Part shown: positions 1-64,000 of the stretch, piece by piece
Position numbering within the stretch: the first letter of the stretch is position 1
How the letters are laid out: every line of letters begins with the position of its first letter
Assembly: GCA_022844405.1 (NCBI GenBank)
Contig: JALHLV010000001.1
Location: 124,001 to 188,000, forward strand
Source of the DNA: Sphingomonadales bacterium
Lineage (GTDB): Bacteria; Pseudomonadota; Alphaproteobacteria; SMXS01
Direction of reading: 5' to 3'
Length of the DNA: 64,000 nucleotides
Notes under the pieces: model-generated
Seen by the model: the letters and a program-made list of their open reading frames with translations, nothing else
The model's database searches: none
Told to the model about the DNA's origin: nothing
Program-made: the position numbers and the translations under genes

Positions 1-2
1 CG

Positions 3-569
3 TTCGACGATACCCTGCGCGAATGGGGCATCGATCCGGCGAAGTACGCGACCTATGAGGACAAGGCCATGCAGGGCTGGCTCGACCTCAAGGAAGCCAA
101 GCGCAAGCTCGGCCCGGAGCGCGGCTACCGGCACTTCGAGAAGCTGAATGACGAGGACCTGACCGAGAGCCCGTTCGGCGTCGTGTTTCCCAACATCGCG
201 TTCGGCGCCGGGGCGGAAGGCATGTCGTTCTTCCGCTGGGAGCCGCACCGCGACGATCCGGAGAAGTGCTACTTCGACCTGTGGGACCTGGCGTTCCCGG
301 TCGAGGGCCAGTACCGCGCCCGCCTCACCGAAACCAATGTGGAGATGAAGGAAGCCGAGTACGATTTCCGCGTCTACACCGGCAACGACGCCGTCGCCGA
401 CCTGCATGACCAGGTGGTGTTCCAGGACTGGGCGCTCAGCCCCGGCCAGCAGGCCGGCTGGCGCTCGCGCGGCTATCAGGAGCCGTATCTGGCCGCGCAG
501 GAAACCCGGGTGCGCCGCTTCCACGAGGTGCTCAACGACTACCTGGACGGTAAACCGCCGGGCTGGTGA
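3..569 (+). CDS. Aromatic ring-hydroxylating dioxygenase alpha subunit, C-terminal part (5' end outside window)
   Basis: The reading frame is open from the left edge, so only the C-terminal 188 residues are visible. The segments FRWEPHRDDPEKCYFDLWD and DWALSPGQQAGWRSRGY resemble the C-terminal catalytic (SRPBCC-type, mononuclear-iron) domain of Rieske oxygenase large subunits. The N-terminal Rieske [2Fe-2S] domain would lie upstream of the window. An internal ATG at 69 is not likely to be the true start, because the homologous domain continues upstream of it. The family hydroxylates aromatic or other hydrophobic substrates using electrons from a reductase; no reductase is visible here. A second, complete member of the family lies at 22904-24280. 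Substrate is unknown. Confidence 0.75.
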   Translation, partial: FDDTLREWGIDPAKYATYEDKAMQGWLDLKEAKRKLGPERGYRHFEKLNDEDLTESPFGVVFPNIAFGAGAEGMSFFRWEPHRDDPEKCYFDLWDLAFPVEGQYRARLTETNVEMKEAEYDFRVYTGNDAVADLHDQVVFQDWALSPGQQAGWRSRGYQEPYLAAQETRVRRFHEVLNDYLDGKPPGW

Positions 570-588
570 GGCGACCGGGCGGCGCTGC

Positions 589-1281
589 TCATTTCGTCTT
601 GACCGTGAGCTCGTTGCCACGTCCCGGGCTGAACGGCAGCGGCACGGAAAGGTAGCCATTCCGGGGATTGCGCACATAGTCGATATAGCCTGACGCCTGC
701 TGCAGGGCGTTCTCCCCGATGACGATCGCGCCAGGCTTCAGGTGGGGTTCCAGGAGCGTGAATACCGCGTGGTAGAGCGTGAAGGCGCCGTCGAGCAACA
801 CCATGTCGATGCCGCCGCCGACGCCGGATTTGAGGGTCTCGCGCGCATCGCCGACGCGGAACTCGACGATATCGGTAAGCCCGGCGGCGGCGACGTTGGC
901 CCGCGCCCGCTCGGCTTTGCCAGGTTCGAGTTCGGTGCCGATCAGGACGCCGCCGCCCATGTCGCGCAGGGCCGCGGCCATGTAGATGGCGGAAATCCCC
1001 ATGGACGAGCCGAACTCGACGATCCGCTTCGCCTTGCAGGCCCGCGCCAGCATGTAGAGAAAGCGTCCAAACTCCGGCTCGACGCTCAGGAAATTGCCGG
1101 CGTAACCGCGATAGAGGCCCGTCAGGTCCTTGGTCTCGGCATCGACCACCCGCTGCATCGCCTCATCGAAAGTGATCGCCTCGTTGCCGACGGCCTGCAT
1201 CAGCGGCGCATCGGCCGCGTCCGCTTCCCGATGGAGGCGGAGGAGAACCTCCGCGATCGGACCGGCGCTGATTGAATTCAT
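589..1281 (-). CDS. SAM-dependent O-methyltransferase (class I)
   Basis: A 230-residue protein. The Rossmann SAM-binding motif is VEFGSSMGISAIYMA, followed by an acidic TELEP at the end of strand 2 and the motif IDMVLLDGA, typical of caffeoyl-CoA/catechol O-methyltransferase-like enzymes (methyltransferase_24 type). The start ATG at 1281 is chosen because a GGGAGG ribosome-binding site lies just upstream; the open frame extends further to 1449 but that part overlaps the neighbouring acetyltransferase gene and looks non-coding. It is tail-to-tail with the oxygenase fragment and 29 bases downstream of the GNAT gene on the same strand, so the two may be cotranscribed. Substrate cannot be read from sequence. 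Confidence 0.8.
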   Translation of the reverse strand: MNSISAGPIAEVLLRLHREADAADAPLMQAVGNEAITFDEAMQRVVDAETKDLTGLYRGYAGNFLSVEPEFGRFLYMLARACKAKRIVEFGSSMGISAIYMAAALRDMGGGVLIGTELEPGKAERARANVAAAGLTDIVEFRVGDARETLKSGVGGGIDMVLLDGAFTLYHAVFTLLEPHLKPGAIVIGENALQQASGYIDYVRNPRNGYLSVPLPFSPGRGNELTVKTK

Positions 1282-1310
1282 TTTGGGCCTCCCAGAGTTC
1301 GCTCGGCTCT

Positions 1311-1739
1311 CTAACGTCCATCCAGCCGCTTCGAGAGTACGATAACTTCGCTCGGCTCGTAGCCAACGCGTTCGTAAAATCCACGCGCGCCCAGATTGTC
1401 GGCGCGCACCATGACGTTGAGCTTGGGCACGCCGCGGTCCTTCAGCCACTGCTCGGCCGCCGCCATCAGCAGGACGCCGACGCCCGCTTCCTGCACCTCC
1501 GGCATTACGCCGACATAGTAGACGGCGCCCCGGTGGCCGTCATGGCCGACCATGGCGGTGCCGACCAGCGTTCCTCCCTGTCGCGCGGCCAGGATGGTCG
1601 AGCCGGGACCGCCCAGCGCGAAGGCCGCGTCGGCATGGGGATCGTTCCACGGCCGCGTGAGGTTGCACGCTTGCCACAGCGCGATGGCCTGCGGGATTTC
1701 GCTCTCGGCGAGCCCGCCAATGGCGATTTGTTCTTCCAT
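1311..1739 (-). CDS. GNAT family N-acetyltransferase (YpeA-like)
   Basis: A 142-residue GNAT protein. The N-terminal segment LWQACNLTRPWNDP is a signature of the YpeA-type acetyltransferases. The central VGVMPEVQEAGVGVLL corresponds to the acetyl-CoA-binding motif A (normally V-x-P-x-x-Q/R-x-x-G-x-G/A), and the C-terminal NLGARGFYERVGYE is motif B. The length is normal for the family. The acceptor substrate is unknown; relatives act on amino acids, peptides or small amines. It lies upstream of, and on the same strand as, the O-methyltransferase. Confidence 0.8.
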   Translation of the reverse strand: MEEQIAIGGLAESEIPQAIALWQACNLTRPWNDPHADAAFALGGPGSTILAARQGGTLVGTAMVGHDGHRGAVYYVGVMPEVQEAGVGVLLMAAAEQWLKDRGVPKLNVMVRADNLGARGFYERVGYEPSEVIVLSKRLDGR

Positions 1740-1752
1740 CTCTCAATCTCTC

Positions 1753-1954
1753 GTTGTCATCCCGGCGAAGGCCCATAGGCGTCGACGTAGCGGTCGCACT
1801 CTCCAATGTTGTCATCCCCGACGCTAGTCGAGCCCGCGAACCGGCAGGTTCGCGGCTGCGAGACTTGCGATCGGGGACCCATGTCTCCACGTGAAAGTTG
1901 CGAGCCCCGGGTCGACATGGGTCCCCGCGCGCGCTTCGCTTGGCGGGGATGACA
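1753..1954. repeat. Intergenic composite inverted repeat (GTCATCCC family, copy 1)
   Basis: The gap between the GNAT gene and radC holds no credible gene. It carries TTGTCATCCCCG at 1809-1820 and its perfect reverse complement CGGGGATGACAA at 1943-1954, plus a further GTTGTCATCCCGGCGAAGG at 1753. Such GTCATCCCGGC repeats are widespread between genes of alphaproteobacteria; their function is not established. Confidence 0.7.
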
Positions 1955-1998
1955 AATGAGGGGAGGCTCGCGCGTTAAATTGACGCCGATGGGCCAAG

Positions 1999-2071
1999 GC
2001 CGGGACCCAGTCTTGGCGAATGCGTTGCGCGCTACGCGCTGGTTTTTCGTAAGGAAGGTCTGGGTCCCGGC
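1999..2071. repeat. Inverted repeat (GTCATCCC/GGGACCCAG family, copy 2)
   Basis: GCCGGGACCCAG at 1999-2010 pairs with CTGGGTCCCGGC at 2060-2071. The sequence continues into CGCCGGGATGAC, the same family as the neighbouring copy and the copy after typA. It lies just downstream of the radC stop codon, where a transcript hairpin could form. Confidence 0.65.
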
Positions 2072-2104
2072 TTTCGCCGGGATGACGATGAAGGAAGGAG
2101 AAAA

Positions 2105-2788
2105 TCATAGTAACCCCAGCGACTTGAAACTGGAATGGGTGCCGCGGCCGATGATTAGGTGGTCGTGCACCACGATGCCCAGGGCTGCGGCTGCCGTCAC
2201 CACCTTCTTGGTCATCTCGATGTCCGCGCGGCTGGGGTTTGGATCTCCGGACGGGTGATTGTGCACCAGGATCACTGCGGTGGCGTCCAGCTCCAGCGCC
2301 CGCTTGGCGACCTCGCGCGGATAGACCGGCGTGTGGTCGATGGTGCCCTGCTGCTGCACCTCGTCGGCGATCAGCGTGTTCTTGCGGTCGAGGAACAGGA
2401 TGCGGAACTGCTCCCTGTTCTCATAGGCCATGGCCGCCTGGCAGTATTCGAGCACGGCGTTCCACGAACTCAACATGGGCCGGCCCAGCGCCTGCGCCCG
2501 GGTCAGCCGCAGGCCGGCCTCGCGCACCAGCTTGAGCGCCGCGACGATGCCGTCACCGACGCCCTTCACCTCCGCCAGCCGCTCGGGCGGCGCGCTCAGC
2601 ACGTCGGCGAGGCTGCCGAAGCGGTCGATCAGCGCCTTGGCCAGCGGCTTGGTATCGCCGCGGGGAAGGGCGCTGAACAACAGCATCTCCAGCACCTCGT
2701 AGTCGGGCATGGAGGACGCGCCGCCGCTCATGAAGCGGTCGCGCAGGCGCTGCCGGTGTCCCAGATGGTGTGGCTTTTCTTCCGTCAC
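2105..2788 (-). CDS. radC: RadC/YsxA-type JAB domain protein
   Basis: About 227 residues from a GTG start at 2788. The N-terminal part has a UPF0758-type helical region with a helix-hairpin-helix-like segment ([14 protein letters not shown], about 75-88). The C-terminal JAB/MPN domain carries the metal-binding motif [14 protein letters not shown] (about 176-189). The open frame runs to 3229 but the extra part overlaps map and does not look like Rad[19 protein letters not shown] is the usual RadC beginning. It is the last gene of a sfsA-map-radC series with a 26-base gap to map. The family was named for DNA repair, but its biochemical role is unproven. Confidence 0.88.
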
Positions 2789-2814
2789 GGCCCCCAACCC
2801 GACGGCATGCCGCC

Positions 2815-3630
2815 TCAGACGCTGTAGGGCGGCTTGTCGAGGCCGCGGGACGAGGCGGTGAACACCTCGTAGCCGGTGTCGGTCACGGCGATGGAATGCT
2901 CGAACTGGGCCGACAGCGACCGGTCGCGGGTCACCGCCGTCCAGCCGTCCGACAGGATCTTCACGTCGTAGCGGCCCAGATTGACCATGGGCTCGATGGT
3001 GAAGAACATGCCCGGCCGCAGGATCACGCCTGAATGGGGTTCGCCGTAATGCAGCACGTTGGGCGCGTCGTGGAAGATCTTGCCCAGGCCGTGGCCGCAG
3101 AAGTCGCGCACCACGGAACAGCGCTCGGCCTCCACATAGCTCTGGATGGCGTGGCCGATGTCGCCCAGGGTCGCGCCCGGCTTCACCTGGCGGATGCCGC
3201 GCCACATGGCCTCGAAGGTGATGTCGCACAGCCGGCGCGCCTTCACCGACACGTCGCCCACCAGATACATGCGGCTGCTGTCACCGTGCCAGCCGTCGAC
3301 GGTGGGCGTCACGTCGATGTTCAGGATGTCGCCGTCCTTGAGCTGCTTGTCGCCGGGGATGCCGTGGCACACCACGTGGTTGATCGACGTGCAGATGCTC
3401 TTGGGGAAGCCGCGGTAGCCCAGCGGGGCGGGGATGCCGCCGCGCTCGATGATGAAGTCGTGGCACAGCTTGTCGAGATGCTCGGTGGTCGCGCCCGGCT
3501 GGACATGGGGCGTGATGAAGTCCAGCGTCTCCGCCGCCAGCCGGCCGGCCGCGCGCATGCCGTCGAAGCCCTCGCGGCCGTGGATCTTGATGCCGCCGGC
3601 GCGCATCTCGCCAACTCTCTGGTCGTTCAT
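2815..3630 (-). CDS. map: Methionine aminopeptidase, type I
   Basis: A 271-residue cytosolic metallopeptidase that removes the initiator methionine from new proteins. All five metal ligands of the pita-bread fold are visible: D106 (NIDVT), D117 (HGDSS), H180 (CGHGLG), E213 (TIEPM) and E244 (QFEHS), with the substrate-contacting H89 (CHGIPGD). The absence of the roughly 60-residue helical insertion makes it type I. An N-terminal extension of about 12 residues precedes the usual start region. It is followed by radC after 26 bases and preceded by sfsA after 23 bases on the same strand, suggesting one transcript. It is essential in bacteria with a single copy. Confidence 0.96.
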
Positions 3631-3653
3631 TCCGTACCCTTCAAACCCGGCGC

Positions 3654-4355
3654 TTAGATAGCAAGAACGAGCGCCCGGTCAACGGCGATTTCGTCGGTGG
3701 TCAGCTTGCAGGCGTAGCAAAGCACTTCAACGCCGCGCTCGCGGGCCACCCGCAAACCCCTATCATACGCCGGGTCGATGTCCGCGGCGATTGCAAATCG
3801 GTCGCAGTCCATGCGCTGGACCAGATAGAGCATGGCCGCGCGGTGGCCGGCCTCGACCATGTCGCCCAGTTCGACCAGGTGCTTGGCGCCCCGCTCGGTG
3901 ACCGCGTCGGGGAATTCGGCCAGCGTGCCGTCGCGCCGCAGGTGGACGTTCTTCACCTCGACGTAACACAGCGGTTTTCCCGGGTCCTCCAGCAGAATGT
4001 CGATGCGCGAGTTGCGCCCATACTTTACTTCCTGGCGCAGGGTGCCGTAACCGGACAGCGGCGCGATGGCGCCGGCCCGGATCGCCTCGGCGACGATGTG
4101 GTTGGGATGGGCGGTATTGATGCCCACCAGTCCGCCGTCTGCCTCGATCAGCTCCCAGGAGTATTTCAGCTTGCGGTCCGGATTGGCGGCCGGCGACAGC
4201 CAGACGACCGAGCCCGGCGCCTTCAGCCCGGCCATGGCGCCCGAATTGGCGCAGTGCGCGGTGATGGCATCGCCGGTGTCGAGCACCACGTCGGCCATGA
4301 ACCTTTTGTAACGTTGGACCAGGGTGCCGCGCACCAGCGGAGCATGAAACTTCAT
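3654..4355 (-). CDS. sfsA: DNA/RNA nuclease SfsA family protein
   Basis: A 233-residue protein matching the SfsA family along its length. The N-terminal part ([19 protein letters not shown], then AHCANSGAM) corresponds to the OB-fold nucleic-acid-binding domain. The C-terminal part has a PD-(D/E)XK-like nuclease core with RIDILLED and YVEVKNVHL, where E and K are the expected catalytic residues. Originally named sugar fermentation stimulation protein from Escherichia coli; related proteins have DNA-binding and nuclease activity. First gene of the sfsA-map-radC group on the minus strand. Confidence 0.93.
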
Positions 4356-4465
4356 GCCCGGACCCTATAAGTGCCTGTGGCGCCACGCAATCCCGGCATG
4401 AACGCGAATTAATCCGCAAACGCCCTTCATGAACCCGAGTTAACGGGAATTCGCCACCGGGAGGC

Positions 4466-4486
4466 GTAACATTTTCAATATGTTAC
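4466..4486. promoter_or_regulatory. Perfect inverted repeat, possible operator
   Basis: GTAACAT (4466-4472) and ATGTTAC (4480-4486) form a 7-base perfect dyad with a 7-base AT-rich centre. The half-site spacing is typical of a dimeric transcription-factor site. It lies 30 bases upstream of the start at 4516, in the divergent region between sfsA and the small membrane-protein gene, so it could control either direction. It is too short of a T-tract to be a terminator. Confidence 0.4.
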
Positions 4487-4515
4487 CTCGCAATGGCTCC
4501 TGGGGAGGAGACCCG

Positions 4516-4944
4516 ATGCAGAGAACCTTCACAGGTCACCAATCAGCCCGATCCGCCGCCATGGCGGCCCATTTCCGGGCGATCTGGAACCCCGAACAAC
4601 ACAACGACAGGCTGTGCGGCGGCACCGTATTTTCCGTCGCCGCAACAGCCGGTGCGGCGGGTTCATTGGCGAGCCCATCTGGCGGCGGCTTTGGACAGGC
4701 CCGCCACCAGACCGCACCGGCCGCGGGCAGGCGGGGCGGCGGCGGACGGGGGTGGAAATACCCCGCCCGCCCCGCCCGCCAGGCCTTCGACGCCATCTGC
4801 GGATTTCTGGCGACGATGATGGTCATGGCGTGGCCCGTGCTGGTGATCGGACTGGCCATCGCTAATCCACCGCCGGCCGGGGTTTTTGCCTACCTGACCG
4901 ATCCTAAAGAACTGGTTCCGACGTCGATGGAGCCATGGGACTGA
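4516..4944 (+). CDS. Small putative membrane protein, unknown function
   Basis: A 142-residue frame starting at ATG 4516, chosen because GGGGAGGAG lies immediately upstream at good spacing. The first about 90 residues are Gly/Ala/Pro/Arg-rich and low in predicted structure. Residues about 93-118 form one hydrophobic segment (FLATMMVMAWPVLVIGLAIA), followed by a short polar tail. I recognise no family. Codon-position bias is weaker than in neighbouring genes, so the N-terminal part may not be real; the ribosome-binding site and the membrane segment are the main support. Confidence 0.45.
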   Translation: MQRTFTGHQSARSAAMAAHFRAIWNPEQHNDRLCGGTVFSVAATAGAAGSLASPSGGGFGQARHQTAPAAGRRGGGGRGWKYPARPARQAFDAICGFLATMMVMAWPVLVIGLAIANPPPAGVFAYLTDPKELVPTSMEPWD

Positions 4945-5009
4945 GCGTCAGCTAACGCGGTCTCCTGAGAAGGGCCGCAGCTAACAGCAAGCCCCCAAGA
5001 AGAGCGACA

Positions 5010-5246
5010 ATGCGGAGAGCGATTCTGCGAGCAGGGCAATTTTGCTTAATGGTGACGGCGGTAGCCTGCGTGACCGTGGTGCAAATCTACGCTCTGGAGG
5101 ACGGCCCATCAGTGACGATTATCGAAATGTTTCGATGTCCGATGGAGGGCGTGAATTACCTGGAGTCCGCCTACTTGCACGTTCCGCCGCTAGACCACGT
5201 TCCGGACGACTTTCACGCACCCACTGGAAAAGGAGTAATCCGATGA
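5010..5246 (+). CDS. Small putative secreted or membrane protein
   Basis: A 78-residue frame with an Arg-rich start and a hydrophobic segment (FCLMVTAVACVTVVQIYAL, about 11-29) that could be a signal peptide or anchor. The stop at 5244-5246 overlaps the upstream candidate start (ATG 5243) of the next gene in the ATGA manner, which supports translation and coupling. Ribosome-binding site is weak (AAGAAGAG). No family recognised. It could be a chance frame. Confidence 0.3.
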   Translation: MRRAILRAGQFCLMVTAVACVTVVQIYALEDGPSVTIIEMFRCPMEGVNYLESAYLHVPPLDHVPDDFHAPTGKGVIR

Positions 5247-5308
5247 TACGTCCATCTCGGGGGATTGAGCGGTATCACGCCACCATTGCGTGGCTGGGGA
5301 GTTTTACC

Positions 5309-7168
5309 ATGAGCCGACGCCACCTTTTTGTCCGCCGTTCTCTTGCCTTCGCCCTTTCCATCAGCCTCGCCGGCCTGGCAGCTTGTTCGATGAAGGACAA
5401 GGAAACCGCTGCCGACACCGCACCTCCCAGTCGCGGGGATACCATCGTCCCCGGCAGCGACCGCGACGCCGGGCCGGTCGCTGAAGCGCCCGCCGAACCT
5501 GAGGCCGCCCCGATCCAGAGCGTCACCAGCGAGGTCAAGCGGGCGGCACCGCCTCCGCCGCTGATGGGTGGCTACCATCCTGGAGCGCAGGAGATGGTCG
5601 CTTCCGCTGCGCCGATGAGCGGGGCGCTGTACGACAAGCGCGCCAGGATCGCATCCACGTCGCCCGGCGCGCTCGTCGCCGGCAAGGCCGACGTCTACCG
5701 CTACGCGCAGATGCACACGAACACCGAGAACTATGCCCACATGGAGGGCAACCCGGTGAAGCAGGCCGCCGCCGAGCCGGTCTCGACCTTCAGCGTCGAC
5801 GTCGACACCGGCGCCTATTCCAATGTGCGCCGCTACCTGAACCAGGGATCGCTGCCGCCCGCCGACGCGGTGCGGGTCGAGGAGCTGGTCAACTATTTCG
5901 ACTACGCCTACCAGCCGCCCGCCGACAAGGCGCGGCCGTTCGCCGTCTCGACCGAGGTGGCGCGCACGCCGTGGAACCCGGAGACCTATCTGCTGAAGAT
6001 CGGCCTGAAGGGCTACGAGGCGCCGAAGAACACAAGGCCGCCGGCCAACCTGGTGTTCCTGATCGACGTGTCCGGCTCTATGAACTCGGCCGACAAGCTG
6101 CCGCTGCTGGTGTCGTCGCTGAAGATGCTGACGGGCCAGCTGCGCGACGACGACCGCATCTCCATGGTGGTCTATGCCGGCGCGGCCGGCGTCGTCCTCG
6201 AGCCGACGCCGGGCAGCGACCGTGCCGCCGTCCTCGCCGCGCTGGAGCAGCTCCAGGCCGGCGGATCGACGGCGGGCGGGCAGGGCATCAGCCTGGCCTA
6301 CGCCATGGCGCAGAAGTCGTTCATCAAGGGCGGCATCAACCGGATCATCCTGGCGACCGACGGCGACTTCAACGTCGGCGACACCCGCGTCGACACGCTG
6401 AAGGACTATGTCGCGCGCCAGCGGTCCACCGGCGTGTCGCTCTCGGTGCTGGGCTTCGGCACCGGCAACCTCAACGACGAGATGACCGAGCAGCTCTCCA
6501 ATGTCGGCAACGGCACCTACGCCTACATCGACAACATCCAGGAGGCGCGGAAAGTGCTGGTCGAGCAGGCGGGATCGACGCTGTTCACCATCGCCAAGGA
6601 CACCAAGATCCAGATCGAGTTCAACCCGGCAGTCGTCGCCGAGTACCGGCTGATCGGCTACGAGAACCGCATGCTGAAGACCGAGGACTTCAACAACGAC
6701 AGGATCGACGCGGGCGATATCGGCGCCGGCCACACCGTGACCGCGCTCTACGAGGTCGCGCTGGTCGGCGGCAAAGGCCTGAAGATGGACCCGCTGCGCT
6801 ACAGCCAACCTGCCGCGCTTGCCGACCCGCCGTCGGCGAAGGAGTTCGCCTTCGTCAAGCTGCGCTACAAGCTGCCGAGCGAGGACGCGTCGAAGCTGAT
6901 CGAAATCCCGCTGGCCCGCGCCATGCTGGACAAGGCCGGCCCGGCCTCGCCCGACTTCAAGTTCGCCGCCGCCGTCGCCGCCTTCGGCCAGAAGCTGCGC
7001 CACGGCGCCTATCTGGGCGACTTCGGCTACGAGCGCATCGCGGCGCTGGCCTCGGAAGGCCGCGGCAACGACGCCCAGGGCTACCGCGTGGAGTTCGTCA
7101 ACCTGGTCAAGACCGCCGCCGCGCTCGACGGCGGCGTCAAGACCAGCGCGGCGCCGCCCGCCGAATAA
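5309..7168 (+). CDS. VWA domain lipoprotein, YfbK-like
   Basis: A 619-residue predicted lipoprotein. From ATG 5309 the signal peptide ends in the lipobox LAAC (Cys at about 27), with GGGGAG upstream of this start; an alternative ATG at 5243 has AAGGAG but would give a 49-residue leader. A Pro/Ala-rich linker leads to the YfbK N-terminal domain (FSVDVDTGAYSNVRRYL and VEELVNYFDY). Then comes a von Willebrand A domain with a complete MIDAS: DVSGSMNS and ATDGDFNVGD. The C-terminal DUF3520-type region ends with GYRVEFVNLVKTAAAL. These proteins are exported and bind divalent metal; partners and function are unknown. A hairpin terminator follows at 7215. Confidence 0.88.
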   Translation: MSRRHLFVRRSLAFALSISLAGLAACSMKDKETAADTAPPSRGDTIVPGSDRDAGPVAEAPAEPEAAPIQSVTSEVKRAAPPPPLMGGYHPGAQEMVASAAPMSGALYDKRARIASTSPGALVAGKADVYRYAQMHTNTENYAHMEGNPVKQAAAEPVSTFSVDVDTGAYSNVRRYLNQGSLPPADAVRVEELVNYFDYAYQPPADKARPFAVSTEVARTPWNPETYLLKIGLKGYEAPKNTRPPANLVFLIDVSGSMNSADKLPLLVSSLKMLTGQLRDDDRISMVVYAGAAGVVLEPTPGSDRAAVLAALEQLQAGGSTAGGQGISLAYAMAQKSFIKGGINRIILATDGDFNVGDTRVDTLKDYVARQRSTGVSLSVLGFGTGNLNDEMTEQLSNVGNGTYAYIDNIQEARKVLVEQAGSTLFTIAKDTKIQIEFNPAVVAEYRLIGYENRMLKTEDFNNDRIDAGDIGAGHTVTALYEVALVGGKGLKMDPLRYSQPAALADPPSAKEFAFVKLRYKLPSEDASKLIEIPLARAMLDKAGPASPDFKFAAAVAAFGQKLRHGAYLGDFGYERIAALASEGRGNDAQGYRVEFVNLVKTAAALDGGVKTSAAPPAE

Positions 7169-7214
7169 AGGTTCAGCGCGCCTCTGTTTCCCCCTCCCTC
7201 GGGGGCGCGCGGCG

Positions 7215-7247
7215 AAACGGCCGGAAGTCTCTCCTTCCGGCCGTTTT
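7215..7247 (+). terminator. Rho-independent terminator after the VWA lipoprotein gene
   Basis: A 13-base perfect stem (AAACGGCCGGAAG at 7215-7227 with its complement at 7234-7246), a 6-base loop and a short T run. It separates the lipoprotein gene from the following molybdopterin-domain gene. Confidence 0.75.
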
Positions 7248-7286
7248 GCCGTGCTCCCGCTCGGGCGGGTTGGTATAAAGGCAGGC

Positions 7287-8048
7287 ATGACAGACCCTCA
7301 AAAAGTTTCCGCCTGCCTGATCATCATCGGCAATGAAATCCTGTCCGGCCGGACCCAGGACGCCAATCTGGCGTATCTGGCCAAGTGGCTGAACGACCAG
7401 TGCGGCATCCAGCTCACCGAGACCCGCGTGATCCCCGACATCGAGGACACCATCGTCGGCACGGTGAACGAGGTGCGCCCCAGGTTCGATTACGTGTTCA
7501 CCACCGGCGGCATCGGGCCGACCCATGACGACATCACCGCCGAATCGATCGCCAAGGCGTTCGGCGTGCCGTGGGAACTGCATCCCGAGGCGCACGAGAT
7601 CCTGAAGGAATATTATGGGCCCGAGGGCCTGACCTCGGCGCGTGCACGCATGGCGTGTACCCCGCGCGGCGCCAGGCTGGTCGACAACCCGATTTCCAAG
7701 GCGCCCGGCTTCCAGATGGAGAACGTCTTCGTGCTCGCGGGCATCCCGCTGATCATGCAGGCGATGCTCGAAAGCCTGAAGCACCGGCTCACCGGTGGCC
7801 TGCCCGTGCGGTCGCGCTCGGTACTCCTGCACCTCGCGGAAAGCCTTATAGCCGGCGGGCTCAGGGACATGCAGACTCGCAACCCGACGGCGGATATCGG
7901 TTCGTATCCGTTCTACCGGCAGGGCAAAGGCGGCACCAGCATCGTCATCCGCTCCACCGACGAGGCGCTCAACGCCAGGTTGGCCCAGGAAGTGTTTGAA
8001 ATGGCTGATTCATTGGGAGGGACTCCCCAATTTGAGGAATCCGCCTAA
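7287..8048 (+). CDS. Competence/damage-inducible protein CinA-like, molybdopterin-binding domain (COG1058)
   Basis: A 253-residue protein made of the MoaB/MogA-type domain found at the N-terminus of CinA. The start region IIIGNEILSGRTQDANLAYL and the motif VFTTGGIGPTHDDITAESIAKAF are the hallmark sequences, and GVPWELHPEAHEIL follows. The C-terminal amidase domain of full CinA (nicotinamide-nucleotide amidase) is absent, so this is the short stand-alone form. Start at ATG 7287 is selected over 7251, which lies inside the terminator region. Stand-alone members have been linked to ADP-ribose pyrophosphatase-type activity in NAD recycling, but this copy cannot be assigned a substrate from sequence. 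Confidence 0.88.
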   Translation: MTDPQKVSACLIIIGNEILSGRTQDANLAYLAKWLNDQCGIQLTETRVIPDIEDTIVGTVNEVRPRFDYVFTTGGIGPTHDDITAESIAKAFGVPWELHPEAHEILKEYYGPEGLTSARARMACTPRGARLVDNPISKAPGFQMENVFVLAGIPLIMQAMLESLKHRLTGGLPVRSRSVLLHLAESLIAGGLRDMQTRNPTADIGSYPFYRQGKGGTSIVIRSTDEALNARLAQEVFEMADSLGGTPQFEESA

Positions 8049-8084
8049 TTTCGAACACAATTTGAAGTTGCATAAAATTTGAAA
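8029..8084. repeat. Four copies of an AATTTGAA-like element and a possible promoter
   Basis: AATTTGAGG (8029), AATTTCGAA (8047), AATTTGAAG (8059) and AATTTGAAA (8076) occur in 56 bases across the end of the CinA-like gene and the intergenic region. They stand out as AT-rich in GC-rich surroundings. A possible -35 (TTGCAT, 8068-8073) and -10 (TATACA, 8089-8094) follow, though with a short 15-base spacer. This may be a regulator binding region for a downstream transcript. Confidence 0.4.
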
Positions 8085-8094
8085 CGACTATACA

Positions 8095-8270
8095 GCTAGT
8101 TCCTGGAGCCACCCACGGCCAACACCATCGGGGTTCCAAAGGTGCCGGGTTCTCCTTATGGGGGCAGGACCAGGCGACCGCCCGAGTTTCAGACCCGCTT
8201 CGGGCTTGGGCCGATGTGAACAGCATCGGACTGGGGCAGGGGATGAAATCAATCTGAAAAGCGCCAGCCG
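8095..8270 (+). ncRNA. Possible small RNA or structured leader (unassigned)
   Basis: The 370-base gap between the CinA-like gene and the small lipoprotein gene has no convincing frame. Immediately after the AT-rich promoter-like segment, the DNA has RNA-like structure: CCGATG-TGAACAG-CATCGG (about 8192-8211) is a perfect 6-base hairpin, and CCCGCTTCGGG just before it can form another. I compared it mentally with tmRNA, SRP RNA, RNase P RNA and 6S RNA and could not assign it. Orientation is inferred only from the promoter-like sequence. Confidence 0.25.
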
Positions 8271-8286
8271 GGACATCCGGCGGCGG

Positions 8287-8389
8287 GTTGGTCGACAAAC
8301 CGGTGGCGCCTGTCCGCACTGAGCGGGCATGGCGGGGGTCAACATTTCCCGCGAGACGCGACCGAGACGACCAACACCGGACAGGCGCC
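8287..8389. repeat. Two interleaved inverted repeats upstream of the lipoprotein gene
   Basis: GTTGGTCG (8287-8294) pairs with CGACCAAC (8368-8375), and GGCGCCTGTCCG (8305-8316) pairs with CGGACAGGCGCC (8378-8389). The pairs interleave (5'a-5'b-3'a-3'b), so they are mutually exclusive as simple hairpins or could form a pseudoknot. They lie 30 bases before the ATG at 8419. Confidence 0.5.
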
Positions 8390-8418
8390 GCCTGCCCGTA
8401 ACAGACGAGGACAACATC

Positions 8419-8784
8419 ATGAAGACGCTCATTCCCGCCCTCGCGGCGGTCACCCTCCTTGCGGCCTGCGCCGAAACCCCGGCCGCGACCCACGTCGCCG
8501 AAATGCAGGCGCTGACCACCAAGGTCACCGGGCTGCAGTGCCCGTCGGCCCAGCCGGTCATCGTGTACGGCAACCGCGAAGGCGCCGCCTGGACTCCCGC
8601 CGGGCCGGTCAAGGGCGGCACCATCGTGATGCCGGCCAAGTTCGACCCGACCACCGCCGAAGGCCGCAAGGCGCAGACCGGTCCGCAGGCGCACTGGCGC
8701 ATGGCCGAGGAAGTGGCCCACACCTGCGGCGCCGACGAGACCCAGGCCCGCGCGGTGAAGTGCCAGTGGTGGATCTGCGGCTGA
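8419..8784 (+). CDS. Small predicted lipoprotein, unknown function
   Basis: A 121-residue protein starting at ATG 8419, with GAGG nine bases upstream. The signal peptide MKTLIPALAAVTLLAAC ends in a lipobox with Cys17, predicting lipid anchoring. The mature part has three further cysteines (CPSA, HTCGAD and CQWWICG region) and a C-terminal WWICG motif. I recognise no characterised family. The long structured region upstream suggests regulated expression. No coding neighbour on either side appears functionally linked. Confidence 0.6.
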   Translation: MKTLIPALAAVTLLAACAETPAATHVAEMQALTTKVTGLQCPSAQPVIVYGNREGAAWTPAGPVKGGTIVMPAKFDPTTAEGRKAQTGPQAHWRMAEEVAHTCGADETQARAVKCQWWICG

Positions 8785-8869
8785 TCGCCGGCACCAGCGA
8801 CACCAGGACGGCCAAGGGACCGGAGTCCGCTCCGGTCCCGCTGGTCCCGCGAGACCTCCCTCGATAGAG

Positions 8870-8992
8870 GTCCGGGCCTGCCGTGGTCTGCCCTGAACAT
8901 GCCGCGTGGTACGCGCCGGATGGAGAGCCGACCCGCTCAACCTCTCCGACCGCGCGCGGCAACGTTCAGGACAGACCACGGCAGACCCGGAC
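8870..8992. repeat. Large near-perfect inverted repeat upstream of tRNA-Leu
   Basis: A 29-base arm beginning GTCCGGGCCTGCCGTGG (8870-8898) matches the reverse complement of 8964-8992 at 27 of 29 positions. Both differences are C-to-T changes relative to the matching strand. Inner bases GCCGCG (about 8901) and CGCGGC (about 8955) can extend the stem. The element fills most of the gap between the small lipoprotein gene and the tRNA. No gene is seen inside; overlapping frames here look like chance frames. Confidence 0.7.
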
Positions 8993-9061
8993 CCCGGCAG
9001 ATCCGCGCCGGTTCGGGCTTCGCTTTACGCCACCGCGCCGCTCGCATAGGTTTGCGGCCAC

Positions 9062-9148
9062 GCGAGCGTGGTGGAACTGGCAGACACAGCAGACTTAAAA
9101 TTTGCCGCCCGCAAGGGCTTGCGGGTTCGACTCCCGCCGCTCGCACCA
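9062..9148 (+). tRNA. tRNA-Leu, anticodon UAA
   Basis: An 87-base class II tRNA. The acceptor stem GCGAGCG (9062-9068) pairs with CGCTCGC (9138-9144), followed by A and an encoded CCA (9146-9148). The anticodon loop CTTAAAA gives UAA, which reads UUA and UUG leucine codons. A long variable arm and the T-loop GGTTCGACTCC are present. No integrase or repeat of its 3' end is seen nearby, so there is no sign of use as an attachment site. Confidence 0.95.
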
Positions 9149-9251
9149 ACTGCCCGGCGGCCCTCTCATGGCTGCCCGGCGAAACTGGTCCTACCGGCGT
9201 CACGATCCAGTCCTACACTCGAGAAGCTGAGCGACTGGTCTGGAGGCGTCC

Positions 9252-9911
9252 ATGAAGGTGATCCTGTTCGGCGCGAGCGGGATGGTCGGGCACGGCGTTC
9301 TGCTCGAGTGCCTGCGCGATCCGGCGGTGACGGAGATCGTCGCCATCGTCCGCGCGCCGCTGGGGCGCGGCGAACCCAAGCTCCGCGAAGTCGTCCACAA
9401 GGACTTCACGGATTTTTCCGCCATCGAGTCCGACATGGCCGGTGCCGACGCCTGCTTCTTCTGCCTGGGCGTGTCCTCGGCCGGCATGGGCGAGACGCGC
9501 TATTCGCGCATCACCCATGACTACACCATGGCGGCCGCCTATGCGCTGGTGCGGCTCAACCCGTCGATGACGTTTGTCTACGTCTCGGGCCTGGGCACCG
9601 ACGGCACCGAGCAGGGCCGCATCATGTGGGCGCGGGTCAAGGGCCGGACCGAGAACGCGTTGCTCAGGCTGCCATTCAAGGCCTACATGTTCCGGCCGGG
9701 CTTCATCCAGCCGCTCGACGGCATCAAGTCTCGGACGCGCCTGTACCGCGCGCTTTACGCCGTTTCGGTGCCGCTGATCGGGCTGTGGCAGGCGCTGTCG
9801 CCGGCCAGCATCGTGACCACCCGGCAGGTCGGCCGCGCGATGATCCGGGTGGCGCGCGAGGGGTATTCGAAGCCGCATATCGAGCCGACGGATATTCAGC
9901 AATTGTCCTGA
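9252..9911 (+). CDS. NAD(P)-binding Rossmann-fold protein (epimerase-like)
   Basis: A 219-residue short atypical SDR. The N-terminal nucleotide-binding motif is MKVILFGASGMVGHGVL (GxxGxxG). FVYVSGLGTDG and the segment MWARVKGRTENAL, where a lysine follows, occupy the positions of the SDR catalytic residues, but the usual YxxxK is not clear. These short proteins are often annotated as nucleoside-diphosphate-sugar epimerases or semialdehyde-dehydrogenase NAD-binding proteins; no specific reaction can be assigned. It is followed after 83 bases by a classical SDR on the same strand. Confidence 0.75.
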   Translation: MKVILFGASGMVGHGVLLECLRDPAVTEIVAIVRAPLGRGEPKLREVVHKDFTDFSAIESDMAGADACFFCLGVSSAGMGETRYSRITHDYTMAAAYALVRLNPSMTFVYVSGLGTDGTEQGRIMWARVKGRTENALLRLPFKAYMFRPGFIQPLDGIKSRTRLYRALYAVSVPLIGLWQALSPASIVTTRQVGRAMIRVAREGYSKPHIEPTDIQQLS

Positions 9912-9994
9912 AAAGATTGCGTACCGGTGCAGGTGCTGGGCTATCCTCCCACCGATGCGGCGCGGCCGCCGCCGGCCAGAAACGGGAGAGACAC

Positions 9995-10756
9995 ATGGAC
10001 CTTGGCGTAAAGGGCAAGAAGGCGATCATCCTTGGCGGCAGCCGCGGCATGGGCTGGTACACCGGCCTGCTGCTGCGCACCGAGGGCGCCGACGTGGCGT
10101 TCTGCGCGCGCGGCGCCGACGGCGTCAACGCGGCCGTCGAAAAGCTGAAGGCGGTCGGGCCGGGCACGGTCTACGGCGCGCCCGCCAACCTCGAGAACGG
10201 CGAGGAGACCCGCCAGTTCTGCCGCGACGCGCTGAAGGCGCTGGGCGGCTGCGACATACTGATCCACAACGCCAGCGGTTTCGACCTGACCGGCGGCGAG
10301 TCCGGCTGGGAGCGCAGCTTCCAGGTCGACATGATGGCCGGCGTGCGCGCGGTCGAGGAATGCGAGGCGGCGCTGACCGAGTCCGATGCCGCCAGCATCA
10401 CCTTCATCGGCTCCATGGCGTCGAAATACTATTTCGGCCGTTCCTCGTCCTACGGTCCGGCCAAGGGCGCCATGCGCGTCTACGCCAACGAACTGGCGCA
10501 GAAATACGGCAAGAAGCAGATCCGCGCCAACGCCATCTCGCCCGGCGCCGTCTGGTTCCCCGGCGGCTCCTGGGACAAGCGCAAGACGGAGATGCCCGAG
10601 TTCTACGCCTCGGTCGAGAAGTCGATCCCGCTGGGCCGCCTCGGCACCGGCGAGGAGCTGGCGCGGGTGATCGCCTTCGTCGCCAGCCCCGCCGGCGGCT
10701 GGATCAACGCCGCCCACATCGTCGTCGACGGCGGCCAGGTCGCGGCGGTGGATTGA
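9995..10756 (+). CDS. SDR family oxidoreductase
   Basis: A 253-residue classical short-chain dehydrogenase/reductase. The start ATG 9995 has GGGAGAG upstream. The cofactor motif is GGSRGMGWY near residue 13, NAS in ILIHNASGF matches the NAG structural motif, and the catalytic Ser is in FIGSMASKYYF with YGPAKGAM as the Y-x-x-x-K pair. It ends with the usual IVVDGG segment. Substrate unknown; the class covers hydroxy-acyl, steroid, sugar and alcohol substrates. A repeat element follows directly. Confidence 0.88.
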   Translation: MDLGVKGKKAIILGGSRGMGWYTGLLLRTEGADVAFCARGADGVNAAVEKLKAVGPGTVYGAPANLENGEETRQFCRDALKALGGCDILIHNASGFDLTGGESGWERSFQVDMMAGVRAVEECEAALTESDAASITFIGSMASKYYFGRSSSYGPAKGAMRVYANELAQKYGKKQIRANAISPGAVWFPGGSWDKRKTEMPEFYASVEKSIPLGRLGTGEELARVIAFVASPAGGWINAAHIVVDGGQVAAVD

Positions 10757-10788
10757 GTTTTTCGTAAGTCGCGGCCTTATGGATGCGA

Positions 10789-10900
10789 ACCCCTCACCCT
10801 AACCCTCTCCCACAAGGGGAGAGGGGACTAGGTAGACCTGGCTGCAAAACCCTCTCCCCTTGTGGGAGAGGGTGGACGCGAAGCGGCCGGGTGAGGGGTG
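10789..10900. repeat. Inverted repeat (CCCTCACCCTAACCCTCTCCC family, copy 1)
   Basis: ACCCTCTCCCACAAGGGG... (10802-10825) is the perfect reverse complement of 10850-10873, and outer ACCCCTCACCC pairs with GGGTGAGGGGT. Further copies are at 14780 and 25700. The family is common between genes in GC-rich alphaproteobacteria. The hairpin lies at the convergent ends of the SDR and the SnoaL-like pseudogene and could act as a bidirectional terminator. Confidence 0.75.
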
Positions 10901-10909
10901 AGCCACCGC

Positions 10910-11352
10910 TCAGGCGGAAGGCGGGAACTCGCCCGGGAAGCCTTCCTTGACCTCGCGGACGGGCCAGAAGAAGTAGAGGCTGCTGCGCTGGATCTTCCAG
11001 CTGCCGCCGGTCTTGCGGTAGTCCTCGTCATACAGGCCCAGATAGTTGATCGGCGATTCGGTCGCCTCCTTGAAGCTGGCGCCGTTGAGCAGGTAGCGGC
11101 GGCCCACGGCGCTGTCCGGGCCGGTCAGCTCGACCCAGTGGTTGGTGTTGGCGCGCAGTACCTTCATCGGCACCCAGCCATTGCCTTCGGCGCGGGCGCG
11201 GAAGCCCTCGCGTCGGGCTGAAAGAGCGCGATCATGTCGTCCAGCCGGTTGGCGTCCATCAGCTGGGTGAACTTGACCATCAGCTTCCGGATGGCCTCGA
11301 CCTCCAGCAGCTCGCGCACCAGGCCGATCTCCTCGGCCGTCAGTTCCGTCAT
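10910..11352 (-). pseudogene. SnoaL/NTF2-like protein gene, frameshifted
   Basis: The minus strand encodes two halves of a SnoaL-like (NTF2-fold) protein in different frames. The first half starts at ATG 11352 (ELLEVEAIRKLMVKFTQLMD, then ALFQPDA) and hits a stop at 11164-11166. The second half, in another frame, runs through TNHWVELTGPDSAVGRRYLL and YDEDYRKTGGSWKIQRSSLYF to a stop at 10910. The switch falls at about 11205-11215, in GC-rich sequence. The middle also looks shorter than normal, so some bases may be deleted. Either a decayed gene or a sequencing error; about 20 bases downstream of an MFS gene on the same strand. Confidence 0.65.
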
Positions 11353-11374
11353 GCCAACCTCCCCGTTGCCTGCA

Positions 11375-12673
11375 TCACGCCATGACCTTGCCCTGCGCGA
11401 GGTCCAGATCCTCGCGGTAAAATCGTCCGGCGAGATAATAGTGCCAGGCGCCCCACAGCCCCAGCATGGACACGATGACCATGGAGTAGCGCAGCGAGTC
11501 GCTGCCATAATGGGGCTCCAGCAGATCGCTGATGATGCCCACCGCGACCGGACCCAGCCCCAGGCCGATCAGGTTGATCACGAACAGCAGGATGGCCGAG
11601 GCCTGCGCCCGCATCCGCAGCGGCGACAGCGTCTGCACCATGGCGAAGGTCGAGCCCTGGTAGGTGGCCGCGAGCGCGATCATCGGAATGAACGCGAGCA
11701 TGGCGATCCAGAGATTGTCCGGCAGGTAGAACAGGAACACCAGCGGGATGGCCGCCACCTTGGATACCGAGACGACCCACGGCGTCCAGCGCGGATCCCG
11801 CTCGCTCAGCCGGTCCGCCAGCTTGCCGGCGACAATGGCGCCGATGATGCCCATGAAGCCGCCCGCCGGCCCCATCAGCAGGCCGACTTCCTTGCCCGTC
11901 AGGCCGTGCGAGCGCATGAGGAAAGCGGCGCCCCACGCCGAGATTCCGTAGCCGACGAAGGCGACCAGGGTGCAGCCGGCGATGGTGTGCCGCAGGCTGC
12001 GGATGCGCCACAGATGGACGAAGGCGTCCGCCAGCCCTTGCTTGTCCGGCGCCGTCTTGACCGTATCGGCCACGCCGCGCGCCGGCTCGCGAATGGTAAA
12101 GCGCACCAGCAGCGCCAGCGCCAGACCGGGAAAGCCCACGACCAGGAATGCCGCGCGCCAGCCATAGGCGTCCTCGACCATGCCGCCGATCAGCGCCCCG
12201 AACATCAGGCCGATATGGATGCCCCAGGAATAGATCGCCATCGCCGAGGTCCGCTCGCGCAGCGGGTAGAGGTCGGCGATCATCGAATGCGACGGCGGAC
12301 CGGCGCCGGCCTCGCCGATGCCGACGCCGATGCGCGCCGCCGCCAGCTGCCAGAAATTCTGCGCCGCGCCGCACAACGCGGTCATGCCCGACCAGATGGC
12401 GACTGCCCAGGCGATGATGTTCCGGCGGTTGGACCGGTCGGCCAGCATGGCGACGGGCAGGCCGAGACCCGCGTAGAAGATGGCGAACGAGAACCCGGTG
12501 AGGAAGCCCATCGCCGTGTCGGAGACCCCGAACTCGGTCTTGATGGGCTCGACCAGGATGTTGATGATGCTGCGGTCGATGAAGCTCGACGTATAGACAA
12601 CGACCAGCAGGAACAGCGTGTAGCGCCGCGTCGACGCGTCGATGGCTTCCCCCTGGGCTCCCGCGTGAGCCAT
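11375..12673 (-). CDS. MFS transporter (spinster-like)
   Basis: A 432-residue membrane protein with about 12 hydrophobic segments. The loop 2-3 motif GLPVAMLADRSNRRNI is the MFS signature, and ARIGVGIGEAGAGPPSHSMIADLYPLRER is typical of the spinster-like group. The start at ATG 12673 follows GGGAGGGG; an in-frame TTG six codons earlier is less likely. The substrate is unknown; relatives in proteobacteria are often linked to organic-acid, lipid or aromatic degradation. It is divergent from typA across a 173-base gap and followed by the broken SnoaL-like gene. Confidence 0.88.
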   Translation of the reverse strand: MAHAGAQGEAIDASTRRYTLFLLVVVYTSSFIDRSIINILVEPIKTEFGVSDTAMGFLTGFSFAIFYAGLGLPVAMLADRSNRRNIIAWAVAIWSGMTALCGAAQNFWQLAAARIGVGIGEAGAGPPSHSMIADLYPLRERTSAMAIYSWGIHIGLMFGALIGGMVEDAYGWRAAFLVVGFPGLALALLVRFTIREPARGVADTVKTAPDKQGLADAFVHLWRIRSLRHTIAGCTLVAFVGYGISAWGAAFLMRSHGLTGKEVGLLMGPAGGFMGIIGAIVAGKLADRLSERDPRWTPWVVSVSKVAAIPLVFLFYLPDNLWIAMLAFIPMIALAATYQGSTFAMVQTLSPLRMRAQASAILLFVINLIGLGLGPVAVGIISDLLEPHYGSDSLRYSMVIVSMLGLWGAWHYYLAGRFYREDLDLAQGKVMA

Positions 12674-12846
12674 GCATCCCCTCCCGTTCAACCGGCTTGT
12701 TGGTTATGCCCAGAAAAGCATCACATGTCCCCGGGCGCTACCGATTTCGTGCGTAATATCTTGGCAGCTACGAAAAAAACGCTATGGCGCTAAAGAACTT
12801 CGCCCCATATAACCGCGCCTTCACAAAACTCGGATAACTATATCCT

Positions 12847-14670
<1,824 letters not shown>

Positions 14671-14692
14671 GCCTCTCCAACCCTTTCTTCGA

Positions 14693-14770
14693 GTGTCATC
14701 CCGGCAAAGCCGGGACCCAGATCGCTGTGCGATCCTCAGAATTCGCCGTGTCCCTGAGCTCATCAAAGTG
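14693..14770. repeat. Repeat fragments (GTCATCCC family, copy 3, plus partial GTGTCCCTGAGC element)
   Basis: GTGTCATCCCGGCAAAGCCGGGACCCAG (from 14693) forms the tight hairpin CCCGGC-AAA-GCCGGG. A degraded copy of the CCGTGTCCCTGAGCT element follows at about 14746; the full inverted copy of that element is at 27871. Confidence 0.6.
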
Positions 14771-14779
14771 AAGGTTGAT

Positions 14780-14920
14780 CCCTCGCCCTTTGGGAGAGGG
14801 AGGGACCCGCGGCCGAAGGCCGTGGGAGGGTGAGGGGCGTTGCCCGGGATGGAATTCAGGCTGGTGGGTGGCCTCGACAACGCCCCTCACCCTGACCCTC
14901 TCCCAACGGGAGAGGGGACG
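14780..14920. repeat. Inverted repeat (CCCTCACCC family, copy 2)
   Basis: AGGGTGAGGGGCGTTG (14827-14842) is the perfect reverse complement of 14878-14893. Flanking GGGAGAGGG and CCCTCTCCC units belong to the same family as 10789 and 25700. Together with the preceding element it fills the 290-base convergent gap between typA and the EamA gene, which holds no gene. Confidence 0.7.
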
Positions 14921-14964
14921 TGCCCCATGCGGAGAGATAAACCTGACCGGCTATCACTCTAATG

Positions 14965-15891
14965 TTAAGGTTTGGCCGGCACATACAGCCTTCTGATCGA
15001 CAGCCACACCGCGAACAGCGCGATGGTGATCCCCGCCATCTCCTGAACGGTCGGCACCTCGCCGACGGCGACGAACACGTAGATCATCCCGAACACCGCC
15101 TCGAAGATGATCATCTGGCCCAGGATGGTCAGGTCGAGCACCTTCGACGCCATGTTGAACAGCACCGTGCCCAGCCAGGTGGAGCCGCCGCCCAGCAGCA
15201 CGCTCCACAGCGCCAGCATGGCCAGCTCGTCGCCGCTGATCTCCGTGGGCATCCGCGCCAGCCCGGTCGCCCAGGCCATCGGCAGGGCGACCAGCGCGGC
15301 GGCCAGCGACACCAGGCCGATCACCGAACTCCATTCCTGCGGCGTCACCAGGTGGGTTTCCTGCAGGAAGCGGGCGTTGACGATGGCGTACCAGGTCCAC
15401 ATCACCAGCGCGAGGAAGATGGCCGCCATGCCGAGCGGCGCCAAATCAGAAGACGCGCCGGAGAAATCCGTCTTCGCCGTGTTGGCCAGCACCACGCCCG
15501 CCGCGAACAGCGCCAGCGGAAAGGCGAGGGGCTTCAGCGCGCCGATGCCCTGCTGCAGCCGGCCGGCCACGGTCACCGTCACCGGCGCCATGCCAATGAT
15601 CAGTACGGCCATCGACGCGCCCGCCCACTGCATGCCGATGACCAGCAGGAAGTAATAGAGCACGTTGCCGGTCATGGCGTAGACGAACGCCCGCCACAGC
15701 ACCCCGGGCGGCAGCCGGATGGCCCGGCGCAGGTCGAATAGCAGCAGCGAGATCAGGCCATAGGCGATGGTGCGCCCCAAGGTCACCTCAATGGCGCTCG
15801 CGTTGGGCAGCGCGATCGGCGCGACGAACGCCAGCCCCCACACCGCGCAGGTGGCGATCATCAGCAGGATGCCGAGCAGGAAGGGGTTCAT
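14965..15891 (-). CDS. EamA/DMT superfamily transporter
   Basis: A 308-residue protein with about ten hydrophobic helices, arranged as two EamA repeats (first repeat beginning WGLAFVAPIALP, second beginning with MWTWYAIVNARFLQ). The start at ATG 15891 lies just past the end of the AraC gene; 15915 is a GTG alternative overlapping it. EamA proteins usually export metabolites or amino acids. The stop of the AraC gene at 15897 is 5 bases upstream, so the pair is probably one transcript and the exporter may be controlled by the regulator. Confidence 0.85.
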   Translation of the reverse strand: MNPFLLGILLMIATCAVWGLAFVAPIALPNASAIEVTLGRTIAYGLISLLLFDLRRAIRLPPGVLWRAFVYAMTGNVLYYFLLVIGMQWAGASMAVLIIGMAPVTVTVAGRLQQGIGALKPLAFPLALFAAGVVLANTAKTDFSGASSDLAPLGMAAIFLALVMWTWYAIVNARFLQETHLVTPQEWSSVIGLVSLAAALVALPMAWATGLARMPTEISGDELAMLALWSVLLGGGSTWLGTVLFNMASKVLDLTILGQMIIFEAVFGMIYVFVAVGEVPTVQEMAGITIALFAVWLSIRRLYVPAKP

Positions 15892-15896
15892 GCCGC

Positions 15897-16892
15897 CTAC
15901 GCAGCGCTCCGCCACGCGCCGGGGCTGATGCCCATGGTCCGCTTGAACGCCCGGCTGAACGAGGCTTCGCTGTCATAGCCGATGGCCTCGGCCACCTGCG
16001 CCAGCGAATCGCTGCTGCTGCGCAGCCGCTCGGCGGCGGTCTGGATGCGCCAGCCGGTAAGATACTCGATCGGCGGCTTGCCCAGCAGGGTGTTGAAGCG
16101 CTCGGCGATGACCGTGCGCGACGCGCCGGCCTCGCGCGCCAGTTCCTCGACCGTCCAGTGCCGCGCCGGATCGGCGTGCAGCTGCTTCAGGGCGCGCGCC
16201 ATCAAGGGATCGCGCAACGCGGCCAGCATGCCGACGGTGCCTGGCGGCAGGCTGGCGGCGTGGCGGCGCAGCACCTCGACGAACAGCATCTCCATCAGCC
16301 TGCCCAGCAGCAGATCGGCGCCGGGGCGCGCCTCGTCGAGCTGGCGGAGAATTTCGCCCGCCGTCGACGCCAGCATGCCGGCGACCGGATTGTCGCGGGT
16401 CCGCTCCACCAGCACCGAGGGCAGGGTCCGGAACAGCGGCGCGGTGACCAGCTCGGCCGATTCGATGAAGCCGCAAACGATCCTGGTGTCGGGCCCGTCG
16501 CCGCCATGGCGGACCACCGAACAGCCCTTGACCGGCCCCTCGCTGACGAGGTCCGGGCCGGGCACGAACTGCTTGGGTTGGCCGCGCGAGAGCCGGTGCT
16601 CGATGGCGTTGGGCATCAACACGATGTCGCCCGTGCTGGTCTCCCAGGTGGTGCCGTCCTCGCCGGTGATGGTGCAGTCCCCGGTGGCGATGAGGTGGAA
16701 CAGGCTCATGTGCCGTAGATGGGCGAGCGGTGCGCTGGCGTCCCACTGGCGCGGACTATAGACGCCGAAGGGCTCGGAAAAGTGGCCGTTCATGAACACC
16801 GACCCGGTCAATCGCAGCACGCGCAACAGCTCTGAAAGCACGTCCGCCGGCACTTCCGGCGTCGCGGCTATGAAATCCGGCGGCCCGGTCAT
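15897..16892 (-). CDS. AraC family transcriptional regulator (cupin_6 type)
   Basis: A 331-residue regulator from ATG 16892; an upstream in-frame start at 16985 would run into the divergent promoter region. The N-terminal half is a cupin-like sensor (SLFHLIATGDCTITGEDG, then GDIVLMPNAIEHRL), the RclR-like cupin_6 arrangement. The C-terminal 100 residues carry two HTHs: WTVEELAREAGASRTVIAERF and the AraC signature LAQVAEAIGYDSEASFSRAFKR. RclR-type sensors respond to oxidants through cysteines; here Cys occurs in GDCTI, KGCSV and IVCGF, so redox sensing is possible but inferred. Divergent from the diiron-OsmC operon and cotranscribed with the EamA exporter. Confidence 0.88.
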   Translation of the reverse strand: MTGPPDFIAATPEVPADVLSELLRVLRLTGSVFMNGHFSEPFGVYSPRQWDASAPLAHLRHMSLFHLIATGDCTITGEDGTTWETSTGDIVLMPNAIEHRLSRGQPKQFVPGPDLVSEGPVKGCSVVRHGGDGPDTRIVCGFIESAELVTAPLFRTLPSVLVERTRDNPVAGMLASTAGEILRQLDEARPGADLLLGRLMEMLFVEVLRRHAASLPPGTVGMLAALRDPLMARALKQLHADPARHWTVEELAREAGASRTVIAERFNTLLGKPPIEYLTGWRIQTAAERLRSSSDSLAQVAEAIGYDSEASFSRAFKRTMGISPGAWRSAA

Positions 16893-16996
16893 GGTGACCA
16901 GCACGAGGCCGAGGATATGGTCGCATCCATCGTCAGGCGTCGTCTCCAGGAGGCGGTCGGGACGAAAACCGGAAGAAGATACCACAGGAGATCATC

Positions 16997-17908
16997 ATGA
17001 CGTTCCAGTTCAACTTCAAGGACACGCTGGCGGCGTCCGAGCGCGTCCATTGGCGGGTCGAGGATCTGATCGGCGGCGACAAGGCGCTCGATTTCTCCCG
17101 GCCCTTCCTGCCCGAGATTTTCGCGCGCACCGACGGGCTGGATTTCCTGTCCGCCCACGAGCGGCTGGTGCTCAACCAGCTTCGCGGCCACAACTACCTG
17201 TACCTGTTCGGTCTGGTGGAAGAGTTCATCCTGCCCTTCGTGCTCGACCATGCCCGGCCGCAGCTGGTCGGCGACATGTACCGGCTGCGCGCCTTCCTCC
17301 AGTTTGCCACGGAAGAGGCCAAGCACATCCACCTGTTCCAGAGCTTCCGGCAGGACTTTCTCGATCGCTTCGGCACCAGCGTCGACGTGATCGGTCCGCC
17401 CGAGGCGATCGCCCAGGCCGTGCTCGCCAATGACCCGCTGTCGGTGGCGCTGGTCATCCTGCAGCTCGAATGGATGACCCAGGCTCACTATGTGGGCAGC
17501 GTCCGCGACGACCGCGGCCTCTGCCCCCAGTTCAAGAGCCTGCTGAAGCACCACTGGATGGAGGAGGCCCAGCACGCCAAGCTCGACACGCTGATGGTCG
17601 AGGCGCTGGCCGAGGGCCGCAACGCCGCGTCGCTCAGCGAGGCGGTCGACGGCTACCTCAGGATCGGCGCCATGCTCGACGGCGAGCTGAAGCAGCAGGT
17701 CGAGTTCGACCTCGACGCGCTGCAGAAGGCGACCGGCTGCCTGATGTCGGACGAGGAGCGCGCCCGCGCCGCCGAAGTCCAGCACCAGGCCATGCGCTGG
17801 ACCTTCCTCGGCAGCGGCATGACCCACCCCAATTTCCTCGCCAGCCTCGAGGCCATGGGCCCCGAGCTGCGGGCCCGTATCGAAGCCGTCGCGCCGGCCT
17901 TCTGCTGA
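16997..17908 (+). CDS. Ferritin-like diiron protein (AurF-type oxygenase-like)
   Basis: A 303-residue helical protein. Candidate diiron ligands are in the right order for a four-helix-bundle site: E75/E76 (LVEEFILPF), E106/E107 with H110 (EEAKH), E158 with H164 (LEWMTQAH) and E189/E190 with H193 (EEAQH). This resembles AurF-type N-oxygenases and related diiron oxidases. AGGAG precedes the ATG. It is followed after 30 bases by an OsmC gene and is divergent from a cupin-type AraC regulator. A role in oxidant handling or oxidation of a small molecule is inferred from that context only. Confidence 0.72.
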   Translation: MTFQFNFKDTLAASERVHWRVEDLIGGDKALDFSRPFLPEIFARTDGLDFLSAHERLVLNQLRGHNYLYLFGLVEEFILPFVLDHARPQLVGDMYRLRAFLQFATEEAKHIHLFQSFRQDFLDRFGTSVDVIGPPEAIAQAVLANDPLSVALVILQLEWMTQAHYVGSVRDDRGLCPQFKSLLKHHWMEEAQHAKLDTLMVEALAEGRNAASLSEAVDGYLRIGAMLDGELKQQVEFDLDALQKATGCLMSDEERARAAEVQHQAMRWTFLGSGMTHPNFLASLEAMGPELRARIEAVAPAFC

Positions 17909-17938
17909 CGCCGGCCCATCAACACACAGGAGAGAACC

Positions 17939-18508
17939 ATGCGGAACTCCGCACTGAAGCAGAACAACGTGATCAACGGCATCGACGTGGACGCCCTCGG
18001 CAATGTCGTCGAGGAGGTCACGCGCGACCACGCCAAGGGCATCGTCGCCTTCAACGTCAAGTCGGCCTGGAAGGGCCAGACGGTGAGTGAATCCGTCGTC
18101 GAGTCCTACAGCATCGGCGGGCAGACGGTGCCGCGCCGCTTCGCCATGCGGATCGACGAGCCGCTCGAGCTCCTGGGCACCAACACGGCGCCCAACCCGC
18201 AGGAGATGTTGATGGCGGCGCTCAACGCCTGCATGCTGGTGGGCTACGTGGCCGGCGCCTCGGTCAACGGCATCCGGCTCGACAGCGTCGAGATCGAGAC
18301 CGACGGCGAACTGGACCTGCGCGGCTTCCTCGGCATCGACCCGGACGTGCCGGCCGGCTACGAGACCCTGCGCTACACCGTCCGCATCAAGGGCGACGGC
18401 ACGCCGGAGCAGTTCCGGGCGATCCACGAGACGGTGATGAAGACCTCGCCCAACTACTTCAACATCTCGCGCCCGATCAAGCTGGAGCCGACGCTGGTCG
18501 TGAGGTGA
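17939..18508 (+). CDS. OsmC family protein
   Basis: A 189-residue protein with the OsmC fold. The key segment NPQEMLMAALNACMLVGYVAGA holds the conserved first cysteine. The second redox cysteine, normally in an H-x-x-C-P-like stretch, is replaced: the corresponding region reads HETVMKTSPNYFN. So it may work as a one-Cys enzyme or not as a peroxidase. OsmC/Ohr proteins reduce organic hydroperoxides. GGAGAG lies just before the ATG. It follows the diiron gene and ends with a strong hairpin at 18516. Confidence 0.82.
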   Translation: MRNSALKQNNVINGIDVDALGNVVEEVTRDHAKGIVAFNVKSAWKGQTVSESVVESYSIGGQTVPRRFAMRIDEPLELLGTNTAPNPQEMLMAALNACMLVGYVAGASVNGIRLDSVEIETDGELDLRGFLGIDPDVPAGYETLRYTVRIKGDGTPEQFRAIHETVMKTSPNYFNISRPIKLEPTLVVR

Positions 18509-18515
18509 TATCGGG

Positions 18516-18545
18516 GGAAGGGGAGCCGGCAGCGGTTCCCCTTCC
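18516..18545 (+). terminator. Strong hairpin after OsmC gene, possible terminator
   Basis: GGAAGGGGAGCC (18516-18527) pairs with GGTTCCCCTTCC (18534-18545) around a 6-base loop with one G-T pair. It starts 7 bases after the OsmC stop. There is no T run, so it may stabilise the 3' end rather than terminate by itself. Confidence 0.4.
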
Positions 18546-18592
18546 TGCCATGCCATCGGCTCCGTCGACGGCGGCCCATGAATGGGAATAGC

Positions 18593-19861
18593 ATGGGACC
18601 CGCACGGGCAAGGGGGCCTTTCATGGCATCCGGATCAGGCGGGCATGCGCCGCCCAATGGGATGGTGGCGTTTTCGCTGTTCGAGGACGACGGGCTGCGG
18701 CGCGTCTATGCGATCCTCCACGTCTCCGACGGTGTCCGGTTCGGCGTGCCGAAGCGGAGCCTCCTCGGGATAATGCTCACCTGGGTGCCGGTGGCGCTGC
18801 TGGCGTGGTGGGGCGGGCTCTGGGGCGGCGGCCTGGTCGCGACCAACTTCCTGGCCGACTTCGCGGCCTATGCCTGCTTTCTCGTCGCGATCCCGCTGTT
18901 CATGCTTTCCGAGCCGATCATCGATTCGAGTACGCGCGACGTGGCCAGGGAACTGGTGTCCTGCGGCATCGTCCAGCCGAAGGACCGGGCGCGGCTTTCG
19001 GCCGTGCACGCGCGGATCGCCCGGCTGCGCAAGTCGCGCTGGCCGGACCTGGGCTGCATCGCCTTCGCCTATGTGTTCTCGCTGGCGATCCTGGTGCCCG
19101 AGTTCGGCCCGGATCCGCTGCCGACCTGGCACGTGAAGGATTATGCGCAGTGGCGGACGCTGACCGCCGCCGGGTTCTGGGAGTTCCTGGTCGCGCTGCC
19201 GCTGCTCAACTACATCTGGCTGCGCTTCATCTGGAAGATCCTGCTGTGGATCTTCTATCTCGAGCGGGTGTCGCGGATGAAACTCGACCTGCACCCGACC
19301 CATCCGGACCTGACCGGCGGCATCGGCTTCATCAGCGACGCCCAGGGCCAGTTCGCCATCTTCATCCTCGCCTACGGCATCAGCAACATCGCCGCCCCGG
19401 TCGGCTACCAGATCGTGATCCTGCACTACGACCTGGCCACCATGCCGGTGTGGGGACCGCTGGTCGGCTTCGCCATCGGCGCGCCGTTGCTGTTCACGCT
19501 GCCGCTGCTCATGTTCACCAAGCAGCTCTACCTCGGCAAGAAGCGCGCGCTGGCGACCTACCGCGAGCGGGTCACCGAGCGCAGTCGCCAGGTCGAGAGC
19601 CGCTGGGGGATGGAGGGCGCGGACCAGCACTCCGCGCCGGAGGAAGTCCGCGAGCTGGCCGAGCTGGGCGCCCTGAGCGCCATGTTCAAGCACATCGAGA
19701 AGATGCGCGTGGTGCCGTTCGACCTGCGCTCGGTCGGCCAGCTGATGGGCTCGTCATTCGGCTCGGTCGCGACCTTGCTGCCGCTGCTGCAATTCGACGG
19801 CGACATCGCCAGCATTTTCGAGGTGCTGGGCAAGCTGTTCGGCCAGTTCGGCGGAGGCTAG
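18593..19861 (+). CDS. Multi-pass membrane protein of unknown function
   Basis: About 422 residues from ATG 18593 (other in-frame starts at 18578 and 18623). Five or six hydrophobic segments are visible, including LTWVPVALLAWWGGLW, YACFLVAIPLFML, CIAFAYVFSLAILV, FLVALPLLNYIWLRFIW and IGAPLLFTLPLLMF. A long cytosolic-looking tail with a charged segment (RALATYRERVTERSRQVESR) follows the last helix. Between helices lies HPTHPDLTGGIGFI, a motif I associate with a family of uncharacterised membrane proteins. No enzyme motif is recognised. It stands alone, with repeat DNA downstream. Confidence 0.7.
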   Translation: MGPARARGPFMASGSGGHAPPNGMVAFSLFEDDGLRRVYAILHVSDGVRFGVPKRSLLGIMLTWVPVALLAWWGGLWGGGLVATNFLADFAAYACFLVAIPLFMLSEPIIDSSTRDVARELVSCGIVQPKDRARLSAVHARIARLRKSRWPDLGCIAFAYVFSLAILVPEFGPDPLPTWHVKDYAQWRTLTAAGFWEFLVALPLLNYIWLRFIWKILLWIFYLERVSRMKLDLHPTHPDLTGGIGFISDAQGQFAIFILAYGISNIAAPVGYQIVILHYDLATMPVWGPLVGFAIGAPLLFTLPLLMFTKQLYLGKKRALATYRERVTERSRQVESRWGMEGADQHSAPEEVRELAELGALSAMFKHIEKMRVVPFDLRSVGQLMGSSFGSVATLLPLLQFDGDIASIFEVLGKLFGQFGGG

Positions 19862-19904
19862 AGCGGCAGCCGCTCAGGTCGACATCCTGACGGTCTTCTT
19901 TCGT

Positions 19905-19997
19905 GTGATTCTGCGAGCGTAGCGAAGCAGTCCAGCCTCTCCTGTGACGGCTTTGTATCGGCACGGCTGGGCTGCTTCGCTACGCTCGCAGAGTCAC
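19905..19997. repeat. 33-base inverted repeat
   Basis: GTGATTCTGCGAGCGTAGCG... (19905-19937) matches the reverse complement of 19965-19997 at 31 of 33 positions. The core TCTGCGAGCGTAGCGAAGCAG is a dispersed repeat type seen in several proteobacteria. It sits in the convergent gap 19862-20044, which holds no gene, and could act as a two-way terminator. Confidence 0.7.
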
Positions 19998-20044
19998 GTA
20001 GAGAGCACTTCTGTCCGAAGCGAGCCAACCTATCGGCTCTTGCT

Positions 20045-20593
20045 CTAGCAAGCGGTCTGGGCCTTTGCGGCAGCGCGATACCGCCGCCGGATCGTGTGCC
20101 CGATGACGAACAATCCACCCAGCGCGCCGACGCCGTAGCTGGCGGTGTGGGCCCATGCGTCGGCGAAGAAAGCTGCGTGCTTCGAGGAAGGGATGACGGC
20201 CGCCCACCTGGAAGGCATGGTTGCGTGACCATGCATGATCAGCCACGCGGCGAGACTACCGCTTATGAGGGCGGCGACACCTGCCACAACCATCAGAGTG
20301 ACGACGGGACGTTTAAGATCGCGGAGCGCGAGCTTTGGCGCCGACCCCATCCTCGCGGCTGCGGCAAGACCCCAACCCAGCGGCAGGCCGACCCACCATG
20401 TCGCGATGACGCCCCAGCCCAGCGCCAGCAGGAACGGCGAGGTGGTGGCGAACACAGGCGGATGCCCGATCGTGAAATATTCCACGCACAGATGCGCCGT
20501 GACCATGTCGTGCAGGATGCCGTAGACGATCGCGGCCGCCGTGGCGAACAGCGCGATGCGGAGCGGCTCCAGTCCTGGCACAGCGGGCTTCAC
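20045..20593 (-). CDS. Small multi-pass membrane protein coupled to a monooxygenase
   Basis: A 182-residue protein from GTG 20593, whose start overlaps the stop of the luciferase-like gene by four bases (GTGA), implying translational coupling. Four hydrophobic segments are evident: IALFATAAAIVYGIL, FLLALGWGVIATWWVGL, VVTLMVVAGVAALISGSLAAWL and ASYGVGALGGLFVIG. The first loop has HLCVEYFTIGHPP. I recognise no characterised family. The coupling suggests a link with the enzyme upstream, but no mechanism is apparent. Confidence 0.65.
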   Translation of the reverse strand: MKPAVPGLEPLRIALFATAAAIVYGILHDMVTAHLCVEYFTIGHPPVFATTSPFLLALGWGVIATWWVGLPLGWGLAAAARMGSAPKLALRDLKRPVVTLMVVAGVAALISGSLAAWLIMHGHATMPSRWAAVIPSSKHAAFFADAWAHTASYGVGALGGLFVIGHTIRRRYRAAAKAQTAC

Positions 20594-21642
20594 GCCGTGA
20601 CCGCTTCCGCCTGCCTGGCCAGCACCGGCATCACTTCGGCCGCGAACAGCTCGACCGACGCGCGGACCCGGCCCTCCGGCATGCCGCCCTGGTCGCTCTG
20701 GATGATCAGCCGGTCGACGCCGCCCGCCGCCTCGATCCAGCGGCACAGGTCGTCGGTGACCTCGGCCGGGCTGCCGGCGATGGCGATGCAGTCCGGGTTG
20801 CCCAGGGTCATGTGGCTGGGCGGGAACTGCCGGCCGACGACGCCGATCTCGCGCAGCACCCAGTTCAGGTAGCCGAACTGGTGCGGCCCGAAATAGTCGC
20901 GGGCCTTGTTGCCGTCGCGGTCCACATGGGTGTGGAAGCTGACCGCCACCTTCATGCCCGCAAGGTCGTTGCCCGAGGCACGGTACTGCTCGCGGTAGCG
21001 GGCGATCAGGTCCTTCATGGCGCCGAACCCGGTCGAGACCACGGCGATGGCGATGGGCAGGCCCTTCGCGGCGGCCATGTCGACGGCGTCGGGCGAGCTG
21101 CCCGACAGGTAGATGGCCGGATGCGGCTGCTGCACCGGGCGCGGCTGCTGGGTGACGCCGTCGAGCGGCGCGCGGAATTTGCCGCTCCACGAGATGTTCT
21201 CGCCGGTCCACAGCAGGCGCAGCAGGTCGAGGCCCTCGCCGGTCATGGCGCGGGACTGCTCGATGTCCTGGCCCATGTGCCTGTAGGTGTGCGGGAACAC
21301 GCCGCGGCCGATCACCACCTCGGCACGGCCGCCCGACAGCACATCGAGCGTGGCGAAGTCCTCGGCGATGCGCAGCGGGTCGTGATGGGGCAGCAGGGTG
21401 ACGCCGGTCGACAGCTTGACCGTCTTCGTGTGCTCGGCGATGGACGCCAACACCATCTGCGGCACCGAGACGATATAGTCGCTGAAATGATGCTCGCCCA
21501 GGTGGACAGCGTCAAAACCGAGCTGGTCGCCCAGCACCGCGTAATCGACGATCTGGCGGAACCGCTCGGCCTGGGTTGTCGTCAGCCGCCCGGTCGCCGG
21601 GTCCGGCAGGTGGTCGCCCAGCGACATCAGCCCGAATTCCAT
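20590..21642 (-). CDS. LLM class flavin-dependent oxidoreductase (luciferase-like)
   Basis: A 350-residue TIM-barrel monooxygenase of the bacterial luciferase family. Typical blocks are FDAVHLGEHHFSDY, LLPHHDPLRIAEDFATLDVLSGGRAEVVIGRG, and the substrate-side GENISWSG with PAIYLSGSSPDAV. They oxidise a substrate with reduced flavin and oxygen; substrates range from aldehydes to sulfonates. Start at ATG 21642. It overlaps the membrane-protein gene downstream by four bases and lies 78 bases from the VWA gene on the same strand. Confidence 0.88.
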   Translation of the reverse strand: MEFGLMSLGDHLPDPATGRLTTTQAERFRQIVDYAVLGDQLGFDAVHLGEHHFSDYIVSVPQMVLASIAEHTKTVKLSTGVTLLPHHDPLRIAEDFATLDVLSGGRAEVVIGRGVFPHTYRHMGQDIEQSRAMTGEGLDLLRLLWTGENISWSGKFRAPLDGVTQQPRPVQQPHPAIYLSGSSPDAVDMAAAKGLPIAIAVVSTGFGAMKDLIARYREQYRASGNDLAGMKVAVSFHTHVDRDGNKARDYFGPHQFGYLNWVLREIGVVGRQFPPSHMTLGNPDCIAIAGSPAEVTDDLCRWIEAAGGVDRLIIQSDQGGMPEGRVRASVELFAAEVMPVLARQAEAVTA

Positions 21643-21720
21643 GACGCTCTCCCGTTTTTCCCAGCCGAGAGTGTCATGCGGCCGCGGACCGCGCCAAGCC
21701 CCTTTAGGTTGGTGGCCGGA

Positions 21721-22746
21721 TCAGGCGGCTTCGGTTTCGTGCCGCGCCGGAGTGCCGGCGACGACGTCCATCGCCAGCGCGAGCAGGTCCTCAGGCAAGC
21801 TTTCGAGACCGGCATTGCGGCTGTTGCGGTAATAGCGGCTCACGTCGTGGCGCACGCCCAGGGCGCCCAGCCGGACGGCGCCTTCCGCCTCGATCGCCGC
21901 GATGGTCTTGAGCAGGTGGCGCTCCAGATAGGCTTTGCCGTTGTGCATGATGGTGGTGTCGTCCACCGCGGCGCCGTCGGAGATCACCAGCAACACCTTC
22001 GTTCCCGCGGCGACTCCCCGCAGCCGGCCGGCGGCCCATTCCAGCGCCTCGCCGTCGATGTTCTCACGCAGGATGTCGGGGTGCAGCATGGCCTCGCGCG
22101 ATGCCCGCGTCCATTCGGGCTGCCCATGAGCCTTGTAGATGATGTGGAGCAGCGCGCACAGTCGCCCGGGCCGTTTCGGCCGTCCATCGGCCACCCACAT
22201 CTTGCGGGCGAAGCCGCCGCGCCATCCCGCCGTGGAGAAGCCGAGGATCTCGATACGCACGCCAACCCGGCTGAGCGCCGCCTCCACCCCGGCGATCGCG
22301 GCATAGGCCGCCGACATGGGATCGCCGCGCATGGAAGCCGACTGGTCGATCAGCAATGTGATCGCGACGTCCGCCGGATCGGCAATGCCGCCGGCTCGCA
22401 GCGCCGCCGCGAAACGCGGCGCCATGTCCATGGCCTGGGGATGCTCGGCCATCCAGCGCTTGGCGGACTCCACCCGTTGCCGCCAACCCTTGCCGCCCTG
22501 GTCGGACTTGCCATTGAAGGCGTCGTCGCTGGCGTCCGGCAGGCGCCGGGGCACTTCCTCGGCGGGCAGGACGAGATCGTAGTCGCGTGTATAGACCTTG
22601 TACGGCTCGCTCTCGCGAGCATCCGCCACGGGTTCGTCGAGCCGGCTCCGGCGCCTCCGGCTATAGTAATCCCACAGCGTCACCAGCACGATCAGGGCGA
22701 TGGAGCCCAGAAACACCAGCTCCTTGGCCGTGGCGGACAAGTCCAT
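21721..22746 (-). CDS. Membrane-anchored CobT-like VWA domain protein
   Basis: A 341-residue protein from ATG 22746. One transmembrane helix near the N-terminus (LVFLGSIALIVLVTLW) is followed by RRRR, predicting a cytosolic C-terminal domain. The rest is homologous to the VWA domain of CobT: LIDQSASMRGD (MIDAS DxSxS), [30 protein letters not shown] and VLLVISDGAAVDD. The CobT encoded at 32604-34463 has the same blocks, so the two are paralogues, but this copy lacks CobT's acidic middle region and N-terminal part. No MoxR/CobS-type ATPase is adjacent. Function unknown; not likely to be the chelatase subunit itself. Confidence 0.82.
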   Translation of the reverse strand: MDLSATAKELVFLGSIALIVLVTLWDYYSRRRRSRLDEPVADARESEPYKVYTRDYDLVLPAEEVPRRLPDASDDAFNGKSDQGGKGWRQRVESAKRWMAEHPQAMDMAPRFAAALRAGGIADPADVAITLLIDQSASMRGDPMSAAYAAIAGVEAALSRVGVRIEILGFSTAGWRGGFARKMWVADGRPKRPGRLCALLHIIYKAHGQPEWTRASREAMLHPDILRENIDGEALEWAAGRLRGVAAGTKVLLVISDGAAVDDTTIMHNGKAYLERHLLKTIAAIEAEGAVRLGALGVRHDVSRYYRNSRNAGLESLPEDLLALAMDVVAGTPARHETEAA

Positions 22747-22903
22747 CGGTACCCCCGTTTGTTCGAGATGAGCATTATGGCGCAGGACCGGCCTGGCGAT
22801 CCAGCGCCTGCTTTGTTTTGAACTGACCATTGTGTTAGCGTTTGGCCTGACCGGACGCCACGGGAAAGGGCGTCGCACTCTGACACGACCACGGGGAAGA
22901 CCG

Positions 22904-24280
22904 ATGAACATCTATGATCCGCAGCCGAACATGAAGCCGGGCGAGGCCCGTTGCCCGGGTCCGAGCACCAGGGAACTGGTGCTGTCGGACGGTTGGGAGC
23001 TGCCGGCCCAGTTGCTGGCCGAGAACTACGTCTACATGGGCGACGAGGACATTCCGTTCGAGCGCTACACCTCGAAGGACTTCTTCGACCTGGAGATGCG
23101 CAAGATGTGGCCCAAGGTCTGGCAATGGGCCTGCCGCGACGAACACATTCCCGAAGTGGGCGACTACTATACCTACGACGTCGGCCCGTATTCCATCGTC
23201 GTCGTGCGCGCCGCGCCGGACGAGGTGAAGGCCTACGTCAATTCGTGCCTGCACCGCGGCACGCAGCTGCGGCCGTCGGACTCGACCGGCAGCGTCCAGC
23301 ACTTCCGCTGCCCGTTCCATGGCTGGACCTGGAACCTGGACGGCTCGCTGAAGGAAATTCCCTGCCGCTGGGATTTCCCCAAGGTGACCGACGAGGCATT
23401 CAGGCTGCCCGAGGTGAAGATCGCCAAGTGGGGCGGCTTCTACTTCATCAACATGGACGAGAACGCCATGCCGCTCGAGGAATGGATCGGACCGCTGGCG
23501 GAGCACTTCGCCAACTGGCCGCTCGACAACCGCTATGTGCGGCTGCACATCCAGAAGATCCTGCCGGCCAACTGGAAGGCGTCGCAGGAAGCCTTCGTCG
23601 AGGCCTATCACAGCCTGGAGACCCATCACCATGCCATGCCGTTCTCGGCCAATCTCAACGCCCAGTACGACATCTTCAGCGAGCGGGTGACCCGGTTCTT
23701 CCACACCTTCGGCTTCCCGGATCCGAGCTACACCAAGCCGCAGACCCAGCAGGAGCTCCTCGACACCATGGGCATGCTGCCCGCCGGCGCCAAGGTGCCG
23801 GACGGCATGACCGCCCGGTCGTTTCTCGCCGCCCATTTCCGCCAGACGCTGGGCGAGGACCGCGGCATCGACCTGTCGACGCGCTCTGACAGCGAGATGC
23901 TGGACTCGATCGAATACCACCTGTTCCCCAACATGTTCCTGTTCCCCGGCGTGTCGCTGCCCATGGTCTACCGGTTCCGGCCCAACGGCATGGACCCGGA
24001 CAGCGCCATCTTCGACCTGCTGTTCCTCGAGGAGCGGGCGCCCGGCCAGGAGCGGCCCGAGGCGCCCGAGCCCTACAAGATCGACATCGGCACGTCCTAC
24101 GAGACGGTGCCCGGCATCGGTCCGTTCCTCGGCCATGTCTACGACCAGGACACCGGCAATCTGGAAATGCAGCAGAAGGGCTTCAAGGCCGCTCGGAAGA
24201 AAGCGCAGACCCTGGGCAACTACCAGGAAATCCGCGTCCGCCGGCTGCACAAGACGCTCGATAGCTACCTCAACGCCTGA
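22904..24280 (+). CDS. Rieske aromatic ring-hydroxylating oxygenase, alpha subunit
   Basis: A 458-residue oxygenase subunit. The Rieske [2Fe-2S] ligands are C115-x-H117 and C136-x2-H139 (CLHRG and CPFHGW). The mononuclear iron site is in FVEAYHSLETHHH, with H236 and H241 as likely ligands. GGGGAA precedes ATG 22904. It probably hydroxylates an aromatic, steroid or similar hydrophobic molecule and needs a separate reductase, not seen nearby. No small beta subunit follows, as in many three-component or homomultimeric alpha-only enzymes. A terminator lies 37 bases after the stop, so it is not necessarily cotranscribed with the acyl-CoA dehydrogenase. Confidence 0.92.
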   Translation: MNIYDPQPNMKPGEARCPGPSTRELVLSDGWELPAQLLAENYVYMGDEDIPFERYTSKDFFDLEMRKMWPKVWQWACRDEHIPEVGDYYTYDVGPYSIVVVRAAPDEVKAYVNSCLHRGTQLRPSDSTGSVQHFRCPFHGWTWNLDGSLKEIPCRWDFPKVTDEAFRLPEVKIAKWGGFYFINMDENAMPLEEWIGPLAEHFANWPLDNRYVRLHIQKILPANWKASQEAFVEAYHSLETHHHAMPFSANLNAQYDIFSERVTRFFHTFGFPDPSYTKPQTQQELLDTMGMLPAGAKVPDGMTARSFLAAHFRQTLGEDRGIDLSTRSDSEMLDSIEYHLFPNMFLFPGVSLPMVYRFRPNGMDPDSAIFDLLFLEERAPGQERPEAPEPYKIDIGTSYETVPGIGPFLGHVYDQDTGNLEMQQKGFKAARKKAQTLGNYQEIRVRRLHKTLDSYLNA

Positions 24281-24317
24281 ACCATCCCGGCCAGTAACAA
24301 GCACTGGCAATCTCCCG

Positions 24318-24351
24318 CGCGCCCGGCGTAAAGTCGGGCGCGACCTTTTTT
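24318..24351 (+). terminator. Rho-independent terminator after the Rieske oxygenase gene
   Basis: CGCGCCCG (24318-24325) pairs with CGGGCGCG (24335-24342) around a 9-base loop and is followed by a run of six or seven T. It separates the oxygenase from the acyl-CoA dehydrogenase gene 47 bases on. Confidence 0.75.
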
Positions 24352-24397
24352 GGGAAACGACGGCGCCCGATCGCGGGAGCCCCAGGGAGAAGACAAG

Positions 24398-25690
24398 ATG
24401 GCATGGGAATTTGAAACCGATCCGGTATTCCAGAAGGAACTCGACTGGATCGCCGACTTCGTGAAGCACGAGATCGAGCCGCTTGAGTACGTGATCAAGC
24501 ATCCGAACGACATGAAGGACCCGCTGCGCAACAAGCTGATCAAGCCGCTGCAGGCCGAGGTCAAGAAGCGCAAGCTGTGGGCCTGTCACCTGGGTCCGGA
24601 CCTGGGCGGCCAAGGCTATGGCCAGGTCAAGCTGGGCCTGATGAACGAGATTCTCGGCCGCGCCAAGTTCGCGCCGATCATCTTCGGCGCCCAGGCGCCC
24701 GACACCGGCAATTCGGAGATTCTCGCCCATTTCGGCACGCCCGAGCAGAAGAAGAAATACCTGGAGCCGCTGCTCAACAACGAGATCGTCTCCTGCTACT
24801 CGATGACTGAGCCGCAGGGCGGCGCCGACCCGAAGGTGTTCCAGACCCGCGCGGTGCTGGACGGCAACGAGTGGGTGATCAACGGCGAGAAGTGGTTCTC
24901 GTCCAACGCCCGCTACGCCGAGTTCCTGATCGTCATGGTGGTGACCGATCCCGAAGCAAAGCCCTATGAGCGGATGTCCATGATCCTTGTGCCGAAGGAT
25001 CACCCCGGCGTGAACATCATCCGCAATGTCGGCATCGGCGGCGAGGAGACCGGCACCCACGCCTATATCCGCTACGAGAACGTCCGCGTGCCCAAGGAGA
25101 ACCTGCTGGGCGAGCGCGGCAAGGCGTTCGCGGTGGCGCAGACCCGCCTCGGCGGCGGCCGCATCCACCACGCCATGCGCACCATCGGCAAGGCCCAGCT
25201 CGCTTTCGACATGATGTGCGAGCGCGCGCTGTCGCGCGAGACGCAGGGCGAGCTCTTGGCCAACAAGCAGATGGTGCAGGAGAAGATCTCGGACTCGTGG
25301 ACCGACATCCAGACCTTCCGCCTGCTGGTGCTGCAGACCGCCTGGAAGATCGACCGCTACAAGGACTACATGATGGTCCGCAAGGACATCGCCGCGGTGA
25401 AGGCGATGATGCCGCGCGTCCTCCACGATGTGGCCGCCCGCGCCCTGCAGGTGCATGGCTCGCTCGGCGTGTCGGGCGAGATGCCGTTCTCGTACCTGAT
25501 CACCGAGAGCTTCCACATGGGCCTGGCCGACGGCCCGACCGAGGTGCACAAGGTCACCGTCGCCCGCCAGATCCTGCGCGAGTACAACGGCACCAACGGC
25601 ATGTTCCCGACCGCCCACATCCCGGCCAAGCGCGCCGAGGCGCTGAGCCGCTACGCCGACGTGATCGAGCGGGAAGTCGAGCACGTCTAG
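24398..25690 (+). CDS. Acyl-CoA dehydrogenase (ACAD10/11-like)
   Basis: A 430-residue flavoprotein. The N-terminal helical part begins with FETDPVFQKELDWIADFV, resembling the ACAD domain of ACAD10/11. The middle beta domain has CYSMTEPQGGADPKVF and NGEKWFSSNA. The C-terminal part has RVLHDVAARALQVHGSLGVS and MGLADGPTEVHK. Start ATG 24398 follows GGGAGAAG. ACAD10/11 homologues and bacterial LvaC work with a kinase that phosphorylates a 4-hydroxyacyl-CoA. A matching kinase gene lies at 26772 in the same direction, so a role in catabolism of 4-hydroxy acids or a related hydroxyacyl-CoA is a reasonable inference, not proven. Confidence 0.93.
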   Translation: MAWEFETDPVFQKELDWIADFVKHEIEPLEYVIKHPNDMKDPLRNKLIKPLQAEVKKRKLWACHLGPDLGGQGYGQVKLGLMNEILGRAKFAPIIFGAQAPDTGNSEILAHFGTPEQKKKYLEPLLNNEIVSCYSMTEPQGGADPKVFQTRAVLDGNEWVINGEKWFSSNARYAEFLIVMVVTDPEAKPYERMSMILVPKDHPGVNIIRNVGIGGEETGTHAYIRYENVRVPKENLLGERGKAFAVAQTRLGGGRIHHAMRTIGKAQLAFDMMCERALSRETQGELLANKQMVQEKISDSWTDIQTFRLLVLQTAWKIDRYKDYMMVRKDIAAVKAMMPRVLHDVAARALQVHGSLGVSGEMPFSYLITESFHMGLADGPTEVHKVTVARQILREYNGTNGMFPTAHIPAKRAEALSRYADVIEREVEHV

Positions 25691-25699
25691 GTTATCGGG

Positions 25700-25820
25700 G
25701 CGGAGAGAACGCCCCTCACCCTAACCCTCTCCCAGTGGGAGAGGGGATGTCGTCCGAGCCCTCTCCCCTTGGGAGAGGGAGGGACCCGCGAAGCGGGAGG
25801 GTGAGGGGCGATCTCTCCGC
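25700..25820. repeat. Inverted repeat (CCCTCACCC family, copy 3)
   Basis: GCGGAGAGAACGCCCCTCACCCT-like arm (25700-25722) pairs with 25798-25820. An inner ACCCTCTCCC / GGGAGAGG pair sits inside. Same family as 10789 and 14780. It lies between two genes read in the same direction, so it may partly insulate them or shape the message. Confidence 0.7.
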
Positions 25821-25846
25821 CACGCACAAAAACGGGGGAGACTTCG

Positions 25847-26755
25847 ATGACCCAAATGCCGGCGATCACGCTTGTCGCCACGCCGGGGCGGCGTGCCAAG
25901 ATGGTGGAGCTGTGCCAGGAGGCCGAAAAGCGCGGCTTCACCGGCATCTATGTGCCTAGCCTCGCGGCCGCGACCCAGTTCTGCCAGTCGGTGCTGGAGG
26001 CGACCTCGACCATCGAGGTGGCGACGTCGATCCAGCCGATCTACTACATCAACGCGCGCGAGATGGCGCGCATCGCCAATTATCTGCATGAAGTCGGCAA
26101 TGGCCGCTTCCGCCTCGGCATCGGCGTCAGCCATGAAGTGTCCCGCGTCCAGTACGGCGTCGAGGGCCGCAACCAGCCGGTCTCCGACATGCGCGACTAC
26201 GTCGCCGCCATGCGCGCCGCCGAGAAGGATTCCGGTCCGCTGCCGCCGATTATCCTCGCCACCCTGCGCTCGAAGATGCTGGCGCTCGCCGCCGAGGTGG
26301 CGCAGGGCGCCGTCTGGGCCAACGCGGCACTGAGCTATACGCCCACCCAGCTCGCCGAGATCCCGCGGTCGGCCAAGGCCGCCGGGTTCACCACCGCGGT
26401 GATGATCCCGACCGTGATCACCGACGACAAGGAAGCCGCCAGGGAAATCCACCGCCGGACGCTGCGCATGTACCTGACCCTGCCGAACTACCGCAACTAC
26501 TGGAAGGCGGCGGGCTACGAGGCCGAGATGGCGGCCGTCGAGAAGGCGCTGGCCGAGGGCAAGGGCGACGAGATCGCGAAAATCGCCGGTGACCGCTGGC
26601 TGGCCGACGTCACCCTGTTCGGCAGCGCCGCCGAGGTGCGCGACGGCGTGCAGGCCTGGCGCGAGGCCGGCATCACCACGCCCATCCTGGTGCCGTCGTC
26701 GGTGTCGGGTGGCATGGTCAAGGCGGCCGAGGAACTGTTCGCGGCGTTCACCTGA
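25847..26755 (+). CDS. LLM class flavin-dependent oxidoreductase
   Basis: A 302-residue luciferase-like protein. Typical blocks are EAEKRGFTGIYVPS, TSIQPIYYINAREMARIANYLHEVGNGRFRLGIGVSHE and MLALAAEVAQGAVWANA, where the FMN or F420 cofactor site would lie. These enzymes use reduced flavin (or F420) for oxidation or reduction of diverse substrates. It is followed after 16 bases by the ACAD10/11-like kinase gene, so the two are very likely cotranscribed. No close relation to the other luciferase-like gene at 20590 beyond the family is evident. Confidence 0.88.
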   Translation: MTQMPAITLVATPGRRAKMVELCQEAEKRGFTGIYVPSLAAATQFCQSVLEATSTIEVATSIQPIYYINAREMARIANYLHEVGNGRFRLGIGVSHEVSRVQYGVEGRNQPVSDMRDYVAAMRAAEKDSGPLPPIILATLRSKMLALAAEVAQGAVWANAALSYTPTQLAEIPRSAKAAGFTTAVMIPTVITDDKEAAREIHRRTLRMYLTLPNYRNYWKAAGYEAEMAAVEKALAEGKGDEIAKIAGDRWLADVTLFGSAAEVRDGVQAWREAGITTPILVPSSVSGGMVKAAEELFAAFT

Positions 26756-26771
26756 AGGTGAGAGAAGAACC

Positions 26772-27848
26772 ATGAGCGAATTGAAAGTATCCCAGGGCGA
26801 AACCGTCGACGTCGCCGAGCGCCACCGCTTCGACAAGAACCGGCTGGAACGCTACATGGAAGAGCATGTCGAGGGCTTCCGCGGTCCGCTGACCGTGGGC
26901 CAGTTCGCCGGCGGCCAGTCCAATCCGACCTACCGGCTCGACGCGCCGTCGGGCTCCTACGTCATGCGCCGCAAGCCGCCGGGTAAGCTGCTGCCGTCGG
27001 CCCATGCCGTCGACCGCGAGTTCCGGGTGATCAAGGCGCTGAACCAGACCGACTTCCCGGTGCCGCGCGCCTATGTGCTGTGCGAGGACGAGACCGTCAC
27101 CGGCACGCCGTTCTACATCATGAGCTTCATGCCGGGCCGGGTGTTCTGGGATCCGAGCATGCCCGACGTGTCCAAGTCGGACCGCTCGAAGATGTTCGAC
27201 AGCATGAACGAGACCCTGGCCAAGCTGCACTCCTACGATCCGGTGAAGCTGGGCCTGGAGGATTACGGCCGCCCGGGCAACTACTTCGCCCGGCAGATCT
27301 CGCGCTGGTCGAAGCAGTACGTGGCCTCGGAGACCCAGACCATCGACTCCATGAACAAGCTGATGGCGTGGCTGCCGAACAACATCCCGGCGGGCGACGA
27401 GACCACCATCGTCCACGGCGACTACGCGCTCCACAACATCATGTTCCACCCGACCGAGCCCAGGGTGATGGCGGTGCTCGACTGGGAGATCAGCACACTC
27501 GGCCATCCTCTCGGCGACCTGACCTACAACACCCTGGGCTGGTACGCGCCCAAGCCGCAATCGGGCCGGCCGAACCTGTCGGGCGTCGACCTCAAGGCGC
27601 TGGGCATCCCGACCTTCGACGACTACGTCGCGCGCTACTGCGAGCGCGCCGGCCGCCCGCCGCTGGAGAACGTCCACTTCTACAAGGCCTACAACCTGTT
27701 CCGCCTGGCGGCCATCGTGCAGGGCATCGTCGGCCGCGCCCGCGACGGCACGGCCAACGACCCCAACGCTTCGGCCAACGCCGCCCGCGTCGGCCCCATG
27801 GGCGACGCCGGCTGGGAAGAAGCCAAGAAGGCCGGCGCGACCGGGTAA
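26772..27848 (+). CDS. APH-family kinase, ACAD10/11- and LvaA-like
   Basis: A 358-residue protein kinase-like phosphotransferase. The glycine-rich start is VGQFAGGQSNPTYRL, the ATP-binding lysine lies in VMRRKPPG, the catalytic loop is HGDYALHNIMFH (D217, N222), and the metal-binding DWE follows at about 237. KLLPSAHAVDREFRVIKAL and VPRAYVLCED are typical of the kinase domain of ACAD10/11 and of LvaA, which phosphorylates 4-hydroxyvaleryl-CoA in levulinate breakdown. The start is ATG 26772. Association with an acyl-CoA dehydrogenase two genes upstream supports a CoA-thioester kinase rather than antibiotic resistance. Confidence 0.88.
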   Translation: MSELKVSQGETVDVAERHRFDKNRLERYMEEHVEGFRGPLTVGQFAGGQSNPTYRLDAPSGSYVMRRKPPGKLLPSAHAVDREFRVIKALNQTDFPVPRAYVLCEDETVTGTPFYIMSFMPGRVFWDPSMPDVSKSDRSKMFDSMNETLAKLHSYDPVKLGLEDYGRPGNYFARQISRWSKQYVASETQTIDSMNKLMAWLPNNIPAGDETTIVHGDYALHNIMFHPTEPRVMAVLDWEISTLGHPLGDLTYNTLGWYAPKPQSGRPNLSGVDLKALGIPTFDDYVARYCERAGRPPLENVHFYKAYNLFRLAAIVQGIVGRARDGTANDPNASANAARVGPMGDAGWEEAKKAGATG

Positions 27849-27870
27849 GGGTTCGGGGCCACCATCAATT

Positions 27871-27950
27871 TCACCGTGTCCCTGAGCTTGTCGAAGGGCC
27901 CTGCACGAATGCTGATGCAAGGCCCTTCGACAAGCTCAGGGACACGGTGA
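27871..27950. repeat. Perfect 30-base inverted repeat (GTGTCCCTGAGCTTGTCGAAGG family)
   Basis: TCACCGTGTCCCTGAGCTTG... (27871-27900) is the exact reverse complement of 27921-27950, and inner TGCA pairs extend the stem into the loop. The core CTTCGACAAGCTCAGG is a dispersed element widespread in alphaproteobacteria. Located between the kinase gene and meaB; the rest of the gap to 28037 shows no gene. Confidence 0.85.
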
Positions 27951-28037
27951 TGTTTATGACCTGCATCGATGTTCTTGCAGTGGACCTGCAGCACAAACTC
28001 TCTTTCCAACTGGCCCCTTTCATGGCATCCACCGGCC

Positions 28038-29018
28038 ATGAAAGCCGATGACCTTCTGGACAAACTCCGCGCCGGCGAGCGCCGGGCGCTGGCCCGGGCG
28101 ATCACGCTCGTGGAGTCGACTCGCGCCGACCACCGGCACGAGGCCCAGAAGCTGCTCGACGCTGTCATGCCCGACACCGGCAAGGCCATCCGCCTCGGCC
28201 TGTCGGGCGCGCCCGGCGTCGGTAAATCCACTTTCATCGAGGCGCTGGGCAAGCATGTGACCGGGTTGGGCCACAAGGTGGCTGTGCTCGCCGTCGACCC
28301 GTCCTCCGCCCGCTCAGGCGGCTCCATCCTGGGCGACAAGACCCGCATGGAGGAGCTGTCGCGCGACCCCGACGCGTTCATCCGTCCGTCGCCTGCGGCC
28401 GGCACCCTGGGCGGCGTCGCCCGCCGCACCCGCGAGGCCATGCTGCTGGTGGAAGCGGCCGGCTTCGACGTCGTGCTGATCGAGACCGTCGGCGTCGGCC
28501 AGTCCGAGACGGCGGTCGCCGACATGGTCGACATGTTCGTGCTGCTGCAGTCGCCCGGCGGCGGCGACGATTTGCAGGGCATCAAGCGCGGCATCATGGA
28601 ACTGGCCGACCTGATCGTCGTCAACAAGGCCGACGGCGCGCTGGAGCAGCCGGCCAAGCTGGCCCAGTCGCAGCTGGTCTCGGCGCTGCACCTGATGCGC
28701 CCGCGCAGCCCCAACTGGAAGCCGCACGTGCTGCTGACCTCGGCGCTCAACAACAAGGGCATCGGCGAGGTGTGGGACGCCGTCACCAATTTCGAGAGCG
28801 TCATGCTGGAGACCGGCGAGCTGGAAACCAACCGTTCGGATCAAGCCCGCGCCTGGATGTGGAACGAGATCCGCGAAGGCCTGATCGAGGCGTTCAGGGC
28901 CGAGCCGGCCATCGCCGCCAAGGTCCACAAGTTCGAAGCCGACGTGGCTGCGGGCCGCATCACGCCCGGCGCCGCGGCCGACAAGCTGCTGAAGCGCTTC
29001 CGGCACGAGGCCGACTAG
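28038..29018 (+). CDS. meaB: Methylmalonyl-CoA mutase-associated GTPase MeaB
   Basis: A 326-residue G3E-family GTPase. The Walker A motif GAPGVGKST lies at about 57-65, [18 protein letters not shown] is the family signature, ETVGVGQSE carries the Walker B/switch region, and VNKADG is the base-recognition motif. MeaB loads and protects the cobalamin cofactor of methylmalonyl-CoA mutase (ArgK/YgfD-like). Start ATG 28038 is chosen over upstream frames that overlap repeat DNA. The mutase subunits are not in the window; a cobaltochelatase operon at 32604-35489 supports cobalamin use by the organism. Confidence 0.94.
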
Positions 29019-29020
29019 GC

Positions 29021-29488
29021 TCAGCTTGAACTGCAAAGTCTCATGACTTTTCGCAGGGGCTCGGCCTCTCCGACGTACCATGGTTCGCCCATGGCGTTTG
29101 GCGCATCGATCTGCAGAGGCTTATTGTCTTGTAAGGCCCGCATAGCCTTGGCGTCCAGTTTGATGCGACCTTCGAGAACGCCATTTTGCAACCGGGTCTT
29201 CAGTGTGATGGTTCCAACACCCGACACCTGAAGCGGCCCGCTATCGGGTTTGAGTGGGACCTCGCCATCCCCGAAATATTCGAGCACAAAGTCGGAATTG
29301 GTAGGGGCGCACGAGCCGCGAAACAGCACCGCGCCATAATCCCACGACAGGTAGATGGCTGTTGGCTGCTGCCTGCCATCCCCCAGCTCAGTCCTGAAAA
29401 TCCATTGATCGTCACTGTTGGCATAAGCCTTCGTCGACAAGAGCAGGAGGGTCAGCAACAAGAAGATAGGCTGAACTGATTTCGACAT
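29021..29488 (-). CDS. Hypothetical secreted protein
   Basis: A 155-residue protein with a clear Sec signal peptide ([18 protein letters not shown], cleavage after about residue 23). The mature part is predicted mainly beta: [39 protein letters not shown] and [15 protein letters not shown]. Two cysteines (SCAP and RLCSSS) could form a disulfide. The start is ATG 29488. Base composition is less GC-rich than its neighbours, hinting at later acquisition. Convergent with meaB, whose stop is 2 bases away. No family recognised. Confidence 0.65.
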
Positions 29489-29544
29489 AAGCGGTTCCTG
29501 TATCAAAGCATGTCCATGTGCTTCGCAGCAGCAGCTTTCCCGCC

Positions 29545-29573
29545 TTGACGGCATTGGAAGCCTGTCCTATACA
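29545..29573 (+). promoter_or_regulatory. Sigma-70-type promoter for rpmB
   Basis: TTGACG (29545-29550), a 17-base spacer and TATACA (29568-29573) make a near-consensus promoter 58 bases upstream of the rpmB start. It is one of the two clearest promoters in the window, as expected for a ribosomal protein gene. Confidence 0.75.
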
Positions 29574-29630
29574 CCACGCCCTGACCCGGCGCGCGGAAGT
29601 GCGCCGCAATCGTTTCCAGAGGATAGACCG

Positions 29631-29921
29631 ATGTCGCGAGTTTGCGAACTGACCGGTAAGGGCGTGCTGACGGGCAACAACGTCAGCCATGCCAACAACA
29701 AGAGCCGCCGCCGGTTCCTGCCGAACCTGCGCCACGTGTCGCTGATCAGCGACGCGCTGAACGAAACCGTTCGCCTGCGCATCTCGGCCAACGCGCTGCG
29801 CACTGTCGAGCACCGCGGCGGCCTGGATTCGTTCCTGCTGAAGGCGAGCACCGACGAGCTGTCGGAAGGCGCGCAGCTGCTGAAGCGCCGCCTGCGCAAG
29901 AAGCTGGAAGAGACCGCCTAA
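29631..29921 (+). CDS. rpmB: 50S ribosomal protein L28
   Basis: A 96-residue basic protein. The start [22 protein letters not shown] and [10 protein letters not shown] are the L28 signature, and the alphaproteobacterial C-terminal extension ([20 protein letters not shown]) is present. No CXXC zinc pairs, so it is the zinc-independent form. Monocistronic between a strong promoter and a strong terminator. AGAGGA precedes the ATG. Confidence 0.97.
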
Positions 29922-29946
29922 ACCTTCCGCTTCATCCGGATTTTGC

Positions 29947-29985
29947 CATCAGGGCCCGCGTGTGAACGCGGGCCCTGATGCTTTT
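29947..29985 (+). terminator. Rho-independent terminator after rpmB
   Basis: A 15-base perfect stem (CATCAGGGCCCGCGT at 29947-29961 with 29966-29980), a GTGA tetraloop and CTTTT. It lies 25 bases after the rpmB stop. Confidence 0.88.
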
Positions 29986-30056
29986 CCGGCCTGCCCGGAC
30001 TTTGATCCCGCCGCGAAATCTCCTACCGTCCGGTTGTGACAATGGGGAGACTTCGC

Positions 30057-31457
30057 ATGTCGGCCAGCGACGACCTTTGCTTCGCGGGACTGATCGAGAA
30101 CGCGCGGCGCCTGCGCGCCCGCGAGATCGGCGCGGTGGAACTGACAGGCGCGTTCCTCGCCCGCATCGACGCCCTGGAAGGCCGGACCGGCGCCTATGCC
30201 CGGCTGATGCGCGACAGCGCGCTGGCCGAGGCCGAACGGGCCGACGCCGAGATGGCGGCGGGGCTCTACCGCGGCCCGCTGCACGGCATGCCGGTCGCCG
30301 TGAAGGACCTGATCGATTCGAAAGGCGTGGTGACGGCGGCGGGCATGGCGATCCGCGCCAACCACGTCCCCGAGGCAGACGGTACGGTGCTGAGGCGGCT
30401 GCGCGAGGCGGGCGCGGTGGTGCTGGGCAAGCTGAAGACCACCGAAGGTGCCACCAACTATCACCACCCGACCATTCAGGCGCCGCTCAATCCGTGGAGC
30501 GCGGCCCATTCTGCCGGCTATTCGTCCAGCGGCTCGGGCGTGGCCGTCGCCTCGGGGCTGTGCGCGGCGGCGCTGGGATCGGACACCGGCGGCTCGATCC
30601 GGGTCCCGTCGGCGTTCAACGGCGTCACCGGCATCAAGCCGACCTGGGGACGGGTGAGCCGGGCAGGGGTATTCCCACTGGTCGAGTATCTCGACACCAT
30701 CGGGCCCATGGCGCGCAGCGCCGTCGACGCCGGAGCGGTCCTGGGCGTCATCGCCGGCGCCGATCCGGCGGACGAGACCGCCTCCACGGCCCCGGTGCCC
30801 GACTATCTGGCGGCGGCCGGCACGAGCCTGAGCGGCGTGACCATCGGCGTCGACTGGCGCCGGATCGAGGCCGACACGCCTGAACCGGTGAGTGCCGCGC
30901 TGCGTGGTGCAGCAGAGGTGCTGTGTAAGCGCGGCGCCCGCATCCGGGAGATTGCCTATCCCGAGACCGACTGGGCACAGTTGTTTACCCTTGTGGTCGC
31001 GGGCATCGGCAACGTGCACCGCGACACGTATCCGTCGCGCGCCGACGAATACGGGCCGGGGCTTGGCGGGCTGGTCAGGGCCGGGCAGGCGGCGAGCGGC
31101 ATCGACGTGGCCGCGGCGATCAACGTGGCCGATCTGGTCAAGGCGCGCATCCGGGCGCTGCTCGACGACGTCGACCTGCTGCTGGTGCCGGCGCTGCCGC
31201 TGCTGACGCCCGGAGTCGGCGTCATCGAGGCGCGGATGGGCGAGGACTTGGCCGCCGCCGTCCGCGCGTTCTCCTACACCGTGCCGTTCAACGTCACCGG
31301 CAGCCCCAGCATCACCATGCCGGCGGGCTTCCATGATGGCCTGCCCCTGGCGCTGCAGCTGGTGGGACGGCATTTCGGCGAAGCCGATCTGGTGCGCGCG
31401 GGCAGCGCCTTCCAGTCGGCCACCGACTGGCACAGGCGGCGGCCGCCCGTCGGCTGA
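30057..31457 (+). CDS. Amidase (amidase signature family)
   Basis: A 466-residue amidase. The Ser-cisSer-Lys triad can be placed: Lys in GMPVAVKDLID, the glycine/serine-rich signature GYSSSGSGVAVASG with the cis-serine, and the nucleophile Ser in GSDTGGSIRVPS. GIKPTWGRVSRAGVFPL follows as usual. ATG 30057 has GGGGAGA upstream; an earlier ATG at 30042 lies inside that ribosome-binding sequence. It hydrolyses an amide bond; the substrate is not predictable, and there is no gatB or gatC beside it, so it is not likely the tRNA amidotransferase subunit. Confidence 0.9.
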   Translation: MSASDDLCFAGLIENARRLRAREIGAVELTGAFLARIDALEGRTGAYARLMRDSALAEAERADAEMAAGLYRGPLHGMPVAVKDLIDSKGVVTAAGMAIRANHVPEADGTVLRRLREAGAVVLGKLKTTEGATNYHHPTIQAPLNPWSAAHSAGYSSSGSGVAVASGLCAAALGSDTGGSIRVPSAFNGVTGIKPTWGRVSRAGVFPLVEYLDTIGPMARSAVDAGAVLGVIAGADPADETASTAPVPDYLAAAGTSLSGVTIGVDWRRIEADTPEPVSAALRGAAEVLCKRGARIREIAYPETDWAQLFTLVVAGIGNVHRDTYPSRADEYGPGLGGLVRAGQAASGIDVAAAINVADLVKARIRALLDDVDLLLVPALPLLTPGVGVIEARMGEDLAAAVRAFSYTVPFNVTGSPSITMPAGFHDGLPLALQLVGRHFGEADLVRAGSAFQSATDWHRRRPPVG

Positions 31458-31460
31458 GTT

Positions 31461-32471
31461 CTACCGGGCGGCGGTTGCCGGCTCCAGCCGGAACACCAGC
31501 AGCACGGTGCGCTGCATGCGCGAGAAGTTGTCGTCCGAGATCATGTAGACGATGGTCTCGCCCTTCTCGTTCTGGCGCACCGCCAGGCCTTCCATGTTGT
31601 CGATCGGATGGGGCGGCTGCAGCTCGGCAACCGCCCGGCAGTCGAGCTTGGCGCCGGGCTTGATGGTCGCGCGCGCGATGACGCAGAGCCGCGCGCCCAG
31701 GCCGCCCAGCACGCTGAAACGCCGCTCCAGCACCAGCATGTCGCCATTGGGCAGACGCTTGGCGTCGGTCGGATCGTAAGGCTCGGTGCGCTTGTACTCG
31801 AACGGTTCCCACGTCCCGTTCCGGATCAGCCAGCCGCGGTTATAGCCCTTTCCGGCGCGCAGGCTCTCGGTCAACGCGAACAGGGTGGTGTCGTCGAGCA
31901 GGGCGAGGGCCTCGAGGCCGCCATTGGCCGGGGCGGTCTCCAGCTCTGCGGGCGGCTGCAGGATTTCGGATTTCGCCTTGCTCGCGGTTTTCCAATCCGA
32001 TGGATCGGGCAGCGTGTAGCGGACGATCCGGTGATGCCGCTCGAACGACACATAGGCCGAGCCATCCGGGGCAAGCATCATGCCCTCGGAATCGTTCTCG
32101 CCGTCCTCCAGCGTCTGGCCGTGGGCGTCGGGCATGTCGTGCAGTGCGTTCTCGCCGATGCCGGCCGGCACGCCGTCCTTCAGCTCCAGCGTGGCCGTCC
32201 ACCAGGTGCCCCGGTCGCTGGCGGTCAGCAGCGTGCTGCCGTCGGGGCCGATCTCCAGGCCCGAGAAGCCGCCGAACAGCCAGTGATTCGACCACAGGCG
32301 GATGCCGTTCAGCCAGGTCAGGCGGCCCACGCGGGTTTCGCCGGGATTGTCCGGGTCGAGGATCAGCGTCTCGACCGCGACCTCGGGCTTGCGCGTCTTG
32401 GCGTCCTTCGCGGCGGCGGGGAAGGCGGTGCATGCCGCCAGCACGGCAGCACCCAGGATCAGGCGTCGCAT
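31461..32471 (-). CDS. Secreted esterase-like phytase-domain protein
   Basis: A 336-residue protein with a signal peptide (MRRLILGAAVLAACTAFPAAA). The remainder fits the phytase-like esterase family (beta-propeller): GGFSGLEIGPDGSTLLTASDRG, DSEGMMLAPDGSAYVSFERHHRI and IDNMEGLAVRQNEKGETIVYMISDDNFS. These are periplasmic proteins of uncertain substrate. A Cys in LAAC might make it a lipoprotein, but the AAA cleavage site downstream looks more likely. Convergent with the amidase gene, with a 3-base gap. Confidence 0.8.
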   Translation of the reverse strand: MRRLILGAAVLAACTAFPAAAKDAKTRKPEVAVETLILDPDNPGETRVGRLTWLNGIRLWSNHWLFGGFSGLEIGPDGSTLLTASDRGTWWTATLELKDGVPAGIGENALHDMPDAHGQTLEDGENDSEGMMLAPDGSAYVSFERHHRIVRYTLPDPSDWKTASKAKSEILQPPAELETAPANGGLEALALLDDTTLFALTESLRAGKGYNRGWLIRNGTWEPFEYKRTEPYDPTDAKRLPNGDMLVLERRFSVLGGLGARLCVIARATIKPGAKLDCRAVAELQPPHPIDNMEGLAVRQNEKGETIVYMISDDNFSRMQRTVLLVFRLEPATAAR

Positions 32472-32603
32472 CGGGGTCAAGGGAATGTCTCGTTTGTAGC
32501 CGGCATCAAGCGGTGGCCATTATGAGGCGGCCCGGGGAAAAGGGAAGGAGCTTCAAATGGGTGCAAACCGGATGGACACCGCTGCTAGGTTGTGCCGCCG
32601 CCG

Positions 32604-34463
32604 CTATGCCGCCCGGCGTCGCTTGGCCTTGTCCTTGGGGCGCTTGCTGTCTTCCTCGAACAGCGAGGCGAGCTGGTCGGTCATGGCGCCGCCGAGCTGT
32701 TCGGCGTCGGTGATGGTGACGGCGCGCTTGTAGTAGCGGGTCACGTCGTGGCCGATGCCGATGGCGATCAGCTCCACCGGCGACCGGGTCTCGATCCAGT
32801 TCACCACGTGGCGCAAATGCTGCTCCAGGTAGTTGGCCGGGTTGGCCGACAGGGTGCAGTCGTCGACCGGCGCGCCGTCGGAGATCACCATCAGCACCCG
32901 GCGGTTCTCCGACCGCCCCATCAGACGGCTATGCGCCCACAGCAGCGCCTCGCCGTCGATGTTCTCCTTCAGCAGGCCTTCCTTGAGCATCAGGCCGAGA
33001 TTCTTGCGCGCCCGGCGCCACGGCGCGTCGGCGCTCTTGTAGACCACGTGGCGAAGATCGTTGAGGCGGCCCGGATTGGCCGGCTTGCCGTTCGCCAGCC
33101 ACTTCTCGCGCGACTGGCCGCCCTTCCACGCCCGCGTGGTGAAGCCGAGGATCTCCACCTTCACATGGCAGCGCTCCAGCGTGCGCGCCAGGATGTCGGC
33201 GCAGATCGCCGCGATGGTTATCGGCCGGCCGCGCATGGAGCCCGAGTTGTCGAGCAGCAGCGTCACCACCGTGTCGCGAAAGTCGGTGTCCTTCTCGCGC
33301 TTGAACGACAGCGGATAGTACGGATCGATGATGATGCGCGGCAGCCGCGACGTATCGAGCATGCCTTCCTCGATGTCGAACTCCCACGACCGGTTCTGCT
33401 GCGCCATCAGCCGGCGCTGCAGCCGGTTGGCGAGCTTGGCCACGGCTCCCTGCAGCGCGTCGAGCTGGCGGTCGAGCTGGGCGCGCAGGCGGTGCAGCTC
33501 TTCCGGATCGGCCAGCTCCTCGGCGGAGATGACCTCGTCGAATTCCTCGGTGAAGGTGGTGTAGGCGCGGTCGCGCTTGTCGTTGCGGCCGTGCTCGGGG
33601 CGGTAGGGCGCCTCGCCCTGGTTCTCCTGGTCGCCCTGCTCGCCGTCCGTCTGCTGTTCGGTCTCGATGGTGACCGTCTCCAGCGATTCGTCGTCGGTGA
33701 GCTGCTCGCGCATCTCCACGTCGGACACGGACTTGCCGTCGGGGCTCGAATCCTCCGAGTTGTCGCCGTCCCCGTCCTTTTGCATCTGCTGGGACTCGGT
33801 CTGTTCCTCGCCCTCGGCGTCCTGCTCGCGGTCGTCGCCCAGCTCGTCGCCCAGGTCCAGGTCGGCGATGATCTGGCGGGTGATGCGGGCGAAGCGCTTC
33901 TGGTCCTCGACGGTGCCGTCCAGCGCGTCCAGGTCCTTGCCGGCCTTCACCTCGATCATCGAGCGCAGCAGGTCGACCATCTCACGCGCGCCTTCCGGCG
34001 GTCGCGCGCCGGTCAGCCGCTCACGCACCATGAAGCCGACCACGTCGGCCAGCGGGACATCGTCGGTGGTCCTGATCTGGTCGTAGCCCTTGATCCGCGA
34101 CCGCTCTGTCAGCGCCGCTTCCAGGTTCATGGCGACGCCGTCCATGGTCCTGGCGCCGATCGCCTCGATGCGCGCCTGCTCGGCGGCGTCGAAGATGCCG
34201 CGCGCCGTGCTGCCCACGGGCAGCAGGGCCGCGTGCACGTTGCGGTCATGGTGCTTGATGCGCAGGGCGATGGCGTCCGCCGCGCCGCGCACCAGCGCCG
34301 CATCGCGCGCCGTCAGGTCCCGGGACGGGGTCGGCAGGCGGCCGGGGCCGGGTGTGTTCTGGGCGCTGAACGTCAGCTCCAGTTCGCGGTCCTCGGATAT
34401 GGCCCGCGCCGCGCCGACGACGGCCCGCTTGAACGGTTCTACGGGGCTTTCGGGAACGGCCAT
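32604..34463 (-). CDS. cobT: Cobaltochelatase subunit CobT
   Basis: A 619-residue protein. It has an N-terminal helical part, a long acidic middle (about residues 210-300, rich in Asp, Glu and Gln) and a C-terminal VWA domain with the [15 protein letters not shown] and [29 protein letters not shown] and [17 protein letters not shown] are CobT hallmarks. With CobS it forms the AAA+-driven chaperone complex that works with CobN to insert cobalt into hydrogenobyrinate a,c-diamide in aerobic B12 synthesis. It follows cobS after 9 bases. CobN is not in the window. A shorter membrane-anchored paralogue is at 21721. Confidence 0.95.
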
Positions 34464-34472
34464 CGGAATCCC

Positions 34473-35489
34473 TTAGGCGTTGACCACCTTCTTGGTCGCG
34501 CCGGCGGCCTGGGCCACGGCGGACTCGGGCAGCTCGACGCCGAACACCCGCTGGTAGTACTCGGCGACCAGCGGGCGCTCCAGCTCGTCGCACTTGTTGA
34601 GGAACGACACGCGGAACGAGAAGGCGAGGTCCTTGAATATCTCGTTGTTCTGCGCCCAGGTGATCACCGTGCGCGGCGACATCACGGTCGACAGGTCGCC
34701 GGCCATGAAGCCCGCGCGGCTCAAATCGGCGATACGCACCATCCGGTTGACGATGTCGCGGCGCTCGGCGGTGTTGTAGGTGGGCGCCTTGGCCAGCACG
34801 ATGCCGACCTCGGCCTCATGCGACAGGTAGTTCAGCGTGGTGACGATGTTCCAGCGGTCCATCTGGCCCTGGTTGATCTGCTGGGTGCCGTGATAGAGGC
34901 CGGTGGTGTCGCCCAGGCCGATGGTGTTGGTGGTCGAGAACAGCCGGAACGACGGGTGCGGGTGGATCACCTTGTTCTGGTCCAGCAGGGTCAGGCGGCC
35001 TTCCACCTCCAGCACGCGCTGAATCACGAACATCACGTCGGGACGGCCGGCGTCGTACTCGTCGAACACCAGGGCGACCGGGTTCTGGATCGCCCAGGGC
35101 AGGATGCCCTCGCGGAACTCGGTGATCTGCTTGCCGTCCTTCAGGACGATGGCGTCCTTGCCGATCAGGTCGATGCGGCTGATGTGGCTGTCCAGGTTGA
35201 CGCGGACGCATGGCCAGTTGAGGCGCGCCGCGACCTGCTCGATATGGGTCGACTTGCCGGTGCCGTGATAGCCCTGGATCATGACGCGGCGGTTGTGGGC
35301 GAATCCGGCCAGGATCACCCGCGTGGTGTCCGGGTCGAACAGATAGGCCTCGTCGCGCGGCGGCACGTATTCGTTGCCGCTCGAGAACGCCGGCACCGTC
35401 ATGTCGCTGTCGATCCCGAAGACCTCCCGCACTGAAACCTTGGTGTCCGGCAACCCGTTATGCCCGGGCATGTTGTTTTCCGACGTCAT
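34473..35489 (-). CDS. cobS: Cobaltochelatase subunit CobS (AAA+ ATPase)
   Basis: A 338-residue MoxR-like AAA+ ATPase. Walker A is GYHGTGKST, Walker [10 protein letters not shown], and the sensor region contains [13 protein letters not shown]. The N-terminal [20 protein letters not shown] is typical of CobS. It supplies ATP-driven remodelling for cobalt insertion by CobN together with CobT. Its start overlaps the stop of the DnaJ-like gene by four bases (ATGA), and cobT follows after 9 bases, giving a three-gene operon common in alphaproteobacteria. Confidence 0.96.
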
Positions 35490-36109
35490 CGACTTTCTTC
35501 CACACTGTCCTTGTACAGGCCGCTGTCCACCAGGTGGGAATAGGCCTGTATCACGTTACGGAGACGCTCTTCGATGGCGCGGCTGGGTGTGCTCGCCGGG
35601 CCCGTGGCGTCCGGATGGTATCGCTTCACCAACTGCTTAAAGCGTTTCTTGATGTCTTGCAACGACGCTGTCTCCGGCAGTTCCAGCGTCGCCAGCGCCT
35701 GCCTGTCCTGGCGCTTCAGCCGCGACTTGGTGGCGATGCGCTCGGGCTCGTGGAGCGTTCGCGTGCCCACGTCGGGATCGTCCATGAAGGCCCCGACCGC
35801 ATCCCTGGCGGCCCAGAACGGCCAGGCGTTCCGGTCGCCGCCGCGGGCGCCCAGCGGCCAGGTGGGGCGGTCCCAGGTGGCGGTCGAGCGCAGCATGGTT
35901 TCGAACTCGGCCTGCTTCATGCCGGCGAAGTAGTCCCATGAGCGGTTGTAGTCGCGGGCGTGCTCAAGGCAGAACCAGTAATAGTCCTCCAGCCGGTCGC
36001 GGCCCTTGGGCGCCCGGTGTCCGCCATGCTCCTCGCAGCCGGGCCAGTCGCAGGCGCGGCTGTCGCCGTCGTCATGGGCAGTGCCGCTATGGGGATGCGC
36101 GTCGGTCAT
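35486..36109 (-). CDS. DnaJ-domain protein upstream of cobS
   Basis: A 207-residue protein. The J domain is at the C-terminus (about 145-200) with [21 protein letters not shown], where HPD is the Hsp70-activating motif. The N-terminal part has [19 protein letters not shown] and [19 protein letters not shown], with cysteines that may bind metal. Start ATG 36109 is 51 bases from the divergent bolA start. The arrangement bolA / dnaJ-like-cobS-cobT is conserved in alphaproteobacteria; whether the J protein serves the chelatase is not known. Confidence 0.9.
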
Positions 36110-36160
36110 CCCCGGATTATGGTGGCGTCCAACCGTGATGGAAAGGGCAAGGCGGAAACA

Positions 36161-36439
36161 ATGAGCGTGGCCGAGCGTATCAGGACCAAGCTGACCGAGG
36201 CGCTGGCGCCCACGGCGCTGGAGGTCGTCGACGAATCCCACAAGCACAAGGGCCACCGCGGCGCGCGGCCCGAGGGCGAGACCCATTTCCACGTCGCGGT
36301 CACGTCGGAACGCTTCTCCGGCATGATGCGCGTCGCCCGCCAGCGGCTGGTCTACAACATCCTGGCCGAGGAGCTCGCCGGCCCGGTGCACGCCCTGTCG
36401 CTGGAGATCAGCGCGCCGGGAGAAGGGGCGAAGGGATAA
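36161..36439 (+). CDS. bolA: BolA family protein
   Basis: A 92-residue protein with the BolA class II KH-like fold. The segments VADVAERIRTKL-like MSVAERIRTKLTEALAPTA, HKHKGHRG, GETHFHVAVTSERF and RQRLVYNIL are characteristic. The invariant histidine near the C-terminal loop corresponds to VHALSL. BolA proteins partner with monothiol glutaredoxins in Fe-S cluster trafficking and affect stress morphology. Divergent from the dnaJ-like gene. Confidence 0.93.
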   Translation: MSVAERIRTKLTEALAPTALEVVDESHKHKGHRGARPEGETHFHVAVTSERFSGMMRVARQRLVYNILAEELAGPVHALSLEISAPGEGAKG

Positions 36440-36448
36440 ACGCCTTCA

Positions 36449-36877
36449 CTAGCTCCGGCGCACATGGCGAACCCGCCGCTGAGCGGCGAGCGCCACCAGG
36501 TGCTCGCGCATCCGACGGAAGAAGCCTGGCGGCAGCACGCCATAGACGACGCTGCCGTTCCTGGCGGTGGGGCGCAGATCGGGACCCGGCCACACGAACT
36601 CGTTGTATTCGCTCAGGACGATCCAGGAGCGGGCCCCGTCCAGACCGAGATGAGACTTGAGGGCCACCGGTATTTCGATGGCGTCGCCCGGGTTGGACGG
36701 GGGAGAATGGGTGACGGGAACGACCGTCACGATGATCTTTTCCTCGGCCACGCGCCGCGCGACGACGATCGTGCAAGGACGGTCTTTAACTCCCTCGTCG
36801 CGCCCGCGGCGCGCCTCGTCGGACCACAGATAGGTATAGGAGATGACGAGGCCGGGGTGCGGCGTGGGAAGCGCCAT
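36449..36877 (-). CDS. Type II toxin, PemK/MazF-like
   Basis: A 142-residue protein that resembles PemK/MazF-fold growth inhibitors: PGLVISYTYLWSDEARRGRDEGVKDRPCTIVV, then VTVVPVTHSPP and RSWIVLSEYNEFVWPGPDL. Relatives in alphaproteobacteria are annotated as plasmid maintenance toxins. MazF-type toxins cleave mRNA. It starts 7 bases after the Phd/YefM-like antitoxin gene on the same strand. Activity against RNA is inferred from fold and context. Confidence 0.75.
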   Translation of the reverse strand: MALPTPHPGLVISYTYLWSDEARRGRDEGVKDRPCTIVVARRVAEEKIIVTVVPVTHSPPSNPGDAIEIPVALKSHLGLDGARSWIVLSEYNEFVWPGPDLRPTARNGSVVYGVLPPGFFRRMREHLVALAAQRRVRHVRRS

Positions 36878-36884
36878 TTCGGGC

Positions 36885-37148
36885 TTATTTCTTCTGGTCC
36901 AGCGCCAGTTCCGCGTCGAGGTGGGCGTATTCGGGTGGAACTTCCGCGGTCGCTATGGCTCTCAGTGTTTCCTCGTCGATGTCCTCGATGCGGCGGACGA
37001 TGCGGCCGTGGGTCAACAACTCGTAATACTCGGCGGAGATCAGAACGGTATGCGTTCGACCGTTCTTTGTTATTTCGACCGGCTGCCGCATGGCCGCATC
37101 CTGGAAGCGGCCCACGCTGTTCTTGAACTCCGTGGACGAAATTTTCAT
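36885..37148 (-). CDS. Type II antitoxin, Phd/YefM family
   Basis: An 87-residue protein from ATG 37148. The N-terminal part MKISSTEFKNSVGRFQDAA and PVEITKNGRTHTVLISAEYY is the Phd/YefM DNA-binding domain. The C-terminal acidic tail (PPEYAHLDAELALDQ) is the expected toxin-neutralising part. It precedes the PemK-like toxin gene by 7 bases. A near-palindrome over its promoter at 37177-37187 would suit autorepression. Confidence 0.82.
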   Translation of the reverse strand: MKISSTEFKNSVGRFQDAAMRQPVEITKNGRTHTVLISAEYYELLTHGRIVRRIEDIDEETLRAIATAEVPPEYAHLDAELALDQKK

Positions 37149-37176
37149 CGTGCCCGTTCCTAAAATGGCTATTTTG

Positions 37177-37208
37177 CCCATTATGGGAATAGGGAGCGCC
37201 TCACGCAA
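37177..37208 (-). promoter_or_regulatory. Promoter with overlapping palindrome for the Phd/PemK-like operon
   Basis: Read on the minus strand: TTGCGT (37208-37203), a 17-base spacer and CATAAT (37185-37180). The -10 is covered by the perfect dyad CCCAT-A-ATGGG (37187-37177). This is a natural place for the antitoxin to bind and repress its own operon. The antitoxin ATG is about 30 bases downstream. Confidence 0.5.
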
Positions 37209-37238
37209 GCCCCCCTAAAGGACACATCTGACGAGTCC

Positions 37239-38294
37239 TCACGCGCCCTTGGGCAACGTCTTGCTCAGGCGCCAGGCGCGAAGGCCGGGGATGACGACGC
37301 GGCCCTTGATCTGGTCGGGCGGCAGGCCCTCGAGCGTCCTGACGATGTCGTAAACCACCCGCGGCGACTTGCGGTAGTACTGGTGGGCCTGCCACATGTC
37401 GTTGTCCAGCGCCAGCGCGCGGGCGTCGAGCAGGCTGACCTTGGTGGGCAATCCGCTGATCTGCTGCGGGCCATCGGAGCCGAGGCGGTCGGGGTTGCCC
37501 TTGGTCGTGTCCGAGATCAGCAGCGCCCTGTCCTGCGCGGCATAGTACACGCTCACGCGTCGTCCCAGGCGCGGCAGCAGGCGCATCTTGTGGTCGTGCT
37601 CGAACGTGTCGTCGTCCTCGTCGGCGGCGGCGAGGATGATCTCCGTGAACAGCCGCGGCAGCTCGTCGCCGAAGTAGCGGCGCATGTGCTGCACACCGCA
37701 GCGCAACGCGTAGTTCCCCATGCTGTGCGCCAGCAGGTGGATGGCGCGCCCGCACCTGTCCTCCGGTCCCAGCGTCTCGATGAACTCGTTCAGCAGTAGC
37801 ATGGCGCGGGCCAGTGCCTCGCCGCTGTTGCGCGCATCGTCGCGGTCGCTGTGATAGGCGATGATCGGCGTCATGTCGCCGTTCGCCGGCCAGGAGAAGA
37901 CGACGATGTTGAGGGGCTTGCCATCCGGCGTGTATTTGTCGGCCAGCTCCAGGCCGCGCAGCAGCGACGTTTCGAATGTCGAGGCATAGCCGTGAATGAG
38001 GACCAGCGTGTCCCTTCCGTCCTTGCCGATCATCTTCTTGCGCAGCGCCTCGAGGATGACCTTGCTGCCGACGACCCGGTTCTGGTCGCCGATGGCGGTC
38101 AGATTCTCGGGCGCGATCGTCACGCCGGTCAGTTCGACCTCGTATTCCGTGCCGGCCTTGCGGCGCCCTTTTGCCACGCCGAAACGGAGGCCGGCCGGTC
38201 CCGCCGGGTTGAAGCGGTCGCCGAACCAGGGCTTTCCGGTCTCGTTCCGAAGATCGCGATTGGTGACGAAATAGATTTCGAGGTCGTTCGCCAT
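37239..38294 (-). CDS. Alpha/beta hydrolase (DUF900-like)
   Basis: A 351-residue protein. TLVLIHGYASTFETSLL gives the oxyanion-hole HG motif, and AIHLLAHSMGNYALRCG contains the nucleophile elbow (AHSMGN, Ser). LPRLFTEIILAAADEDDDTF likely supplies the acid. This matches DUF900-type esterase/lipase-like proteins. There is no signal peptide. GGAGGG precedes ATG 38294. Substrate unknown. Confidence 0.82.
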   Translation of the reverse strand: MANDLEIYFVTNRDLRNETGKPWFGDRFNPAGPAGLRFGVAKGRRKAGTEYEVELTGVTIAPENLTAIGDQNRVVGSKVILEALRKKMIGKDGRDTLVLIHGYASTFETSLLRGLELADKYTPDGKPLNIVVFSWPANGDMTPIIAYHSDRDDARNSGEALARAMLLLNEFIETLGPEDRCGRAIHLLAHSMGNYALRCGVQHMRRYFGDELPRLFTEIILAAADEDDDTFEHDHKMRLLPRLGRRVSVYYAAQDRALLISDTTKGNPDRLGSDGPQQISGLPTKVSLLDARALALDNDMWQAHQYYRKSPRVVYDIVRTLEGLPPDQIKGRVVIPGLRAWRLSKTLPKGA

Positions 38295-38414
38295 GGTGCC
38301 CTCCATTCGCGAATGGAGACTATCCTAGACGACTTTGACCTTGTCGGGGAGCCATTGCATCGCCGCAGGCATCGGGCGCCCGGTTGCAAGCGCCGGCGGG
38401 AGTCGGAACGGGGC

Positions 38415-38774
38415 CTAGTTCTTGGCCTTCGCCCAGACGAACCGTTCGACGATCGGCCGCTCCAGGCCCATGCGCTTCATCTCGGCGGGGAGACGCCCGG
38501 TGACCAGCAGAAAGCACATGTGGACATCGCCGACGGCGCTCCACAGCGGGTTCTTGGCGATGGTGGGGTGATTGCCCTCGATCAGGTAGTGGCTCGCGAA
38601 GGCGAGGCCCAGGGCGAGCAGGATGCCGCCGGGCGCCAGCAGCGGCATGCCGAGGCCGATGGCGCTGAAGACCGCGATGGCCCCGATGGTGGACGCGACC
38701 AGATGGAAGCGCTGCGTCCACTTGCCGCGGTGCGCGCCAAGGTAAATGGGCCAGAAGTCGCGGTAAGGTCGCAT
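38415..38774 (-). CDS. Mpo1-like (DUF962-type) membrane protein
   Basis: A 119-residue protein with two or three hydrophobic helices (LVASTIGAIAVFSAIGLGMPLL, ILLALGLAFASHYLIE). The histidine pattern H-x-x-K/W...FHLVAST and SHYLIEGNHPT...KNP resembles Mpo1/DUF962 proteins, of which the yeast member is an Fe-dependent dioxygenase of 2-hydroxy fatty acids. A metal site of histidines is plausible. Activity here is unproven. Stands alone between the hydrolase and an AEC carrier. Confidence 0.72.
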   Translation of the reverse strand: MRPYRDFWPIYLGAHRGKWTQRFHLVASTIGAIAVFSAIGLGMPLLAPGGILLALGLAFASHYLIEGNHPTIAKNPLWSAVGDVHMCFLLVTGRLPAEMKRMGLERPIVERFVWAKAKN

Positions 38775-38922
38775 CGAAGTCTCCTCGTCTCAGACCGGAA
38801 GGCCGCGGCTCCCCTTACCGCACCGGGAATTGATGGTAGCGGGGAGATGACGATCGGGATACCTAATTCGGACTTTCTGTTCGATTTTGTACAGTGCGGC
38901 CGGAAGGCCCACTCCGGCGAAT

Positions 38923-39804
38923 TCACAATTGCAGCGCGTAGGTCATCAGCAGCGGCATGGTGGCGAAAGACAAGGCCGTCGAGATGATGACGGTACCAGC
39001 CACCTCCTCGGCGTGGTCGCCATAGCGCGCGGCGAACAGGTAGTTGAACACCGCCGGCGGCATGCTGCACATGATGATCACCACGCCAGCGACGGCGCCG
39101 CTCAGCGAGAACGCCCAGATCAGGCCGGCGCCGGTCACGAAGCCGATGCCGAGCCGCAGCAGCGAGACGATCAGGCTGTTGCGCAGGCTGACCACCTTCA
39201 GCCGGGCCAGCGACACGCCCAGGGTAATCAGCATCATCGGGATCGAGATGTCGCCCAGCAGCTTGGTGGTGTTGTAGAGCCAGCCGGGCAGCGGCAGCCA
39301 GCCGGCCAGGAACACCAGCGACGCGAGCGAGGCGTAGATCACCGGCGAGCGCAGCATCTGCCGGGCCGAGAACCGGCCCGAGGCGATCCACGGCGCCAGG
39401 GTGAACTGCGAGGTCGCGGCGACGATGAAGAAGCCGATGCCCAGGCCTACGCCCACCTCGCCGAACGCAAACAGGCACAGCGCCAGGCCCATGTTGCCGT
39501 TGTTCGGGAACATGATCGGGGCGACGGTCGCGGTCACCGGCAGCTTGAAGGCCTTGGCCGCCGCGTAGCCGGCAACGCCGAAGATGGCGATGGACAGCGC
39601 CGCGAAGCCGGCGATGGCCCCGATGGTGGAGATCGGCTCGGTCAGCGACGCCACGCGGCTGAAGATCAGGCAGGGCGAGGTTATGTTGACCAGCAGGGCC
39701 GTCACCAACAGCGTATCGAACGGCTGCTCCATCTTCGCCCAGACGAAGCCCAGCGCGGCGATCAGGAACACCGGCGCGATGATCGGGAAGACTTCGCCTA
39801 GCAT
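38923..39804 (-). CDS. AEC family transporter (auxin efflux carrier-like)
   Basis: A 293-residue membrane protein with about ten hydrophobic helices in two halves. The first has APVFLIAALGFVWAK and TALLVNITSPCLIFSRVA; the second has TLGVSLARLKVVSLRNSLIVSL and VVIIMCSMPPAVFNYLFA, with the proline-containing crossover typical of AEC/BASS-fold carriers. Members move dicarboxylates or related anions such as malonate or malate. Substrate is not predictable. The start lies 11 bases after the stop of the CNNM gene on the same strand. Confidence 0.88.
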   Translation of the reverse strand: MLGEVFPIIAPVFLIAALGFVWAKMEQPFDTLLVTALLVNITSPCLIFSRVASLTEPISTIGAIAGFAALSIAIFGVAGYAAAKAFKLPVTATVAPIMFPNNGNMGLALCLFAFGEVGVGLGIGFFIVAATSQFTLAPWIASGRFSARQMLRSPVIYASLASLVFLAGWLPLPGWLYNTTKLLGDISIPMMLITLGVSLARLKVVSLRNSLIVSLLRLGIGFVTGAGLIWAFSLSGAVAGVVIIMCSMPPAVFNYLFAARYGDHAEEVAGTVIISTALSFATMPLLMTYALQL

Positions 39805-39814
39805 GCGCGGGCGG

Positions 39815-41098
39815 TCATATGGGGTTCGCCTCGACGGTCTCGGGCGCGGTGATCCGCAGCAGAGTGAGCTGGTTGCGGCGCTTCTGCAGCACCTCGAACT
39901 TGAAGCCGCCGAACTTGAAGGTCTGGCCGGCCTCGGGAATCGTCTGTGCCGTGTGGATGACGTAGCCGGCGATGGTGGTCGCGTGCTCGTCCGACAGGTC
40001 CCAGTCCATGGCCCGGTTGAGGTCGCGGATGGTGGTCGTGCCCTCGACGATCAGACGGCCGTCGGCCTGCGGCCGGATGCCGGTCTGCGTCTCGTCGTGC
40101 TCGTCGGCGATGTCGCCGACGATCTCTTCCAGGATGTCCTCCAGGGTCACCAGGCCCTTCAGCACGCTGTACTCGTCGATCACCAGGGCGAAATGCGACC
40201 GGCGGGTGCGGAAGGCGTTGAGTTGTTCGCGAAGTGTGGCGGTTTCGGGAACATACCATGGCGGCAGCATGGTCGCCTCGATCTGCTCCATGCCGAGCGC
40301 GCCCTGCTGGCGGCGCATCGCGCGGAGCAGTTCCTTGGCGTGAAGGATGCCGACGATGTTCTCCGGGTTTGCCTGCCACAGCGGAATGCGCGTGTAGGGG
40401 CTCGCCACCACCTCCTCGACGATGGCCTCCGGGCCGATGGCCGCGTCGATCATCTTCATGTTGCGGCGGTGGACCATGACCTCGGACACTTCCAGCTCGT
40501 CGAGGTCGAGCACGCTCCCCAGCATGTCGCGGTGGGTCTTGACCATGCCCGTGCGGTCCTGCTGGTCGATGGCCGCGCGCACCACGTCATGGACCGACAG
40601 CACGGGTTGGCTCGCTTCCATGCGCAGGCCGAACAGCCGCAGCATGCCGCGCATCAGCTTCTGGCAGAACACGGTGACCGGCGACAGCAGCTTGACCAGC
40701 ATCTCCATGGACGGCGCCAGCGCCAGCGCGGCCCGGTCGGCGCGGCGGACGACCAGTGTCTTCGGCGCCACCTCGGCCAACAGGATCACCAGCACCGCGA
40801 CCAGCGGCGCGGCGAGCAGCAGCGCGTAGGGACCCCAGAAGCTGGCGAACAGCCCGGTCGCCAGCGCCGTCGCCGTGATGATGACCAGCGTGTCGCCCAG
40901 CAGGATGGCGCCGGCCAGCCGCTCGGTGTTCTTCTGCAGCCGCTCGACGCACTGCGCGCGCCGGTTGCCGTCGCGGGCCAGCTTCTGGATGCGGCGGCGC
41001 GAGGCGGCGCCGAGGGCGGTCTCGGTGGCGGAGAAATAGGCCGACAGAACCAGCAGGACGATGATGGCCAGCACGGTGATGGATGCGGCCGTCGACAT
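39815..41098 (-). CDS. CNNM/CBS domain transporter-like protein (HlyC/CorC family)
   Basis: A 427-residue protein. The N-terminal DUF21/CNNM membrane domain has several helices (VLAIIVLLVLSAYFSATETALGAA, LLLAAPLVAVLVILLAEVAPKTL). Two CBS motifs follow (VMVHRRNMKMID, SHFALVIDEYSVLKGLVTLEDILEEIVGDI) and then a CorC_HlyC C-terminal domain (EGTTTIRDLNRAMDW). Members transport or sense Mg2+ and nucleotides. It sits 5 bases after aroB, in the conserved aroK-aroB-CNNM order of alphaproteobacteria; the metabolic meaning of that order is unclear. Confidence 0.9.
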   Translation of the reverse strand: MSTAASITVLAIIVLLVLSAYFSATETALGAASRRRIQKLARDGNRRAQCVERLQKNTERLAGAILLGDTLVIITATALATGLFASFWGPYALLLAAPLVAVLVILLAEVAPKTLVVRRADRAALALAPSMEMLVKLLSPVTVFCQKLMRGMLRLFGLRMEASQPVLSVHDVVRAAIDQQDRTGMVKTHRDMLGSVLDLDELEVSEVMVHRRNMKMIDAAIGPEAIVEEVVASPYTRIPLWQANPENIVGILHAKELLRAMRRQQGALGMEQIEATMLPPWYVPETATLREQLNAFRTRRSHFALVIDEYSVLKGLVTLEDILEEIVGDIADEHDETQTGIRPQADGRLIVEGTTTIRDLNRAMDWDLSDEHATTIAGYVIHTAQTIPEAGQTFKFGGFKFEVLQKRRNQLTLLRITAPETVEANPI

Positions 41099-41103
41099 GG
41101 CGG

Positions 41104-42219
41104 TCAGGCCGCCTGCAATGCATCGTTCAGCATGTCCTCGACGGCGTCGGCGTCCACGTCGCTGGTCAAGAACGCCTCGCCGATGCCGCGTGCGAGCACG
41201 AAGGTGATGCGACCGTCCTTCACCTTCTTGTCCTGGGCCATGTGGCCGATCAGGGTACGTGCGTCCATGCGGGCGCCCGCGATGTCGGCGGGCGATGCGG
41301 GCAGGCCGAGCCGGCGCAGATGGTTGCGCACCAGCACCGGCGCCTGCCGGTCGCACAGGCCAAGCCGGGCCGACAGCTCGAACGCCAGCACCATGCCGAT
41401 GGCGACGCCCTCGCCATGCAGCAGCCGGTCCGAATAGCCGGTCTCGGCCTCGAGCGCGTGGCCGAAGGTGTGGCCCAGGTTGAGCAAGGCCCGGTCGCCG
41501 GTTTCGAACTCGTCGGCGGCGACCACCCCGGCCTTGGCCCGGCAACTCGCCGCGATCGCATAGGCGCGTGCGTCCGGATCGCCGTCCATCACCTCGGCGC
41601 CGTGTTCCTCCAGCCAATCGAAGAACGCCACGTCGCGGATCAGGCCGTATTTCAGTACCTCGGCATAGCCGGCGCCCAGCTCGCGGCGGGGCAGGGTGTC
41701 GAGCACGCCGGTGTCGGCCAGCACCAGGCTGGGCTGGTGGAAGGTACCGACCAGGTTCTTGCCGTGGTGGGTGTTGATGCCGGTCTTGCCGCCCACCGAG
41801 CTGTCGACCTGCGACAGCAGCGTGGTCGGCACCTGGATGAAGCCGATGCCGCGGCGCAGGATGCTGGCGGCGAAACCGGTCAGGTCGCCGATCACACCGC
41901 CGCCCAGCGCGATCACCCGGTCGCGGCGTTCCAGCCTGGCGTCGAGCATGGCGCCGAGCAGTTCTTCCAGGCGGGCGAAGCTCTTGGTCTTTTCGCCCGC
42001 CGGCAGCACGTGGACGCCGGCCTCGATGTTTGCGGCGTCGAGCGCCTCGCGCAGCGTTTCGAGATGCAGTGCGGCCACGTTCTCGTCGGTGACGATGAAG
42101 GTCCGTGGCCGCTTCAGGAAAGGCCCGATCAGGTCGCCGGCGGCGCGCACCAGCCCGGTGCCGACAATGATGTCATAGGACCTGTCGCCCAGGCCGACAG
42201 TGACGCTTTCGTGGATCAT
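41104..42219 (-). CDS. aroB: 3-dehydroquinate synthase
   Basis: A 371-residue enzyme of the shikimate pathway that converts DAHP to 3-dehydroquinate using NAD+ and a divalent metal. Motifs include VTDENVAALHL, the NAD-binding GGGVIGDLTGFAAS, the PTTLLSQVDSSVGGKTGIN signature and the metal ligands in AGYAEVLKYG (E), LNLGHTFGHALE (H) and LLHGEGVAIGM (H). The start ATG 42219 lies 2 bases after the aroK stop, and the CNNM gene follows after 5 bases. Length is typical. Confidence 0.97.
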   Translation of the reverse strand: MIHESVTVGLGDRSYDIIVGTGLVRAAGDLIGPFLKRPRTFIVTDENVAALHLETLREALDAANIEAGVHVLPAGEKTKSFARLEELLGAMLDARLERRDRVIALGGGVIGDLTGFAASILRRGIGFIQVPTTLLSQVDSSVGGKTGINTHHGKNLVGTFHQPSLVLADTGVLDTLPRRELGAGYAEVLKYGLIRDVAFFDWLEEHGAEVMDGDPDARAYAIAASCRAKAGVVAADEFETGDRALLNLGHTFGHALEAETGYSDRLLHGEGVAIGMVLAFELSARLGLCDRQAPVLVRNHLRRLGLPASPADIAGARMDARTLIGHMAQDKKVKDGRITFVLARGIGEAFLTSDVDADAVEDMLNDALQAA

Positions 42220-42221
42220 GG

Positions 42222-42800
42222 TTACGCGGCCCGACGGTTCTTGAGCGCCTCGACGACGGCGTCGACCACGGTTTCGTGCGGGCCGTCGTGACTCTCCACA
42301 TGGATGTCGGCCTCTGCATAGAACGGATTCCGCTTCTCCGCCAGATCGCGAAGGATGGCTTCCGGATCGCCCTGCGACAGCAACGGGCGCGTGTCGCGCT
42401 TGCCGACCCGGGCGACCAGCGTCTTGATGTCGGCCTTGAGCCACACCGAGACGCCGGCTTCCTTCACCCGTTGGCGGGTTTCCGGGTTCATGAACGCGCC
42501 GCCGCCCGTGGCCACCACCTGCGGCGGCCCGGCCATCAGCCGGCAGATGACCCGGCGCTCGCCCTCGCGGAACGCGGCCTCGCCGTAGCATTCGAAGATG
42601 TCCTTGATCGAGCAGCCCGCCGCCTTCTCGATCTCGGCGTCGGCGTCGACGAAGTCCACGCCCAGGCGCTTCGCCAGGCGGCGCCCGATCGTGGTCTTGC
42701 CGGCCCCCATCAGGCCGACCAGGACGATGGATTTTTCCAGATGAAAAGGCGGCGGAACGTCGGCCGCGCCCTCGTCGTTAACCTTGTCCATGTGCTTCAA
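42222..42800 (-). CDS. aroK: Shikimate kinase
   Basis: A 192-residue P-loop kinase that phosphorylates shikimate. Walker A is VGLMGAGKTT, followed by the shikimate-binding DADAEIEKAAG, the FREGERRVI segment, GGGAFMNPETR and the lid RDTRPLL. An N-terminal extension of about 24 residues precedes the core; ATG 42791 is an alternative start. Coupled to aroB by a 2-base gap. Divergent from the small membrane-protein gene at 42879. Confidence 0.95.
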   Translation of the reverse strand: MKHMDKVNDEGAADVPPPFHLEKSIVLVGLMGAGKTTIGRRLAKRLGVDFVDADAEIEKAAGCSIKDIFECYGEAAFREGERRVICRLMAGPPQVVATGGGAFMNPETRQRVKEAGVSVWLKADIKTLVARVGKRDTRPLLSQGDPEAILRDLAEKRNPFYAEADIHVESHDGPHETVVDAVVEALKNRRAA

Positions 42801-42878
42801 TGCATCTCGTTTCGGCGTATGTTATATGCATTCGCCTTGAAAATCAGCCTTGCAGGCAAGAAAGGGAGAGAGCCGCTC

Positions 42879-43025
42879 TTGAACAAGATCCGCAGCCTCG
42901 CTATCGCGCTCGTCGTCCTCGTGGTTCTGGCCGGCGCAGGCCTCGCCTTCCTGCAGTTCTGGGATCCGCCCGCGCCGTCGGCCGAAGTGGAAAAAGACCT
43001 GCCCCATGAAACGCTGCACAAGTAG
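42879..43025 (+). CDS. Small single-pass membrane protein (TTG start)
   Basis: A 48-residue protein predicted from TTG 42879, with AGGGAGAG about ten bases upstream; there is no suitable ATG with a ribosome-binding site, though ATG 42819 is possible. One hydrophobic helix (LAIALVVLVVLAGAGLAFLQF) is followed by a short acidic periplasmic or cytosolic tail (APSAEVEKDLPHETL). The stop overlaps the start of the next gene by 20 bases, implying coupling. Unknown function. Confidence 0.5.
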   Translation: MNKIRSLAIALVVLVVLAGAGLAFLQFWDPPAPSAEVEKDLPHETLHK

Positions 43026-44955
43026 CCGGCGCGCCGTGCACCGGTTCACGCTGGCGGCCGTGGCGCTTCTGGCGGCCGCGACGCCTGCCTGGGCGCAGTT
43101 CGATCCCACGGTGGTCCCAGCCCAACCAGCCCAGCCCGCGCCGTCGCCCGGATCGGTGGTTCAGGCGGCGCCGCTCGACGAGGCGCGGTCCGGCGATCCG
43201 TTGCCGGCGCAGGGCGTCTACCAGCAGGGCCTCGATGCGCTGGACCCGTCGTCGCCGGGTATCCTGACCCAGGCCAATGGCGGCTTCCCCGGGACCATGT
43301 GGCAGGGCAGCGACCGGCGCGCGCTGGTCGCGCTGATGCCGCGCATGCCGATCGGCAGGGACTCGCCGGCCATGCGCTCGCTGGCCGAGCGCCTGCTGCT
43401 CAGCGAGGCGCAGGTGCCCCAGGGCACGTCGAAGAATGTCTATGACGTGTTCCAGGCCCGCATCGACCGGCTGGCGGCGGCAGGCTACGGCGCCGAGATC
43501 GCCGACCTGTTCGGCCGCGTGCCCGACAAGATCCCGGACGCGAAACTGGCCCATGCGCGCGTCGACGCGCTGCTGCTGGCCGGCAACGCAGAAGCGGCCT
43601 GCGACGAGGCGCTGAGCGCCAACCAGCGCAGCGAGGAGGCCTCGTGGCTGGAGACCGTCGCCTACTGCAAGCTGCTCAAGGGCGACGCGGACGGCGCCGG
43701 CTTCACCGGCGACATGCTGCGCGAGACTGGCGCCGGCGATTCCGACTTCTTCGCGCTGCTGGGCTGGCTCAGCCAGCCGGAAGATGCGCGCGGCGACAAG
43801 CCCATGCTGACCAACAGCCAGCCGCTCACCCCGCTGAGCCTGGCGATGCTGAAGGCATCCGGCAGTGAGGTCGCCGTCGTGACACTGGACCAGGCCAGCC
43901 CCATCGTGCTGGTCGCGGTCGCCAACGACAAGGATTTGCCCTCCGAGGTCAGGCTGGAGGCGGCCGAACGCGCCGCCCGTGCCGGCGCCATCGGCGCCAG
44001 GGATCTGGCGGCCGCCTATGCGGGCGTGACGCTGAATGCACCCGATCTGGCCAATCCGGTCGCCGCGGCAGCGGGCCAGCCCGGCGGCCGCGGCGGCGCG
44101 CTGCTCTACCAGGCCGCCATCCAGGCGTCAGATCCGGTGACGAAGCTGAAAATCCTCCAGGCCATCTGGGCGCGGGCCAAGGCCGACGGCACCTATCCGA
44201 TCGCGGCGCACGTCAACGCCGAGGCGACGAAATCCCTTTTTCCGCTCCCGGCTGCCGCCGTGCCCGAGCCCGCGTCGCCGCAACCTGAAGCGGCTGAGTA
44301 TTGGCTCGACGGCGCGCCCGCACCGTTGGTGCCGGAAGCGGCCATGGCCGAGCCGCCGCCCGCGCCCGAGCCGGTGGCGACGCCGCCGGAGCTGGCGGCC
44401 GCGGCGCCCGAGATCGTCCGCGCCCTGCTGGCGGCCGGCGAGATCGCGGCGGCGCGTGCGTGGTACGCGGTCATCGACGACCAGGCCTCCGGCGGCGATC
44501 CGAACGCCACCGTGACCCAGGCCCAGCTCTGGCCGTTGATGGTGGCGGCCGATCCGGAAGTCCGCTTCGACGAGCCGGTGTTCGACGGCTGGTGGCGGAA
44601 CCAGTCATCGCTGGTCCGTGCTGACCGTTCGCGGCGGGCCACGATGCTGATGGCCGTACTCGAAGGCCTCGGCCAGCCGGCGCCGCAGACTTTCTGGGGC
44701 GGCCTCTACGAGGGCGCCGAAGCCGCCGACGGCCGGATGCCGCCGCTGGCTGTCTGGCGAGGACTCAACGCGGCGGCCGAAGCCGGGCGGCTCGGCGAAA
44801 CCGTGCTGCTGTCGCTGGTAATTCTGGGCGACCCCGGACCCGGCAAGGCCAATCCGGCGGTGCTGTCCGACGTGCTGAAGGCGCTGTCGAGGGTGGGGCT
44901 GGAGCAGGACTCCAGGGCGCTGGCGCTCGAAGCGCTCATCGACTCAGGCTTCTGA
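43006..44955 (+). CDS. Large secreted alanine-rich protein of unknown function
   Basis: A 649-residue protein with a signal peptide (RFTLAAVALLAAATPAWA, cleaved near residue 30). After a Pro/Gln/Ala-rich linker, the mature part looks mostly alpha-helical with repeat-like helices (for example VDALLLAGNAEAACDEALSA, SLAERLLLSEAQVP and AARAWYAVIDDQ), reminiscent of TPR/Sel1-like solenoids, and has a low-complexity Pro/Ala stretch at about 410-470. No enzyme motif is seen. It lies directly before xerD with a 13-base gap, in the same direction. Overlaps the small membrane-protein gene, so the two may act together. Confidence 0.75.
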   Translation: MKRCTSSRRAVHRFTLAAVALLAAATPAWAQFDPTVVPAQPAQPAPSPGSVVQAAPLDEARSGDPLPAQGVYQQGLDALDPSSPGILTQANGGFPGTMWQGSDRRALVALMPRMPIGRDSPAMRSLAERLLLSEAQVPQGTSKNVYDVFQARIDRLAAAGYGAEIADLFGRVPDKIPDAKLAHARVDALLLAGNAEAACDEALSANQRSEEASWLETVAYCKLLKGDADGAGFTGDMLRETGAGDSDFFALLGWLSQPEDARGDKPMLTNSQPLTPLSLAMLKASGSEVAVVTLDQASPIVLVAVANDKDLPSEVRLEAAERAARAGAIGARDLAAAYAGVTLNAPDLANPVAAAAGQPGGRGGALLYQAAIQASDPVTKLKILQAIWARAKADGTYPIAAHVNAEATKSLFPLPAAAVPEPASPQPEAAEYWLDGAPAPLVPEAAMAEPPPAPEPVATPPELAAAAPEIVRALLAAGEIAAARAWYAVIDDQASGGDPNATVTQAQLWPLMVAADPEVRFDEPVFDGWWRNQSSLVRADRSRRATMLMAVLEGLGQPAPQTFWGGLYEGAEAADGRMPPLAVWRGLNAAAEAGRLGETVLLSLVILGDPGPGKANPAVLSDVLKALSRVGLEQDSRALALEALIDSGF

Positions 44956-44968
44956 AAGGGCCATCAGG

Positions 44969-45895
<927 letters not shown>

Positions 45896-45989
45896 GCGAA
45901 GAGCAGGGTTGCCGTCCGCTCGATTGACTTGCCGGGGTGCGCTGGATAGCGTGCCGGTGACTTCAACGGCCCACCCACAAGAGGCACCC

Positions 45990-46967
45990 ATGGCATTCCT
46001 TCCCGTCGAACAGGCCCCGGCCCGCATCAACCGCAGCGAGCTGGCCGTGCCCGGCTCCAATTCCCGGTTCCTCGAGAAGGCCGCCCAGTCGGAGGCCGAC
46101 GTGGTGTTCCTCGACCTCGAGGACGCGGTCGCTCCCGACGACAAGGAACGCGCCCGCAGGCTGGTGATCGACGCCATCAACGATCTGGACTGGGGCCGCA
46201 AGACCGTCTCGGTGCGTATCAACGCCACCGACACCCACTACATGTACCGCGACGTGGTCGACCTGATGGAGAACGCGGGCGAGCGGCTCGACCTGATCAT
46301 GCTGCCCAAGGTCGACGTGCCCGAGGACGTCTACGCCCTCGACATGCTGTGCACCCAGATCGAGACCGCCAAGGGCCGCAAGAAGCGGGTCGGCTTCGAG
46401 TTGATCATCGAGACCGCGCGTGGCCTGATGAACATCGACGCCATCGCCGGCGCATCCAAGCGCAACGAATCGCTGCATTTCGGCGTCGCCGACTTCGCCG
46501 CCTCCATGAAGATGCGCACCACCCAGATCGGCGGCCCGCACCCGGACTACGTCGTGCTGTCCAATGCCGACGAGGCCGGCAGGCGCGACACCTACTGGGG
46601 CGACATGTGGCACTACGCCATCGTCCGCATGGTGGTCGCGGCCCGGTCGCACGGCCTGCGGCCGATCGACGGCCCGTTCGGCGACTTCTCCGATCCCGAC
46701 GGCTACCGCGCCCAGGCCAACCGTGCCGGCGTGCTCGGCTGCGAGGGCAAGTGGGCGATCCATCCGTCGCAGGTGACGCTGGGCAACGAGCTGTTCAGCC
46801 CGTCCGAGGTCGAGGTCACCAAGGCCAAGCGTATCCTGGAGGCCATGGTCGTTGCCCAGAAGGAAGGCCGTGGCGCCGTCGCCCTTGACGGCAAGCTGAT
46901 CGACCTGGCCTCGATCCGCCAGGCCGAGGTGCTGATCGCGACCGTGGAAAAGCTGAAGGCGCTGTAA
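45990..46967 (+). CDS. HpcH/HpaI aldolase / citrate lyase beta-like CoA-ester lyase
   Basis: A 325-residue TIM-barrel enzyme of the CitE/malyl-CoA lyase group. The start INRSELAVPGSNSRFLEKAAQSEADVV and FLDLEDAVAPDDKERAR contain the conserved metal-binding aspartate/glutamate region, with IMLPKVD, ELIIETARGL and a C-terminal GCEGKWAIHPSQV block that is typical of CoA-ester lyases. Likely malyl-CoA, methylmalyl-CoA or a similar thioester lyase. ATG 45990 with AAGAGG upstream. Whether it feeds the CoA pathways around meaB is an inference. Confidence 0.88.
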   Translation: MAFLPVEQAPARINRSELAVPGSNSRFLEKAAQSEADVVFLDLEDAVAPDDKERARRLVIDAINDLDWGRKTVSVRINATDTHYMYRDVVDLMENAGERLDLIMLPKVDVPEDVYALDMLCTQIETAKGRKKRVGFELIIETARGLMNIDAIAGASKRNESLHFGVADFAASMKMRTTQIGGPHPDYVVLSNADEAGRRDTYWGDMWHYAIVRMVVAARSHGLRPIDGPFGDFSDPDGYRAQANRAGVLGCEGKWAIHPSQVTLGNELFSPSEVEVTKAKRILEAMVVAQKEGRGAVALDGKLIDLASIRQAEVLIATVEKLKAL

Positions 46968-47081
46968 CAGTTTGCCTTTGATTTCCCTTCCAGAGGCAGC
47001 AACCAGCATGACCGGCCACTTGGTCGGCGACCGGTTCATGCCATGGTCGTCAAGGAAGGAGCCTGGGACGGCAGGCCGTTT

Positions 47082-47405
47082 TCAGGCGATCGCCCGCAAC
47101 CCCTTTGCCTTGATGAGGTTCAGGAGTTTCAGCGACGGGCCGTTCGGCCGCTTCTCGCCCCGCTCCCACTTGCTGACGGCGTCCCTCCGGACGTTGAGGT
47201 AATGCGCGAACACAGGCTGGGAAACCTGTTCACGCTCGCGCAGCGCCCGGATTTCTTCCGGAGACATGGGATCGACCGGAGTCAGGCACAGGGCATCGAA
47301 CTCACGCATTGTCGACTTGTCGATGACGCCGGCACGATGCAGGCCGGCGGCGGCCCCATGCACCGATGCTAGAATACCGCTTTCCGCCTTAGCCTTCTTC
47401 GACAT
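47082..47405 (-). CDS. HTH antitoxin, HigA/NadS-like
   Basis: A 107-residue protein from ATG 47405, chosen because GGAGGT lies 8 bases upstream, inside the toxin gene's end. The C-terminal part is an XRE HTH: EQVSQPVFAHYLNVRRDAVSKWERGEKRPNGPSLKLLN. The preceding TPVDPMSPEEIRALRER is typical of HigA-like antitoxins paired with RelE-type toxins. It overlaps the toxin gene by 17 bases. Confidence 0.82.
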   Translation of the reverse strand: MSKKAKAESGILASVHGAAAGLHRAGVIDKSTMREFDALCLTPVDPMSPEEIRALREREQVSQPVFAHYLNVRRDAVSKWERGEKRPNGPSLKLLNLIKAKGLRAIA

Positions 47406-47772
47406 CCTCATATACCTCCATGATCTCACCGGCGGTGCTGGCTTTCTCAAGTGCCTTGGCATCAAGCCCCAGCATTAGGTCGGCCAAGGCCCGCAACGCC
47501 TTCAGTTCCTTCGGCGAGATGTTCGCCTTGTGGCTTTTCGCGAAGCCATGGACGAAGAAGCTGTGTGCGCCAACCTTGAACAGGACGATTATCCGAAATC
47601 CGCCGGACTTTCCTCCACTCGCACGTGCAATCCGCTGCTTGAAGACGTTGCCACCCAGATCGGCATCCCAGCGACCATCGGCGACAGCGCTCGCGGCCTT
47701 CAGCAATTCGGTGTCAGGCAGTGCGGCCTTTCGGGCAAATCTGGCGAACTCTTTTGTCTTGAAGACGCGCAT
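47389..47772 (-). CDS. HigB/RelE-like type II toxin
   Basis: A 127-residue protein. KTKEFARFARKAALPDTELLKAA, WDADLGGNVFKQRIARASGGKSGGFRIIV and FFVHGFAKSHKANISPKELKALRAL fit the RelE-like HigB toxin family (pfam06296 type), which cleaves ribosome-bound mRNA. It is first in the operon, toxin before antitoxin, as in higBA. A strong promoter lies upstream at 47787-47814. The start is weakly supported by a ribosome-binding site, which may hold toxin expression low. Confidence 0.85.
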   Translation of the reverse strand: MRVFKTKEFARFARKAALPDTELLKAASAVADGRWDADLGGNVFKQRIARASGGKSGGFRIIVLFKVGAHSFFVHGFAKSHKANISPKELKALRALADLMLGLDAKALEKASTAGEIMEVYEDVEEG

Positions 47773-47786
47773 GAATTCATCGCTTG

Positions 47787-47814
47787 TATATAGCTCTAAG
47801 GACTATACTGTCAA
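47787..47814 (-). promoter_or_regulatory. Promoter of the higBA-like operon
   Basis: On the minus strand: consensus TTGACA (47814-47809), a 16-base spacer and TATATA (47792-47787), ending 15 bases before the toxin ATG. A TATAG...CTATA inverted repeat (47788-47806) lies between them, a possible antitoxin operator. Confidence 0.65.
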
Positions 47815-47861
47815 ATATAGATCATACCTCTTGTTGACCAGTCTCGTTCAGAGCGAGTCTA

Positions 47862-48506
47862 CTACTCCGCCGCCTGGCTCGCCTGCTCGGCGGCGTGGTC
47901 GATGGCGCGCAGCAGCATGTCGGTTTCCTGCGCGCCCACCATCACCAGCCGCTGGTCGATGATGAAGCAGGGGACCCCAGAGACGCCCATGCGGCGGGCG
48001 ACGGTTTCCTCGCGCAGCACCCGCTCGCGGTCGGCGCCGCTGGCCAGCAGCTTGGCGACTACGCCGGCGTCCATGCCGGCTTCCCTGGCCACCTTCACCA
48101 GCACGGCGGGATCGCCGATGTCCGCGCCGTCCATGAAGTACGCGCGGAACAAGCCCTCGATGACCGCGTCCTGCACGCCGGCGGTGTGGGCCCAGTGGTT
48201 GAGGCGGTGGGAGTCGAGGGTGTTGGGGATGCGCTGCTGCTTCTCCAGCGCGAACTCCAGGCCTTCTTCCCGGGCGGTGGCGGCGACCACCTTGTAGACG
48301 CCCTTGGCCTGGTCGGTGCCGCCGAACTTGGCCTGCATGTAGGCCTTGCGGTCATAACCCTCGCGCGGCGTGTCCGGGTTGAGCTGGTAGGGCCGCCAGA
48401 TCACGCTGAACGTGATGCCGGGCCGGGCGGCGATCGCCTTCTCCAGGCGCCGCTTGCCGATATAGCACCAGGGGCAGATGGAATCCGAGATCACGTCGAT
48501 TTGCAT
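47862..48506 (-). CDS. DsbA family oxidoreductase (FrnE-like)
   Basis: A 214-residue thioredoxin-fold protein. CPWCYIGKRRLEKAI gives the C-x-x-C site, and the helical insert and SGVPCFIIDQRLVMVGAQ, with the cis-proline, are typical of the FrnE/2-hydroxychromene-2-carboxylate isomerase-like branch. No signal peptide, so it is likely cytosolic. Start ATG 48506 rather than further upstream because the open frame before it is GC-skewed and lacks homology. Role: thiol-disulfide exchange or stress tolerance, inferred from family. Confidence 0.88.
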   Translation of the reverse strand: MQIDVISDSICPWCYIGKRRLEKAIAARPGITFSVIWRPYQLNPDTPREGYDRKAYMQAKFGGTDQAKGVYKVVAATAREEGLEFALEKQQRIPNTLDSHRLNHWAHTAGVQDAVIEGLFRAYFMDGADIGDPAVLVKVAREAGMDAGVVAKLLASGADRERVLREETVARRMGVSGVPCFIIDQRLVMVGAQETDMLLRAIDHAAEQASQAAE

Positions 48507-48718
48507 GAAATTACCATACCCCCGGCGCCCGGGGGCGTGTGAGTCAAAATTCGCCACATCGGCGGTGCGGCCGTGCACGAGGTGCCTGATCCGGGTTAGC
48601 AAGTTCGGGAGGTTTCGGGTACAAGACTCGCTCCGGCGCCAGGCTGCTGGCCGGTCAATCGTCCGGGCGTGCGCAGCGCTCCTTTGAAACGAACAGGGTT
48701 CGTAACGATATCCTCATC

Positions 48719-49675
48719 ATGGAAGCAGTCCTCGAATTCGAAAAGCCCATCGCGGAACTCGAAAGCAAGATCCGCGAACTGAAACGCCTCTCCGACGGCG
48801 GCGGGGTGAATGTGGTCGATGAGGTGGTCCGCCTCGAAGGCAGGCTGGAGCAGCTGCTGCGCCAGATCTACAAGGACCTGAACCCCTGGCAGAAGACCCA
48901 GGTGGCCCGCCATGCCCGCCGGCCGCATTTCGGCGACTATGTGGAGGCCCTGTTCACCGACTACACTCCGCTCGCGGGCGACCGCGGCTTCGGCGACGAC
49001 CAGGCGATCCTGGGCGGCCTGGCGCGGTTTCGCGGCGAGGCGGTGCTGGTCATGGGCCACGAGAAGGGCAGGGACACGGAAACCCGCCTGAAGCACAATT
49101 TCGGCATGGCCCGGCCCGAGGGCTACCGCAAGGCGGTGCGCCTGATGGCGCTGGCCGACCGGTTCCGCCTGCCGCTGATCACGCTGGTCGACACGGCGGG
49201 CGCCTATCCCGGCGTCGGCGCCGAGGAGCGCGGCCAGGCCGAGGCCATCGCCCGCTCGACCGAGGCGTGCCTCAATCTGGGCGTGCCGCTGGTCGCCTGC
49301 ATCGTCGGCGAGGGCGGCTCGGGCGGCGCCGTGGCGCTGGCGGCCGGCAACCGGGTGCTGATGTTCGAGCACGCGATCTATTCGGTGATCTCGCCGGAAG
49401 GCTGCGCCTCGATCCTGTGGCGCAGTCCCGACTACGCCGAGGACGCCGCAACCGCGCTGAAGCTGACCGCCCAGGATTTGAAGAGGCTCAAGGTGATCGA
49501 CGATATCGTCGCCGAGCCGCTGGGCGGCGCGCACCGCGATCCGGCCAGGGCCATCGACCGGCTGGGCGCCGCCATCGCCGGCGCGCTCGATTCGCTGTCG
49601 GGCAAGAGCGCCGAGACGCTGCGCGACGAGCGCCGCCGCAAGTTCCTCGCGCTGGGGACCGCCGGTGTCGCGTAA
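48719..49675 (+). CDS. accA: Acetyl-CoA carboxylase carboxyltransferase subunit alpha
   Basis: A 318-residue cytosolic subunit. It starts with the typical coiled N-terminal region [18 protein letters not shown], then [50 protein letters not shown] (the carboxybiotin/acetyl-CoA region) and the oxyanion motif [12 protein letters not shown]. With AccD it transfers CO2 from carboxybiotin to acetyl-CoA, making malonyl-CoA for fatty-acid synthesis. The following gene starts at GTG 49665, overlapping its stop by 11 bases. Confidence 0.96.
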
Positions 49676-50105
49676 CGTCATCGTCCTTGTCCTCGCGCTG
49701 CTCGGGGCGCCGGCGGCGGCGAACGCGCAGGTCGATATGTCGGCGCCGCCGTCCGACGCGCCCGCCGGTCAGCAGGCTCCGGCGCAGCGCGATCCGACCA
49801 TCACCATGTTCGACAATTTCTCGATCTCGGGCGTGGTGGCGGGGCTGTGCAAGCCGCCCGACGAGGCGACCATGGGCCGCTTCATGCGCAACCTCAACGT
49901 CGTCCACCATGTCATGATCCGGCAACTGCGCCAGCAGATGCCGGACAAGTCGCCCAAGGAGATCGGGGACATCCTGCTGAACCGCATGCAGAACCTGAAC
50001 CAGGTGGCGACCAGCGCCGTCCAGCAGAAGGGCTGCACCGATCCCGAGATCGTCAAGCTGCTCGACACCTTCACCGTCAATTCATCGCTGGATCTTACGA
50101 AGTAG
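49665..50105 (+). CDS. Hypothetical secreted protein downstream of accA
   Basis: A 146-residue protein from GTG 49665, which overlaps the end of accA by 11 bases. The signal peptide [17 protein letters not shown] is clear. The mature part contains [24 protein letters not shown] and [21 protein letters not shown], with two cysteines that could form a disulfide, and looks helical. I recognise no characterised family. Convergent with secA across 30 bases. Confidence 0.65.
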
Positions 50106-50135
50106 CCATGGCCTGGCGACGCCTGATCCAGCGCC

Positions 50136-52841
<2,706 letters not shown>

Positions 52842-53011
52842 GCAAGACCCTGCTTTCTCGCCCGATGGCCGGGCGACCCACACATCGGGGACACATAAGA
52901 CCGGTACAGGTTGATGTCAATGAACCCTCGGGCGCATCTTCGATCTGGGTTTGAAGGTGACGACGGAAGCGGGCACAATGTTCGAGTCCAACAACGGGCG
53001 AGGGAATTGCC

Positions 53012-53383
53012 ATGAGCGACAATCAGATTGCGCCACAGACCGGTTCGACCGACATGGGCATCATTGCCTACATCTGCTACGCCGTAGGACTGTTCTCGGG
53101 CATCGGCGCCGTGGCGGGCGTGGTCATCGCATACACTCAGCGCGGCCAGAATGCCGGAACCTGGAGAGAAAGCCACGATACGTGGCTGATCCGGACGTTC
53201 TGGGTCGGATTGGCCGGCATGTTCGTGAGCTGGATGCTGGTCATCACCATCATCGGGATGATCATCGGGTTTCCGCTCATGGTCCTGGTGTGGATCTGGT
53301 ACCTTATCCGGCTGGTGAAAGGCTGGATGGCTTATGATAAGAAGCAGCCCGTCGCCAAGCCCGACGACCTGCTTTTCGGCTGA
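53012..53383 (+). CDS. DUF4870-like small membrane protein
   Basis: A 123-residue protein with three hydrophobic helices: IAYICYAVGLFSGIGAVAGVVIAY, WVGLAGMFVSWMLVITIIGMIIGF and LMVLVWIWYLIRLVKGW. The middle YTQRGQNAGTWRESHDTWLIRTFW and the end KPDDLLFG match a family of small Tic20/DUF4870-like proteins. GAGGGAATT precedes the ATG. Function unknown. It lies between the divergent secA and argJ. Confidence 0.75.
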   Translation: MSDNQIAPQTGSTDMGIIAYICYAVGLFSGIGAVAGVVIAYTQRGQNAGTWRESHDTWLIRTFWVGLAGMFVSWMLVITIIGMIIGFPLMVLVWIWYLIRLVKGWMAYDKKQPVAKPDDLLFG

Positions 53384-53438
53384 GAGCCGGGTATCGGGCC
53401 CCTAAGCGGAAACACAAAGCCCTTGGAGTTGGACGAAA

Positions 53439-54670
<1,232 letters not shown>

Positions 54671-54674
<4 letters not shown>

Positions 54675-55207
54675 TCGCCATCAGCCGACGTATCGAGACG
54701 GACCGTCTCGTCTTGCGCCCTTACAAGCGCGCCGACCTGCCGTTCATCCCGGCGCTGATCGGCGATTGGGAGGTGGCGCGCTGGCTGTCGCGGGCGCCCT
54801 ATCCCTATACCGACAAGGACGCCAGGGACTGGCTCGGCATCGCGCGGCGCATCCGCTGGTGGCGGCGCGGGCTGCCCTATGTGATGACGCGGCGCGACGA
54901 CGGCGCGGTCATGGGCGGTGTCGGCATCAGCTTCGACGACAACGAGGTGGGCTATTGGCTCGGCCGGCCGTTCTGGGGGAATGGTTACGCAACGGAATCG
55001 GTTAAGGGGATTTCCGCATGTGTTTTCTCACATTATGGGCTGGACCATCTGTGGGCCGGCGTGATGCAGGGGAACGACCGTTCGTGCCGGGTGCTGGAGA
55101 AGGCCGGGTTCGAATGGAAGGGCATGCGCCGCTATCGGCTGCGTGACGGCGAGGGCGACGTGCATCATTACCGGCTGGAACGCGACTCCTGGAGCTTTAC
55201 CCCATGA
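54671..55207 (+). CDS. GNAT family N-acetyltransferase (RimJ/RimL-like)
   Basis: A 178-residue acetyltransferase from TTG 54671, which overlaps the argJ stop in the form TTGA. ISRRIETDRLVLRPYKRADLPF is the typical RimJ/RimL start, VGYWLGRPFWGNGYATES is the acetyl-CoA-binding motif, and GNDRSCRVLEKAGFEWKG follows. It acetylates an amine of a protein or small molecule; the target is unknown. The mutT start (ATG 55204) overlaps its stop by 4 bases. Confidence 0.82.
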
Positions 55208-55614
55208 GCGAGCCGAAACCGATCGTGCTGGTCGCCGCCGTCGCGCTGGTGGACGTGGACGGTCGCGTGCTGATCGCCCAGCGGCCTGAGGGCAAGTCCA
55301 TGGCCGGGTTGTGGGAGTTCCCCGGCGGCAAGGTCGAGCCGGGCGAGACGCCCGAGGCCGCGTTGATCCGCGAACTGGAGGAGGAGCTGGGCATCCAGAC
55401 CTGGGCGAGCTGCCTGGCGCCGTTCACCTTCGCATCGCACACCTACGAGAGCTTCCACTTGCTGATGCCGCTGTTCGTCTGCCGCAAGTGGCAGGGAACG
55501 CCCGTGGCGCGCGAGCACGCGGCGCTGAAATGGGTCCGGCCCGTTCGGCTGTCCGACCATCCCATGCCACCCGCCGACGTGCCGCTGGTGGCCATGCTGC
55601 GAGATCTGTTGTGA
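55204..55614 (+). CDS. mutT: MutT-like Nudix hydrolase
   Basis: A 136-residue Nudix hydrolase. The Nudix box is complete at about 42-64: GKVEPGETPEAALIREL followed by EEELG. The remainder, with LIAQRPEGKSMAGLWEFPGG, matches MutT/8-oxo-dGTP diphosphatases. It sanitises oxidised nucleotides. It overlaps the GNAT gene by 4 bases and the next gene by 4 bases, within the argJ-GNAT-mutT-DUF2459 chain. Confidence 0.93.
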   Translation: MSEPKPIVLVAAVALVDVDGRVLIAQRPEGKSMAGLWEFPGGKVEPGETPEAALIRELEEELGIQTWASCLAPFTFASHTYESFHLLMPLFVCRKWQGTPVAREHAALKWVRPVRLSDHPMPPADVPLVAMLRDLL

Positions 55615-56243
55615 GTCCGTGGCGCTGGCCGGTCCGCCTGCTGGGCGGCATCGCGGGCGCCGTGCTGCTGTACTGGACGGTCGCCGCCGTGGCGATGTTC
55701 GTGCCGGTCAACAGGGAGTTCACGCAAACACCTGATGGAATAGAGATTTTCCTGTCCTCCAATGGCGTCCACGCGGACGTCGTCGTGCCGGTCGCCAACG
55801 ATATCAAGGACTGGCGAGCGGAAGGGCTGGTTACCCGTCCGGACACGCACTACCTGGCATTCGGCTGGGGCGAGCGCGACTTCTACCTGCAAGTCCCGAC
55901 CTGGGCGGATTTCCGCCTCACCGTCGGCATCCGCTCGCTGCTGTGGCGGCCCACGCTGATGCATGTCACCGAATGGCGGGCGCCGCGCCGGGACGCCGTG
56001 CGGCTGACGATCTCGAAGGCCCAGTACGCACGCCTGGTGCGCTCGATCAGGGCGGGATTTGCGCCTGGACCCGTGCGCGTCCTGCCGGGAACGGGCTATG
56101 GAGAGAACGACAATTTCTATGATGGAGCAGGGGCTTACAGCATGTTCATGACATGCAATCAATGGACGAACCGCGCGCTTGCCGAGGCCGGCGTGCGCGC
56201 CGTGCTGTGGTCGCCGCTGCCGTTTGGCGTGATGCGCCGCTAG
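55611..56243 (+). CDS. DUF2459/TIGR02117 family protein
   Basis: A 210-residue protein from GTG 55611, overlapping the mutT stop in GTGA form. One N-terminal hydrophobic segment (LLGGIAGAVLLYWTVAAVAMFV) may be an anchor or signal. IEIFLSSNGVHADVVVPV, YLAFGWGERDFYL and MTCNQWTNRALAEAGVRAVLWSP are conserved; the last resembles a Cys/His-type hydrolase-like segment. Function unknown. Convergent with the host-attachment-family gene, overlapping it by four bases. Confidence 0.85.
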   Translation: MSPWRWPVRLLGGIAGAVLLYWTVAAVAMFVPVNREFTQTPDGIEIFLSSNGVHADVVVPVANDIKDWRAEGLVTRPDTHYLAFGWGERDFYLQVPTWADFRLTVGIRSLLWRPTLMHVTEWRAPRRDAVRLTISKAQYARLVRSIRAGFAPGPVRVLPGTGYGENDNFYDGAGAYSMFMTCNQWTNRALAEAGVRAVLWSPLPFGVMRR

Positions 56244-56713
56244 CTCTGCAGCAAGGGCTTGCCGATGTCGAGCGGCGCCAGATGCCTGGCCAGCTCCGGT
56301 TCGGGGACGTTGGTAAGGTCCTTGCCGAGCTCGGCACGCAGCCGGGCGCCGATGTGGCCATTGGACAGCTTGCGGATTTCGCCCAGCGTCCGCGGCGCGG
56401 CCACCAGGAACAGATCGTCGAACTTTCCCTTCAGCGCGGCGGCGTCAAGATAACTCACCAGGTCCTTGACGAATTTGTGCTTTTCCAGGGATTGCGGATC
56501 GCTGTGCGGCGCCATGCTGGAGCGCCGGGGGCCGGCGCTGGAGAAGCTGCGGCCGGGCCTGTCGGTGACCAGCTCCTGCGTCAGGCGGCGGGCGGCTTCC
56601 GAATCCAGCTCGTTGACCAGCTTGAGTTTCAGTCCCGATCCGGAGGTTGAGTAAATCCGCGCCTTCGCGCTATCGGCGATTGCGATCCAGGACCTTATCT
56701 TCTTTCCATGCAT
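56240..56713 (-). CDS. Host attachment family protein
   Basis: A 157-residue protein with IRSWIAIADSAKARIYS at the start, then HKFVKDLVSYLDAAALKGKFDDLFLVAAPRTLGEIRK, characteristic of the host attachment protein family (pfam10116). Named from an Agrobacterium attachment gene, but the molecular role is unclear; the fold is related to the eRF1/Pelota-like domain. No signal peptide is present, so it is probably cytosolic. Overlaps the DUF2459 gene by four bases tail to tail. Confidence 0.85.
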   Translation of the reverse strand: MHGKKIRSWIAIADSAKARIYSTSGSGLKLKLVNELDSEAARRLTQELVTDRPGRSFSSAGPRRSSMAPHSDPQSLEKHKFVKDLVSYLDAAALKGKFDDLFLVAAPRTLGEIRKLSNGHIGARLRAELGKDLTNVPEPELARHLAPLDIGKPLLQS

Positions 56714-56761
56714 GTCGCACCTAACCCTTTGTCGTTGTTTACTAAACGTACATCGGAGCCG

Positions 56762-57685
56762 TTAGGGGCGCTTCCAGGGCCGGGGTGAGGTTTTTTCCCC
56801 GGCCGATTGTTCTTGGGTGCCCAGGACCTGGGCGAGACGCATTGTAGCACTGCCGGGCGCCAGTGGCTTCTGCTGACTTTCGTGCGGCGCCCAGCCGGTC
56901 AGGAAAACGATGTCGAAGGTGGCGGGGACGCGCCCGTCCCGCCGCGCGTAAAGATCGTGATAGGCTTCCATGGCCGCAAGCAGCGTGCGGCGCTTCAGCG
57001 GCGCCTTGTGGCGCTCGATCACGGCGTTCGCCTCGCCCATCCCCTGCAGGTCGCGCATCAGGCCGAAGGCGTCGGCATAGTCCACGGTGATCCTTTCCAC
57101 GTCAGCCACCGGCAGCGCGAAGCCGGCCCGCTGCAGCAGGCCGCCGGCGTCGCGGATGTCGGCGAAGGGTGAAACGCGCGGCGCGACGCCTGGTTCCATC
57201 GCCAGTTCGGCCTGCATCATGGCGTGGCGCAGCTCGGTCAGGGTGTCGCCGCCCAGCATGGCGGCCAGGAACAGGCCGTCGGGCTTGAGCGCGCGGTTGA
57301 GCTGGATCAGCGCGCCGGGCAGATCGTTTACCCAGTGCAGCGACAGCGCCGACACCGCCAGGTGGAACGATTCCTCGGCGAACGGCAGCAGTTCTTCATC
57401 CGCGGCGACCCGTGCTCCCGGCGCCCGCGCCGCCATGCTCGGCGACAGATCGGCCGAAACCAGCGTCTCCACGTCCGGCCGCGCCGCCAGCAGCCGGCCC
57501 AGCGCGCCGGTATGGCAGCCCAGGTCGAGCGCCACGGGGAACCGGCGGCTGATGTCGAGCAAGCGGTCGGCGATCCGGTCGGCGGCCTCGGCCTTGAGGA
57601 ACTCGAAGCCGGCGAATCCTGCCGCACGCTGGTCGCGGCGCTGCCGCACCAGGCGGCGGTCGAAGATCTCCATGGCGGTGCTCAT
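56762..57685 (-). CDS. Methyltransferase domain protein, NDUFAF5/BioC-like
   Basis: A 307-residue class I SAM enzyme. The start FDRRLVRQRRDQRAAGFAGFEFL and the SAM motif ALDLGCHTGALGRLL with SADLSPSM match the NDUFAF5-like group. VSALSLHWVNDLPGALIQLNRALKPDGLFLAAMLGGDTL follows, and GVAPRVSPFADIRDAGGLLQRAGF is typical. Human NDUFAF5 hydroxylates an arginine of complex I subunit NDUFS7, so a role in complex I assembly is possible. Some relatives are annotated BioC. Confidence 0.88.
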   Translation of the reverse strand: MSTAMEIFDRRLVRQRRDQRAAGFAGFEFLKAEAADRIADRLLDISRRFPVALDLGCHTGALGRLLAARPDVETLVSADLSPSMAARAPGARVAADEELLPFAEESFHLAVSALSLHWVNDLPGALIQLNRALKPDGLFLAAMLGGDTLTELRHAMMQAELAMEPGVAPRVSPFADIRDAGGLLQRAGFALPVADVERITVDYADAFGLMRDLQGMGEANAVIERHKAPLKRRTLLAAMEAYHDLYARRDGRVPATFDIVFLTGWAPHESQQKPLAPGSATMRLAQVLGTQEQSAGEKTSPRPWKRP

Positions 57686-57738
57686 GAAGCGTATATGGCA
57701 CGCCTGCCGTTACCCGCAAAGTCTGATAGCATGGCCCC

Positions 57739-58488
57739 ATGCTGGGTGCTGTTTCGCAGATCGGACGTCATGTGCTCGATGCGGTGTTCCCGCCGCAATG
57801 CCCGGTTTGCGCCGCCATCGTCCAGGAGCATGCCCAGCTCTGCCCCGCCTGCTGGAGCCGGGTCCGCTTCATCGGCGCGCCGTACTGCACCTGCTGCGGC
57901 GTGCCGCTGGAGTTCGACGTCGGCGCCGACGCGCTCTGCCTGCAATGCCTGACCGACCGCCCGGCGTTCGACCGGGCGCGCGCGGTGATGCTGTATGACG
58001 ACTTCAGCCGCGGCCTGGTGCTCAGGTTCAAGCACGGCGACCGGCTCGATCCGGCGCCGGTGTTCGCCCGCTGGATGGCGCGTGCCGGCCGCGAGCTGCT
58101 CGACGGCGCCGACATCATCGCGCCGGTCCCGCTGCACTGGACCCGGCTGCTGTCGCGCCGCTACAATCAGTCGGCGATCCTGGCCCGCCACATCGCCAGG
58201 GCCGGCGGACCCGCATTCGTTCCCGACCTGCTCACCCGCACGCGCCGCACGCCCAGCCAGGGCGCCATGAACCGCAAGGAGCGGGCGAGCAACGTCCGGG
58301 GCGCCTTCGCCCTGTCGCCGCGTCATGAAGGTATCGTGAAGGGCCGCCGCATCGTGCTGGTCGACGACGTGCTGACCACCGGCGCCACCGCCGGCCACTG
58401 CGCCCGGGCGCTGCGCAAGGCCGGCGCCGAGCGCGTCGATGTGTTGACGCTGGCGCGTGTTGCGTTGCCCGACCAGGCTTCTATATAG
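57739..58488 (+). CDS. ComF family phosphoribosyltransferase-like protein
   Basis: A 249-residue protein with an N-terminal double zinc ribbon (CPVCAAI, CPACW, CTCCG, CLQC pairs, about 19-75) and a PRTase domain. The PRPP loop is VLVDDVLTTGATAGHC. RYNQSAILARHIAR and RTPSQGAMNRKERASNVRGAF are ComF signatures. ComF helps import of transforming DNA in competent bacteria, but non-competent genomes also have it. Its 5' end faces the methyltransferase gene divergently. Confidence 0.9.
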   Translation: MLGAVSQIGRHVLDAVFPPQCPVCAAIVQEHAQLCPACWSRVRFIGAPYCTCCGVPLEFDVGADALCLQCLTDRPAFDRARAVMLYDDFSRGLVLRFKHGDRLDPAPVFARWMARAGRELLDGADIIAPVPLHWTRLLSRRYNQSAILARHIARAGGPAFVPDLLTRTRRTPSQGAMNRKERASNVRGAFALSPRHEGIVKGRRIVLVDDVLTTGATAGHCARALRKAGAERVDVLTLARVALPDQASI

Positions 58489-58511
58489 GGGGAACGGACC
58501 AGGAGTTGCCC

Positions 58512-58769
58512 ATGGCTGACATCGTCATCTACACCTCGGCGTTCTGCGGCTATTGCGCCCGCGCCAAGCGGCTGCTGAAGGAAAAGGGCGCCCAATTCGA
58601 CGAGATCGGCGTCGACATGAATCCATCGCTGCGCGAGGAGATGATGGAGAAGGCGGGCGGCCGCTACACCGTGCCGCAGATCTTCATCAACGGCCTGCAC
58701 GTGGGCGGCTGCGACGACCTTCATGAGCTCGACGCGCGCGGCGAGCTCGACAAGCTGCTGGCCGCCTGA
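58512..58769 (+). CDS. grxC: Glutaredoxin 3
   Basis: An 85-residue glutaredoxin with CGYC at 12-15, TVPQIFI (cis-Pro loop) and GGCDDLHEL (glutathione-binding). The start ATG 58512 has CAGGAG upstream, rather than the ATG 58506. It reduces disulfides using glutathione. The stop overlaps the next gene's ATG by one base, so the two are coupled. Confidence 0.94.
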   Translation: MADIVIYTSAFCGYCARAKRLLKEKGAQFDEIGVDMNPSLREEMMEKAGGRYTVPQIFINGLHVGGCDDLHELDARGELDKLLAA

Positions 58770-59596
58770 TGGGCGCGCCCTTCAACCTCGCCCTTGTGCA
58801 GACCAATTCGGGCAATCAGGTCGGCCCGAACGTGATCGCCGTCAGCGAGATGATCCGCGCCGCCCGTGGCGCTGGCGCGGACCTGGTCATGCTGCCGGAG
58901 ACGGTTTCGCTCATGGAGACCCGCTCCAAGCTTGTGTTCGAACAGGTCCGGCCGCAGGACGAGGACGAAGCCCTCAAGGCTTTCAGGGCCTTGGCGGACG
59001 AACTTGGCATCTGGCTTCATACCGGATCGCTGCCGATCAGGCTGTCCGACACCAGGATCGCCAACCGGTCGTTCCTGATCGATCCGTCGGGCGCCATCAA
59101 GGCGACCTACGACAAGATCCACATGTTCGACGTGGATCTGCCGGGCGGCGAGAGCTACCGGGAATCGAAGAACTACCAGCCGGGCGAGCGCGCCGTGCTC
59201 GGCGATCTGCCGTGGGGCAAGCTGGGCCTGACCATCTGCTACGATTTGCGCTTCCCGCATCTCTACCGGGCGCTGGCCAAGGCGGGTGCCGACTTCATCT
59301 GCGTGCCTGCCGCTTTCACCAGGGTGACCGGCCAGGCGCACTGGCACGTGCTGCTGCGCGCCCGCGCTATCGAAACCGGCTGCTTCGTGTTCGCCGCCGC
59401 CCAGACCGGCACCCACCAGAACGGCCGCCAGACCTTCGGCCATTCGCTGATCATCGACCCGTGGGGCGAGATCATCGCCGACGGCGGCGAGGAGGTCGGC
59501 ATCATCTCCGCACGCATCGACCCGGCCAAGGTCGCCGAGGCGCGCGGCCGGGTGCCGTCGCTGGAGCACGACCGGGATTACGCGCCGGTTTCGTGA
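58769..59596 (+). CDS. Carbon-nitrogen hydrolase (nitrilase superfamily)
   Basis: A 275-residue hydrolase. The catalytic triad is E44 (MLPETVS), K116 (YDKIHMFDVDL) and C157 (TICYDLRFP). It resembles the Nit1/omega-amidase or deaminated-glutathione amidase group: KIHMFDVDLPGGESYRES and RARAIETGCFVFAAAQTGTH. Following a glutaredoxin gene with a 1-base overlap, a role as a repair amidase for deaminated glutathione is plausible but inferred. Confidence 0.9.
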   Translation: MGAPFNLALVQTNSGNQVGPNVIAVSEMIRAARGAGADLVMLPETVSLMETRSKLVFEQVRPQDEDEALKAFRALADELGIWLHTGSLPIRLSDTRIANRSFLIDPSGAIKATYDKIHMFDVDLPGGESYRESKNYQPGERAVLGDLPWGKLGLTICYDLRFPHLYRALAKAGADFICVPAAFTRVTGQAHWHVLLRARAIETGCFVFAAAQTGTHQNGRQTFGHSLIIDPWGEIIADGGEEVGIISARIDPAKVAEARGRVPSLEHDRDYAPVS

Positions 59597-59622
59597 TATG
59601 CTTTCTCCGAGGAGATGAGGGC

Positions 59623-59856
59623 ATGAATGCAAAAGTGAAAGCTTATGTGCAGGAGAAAGTCCGGACCGGCGAATACGTGTCCGAGGACGCCGTTTATGCG
59701 GCTGGCATTGAAGCGCTTCAGCACCTGGAGGCCTTGGAGGACGAGTTGCGTGCGGAGATCGAACGCGGCTACGCGCAGGCACGCGCCGGCCAGTTTACTG
59801 GCCGAAGCGCCATCGAGATCGGCGAGGCAGTCAAGCGTGAGATGTTGGGCGATTGA
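59623..59856 (+). CDS. parD: ParD-like antitoxin
   Basis: A 77-residue protein from ATG 59623 with GAGGAGATGAGG upstream. KAYVQEKVRTGEYVSEDAVYAAGIEAL is the ParD ribbon-helix-helix DNA-binding domain, followed by a helical C-terminal toxin-binding part with RAEIERGYAQARAGQFT. The toxin gene's TTG start overlaps its stop (TTGA). It should neutralise ParE and autoregulate the operon. Confidence 0.88.
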   Translation: MNAKVKAYVQEKVRTGEYVSEDAVYAAGIEALQHLEALEDELRAEIERGYAQARAGQFTGRSAIEIGEAVKREMLGD

Positions 59857-60092
59857 GCCCCCGTTATAAACTTACTCCGCTGGCGGACTCCGATCTCGCC
59901 GACATATATCGCTACACGGCGGAGCGCTGGGGCATGGCGCAGGCCGACACCTACCAGGCCGAACTCGAACAGCATCTTTCCCATATCGTTGAGCATCCGC
60001 TCATCGGCGTCGCCCGGAATAATCTGCTGCGAGGCCTGAGGAGTCATCCGGCGGGCCGTCACGTCATCTACTACGATATCGCCGATGGTTAG
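59853..60092 (+). CDS. parE: ParE-like toxin, cut short by an amber codon
   Basis: A 79-residue protein from TTG 59853, overlapping the parD stop. It has the RelE/ParE core: YKLTPLADSDLADIYRYTAERWG, VARNNLLRGLRSHPAGRHVIYYDI. The TAG at 60090-60092 comes where full-length ParE would continue. The same frame carries on as IEILRVLHTRQDASRAFRR, a typical ParE C-terminus, to a TGA at 60150-60152, adjacent to the convergent gene's end. So one nonsense mutation likely removes the last 19 or 20 residues, including a region important for activity. Could be inactive, or a sequencing error, or suppressed. Confidence 0.8.
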   Translation: MSPRYKLTPLADSDLADIYRYTAERWGMAQADTYQAELEQHLSHIVEHPLIGVARNNLLRGLRSHPAGRHVIYYDIADG

Positions 60093-60152
60093 ATTGAAAT
60101 CCTCCGTGTCCTGCACACCCGTCAGGATGCCAGCCGCGCGTTCCGCCGTTGA

Positions 60153-60695
60153 TCAGCCTGGCTTCACCGCGCAGATGTGCTGGATGATCGCGGGCTTGTG
60201 GACCTCGGTGTAGGTCTGCTCGAAGCCGATCACCTGCCAATCGCCGAACCAGTCCATCAGCTCGCCCTCGCGCAGCAGGAAGTCCGGGTTGGACGGCTTG
60301 CCGTATTGCTCGTTGCCGATAGCGAAGGTCTCGTAGATCAGCACGCCGCCGGGCGCGACCGCGTCTCGCAGACGCGGGAACAGCAGCCGCCACAGGTAGT
60401 TGGTGACGATCACGCCGCCGAACCGGGCGTTGCCCAGCGGCCACGGCCCGTTCTCCAGGTCCGCTTCCAGCACCGCCAGGCCCGGATGGCCGGACAGGTC
60501 GTCGAGCCCTGAGATGTTGAGGTCCACCGCCATCACCCGGTAGCCGTGCTCCAGCAGGAAACGCGTGTGCCGGCCCGTCCCGCACGCCAGGTCGAGCACG
60601 TCCGCACCGGGTGCGATGCGGCCGGCGTGCTCGGTGACCCAGGGACTGGGCCGGCTTGGTTTCTGGTGCGGATCGGTGCTCATGACAGGGTTCAT
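60153..60695 (-). CDS. Class I SAM-dependent methyltransferase
   Basis: About 180 residues; starts at 60695 or 60683 are possible. ADVLDLACGTGRHTRFLLEHGYRVMAVDLN is the SAM-binding motif with the acidic residue ending strand 2. VIVTNYLWRLLFPRLRDAVAPGG and FLLREGELMDWFGDWQVIGFEQ complete the fold. It resembles TehB-like methyltransferases, but no substrate can be assigned. Its stop at 60153 touches the original end of the parE frame. Confidence 0.82.
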   Translation of the reverse strand: MNPVMSTDPHQKPSRPSPWVTEHAGRIAPGADVLDLACGTGRHTRFLLEHGYRVMAVDLNISGLDDLSGHPGLAVLEADLENGPWPLGNARFGGVIVTNYLWRLLFPRLRDAVAPGGVLIYETFAIGNEQYGKPSNPDFLLREGELMDWFGDWQVIGFEQTYTEVHKPAIIQHICAVKPG

Positions 60696-60800
60696 CACTA
60701 GCTGGAGAAGGCGGACCTGCCTAGCGGAACTGCAACATTTGATTGAACTCCGGCGTTTTCATCAACATGTTGGGTGTAACGACGAGCCTGGCGAAAACCG

Positions 60801-61223
60801 ATGATCAAGTACGAACTCAAATGCCGCGGCTGTGACCACCAGTTCGAAGGATGGTTCGCCGACAGCGTCGCCTATGACGACCAGGCCGAGGCCGGCGTCA
60901 TCATGTGCCCGCTGTGCGCCAGCGCCGACGTCGGCAAGGCGATCATGGCGCCCAACGTCGCGATCCGCCGTGACGCCAGGCAACTCGACAAGGCGCAGAT
61001 GGCCGCCGAGGTCCGCCGCATGTTCATGGAAATCCGCCGCAAGGTGGAGGACAACTGCGACTATGTCGGCGCGGAATTCGCCGACGAGGCGCGCAAGATT
61101 CACTACGGCGAGGCCGACGACCGCGGCATCTACGGCGAAGCGACGCCCGACGAGGCCGAGGAACTGAAGGACGAGGGCATCGACGTCGTCGCCATCCCGT
61201 GGGTGCCGCGCAGCGACGCTTAG
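60801..61223 (+). CDS. DUF1178 family zinc-ribbon protein
   Basis: A 140-residue protein. The N-terminal zinc ribbon has C-R-G-C and C-P-L-C pairs (KCRGCDHQFEGWF, then IMCPLCAS). The middle MFMEIRRKVEDNCDYVG and the C-terminal YGEATPDEAEELKDEGIDV are typical of DUF1178. Function unknown. Convergent with ubiG, overlapping by four bases. The 105 bases before it contain only weak promoter-like DNA. Confidence 0.9.
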   Translation: MIKYELKCRGCDHQFEGWFADSVAYDDQAEAGVIMCPLCASADVGKAIMAPNVAIRRDARQLDKAQMAAEVRRMFMEIRRKVEDNCDYVGAEFADEARKIHYGEADDRGIYGEATPDEAEELKDEGIDVVAIPWVPRSDA

Positions 61224-61969
61224 CCGGCCGGTTTGACCGCCACCACCATGTAGTTCACGCCCGTATCGCCGGTCAGGACCCATTCGTCCTTGAACGGCAG
61301 GTAGCTGACGCCCTGCAGCGCGGTGACCGAAAGGCCTGCCCGGCGGATCGAGCGGGACAGCTCGGCCGGCGTCAGGAACTTTCTCCAGTCATGGGTGCCG
61401 CGCGGCAGCCAGCGCAGCACGTATTCGGCGCCGACCTTGGCCATGGCCAGGCTCTTCAGCGTGCGGTTCAGGGTGGCGCAGATCATCATCCCGCCCGGCT
61501 TGAGCAACGTGCCCGAGGCGGCGAGGAAGCCGTCCACGTCGGCCACATGCTCGACCACTTCCAGGTTCATCACCAAGTCGAAGCGGGCGCCGGACGCGGC
61601 CAGGTCTTCGGCGGTCATCGCCCGGTAGTCGATGTCGAGGCCGCTCTGGGCGGCGTGGACGCGGGCGGTGCCGATGTTCTTCGCCGACGGATCGATGCCG
61701 GTGACGGCGGCGCCCATGCGGGCCAGCGGCTCGCTGATCAGCCCGCCGCCGCAGCCGATGTCGACCACGGCGAGGCCGTCGAGCGGCTTCAGCGTCGCCG
61801 GATCACGCCCCCAATGGGCCACTGCCCGGTCCCTCACGAAGCGCAGCCGGGCCGGGTTGAAGCGGTGCAGCGGCTTGAACGGACCGGCCGTATCCCACCA
61901 GGATTCGGCCATGGCCTCGAAGCGGGCGACCTCGTCGGCGTCTATGCTGGACTGATTGCTGTCGGCCAA
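61220..61969 (-). CDS. ubiG: Ubiquinone biosynthesis O-methyltransferase UbiG
   Basis: A 249-residue SAM enzyme that performs both O-methylations in ubiquinone synthesis. The start is placed at TTG 61969 because it gives the normal length and the typical N-terminus (ADSNQSSIDADEVARFEAMA); an in-frame start further upstream would add a long non-homologous part. Motifs are VVDIGCGGGLISEPLARMGA, IDPSAKNI and VEVVEHVADVDGFL-like VVEHVADVDGF. C-terminal GVSYLPFKDEWVLTGDTGVNYM is typical. Divergent from lysC, as in many alphaproteobacteria. Confidence 0.94.
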   Translation of the reverse strand: MADSNQSSIDADEVARFEAMAESWWDTAGPFKPLHRFNPARLRFVRDRAVAHWGRDPATLKPLDGLAVVDIGCGGGLISEPLARMGAAVTGIDPSAKNIGTARVHAAQSGLDIDYRAMTAEDLAASGARFDLVMNLEVVEHVADVDGFLAASGTLLKPGGMMICATLNRTLKSLAMAKVGAEYVLRWLPRGTHDWRKFLTPAELSRSIRRAGLSVTALQGVSYLPFKDEWVLTGDTGVNYMVVAVKPAG

Positions 61970-62105
61970 AGATTCCGGCTCCCTGCGCTGCTTGCGCTGC
62001 CGTTGGTGACCGAGTATGTAAGGGCCGCTTTCGTGAGGGCAAGCGGCATTCCTGTAAAGCGGCGCGTCGGCCTCCAGGTTAACGAATACTCTAGCGCGAG
62101 GGACG

Positions 62106-63326
62106 ATGGCGCGGATCGTCAAGAAATTCGGCGGAACGTCGGTGGCGGATCTGGACCGGATCCGTAACGTGGCGGCCAAGGTCAAGCGGGCGGTGGACGC
62201 CGGCGACCAGGTGGTCGTCGTGGTTTCGGCCATGTCGGGCGTCACCAACCAGCTGGTGAAGTGGGTATCCGAATCCTCCAAGCTCTACGATGCGCGCGAA
62301 TACGACGCCGTCGTCGCGACCGGCGAGCAGGTGACCAGCGGCCTGCTGGCGCTGACCTTGCAGGACATGGGCGTCGACGCCCGCTCGTGGCAGGGCTGGC
62401 AGGTGCCGGTCCGCACCAGTTCGGCCCATGGCTCGGCCCGTATCCTCGACATCGATACCACGGAGCTGGAAATGCGCCTGAACGCCGGGCAGGTCGCCGT
62501 CATCGCCGGCTTCCAGGGTCTGGCCGAGGACGGCCGCGTCACGACCCTGGGCCGCGGCGGCTCGGACACCACGGCGGTCGCCTTCGCGGCGGCGCTGAAG
62601 GCCGATCGCTGCGACATCTACACCGATGTGGACGGCGTCTACACCACCGATCCCCGGATCGTTGCGAAGGCCCGCAAGCTCGATAAAATCACCTATGAAG
62701 AGATGCTGGAAATGGCCTCGCTGGGCGCCAAGGTCTTGCAGACTCGCTCGGTCGAGCTTGCCATGCGCTACAAAGTCCCGGTGCATGTATGCTCCAGCTT
62801 TTCGGACGAACCCGGCACGATGGTTGTCGACGAGGATCAGATCGTGGAACAAGCAGATATCAGCGGCATTGCCTATACCAGCGACGAAGCCAAGATCACC
62901 GTACAGGGCGTGGCCGACCGGCCCGGCGTGTCGGCGTCGATCTTCGGTCCGCTGGCCGAGGCGAGCATCAATGTCGACATGATCGTCCAGAACGTGGCGG
63001 CCGACGGCCAGACCACCGACCTGACTTTCACGGTGCCGCGCGCCGACCTGGCGCGCTCGGTCAAGGTGATCGAGGACCTCGAGCGACAGCTCGGCTATGC
63101 GGCGGTCACCACCGACAGCGACGTGGTGAAGGTGTCGGTGATCGGCGTCGGTATGCGCAGCCACGCGGGCATCGCCGCCCGCATGTTCGCGGCGCTCGCC
63201 AAGGAGGGCATCAACATCCAGGTGATCTCCACCTCGGAGATCAAGATCAGCGTGCTGATCGCCGCGAAGTATACGGAACTGGCGCTTCGCGCGCTGCATT
63301 CCGCCTACCAGCTCGACGCGACCTGA
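62106..63326 (+). CDS. lysC: Aspartate kinase
   Basis: A 406-residue kinase that phosphorylates aspartate, the first step to lysine, threonine, methionine and diaminopimelate. KFGGTSVADLDRI is the phosphate-binding signature, VVSAMSGVTNQL and GRGGSDTTAVAFAAALKADRCDIYTDVDGVYTTDPR complete the catalytic domain. Two ACT domains (AKITVQGVADRPGVSASIFGPL and VKVSVIGVGMRSHAGIAARMF) form the allosteric site for lysine and/or threonine. Length matches the monofunctional enzyme. Followed after 4 bases by a nitronate monooxygenase-like gene. Confidence 0.96.
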   Translation: MARIVKKFGGTSVADLDRIRNVAAKVKRAVDAGDQVVVVVSAMSGVTNQLVKWVSESSKLYDAREYDAVVATGEQVTSGLLALTLQDMGVDARSWQGWQVPVRTSSAHGSARILDIDTTELEMRLNAGQVAVIAGFQGLAEDGRVTTLGRGGSDTTAVAFAAALKADRCDIYTDVDGVYTTDPRIVAKARKLDKITYEEMLEMASLGAKVLQTRSVELAMRYKVPVHVCSSFSDEPGTMVVDEDQIVEQADISGIAYTSDEAKITVQGVADRPGVSASIFGPLAEASINVDMIVQNVAADGQTTDLTFTVPRADLARSVKVIEDLERQLGYAAVTTDSDVVKVSVIGVGMRSHAGIAARMFAALAKEGINIQVISTSEIKISVLIAAKYTELALRALHSAYQLDAT

Positions 63327-63330
63327 CGGC

Positions 63331-64000
63331 ATGACCGACGCGCGAGGAAGGGCACGTCTCGACGAGCTGTGGCGCCGGGGGTGCGAGTTCCTCGGTACGT
63401 CGCACGCGATCATGGGCGGCGCGATGACCTGGGTGTCCGAGCGCCACCTCGTATCGGCCATCTCCAACGCGGGCGGCTTCGGCGTCATCGCCTGTGGTTC
63501 CATGACACCCGAGCTGCTCGAGCGGGAGATCCGCGAAACCCGTGCTTTGACCGGCAAGCCGTTCGGTGTGAACCTGATCACGATGCATCCGGCGCTGGAG
63601 GATCTGATCGGAGTCTGCCGCGAACAGACTGTCGGGCATGTGGTCCTTGCGGGCGGTGTGCCGCCGGGCAGGGCCATCGACGCCGTGAAGGCCTATGGCG
63701 CGAAGCTGGTTTGCTTTGCCCCGGCGCTGGTGATGGCCAGGAAGCTGGTGCGCAGCGGTGTCGACGCGCTGGTCATCGAGGGCAGCGAGGCCGGCGGCCA
63801 TATCGGTCCGGTCAGCACCGCCGTGCTCGCTCAGGAGATTCTGCCGCATATCAAGGACGTGCCGGTGTTCGTCGCCGGCGGCATCGGCCGCGGCGAGGCC
63901 ATGGCCATGTATCTGGAGATGGGCGCCAGCGGCGTGCAGCTCGGCACGAGGTTCGTCTGCGCCACCGAATGCGTCGCCCATCCGGCGTTCAAGAAGGCGT
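63331..64000 (+). CDS. NAD(P)H-dependent flavin oxidoreductase / nitronate monooxygenase-like (3' end outside window)
   Basis: The frame opens at ATG 63331, 4 bases after lysC, and stays open to the right edge, so only 223 residues are seen. IMGGAMTWVSERHLVSAISNAGGFGVIACGSM is the start of the FMN-binding TIM barrel of the nitronate monooxygenase/FabK-like family. VIEGSEAGGHIGPV and PVFVAGGIGRGEAMAMYLEMGASGVQLGTRFVCATEC are the usual FMN-binding and catalytic blocks, with the family histidine in GGHIG. Members oxidise nitronates or act as flavin oxidoreductases. Probably cotranscribed with lysC. Confidence 0.88.
   Translation, partial: MTDARGRARLDELWRRGCEFLGTSHAIMGGAMTWVSERHLVSAISNAGGFGVIACGSMTPELLEREIRETRALTGKPFGVNLITMHPALEDLIGVCREQTVGHVVLAGGVPPGRAIDAVKAYGAKLVCFAPALVMARKLVRSGVDALVIEGSEAGGHIGPVSTAVLAQEILPHIKDVPVFVAGGIGRGEAMAMYLEMGASGVQLGTRFVCATECVAHPAFKKA

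What the first reader, a model, noticed from the sequence alone, without database searches (positions are those of the whole stretch)
8029..8418. Long structured intergenic region with AATTTGAA repeats and possible small RNA
Four AATTTGAA-like copies, a promoter-like sequence, two hairpins and interleaved inverted repeats fill 390 bases with no credible gene. The arrangement suggests a transcribed regulatory RNA or a long leader for the small lipoprotein. I could not assign it to a known RNA family.
Basis: partly seen in the sequence, partly recalled or inferred. Interest (0 to 1): 0.5.

Follow-up and report, generated by a model that had tools for sequence, protein, structure and literature searches.

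The report
Structured RNA leader before small lipoprotein
Between two genes of an uncultured alphaproteobacterium lies a roughly 320-base stretch that is probably copied into RNA, folds into many conserved hairpins and forms the front end of the message for a small lipoprotein of unknown function; it looks like a narrowly distributed control element of no catalogued RNA family.

Summary
Two exact AATTTGAA copies (8059-8066, 8076-8083) form a conserved upstream element; the copy at 8028 lies inside the cinA-like gene and the one at 8250 is degenerate. The block 8095-8418 has no reading frame shared by its relatives and no Rfam match. It lies directly upstream of the lipoprotein gene in all 7 genus genomes held; it was not found in 3 genomes of sister genera. 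Its consensus fold is far stronger than column-shuffled alignments on the + strand (z -7.9; -1.5 to -2.1 for + strand coding controls), and 15 of 85 modelled pairs show changes on both sides. Base identity, however, is no higher than at silent sites or in the downstream spacer, so fold rather than sequence seems to be kept. No terminator-like site separates it from the lipoprotein's Shine-Dalgarno sequence, so a long structured 5' leader is likelier than a free small RNA. One segment (8287-8294) has two conserved partners, 5' (8116-8123) and 3' (8368-8375), which would allow a two-state switch, but calculated ribosome-site accessibility is similar in both states. Transcription, ligand and effect are untested. 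New member of a known kind: candidate cis-regulatory leader RNA.

The parts
7284..8048 (+). cinA-like gene (MoCF_biosynth + FLAD1_M domains), upstream neighbour
8059..8083 (+). AATTTGAA-N9-AATTTGAA element: promoter or operator (inferred)
   Evidence: within 2 mismatches at this locus in 7 of 7 genus genomes; 22-26 of 26 bases kept
8089..8094 (+). TATACA, possible -10 (weak: only the inner TA is kept in 7 of 7)
   Evidence: alignment; not called by the sigma-70 scan
8095..8418 (+). Structured leader RNA (start site inferred)
8105..8137 (+). Helix H1, 5' hairpin (competes with P1)
8141..8179 (+). Helix H2; 6 of 15 pairs with both-side changes
   Evidence: helices 2 and 3
8181..8210 (+). Helix H3; no pair with both-side changes; holds the GGGCTTGG motif kept in 7 of 7
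8211..8229 (+). Helix H4; 2 of 7 pairs with both-side changes
8262..8285 (+). Helix H6; 2 of 9 pairs with both-side changes
   Evidence: helices 7 and 8
8116..8123 (+). CGGCCAAC, 5' partner of 8287-8294 (P1, alternative state)
   Evidence: identical in 6 of 7; P1 counts
8287..8294 (+). GTTGGTCG, segment with two possible partners
   Evidence: first 7 bases identical in 7 of 7
8368..8375 (+). CGACCAAC, 3' partner of 8287-8294 (helix H7, calculated ground state)
8301..8364 (+). Helix H7b, continuing H7 inwards
8311..8329 (+). Helix H8 (inner 6 pairs formed in 7 of 7)
   Evidence: helices 11 and 12
8332..8352 (+). Helix H9
   Evidence: helix 13
8378..8398 (+). Helix H10, last hairpin before the Shine-Dalgarno; 3 of 9 pairs with both-side changes
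   Evidence: helix 14
8407..8412 (+). GAGGAC, Shine-Dalgarno-like, kept in 7 of 7
8419..8784 (+). Small lipoprotein gene (121 aa, function unknown)
   Evidence: no Pfam or NCBIfam match

Best explanation
The block is a roughly 320-nt structured 5' leader of the lipoprotein mRNA. Transcription starts just after the AATTTGAA-N9-AATTTGAA element (inferred), the RNA folds into about ten helices (fold supported by comparison of relatives; folding order inferred), and the fold controls how much lipoprotein is made, in cis, by affecting transcript stability, premature termination (Rho-dependent if at all, since no intrinsic terminator is seen) or ribosome loading (all inferred). The segment 8287-8310 can pair either with the 5' end (P1) or with the 3' half (H7/H7b), so the leader may be bistable; H7 is the calculated ground state in all 7 species. 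Which signal, if any, shifts the balance is unknown.
For: Same block, strand and position before the lipoprotein gene in 7 of 7 genus genomes. Sister genus G007 has neither; there about 50 nt separate the cinA stop from tRNA-Leu, so leader and gene go together. Consensus fold z -7.9 on the + strand versus -4.7 on the - strand and -1.5 to -2.1 for three + strand coding controls. 15 of 85 pairs with changes on both sides against 8.3 +/- 1.9 in shuffles, 0 of 500 reaching it, and 2 to 6 in slid versions. No reading frame shared by all 7. No terminator-like site. Shine-Dalgarno and ATG follow H10 in 7 of 7. Upstream element conserved and reused before another gene.
Against: No transcription data. 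Identity of the leader to the six relatives (0.84, 0.82, 0.77, 0.77, 0.60, 0.53) is about that of four-fold synonymous sites in cinA (0.77, 0.77, 0.75, 0.75, 0.59, 0.64), lower than that of four-fold sites in the lipoprotein gene for 5 of 6, and no better than the downstream spacer's aligned positions: little sequence-level constraint. Only 7 sequences, one genus, about five lineages. The pair counts rest on an alignment fitted to a structure drawn from the window sequence; one of their five measures, further pair types, is not striking (39 of 500 shuffles as high). Shine-Dalgarno accessibility is similar in both states. The - strand also folds better than shuffles, as does the lipoprotein's - strand (z -4.1).
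Confidence: 0.6

Rival explanations
1. The block is a separate small RNA that acts in trans, with the lipoprotein gene transcribed from its own start or by read-through.
For: Own upstream element; multi-helix fold; conserved GGGCTTGG and GTTGGTC segments could be target-binding sites (inference).
Against: No terminator-like site in 7900-9250; always directly before the lipoprotein's Shine-Dalgarno in 7 of 7; one copy in the own genome.
Confidence: 0.12
2. A bistable regulatory leader (riboswitch-like): P1 (8105-8123 with 8287-8310) and H7/H7b (8287-8308 with 8357-8375) exclude each other, and a signal that favours one sets expression. A special case of the best explanation.
For: 8287-8294 has a 5' and a 3' partner that can each pair in 6 of 7; P1 keeps 88.1% of cells paired, with 2 of 17 pairs changed on both sides (12 of 500 shuffles as high); in 5 of 7 species the P1 ensemble lies within 8 kcal/mol of H7.
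Against: Both P1 changes rest on G006 alone, the most distant and worst-aligned row; G006 has lost the 5' copy as a sequence; no expression platform: no terminator and similar Shine-Dalgarno accessibility; the other crossing helix 8302-8316/8378-8392 is not supported.
Confidence: 0.2
3. The hairpins matter as DNA or not at all: a GC-rich spacer that drifts near neutrally, with only the AATTTGAA element under selection.
For: Leader identity is about that of silent sites; single-sequence fold only z -2.9 and the - strand -2.5; the - strand alignment also scores -4.7.
Against: Fold kept well beyond column shuffles and coding controls, and more so on the + strand; both-side changes; length nearly constant (323-336 nt in 7 genomes as cut).
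Confidence: 0.2
4. The block is (or was) protein-coding: an N-terminal extension of the lipoprotein or a small upstream frame.
For: An in-frame ATG at 8329 exists in the window.
Against: No frame is shared by all 7 relatives; the lipoprotein alignment starts at its own signal sequence, with a lipobox-like cysteine kept in all 8 rows.
Confidence: 0.02

Closest known systems
Candidate riboswitches and leader RNAs from GC-rich intergenic-region searches ('weak riboswitch candidate', 'medium-ranking candidate' in PMC11109978; passages seen)
   Same: Long GC-rich intergenic region, complex fold with covariation, close to the Shine-Dalgarno and start codon of one gene, few representatives in one genus (compare the yjbM motif, three representatives in Geobacter, as described there)
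   Different: The downstream gene is a lipoprotein of unknown function, so no ligand is suggested; no expression platform is evident; no Rfam 15 match
6S RNA (RF00013)
   Same: Structured bacterial RNA that this genome also has
   Different: This genome's 6S RNA lies on another contig, over the family cut-off; no match here
Large ornate bacterial RNAs (OLE, GOLLD, ROOL; seen as titles and starts of abstracts in a listing)
   Same: Long, multi-helix, function open
   Different: About half the length given for OLE (about 600 nt in those abstracts), weak sequence conservation, no Rfam match

Membership tests
Any Rfam 15 family | Match at the curated gathering score | tested here: not met
   None in the leader, in the window or in 7 loci; the four matches at E up to 10 in 7800-8700 are far below their gathering scores
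Cis-regulatory 5' leader (general kind) | Structured RNA fixed upstream of the same gene and strand | tested here: met
   7 of 7 genus genomes
Cis-regulatory 5' leader (general kind) | Structure maintained by compensatory changes | tested here: met
   with controls; only 7 sequences, pair counts on a structure-fitted alignment
Cis-regulatory 5' leader (general kind) | Transcribed together with the gene | not testable with these tools
   no RNA data held
Riboswitch | Expression platform (terminator or Shine-Dalgarno sequestration) that toggles with the aptamer | tested here: not met
   no terminator-like site; Shine-Dalgarno accessibility similar in both states, differences up to 0.13
Riboswitch | Binds a ligand | not testable with these tools
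   needs binding or probing experiments
6S RNA | Match to RF00013 | tested here: not met
   the genome's match is elsewhere, C32:33633-33790
Leader peptide / upstream reading frame | Conserved short reading frame | tested here: not met
   no frame of 10 or more codons shared by 7 of 7

The most novel reading that the evidence does not exclude
A new, genus-restricted class of bistable leader RNA: a 5' domain (8105-8310) closed by P1 acts as a sensor, and loss of P1 lets the same strand close a second domain (8287-8375) next to the start of a lipoprotein message, so that an envelope lipoprotein is controlled by an RNA switch without an intrinsic terminator or a hidden ribosome site.
Probability: 0.12. 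Interest if true: 0.65.

Novelty: new member of a known kind. Interest (0 to 1): 0.38.

Why it matters
If transcribed as predicted, it adds an uncatalogued structured leader RNA in an uncultured alphaproteobacterial lineage, tied to an orphan lipoprotein and to an upstream DNA element that also sits before an Mrr-like gene. That gives testable entry points: one RNA, one gene, one shared element. The narrow distribution limits its wider weight.

Tried and rejected
Known RNA: Rfam at gathering score for the window and 7 loci, and at E up to 10 for 7800-8700: nothing credible. 6S: found elsewhere. Plasmid collection: no match. Second copy in the own genome: none. Coding: rejected. The crossing repeat 8302-8316/8378-8392 as a conserved helix: 84.6% of cells paired, but no pair with both-side changes and 202 of 500 shuffles as high; its arms are better explained by local hairpins H8 and H10.

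Wider family: model R2 against 289 class genomes gave 4 full-length hits, all in the genus, plus one 49-nt partial hit (G139, E 5.9e-4, 23.2 bits) that I judge chance without having followed it up; that search scored at most 5 candidates a genome with strict filters, so absence there is weak evidence. In G007, G008 and G009, with 136-150 candidates scored, no hit reached E 0.001 (best 0.27 in G007).

Lipoprotein function: no Pfam or NCBIfam match; an AlphaFold2 model from 6 sequences (mean pLDDT 76.1, pTM 0.69) has no PDB match at E 0.001 or better. Literature: four answered searches; I read passages of PMC11109978 only, whose held main text does not contain 'lipoprotein' or 'cinA'; the other papers I saw as listings. 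I do not claim that the element is absent from print beyond those searches.

Mended on the way: the first protein alignment used the wrong strand for five rows, redone. A first comparison of the two folds chose wrong partners for H7, redone. RNAalifold on the sequence-only alignment preferred P1; partition functions of the single sequences favour H7 (probability 0.82 or more in 7 of 7), although the window's own minimum-energy fold shows neither P1 nor H7. Model R1 was built but not used.

Full report
What is there. The window is 66.5% G+C; the label 'Alphaproteobacteria bacterium' on a relative's contig and the class-level relatives are my basis for calling it alphaproteobacterial. A cinA-like gene (MoCF_biosynth plus FLAD1_M domains) ends with TAA at 8046-8048. 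A small lipoprotein gene starts at 8419 and a tRNA-Leu follows at 9062-9148. The region between the two genes is the finding. Rfam finds nothing in it at gathering score, nothing credible at E up to 10, and only the tRNA in seven loci that include six relatives.

Repeats. AATTTGAA occurs exactly at 8059 and 8076 and once elsewhere in the window (24408), against 0.23 expected. The copy at 8028 is in cinA codons, and two relatives read CAGTTCGA there. The two-copy element is found within 2 mismatches at this locus in 7 of 7 genus genomes, with 22 to 26 of 26 bases shared with the window. A near copy (GATTCGAATTAGCATAAAATTTGAA type) lies about 70 nt before the start codon of a 319-aa protein in 5 of 5 genomes in which that gene was found, out of 10 searched; here the distance from element to start codon is 335 nt. 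The own-genome protein matches Mrr_cat (E 9.7e-9); the one relative also tested gave no match. I read the element as a promoter or operator; the sigma-70 scan does not call it, so its nature is inferred.

Conservation. The block and the lipoprotein occur in 7 of 7 genomes of the genus; the lipoprotein was found in 0 of 3 genomes of two sister genera, and the leader model reached no E of 0.001 in them. In G007 about 50 nt separate the cinA stop from tRNA-Leu. Three of the seven carry an extra stretch of nearly 300 nt before the element. Identity of the leader to the window, gaps left out, is 0.84, 0.82, 0.77, 0.77, 0.60 and 0.53 for G005, G003, G001, G004, G002 and G006; four-fold synonymous sites in cinA give 0.77, 0.77, 0.75, 0.75, 0.59 and 0.64, in the lipoprotein 0.82, 0.96, 0.85, 0.84, 0.68 and 0.81; the downstream spacer is similar to the leader, with many gaps. 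So the leader as a whole is not slower than silent sites. This result goes against strong sequence constraint.

Structure. What seems to be kept is the fold. On the sequence-only alignment A4 (first 12 ragged columns and everything from the Shine-Dalgarno on removed), consensus folding of the + strand gives z -7.9 against 100 column shuffles, 0 of 100 as low; the - strand gives -4.7; without G006 the values are -5.8 and -2.7; four divergent rows alone give -5.3 on the + strand. The same procedure with 60 shuffles on 330-base coding stretches gives -2.1 and -4.1 (lipoprotein, + and -), -1.5 and -1.8 (cinA 3' end, + and -) and -1.7 (cinA middle, +). These shuffles do not preserve dinucleotides. 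On the model-fitted alignment A5, 87.2% of cells pair and 15 of 85 pairs have changes on both sides (8.3 +/- 1.9 shuffled, 0 of 500; slid structures 2 to 6); the number of further pair types is less striking (51 against 47.6, 39 of 500). The alignment leans to the structure, and the structure was drawn from the window sequence, so these counts are optimistic. Best supported are H2 (6 of 15 pairs), H10 (3 of 9) and H4 (2 of 7).

Two partners. GTTGGTC (8287-8293) is identical in 7 of 7. Its 3' partner (CGACCAAC, 8368-8375) can pair in 6 of 7, and in G006 a CCAAC at a shifted place takes its role. Its 5' partner CGGCCAAC (8116-8123) is identical in 6 of 7. The P1 helix built on the latter keeps 88.1% of cells paired, with two both-side changes, both from one sequence. 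Calculated ensembles prefer H7 over P1 in 7 of 7, by 1.1 to 9.0 kcal/mol in six and 16.0 in G006; the accessibility of the Shine-Dalgarno differs by at most 0.13 between the states. A switch is possible, not shown.

Spread. The covariance model finds the leader full length in the 7 genus genomes and, in 289 class genomes with low sensitivity, nowhere else but one 49-nt partial hit. The record titles of the relatives in genome contigs ('Candidatus Kuenenia', 'Rhizobium sp.', 'Alphaproteobacteria bacterium') disagree with each other and are metagenome-bin labels.

Reading. A structured 5' leader of an orphan lipoprotein mRNA with its own upstream element is the best-supported explanation. Shown here: position, conservation within the genus, fold, absence of a shared reading frame, absence of an Rfam match. 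Inferred: transcription, start site, cis-regulation, mechanism. By the categories quoted in PMC11109978 (passages) it would rank as a medium-ranking or weak riboswitch candidate; that ranking is mine. It is ordinary in kind and new as a member.

Noticed in passing
8869-8993: Very strong hairpin between lipoprotein and tRNA-Leu: 30-nt arms, 93% complementary; fold z -7.35 for 8785-9061; in 6 of 7 genus genomes counting the own, relatives at 81-93% identity over the matched part, one place per genome (the opposite-strand matches are the palindrome itself); 8 of 49 consensus pairs with both-side changes in 5 sequences, the truncated L005 and the unmatched L007 left out. It is better conserved than the leader and deserves its own look.
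   Followed up: partly
L071:1501-1520 and 1590-2546 (own genome C4:68029-69074): The AATTTGAA-type element also precedes an Mrr_cat-like gene in 5 of 5 genomes where the gene was found: a possible two-gene regulon.
   Followed up: partly
L003, L004, L005 (G003, G001, G004): Extra stretch of nearly 300 nt between the cinA stop and the element in three of seven genomes, A+T-richer towards its end.
   Followed up: no
50324-50421: ARAGORN reports a tRNA with a four-base anticodon (cgaa), probably spurious; Rfam does not match it at gathering score.
   Followed up: no
L036:1501-1812: G006 carries a second, divergent copy of the lipoprotein (43% identity) next to a contig end, so a leader there could not be checked.
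   Followed up: partly
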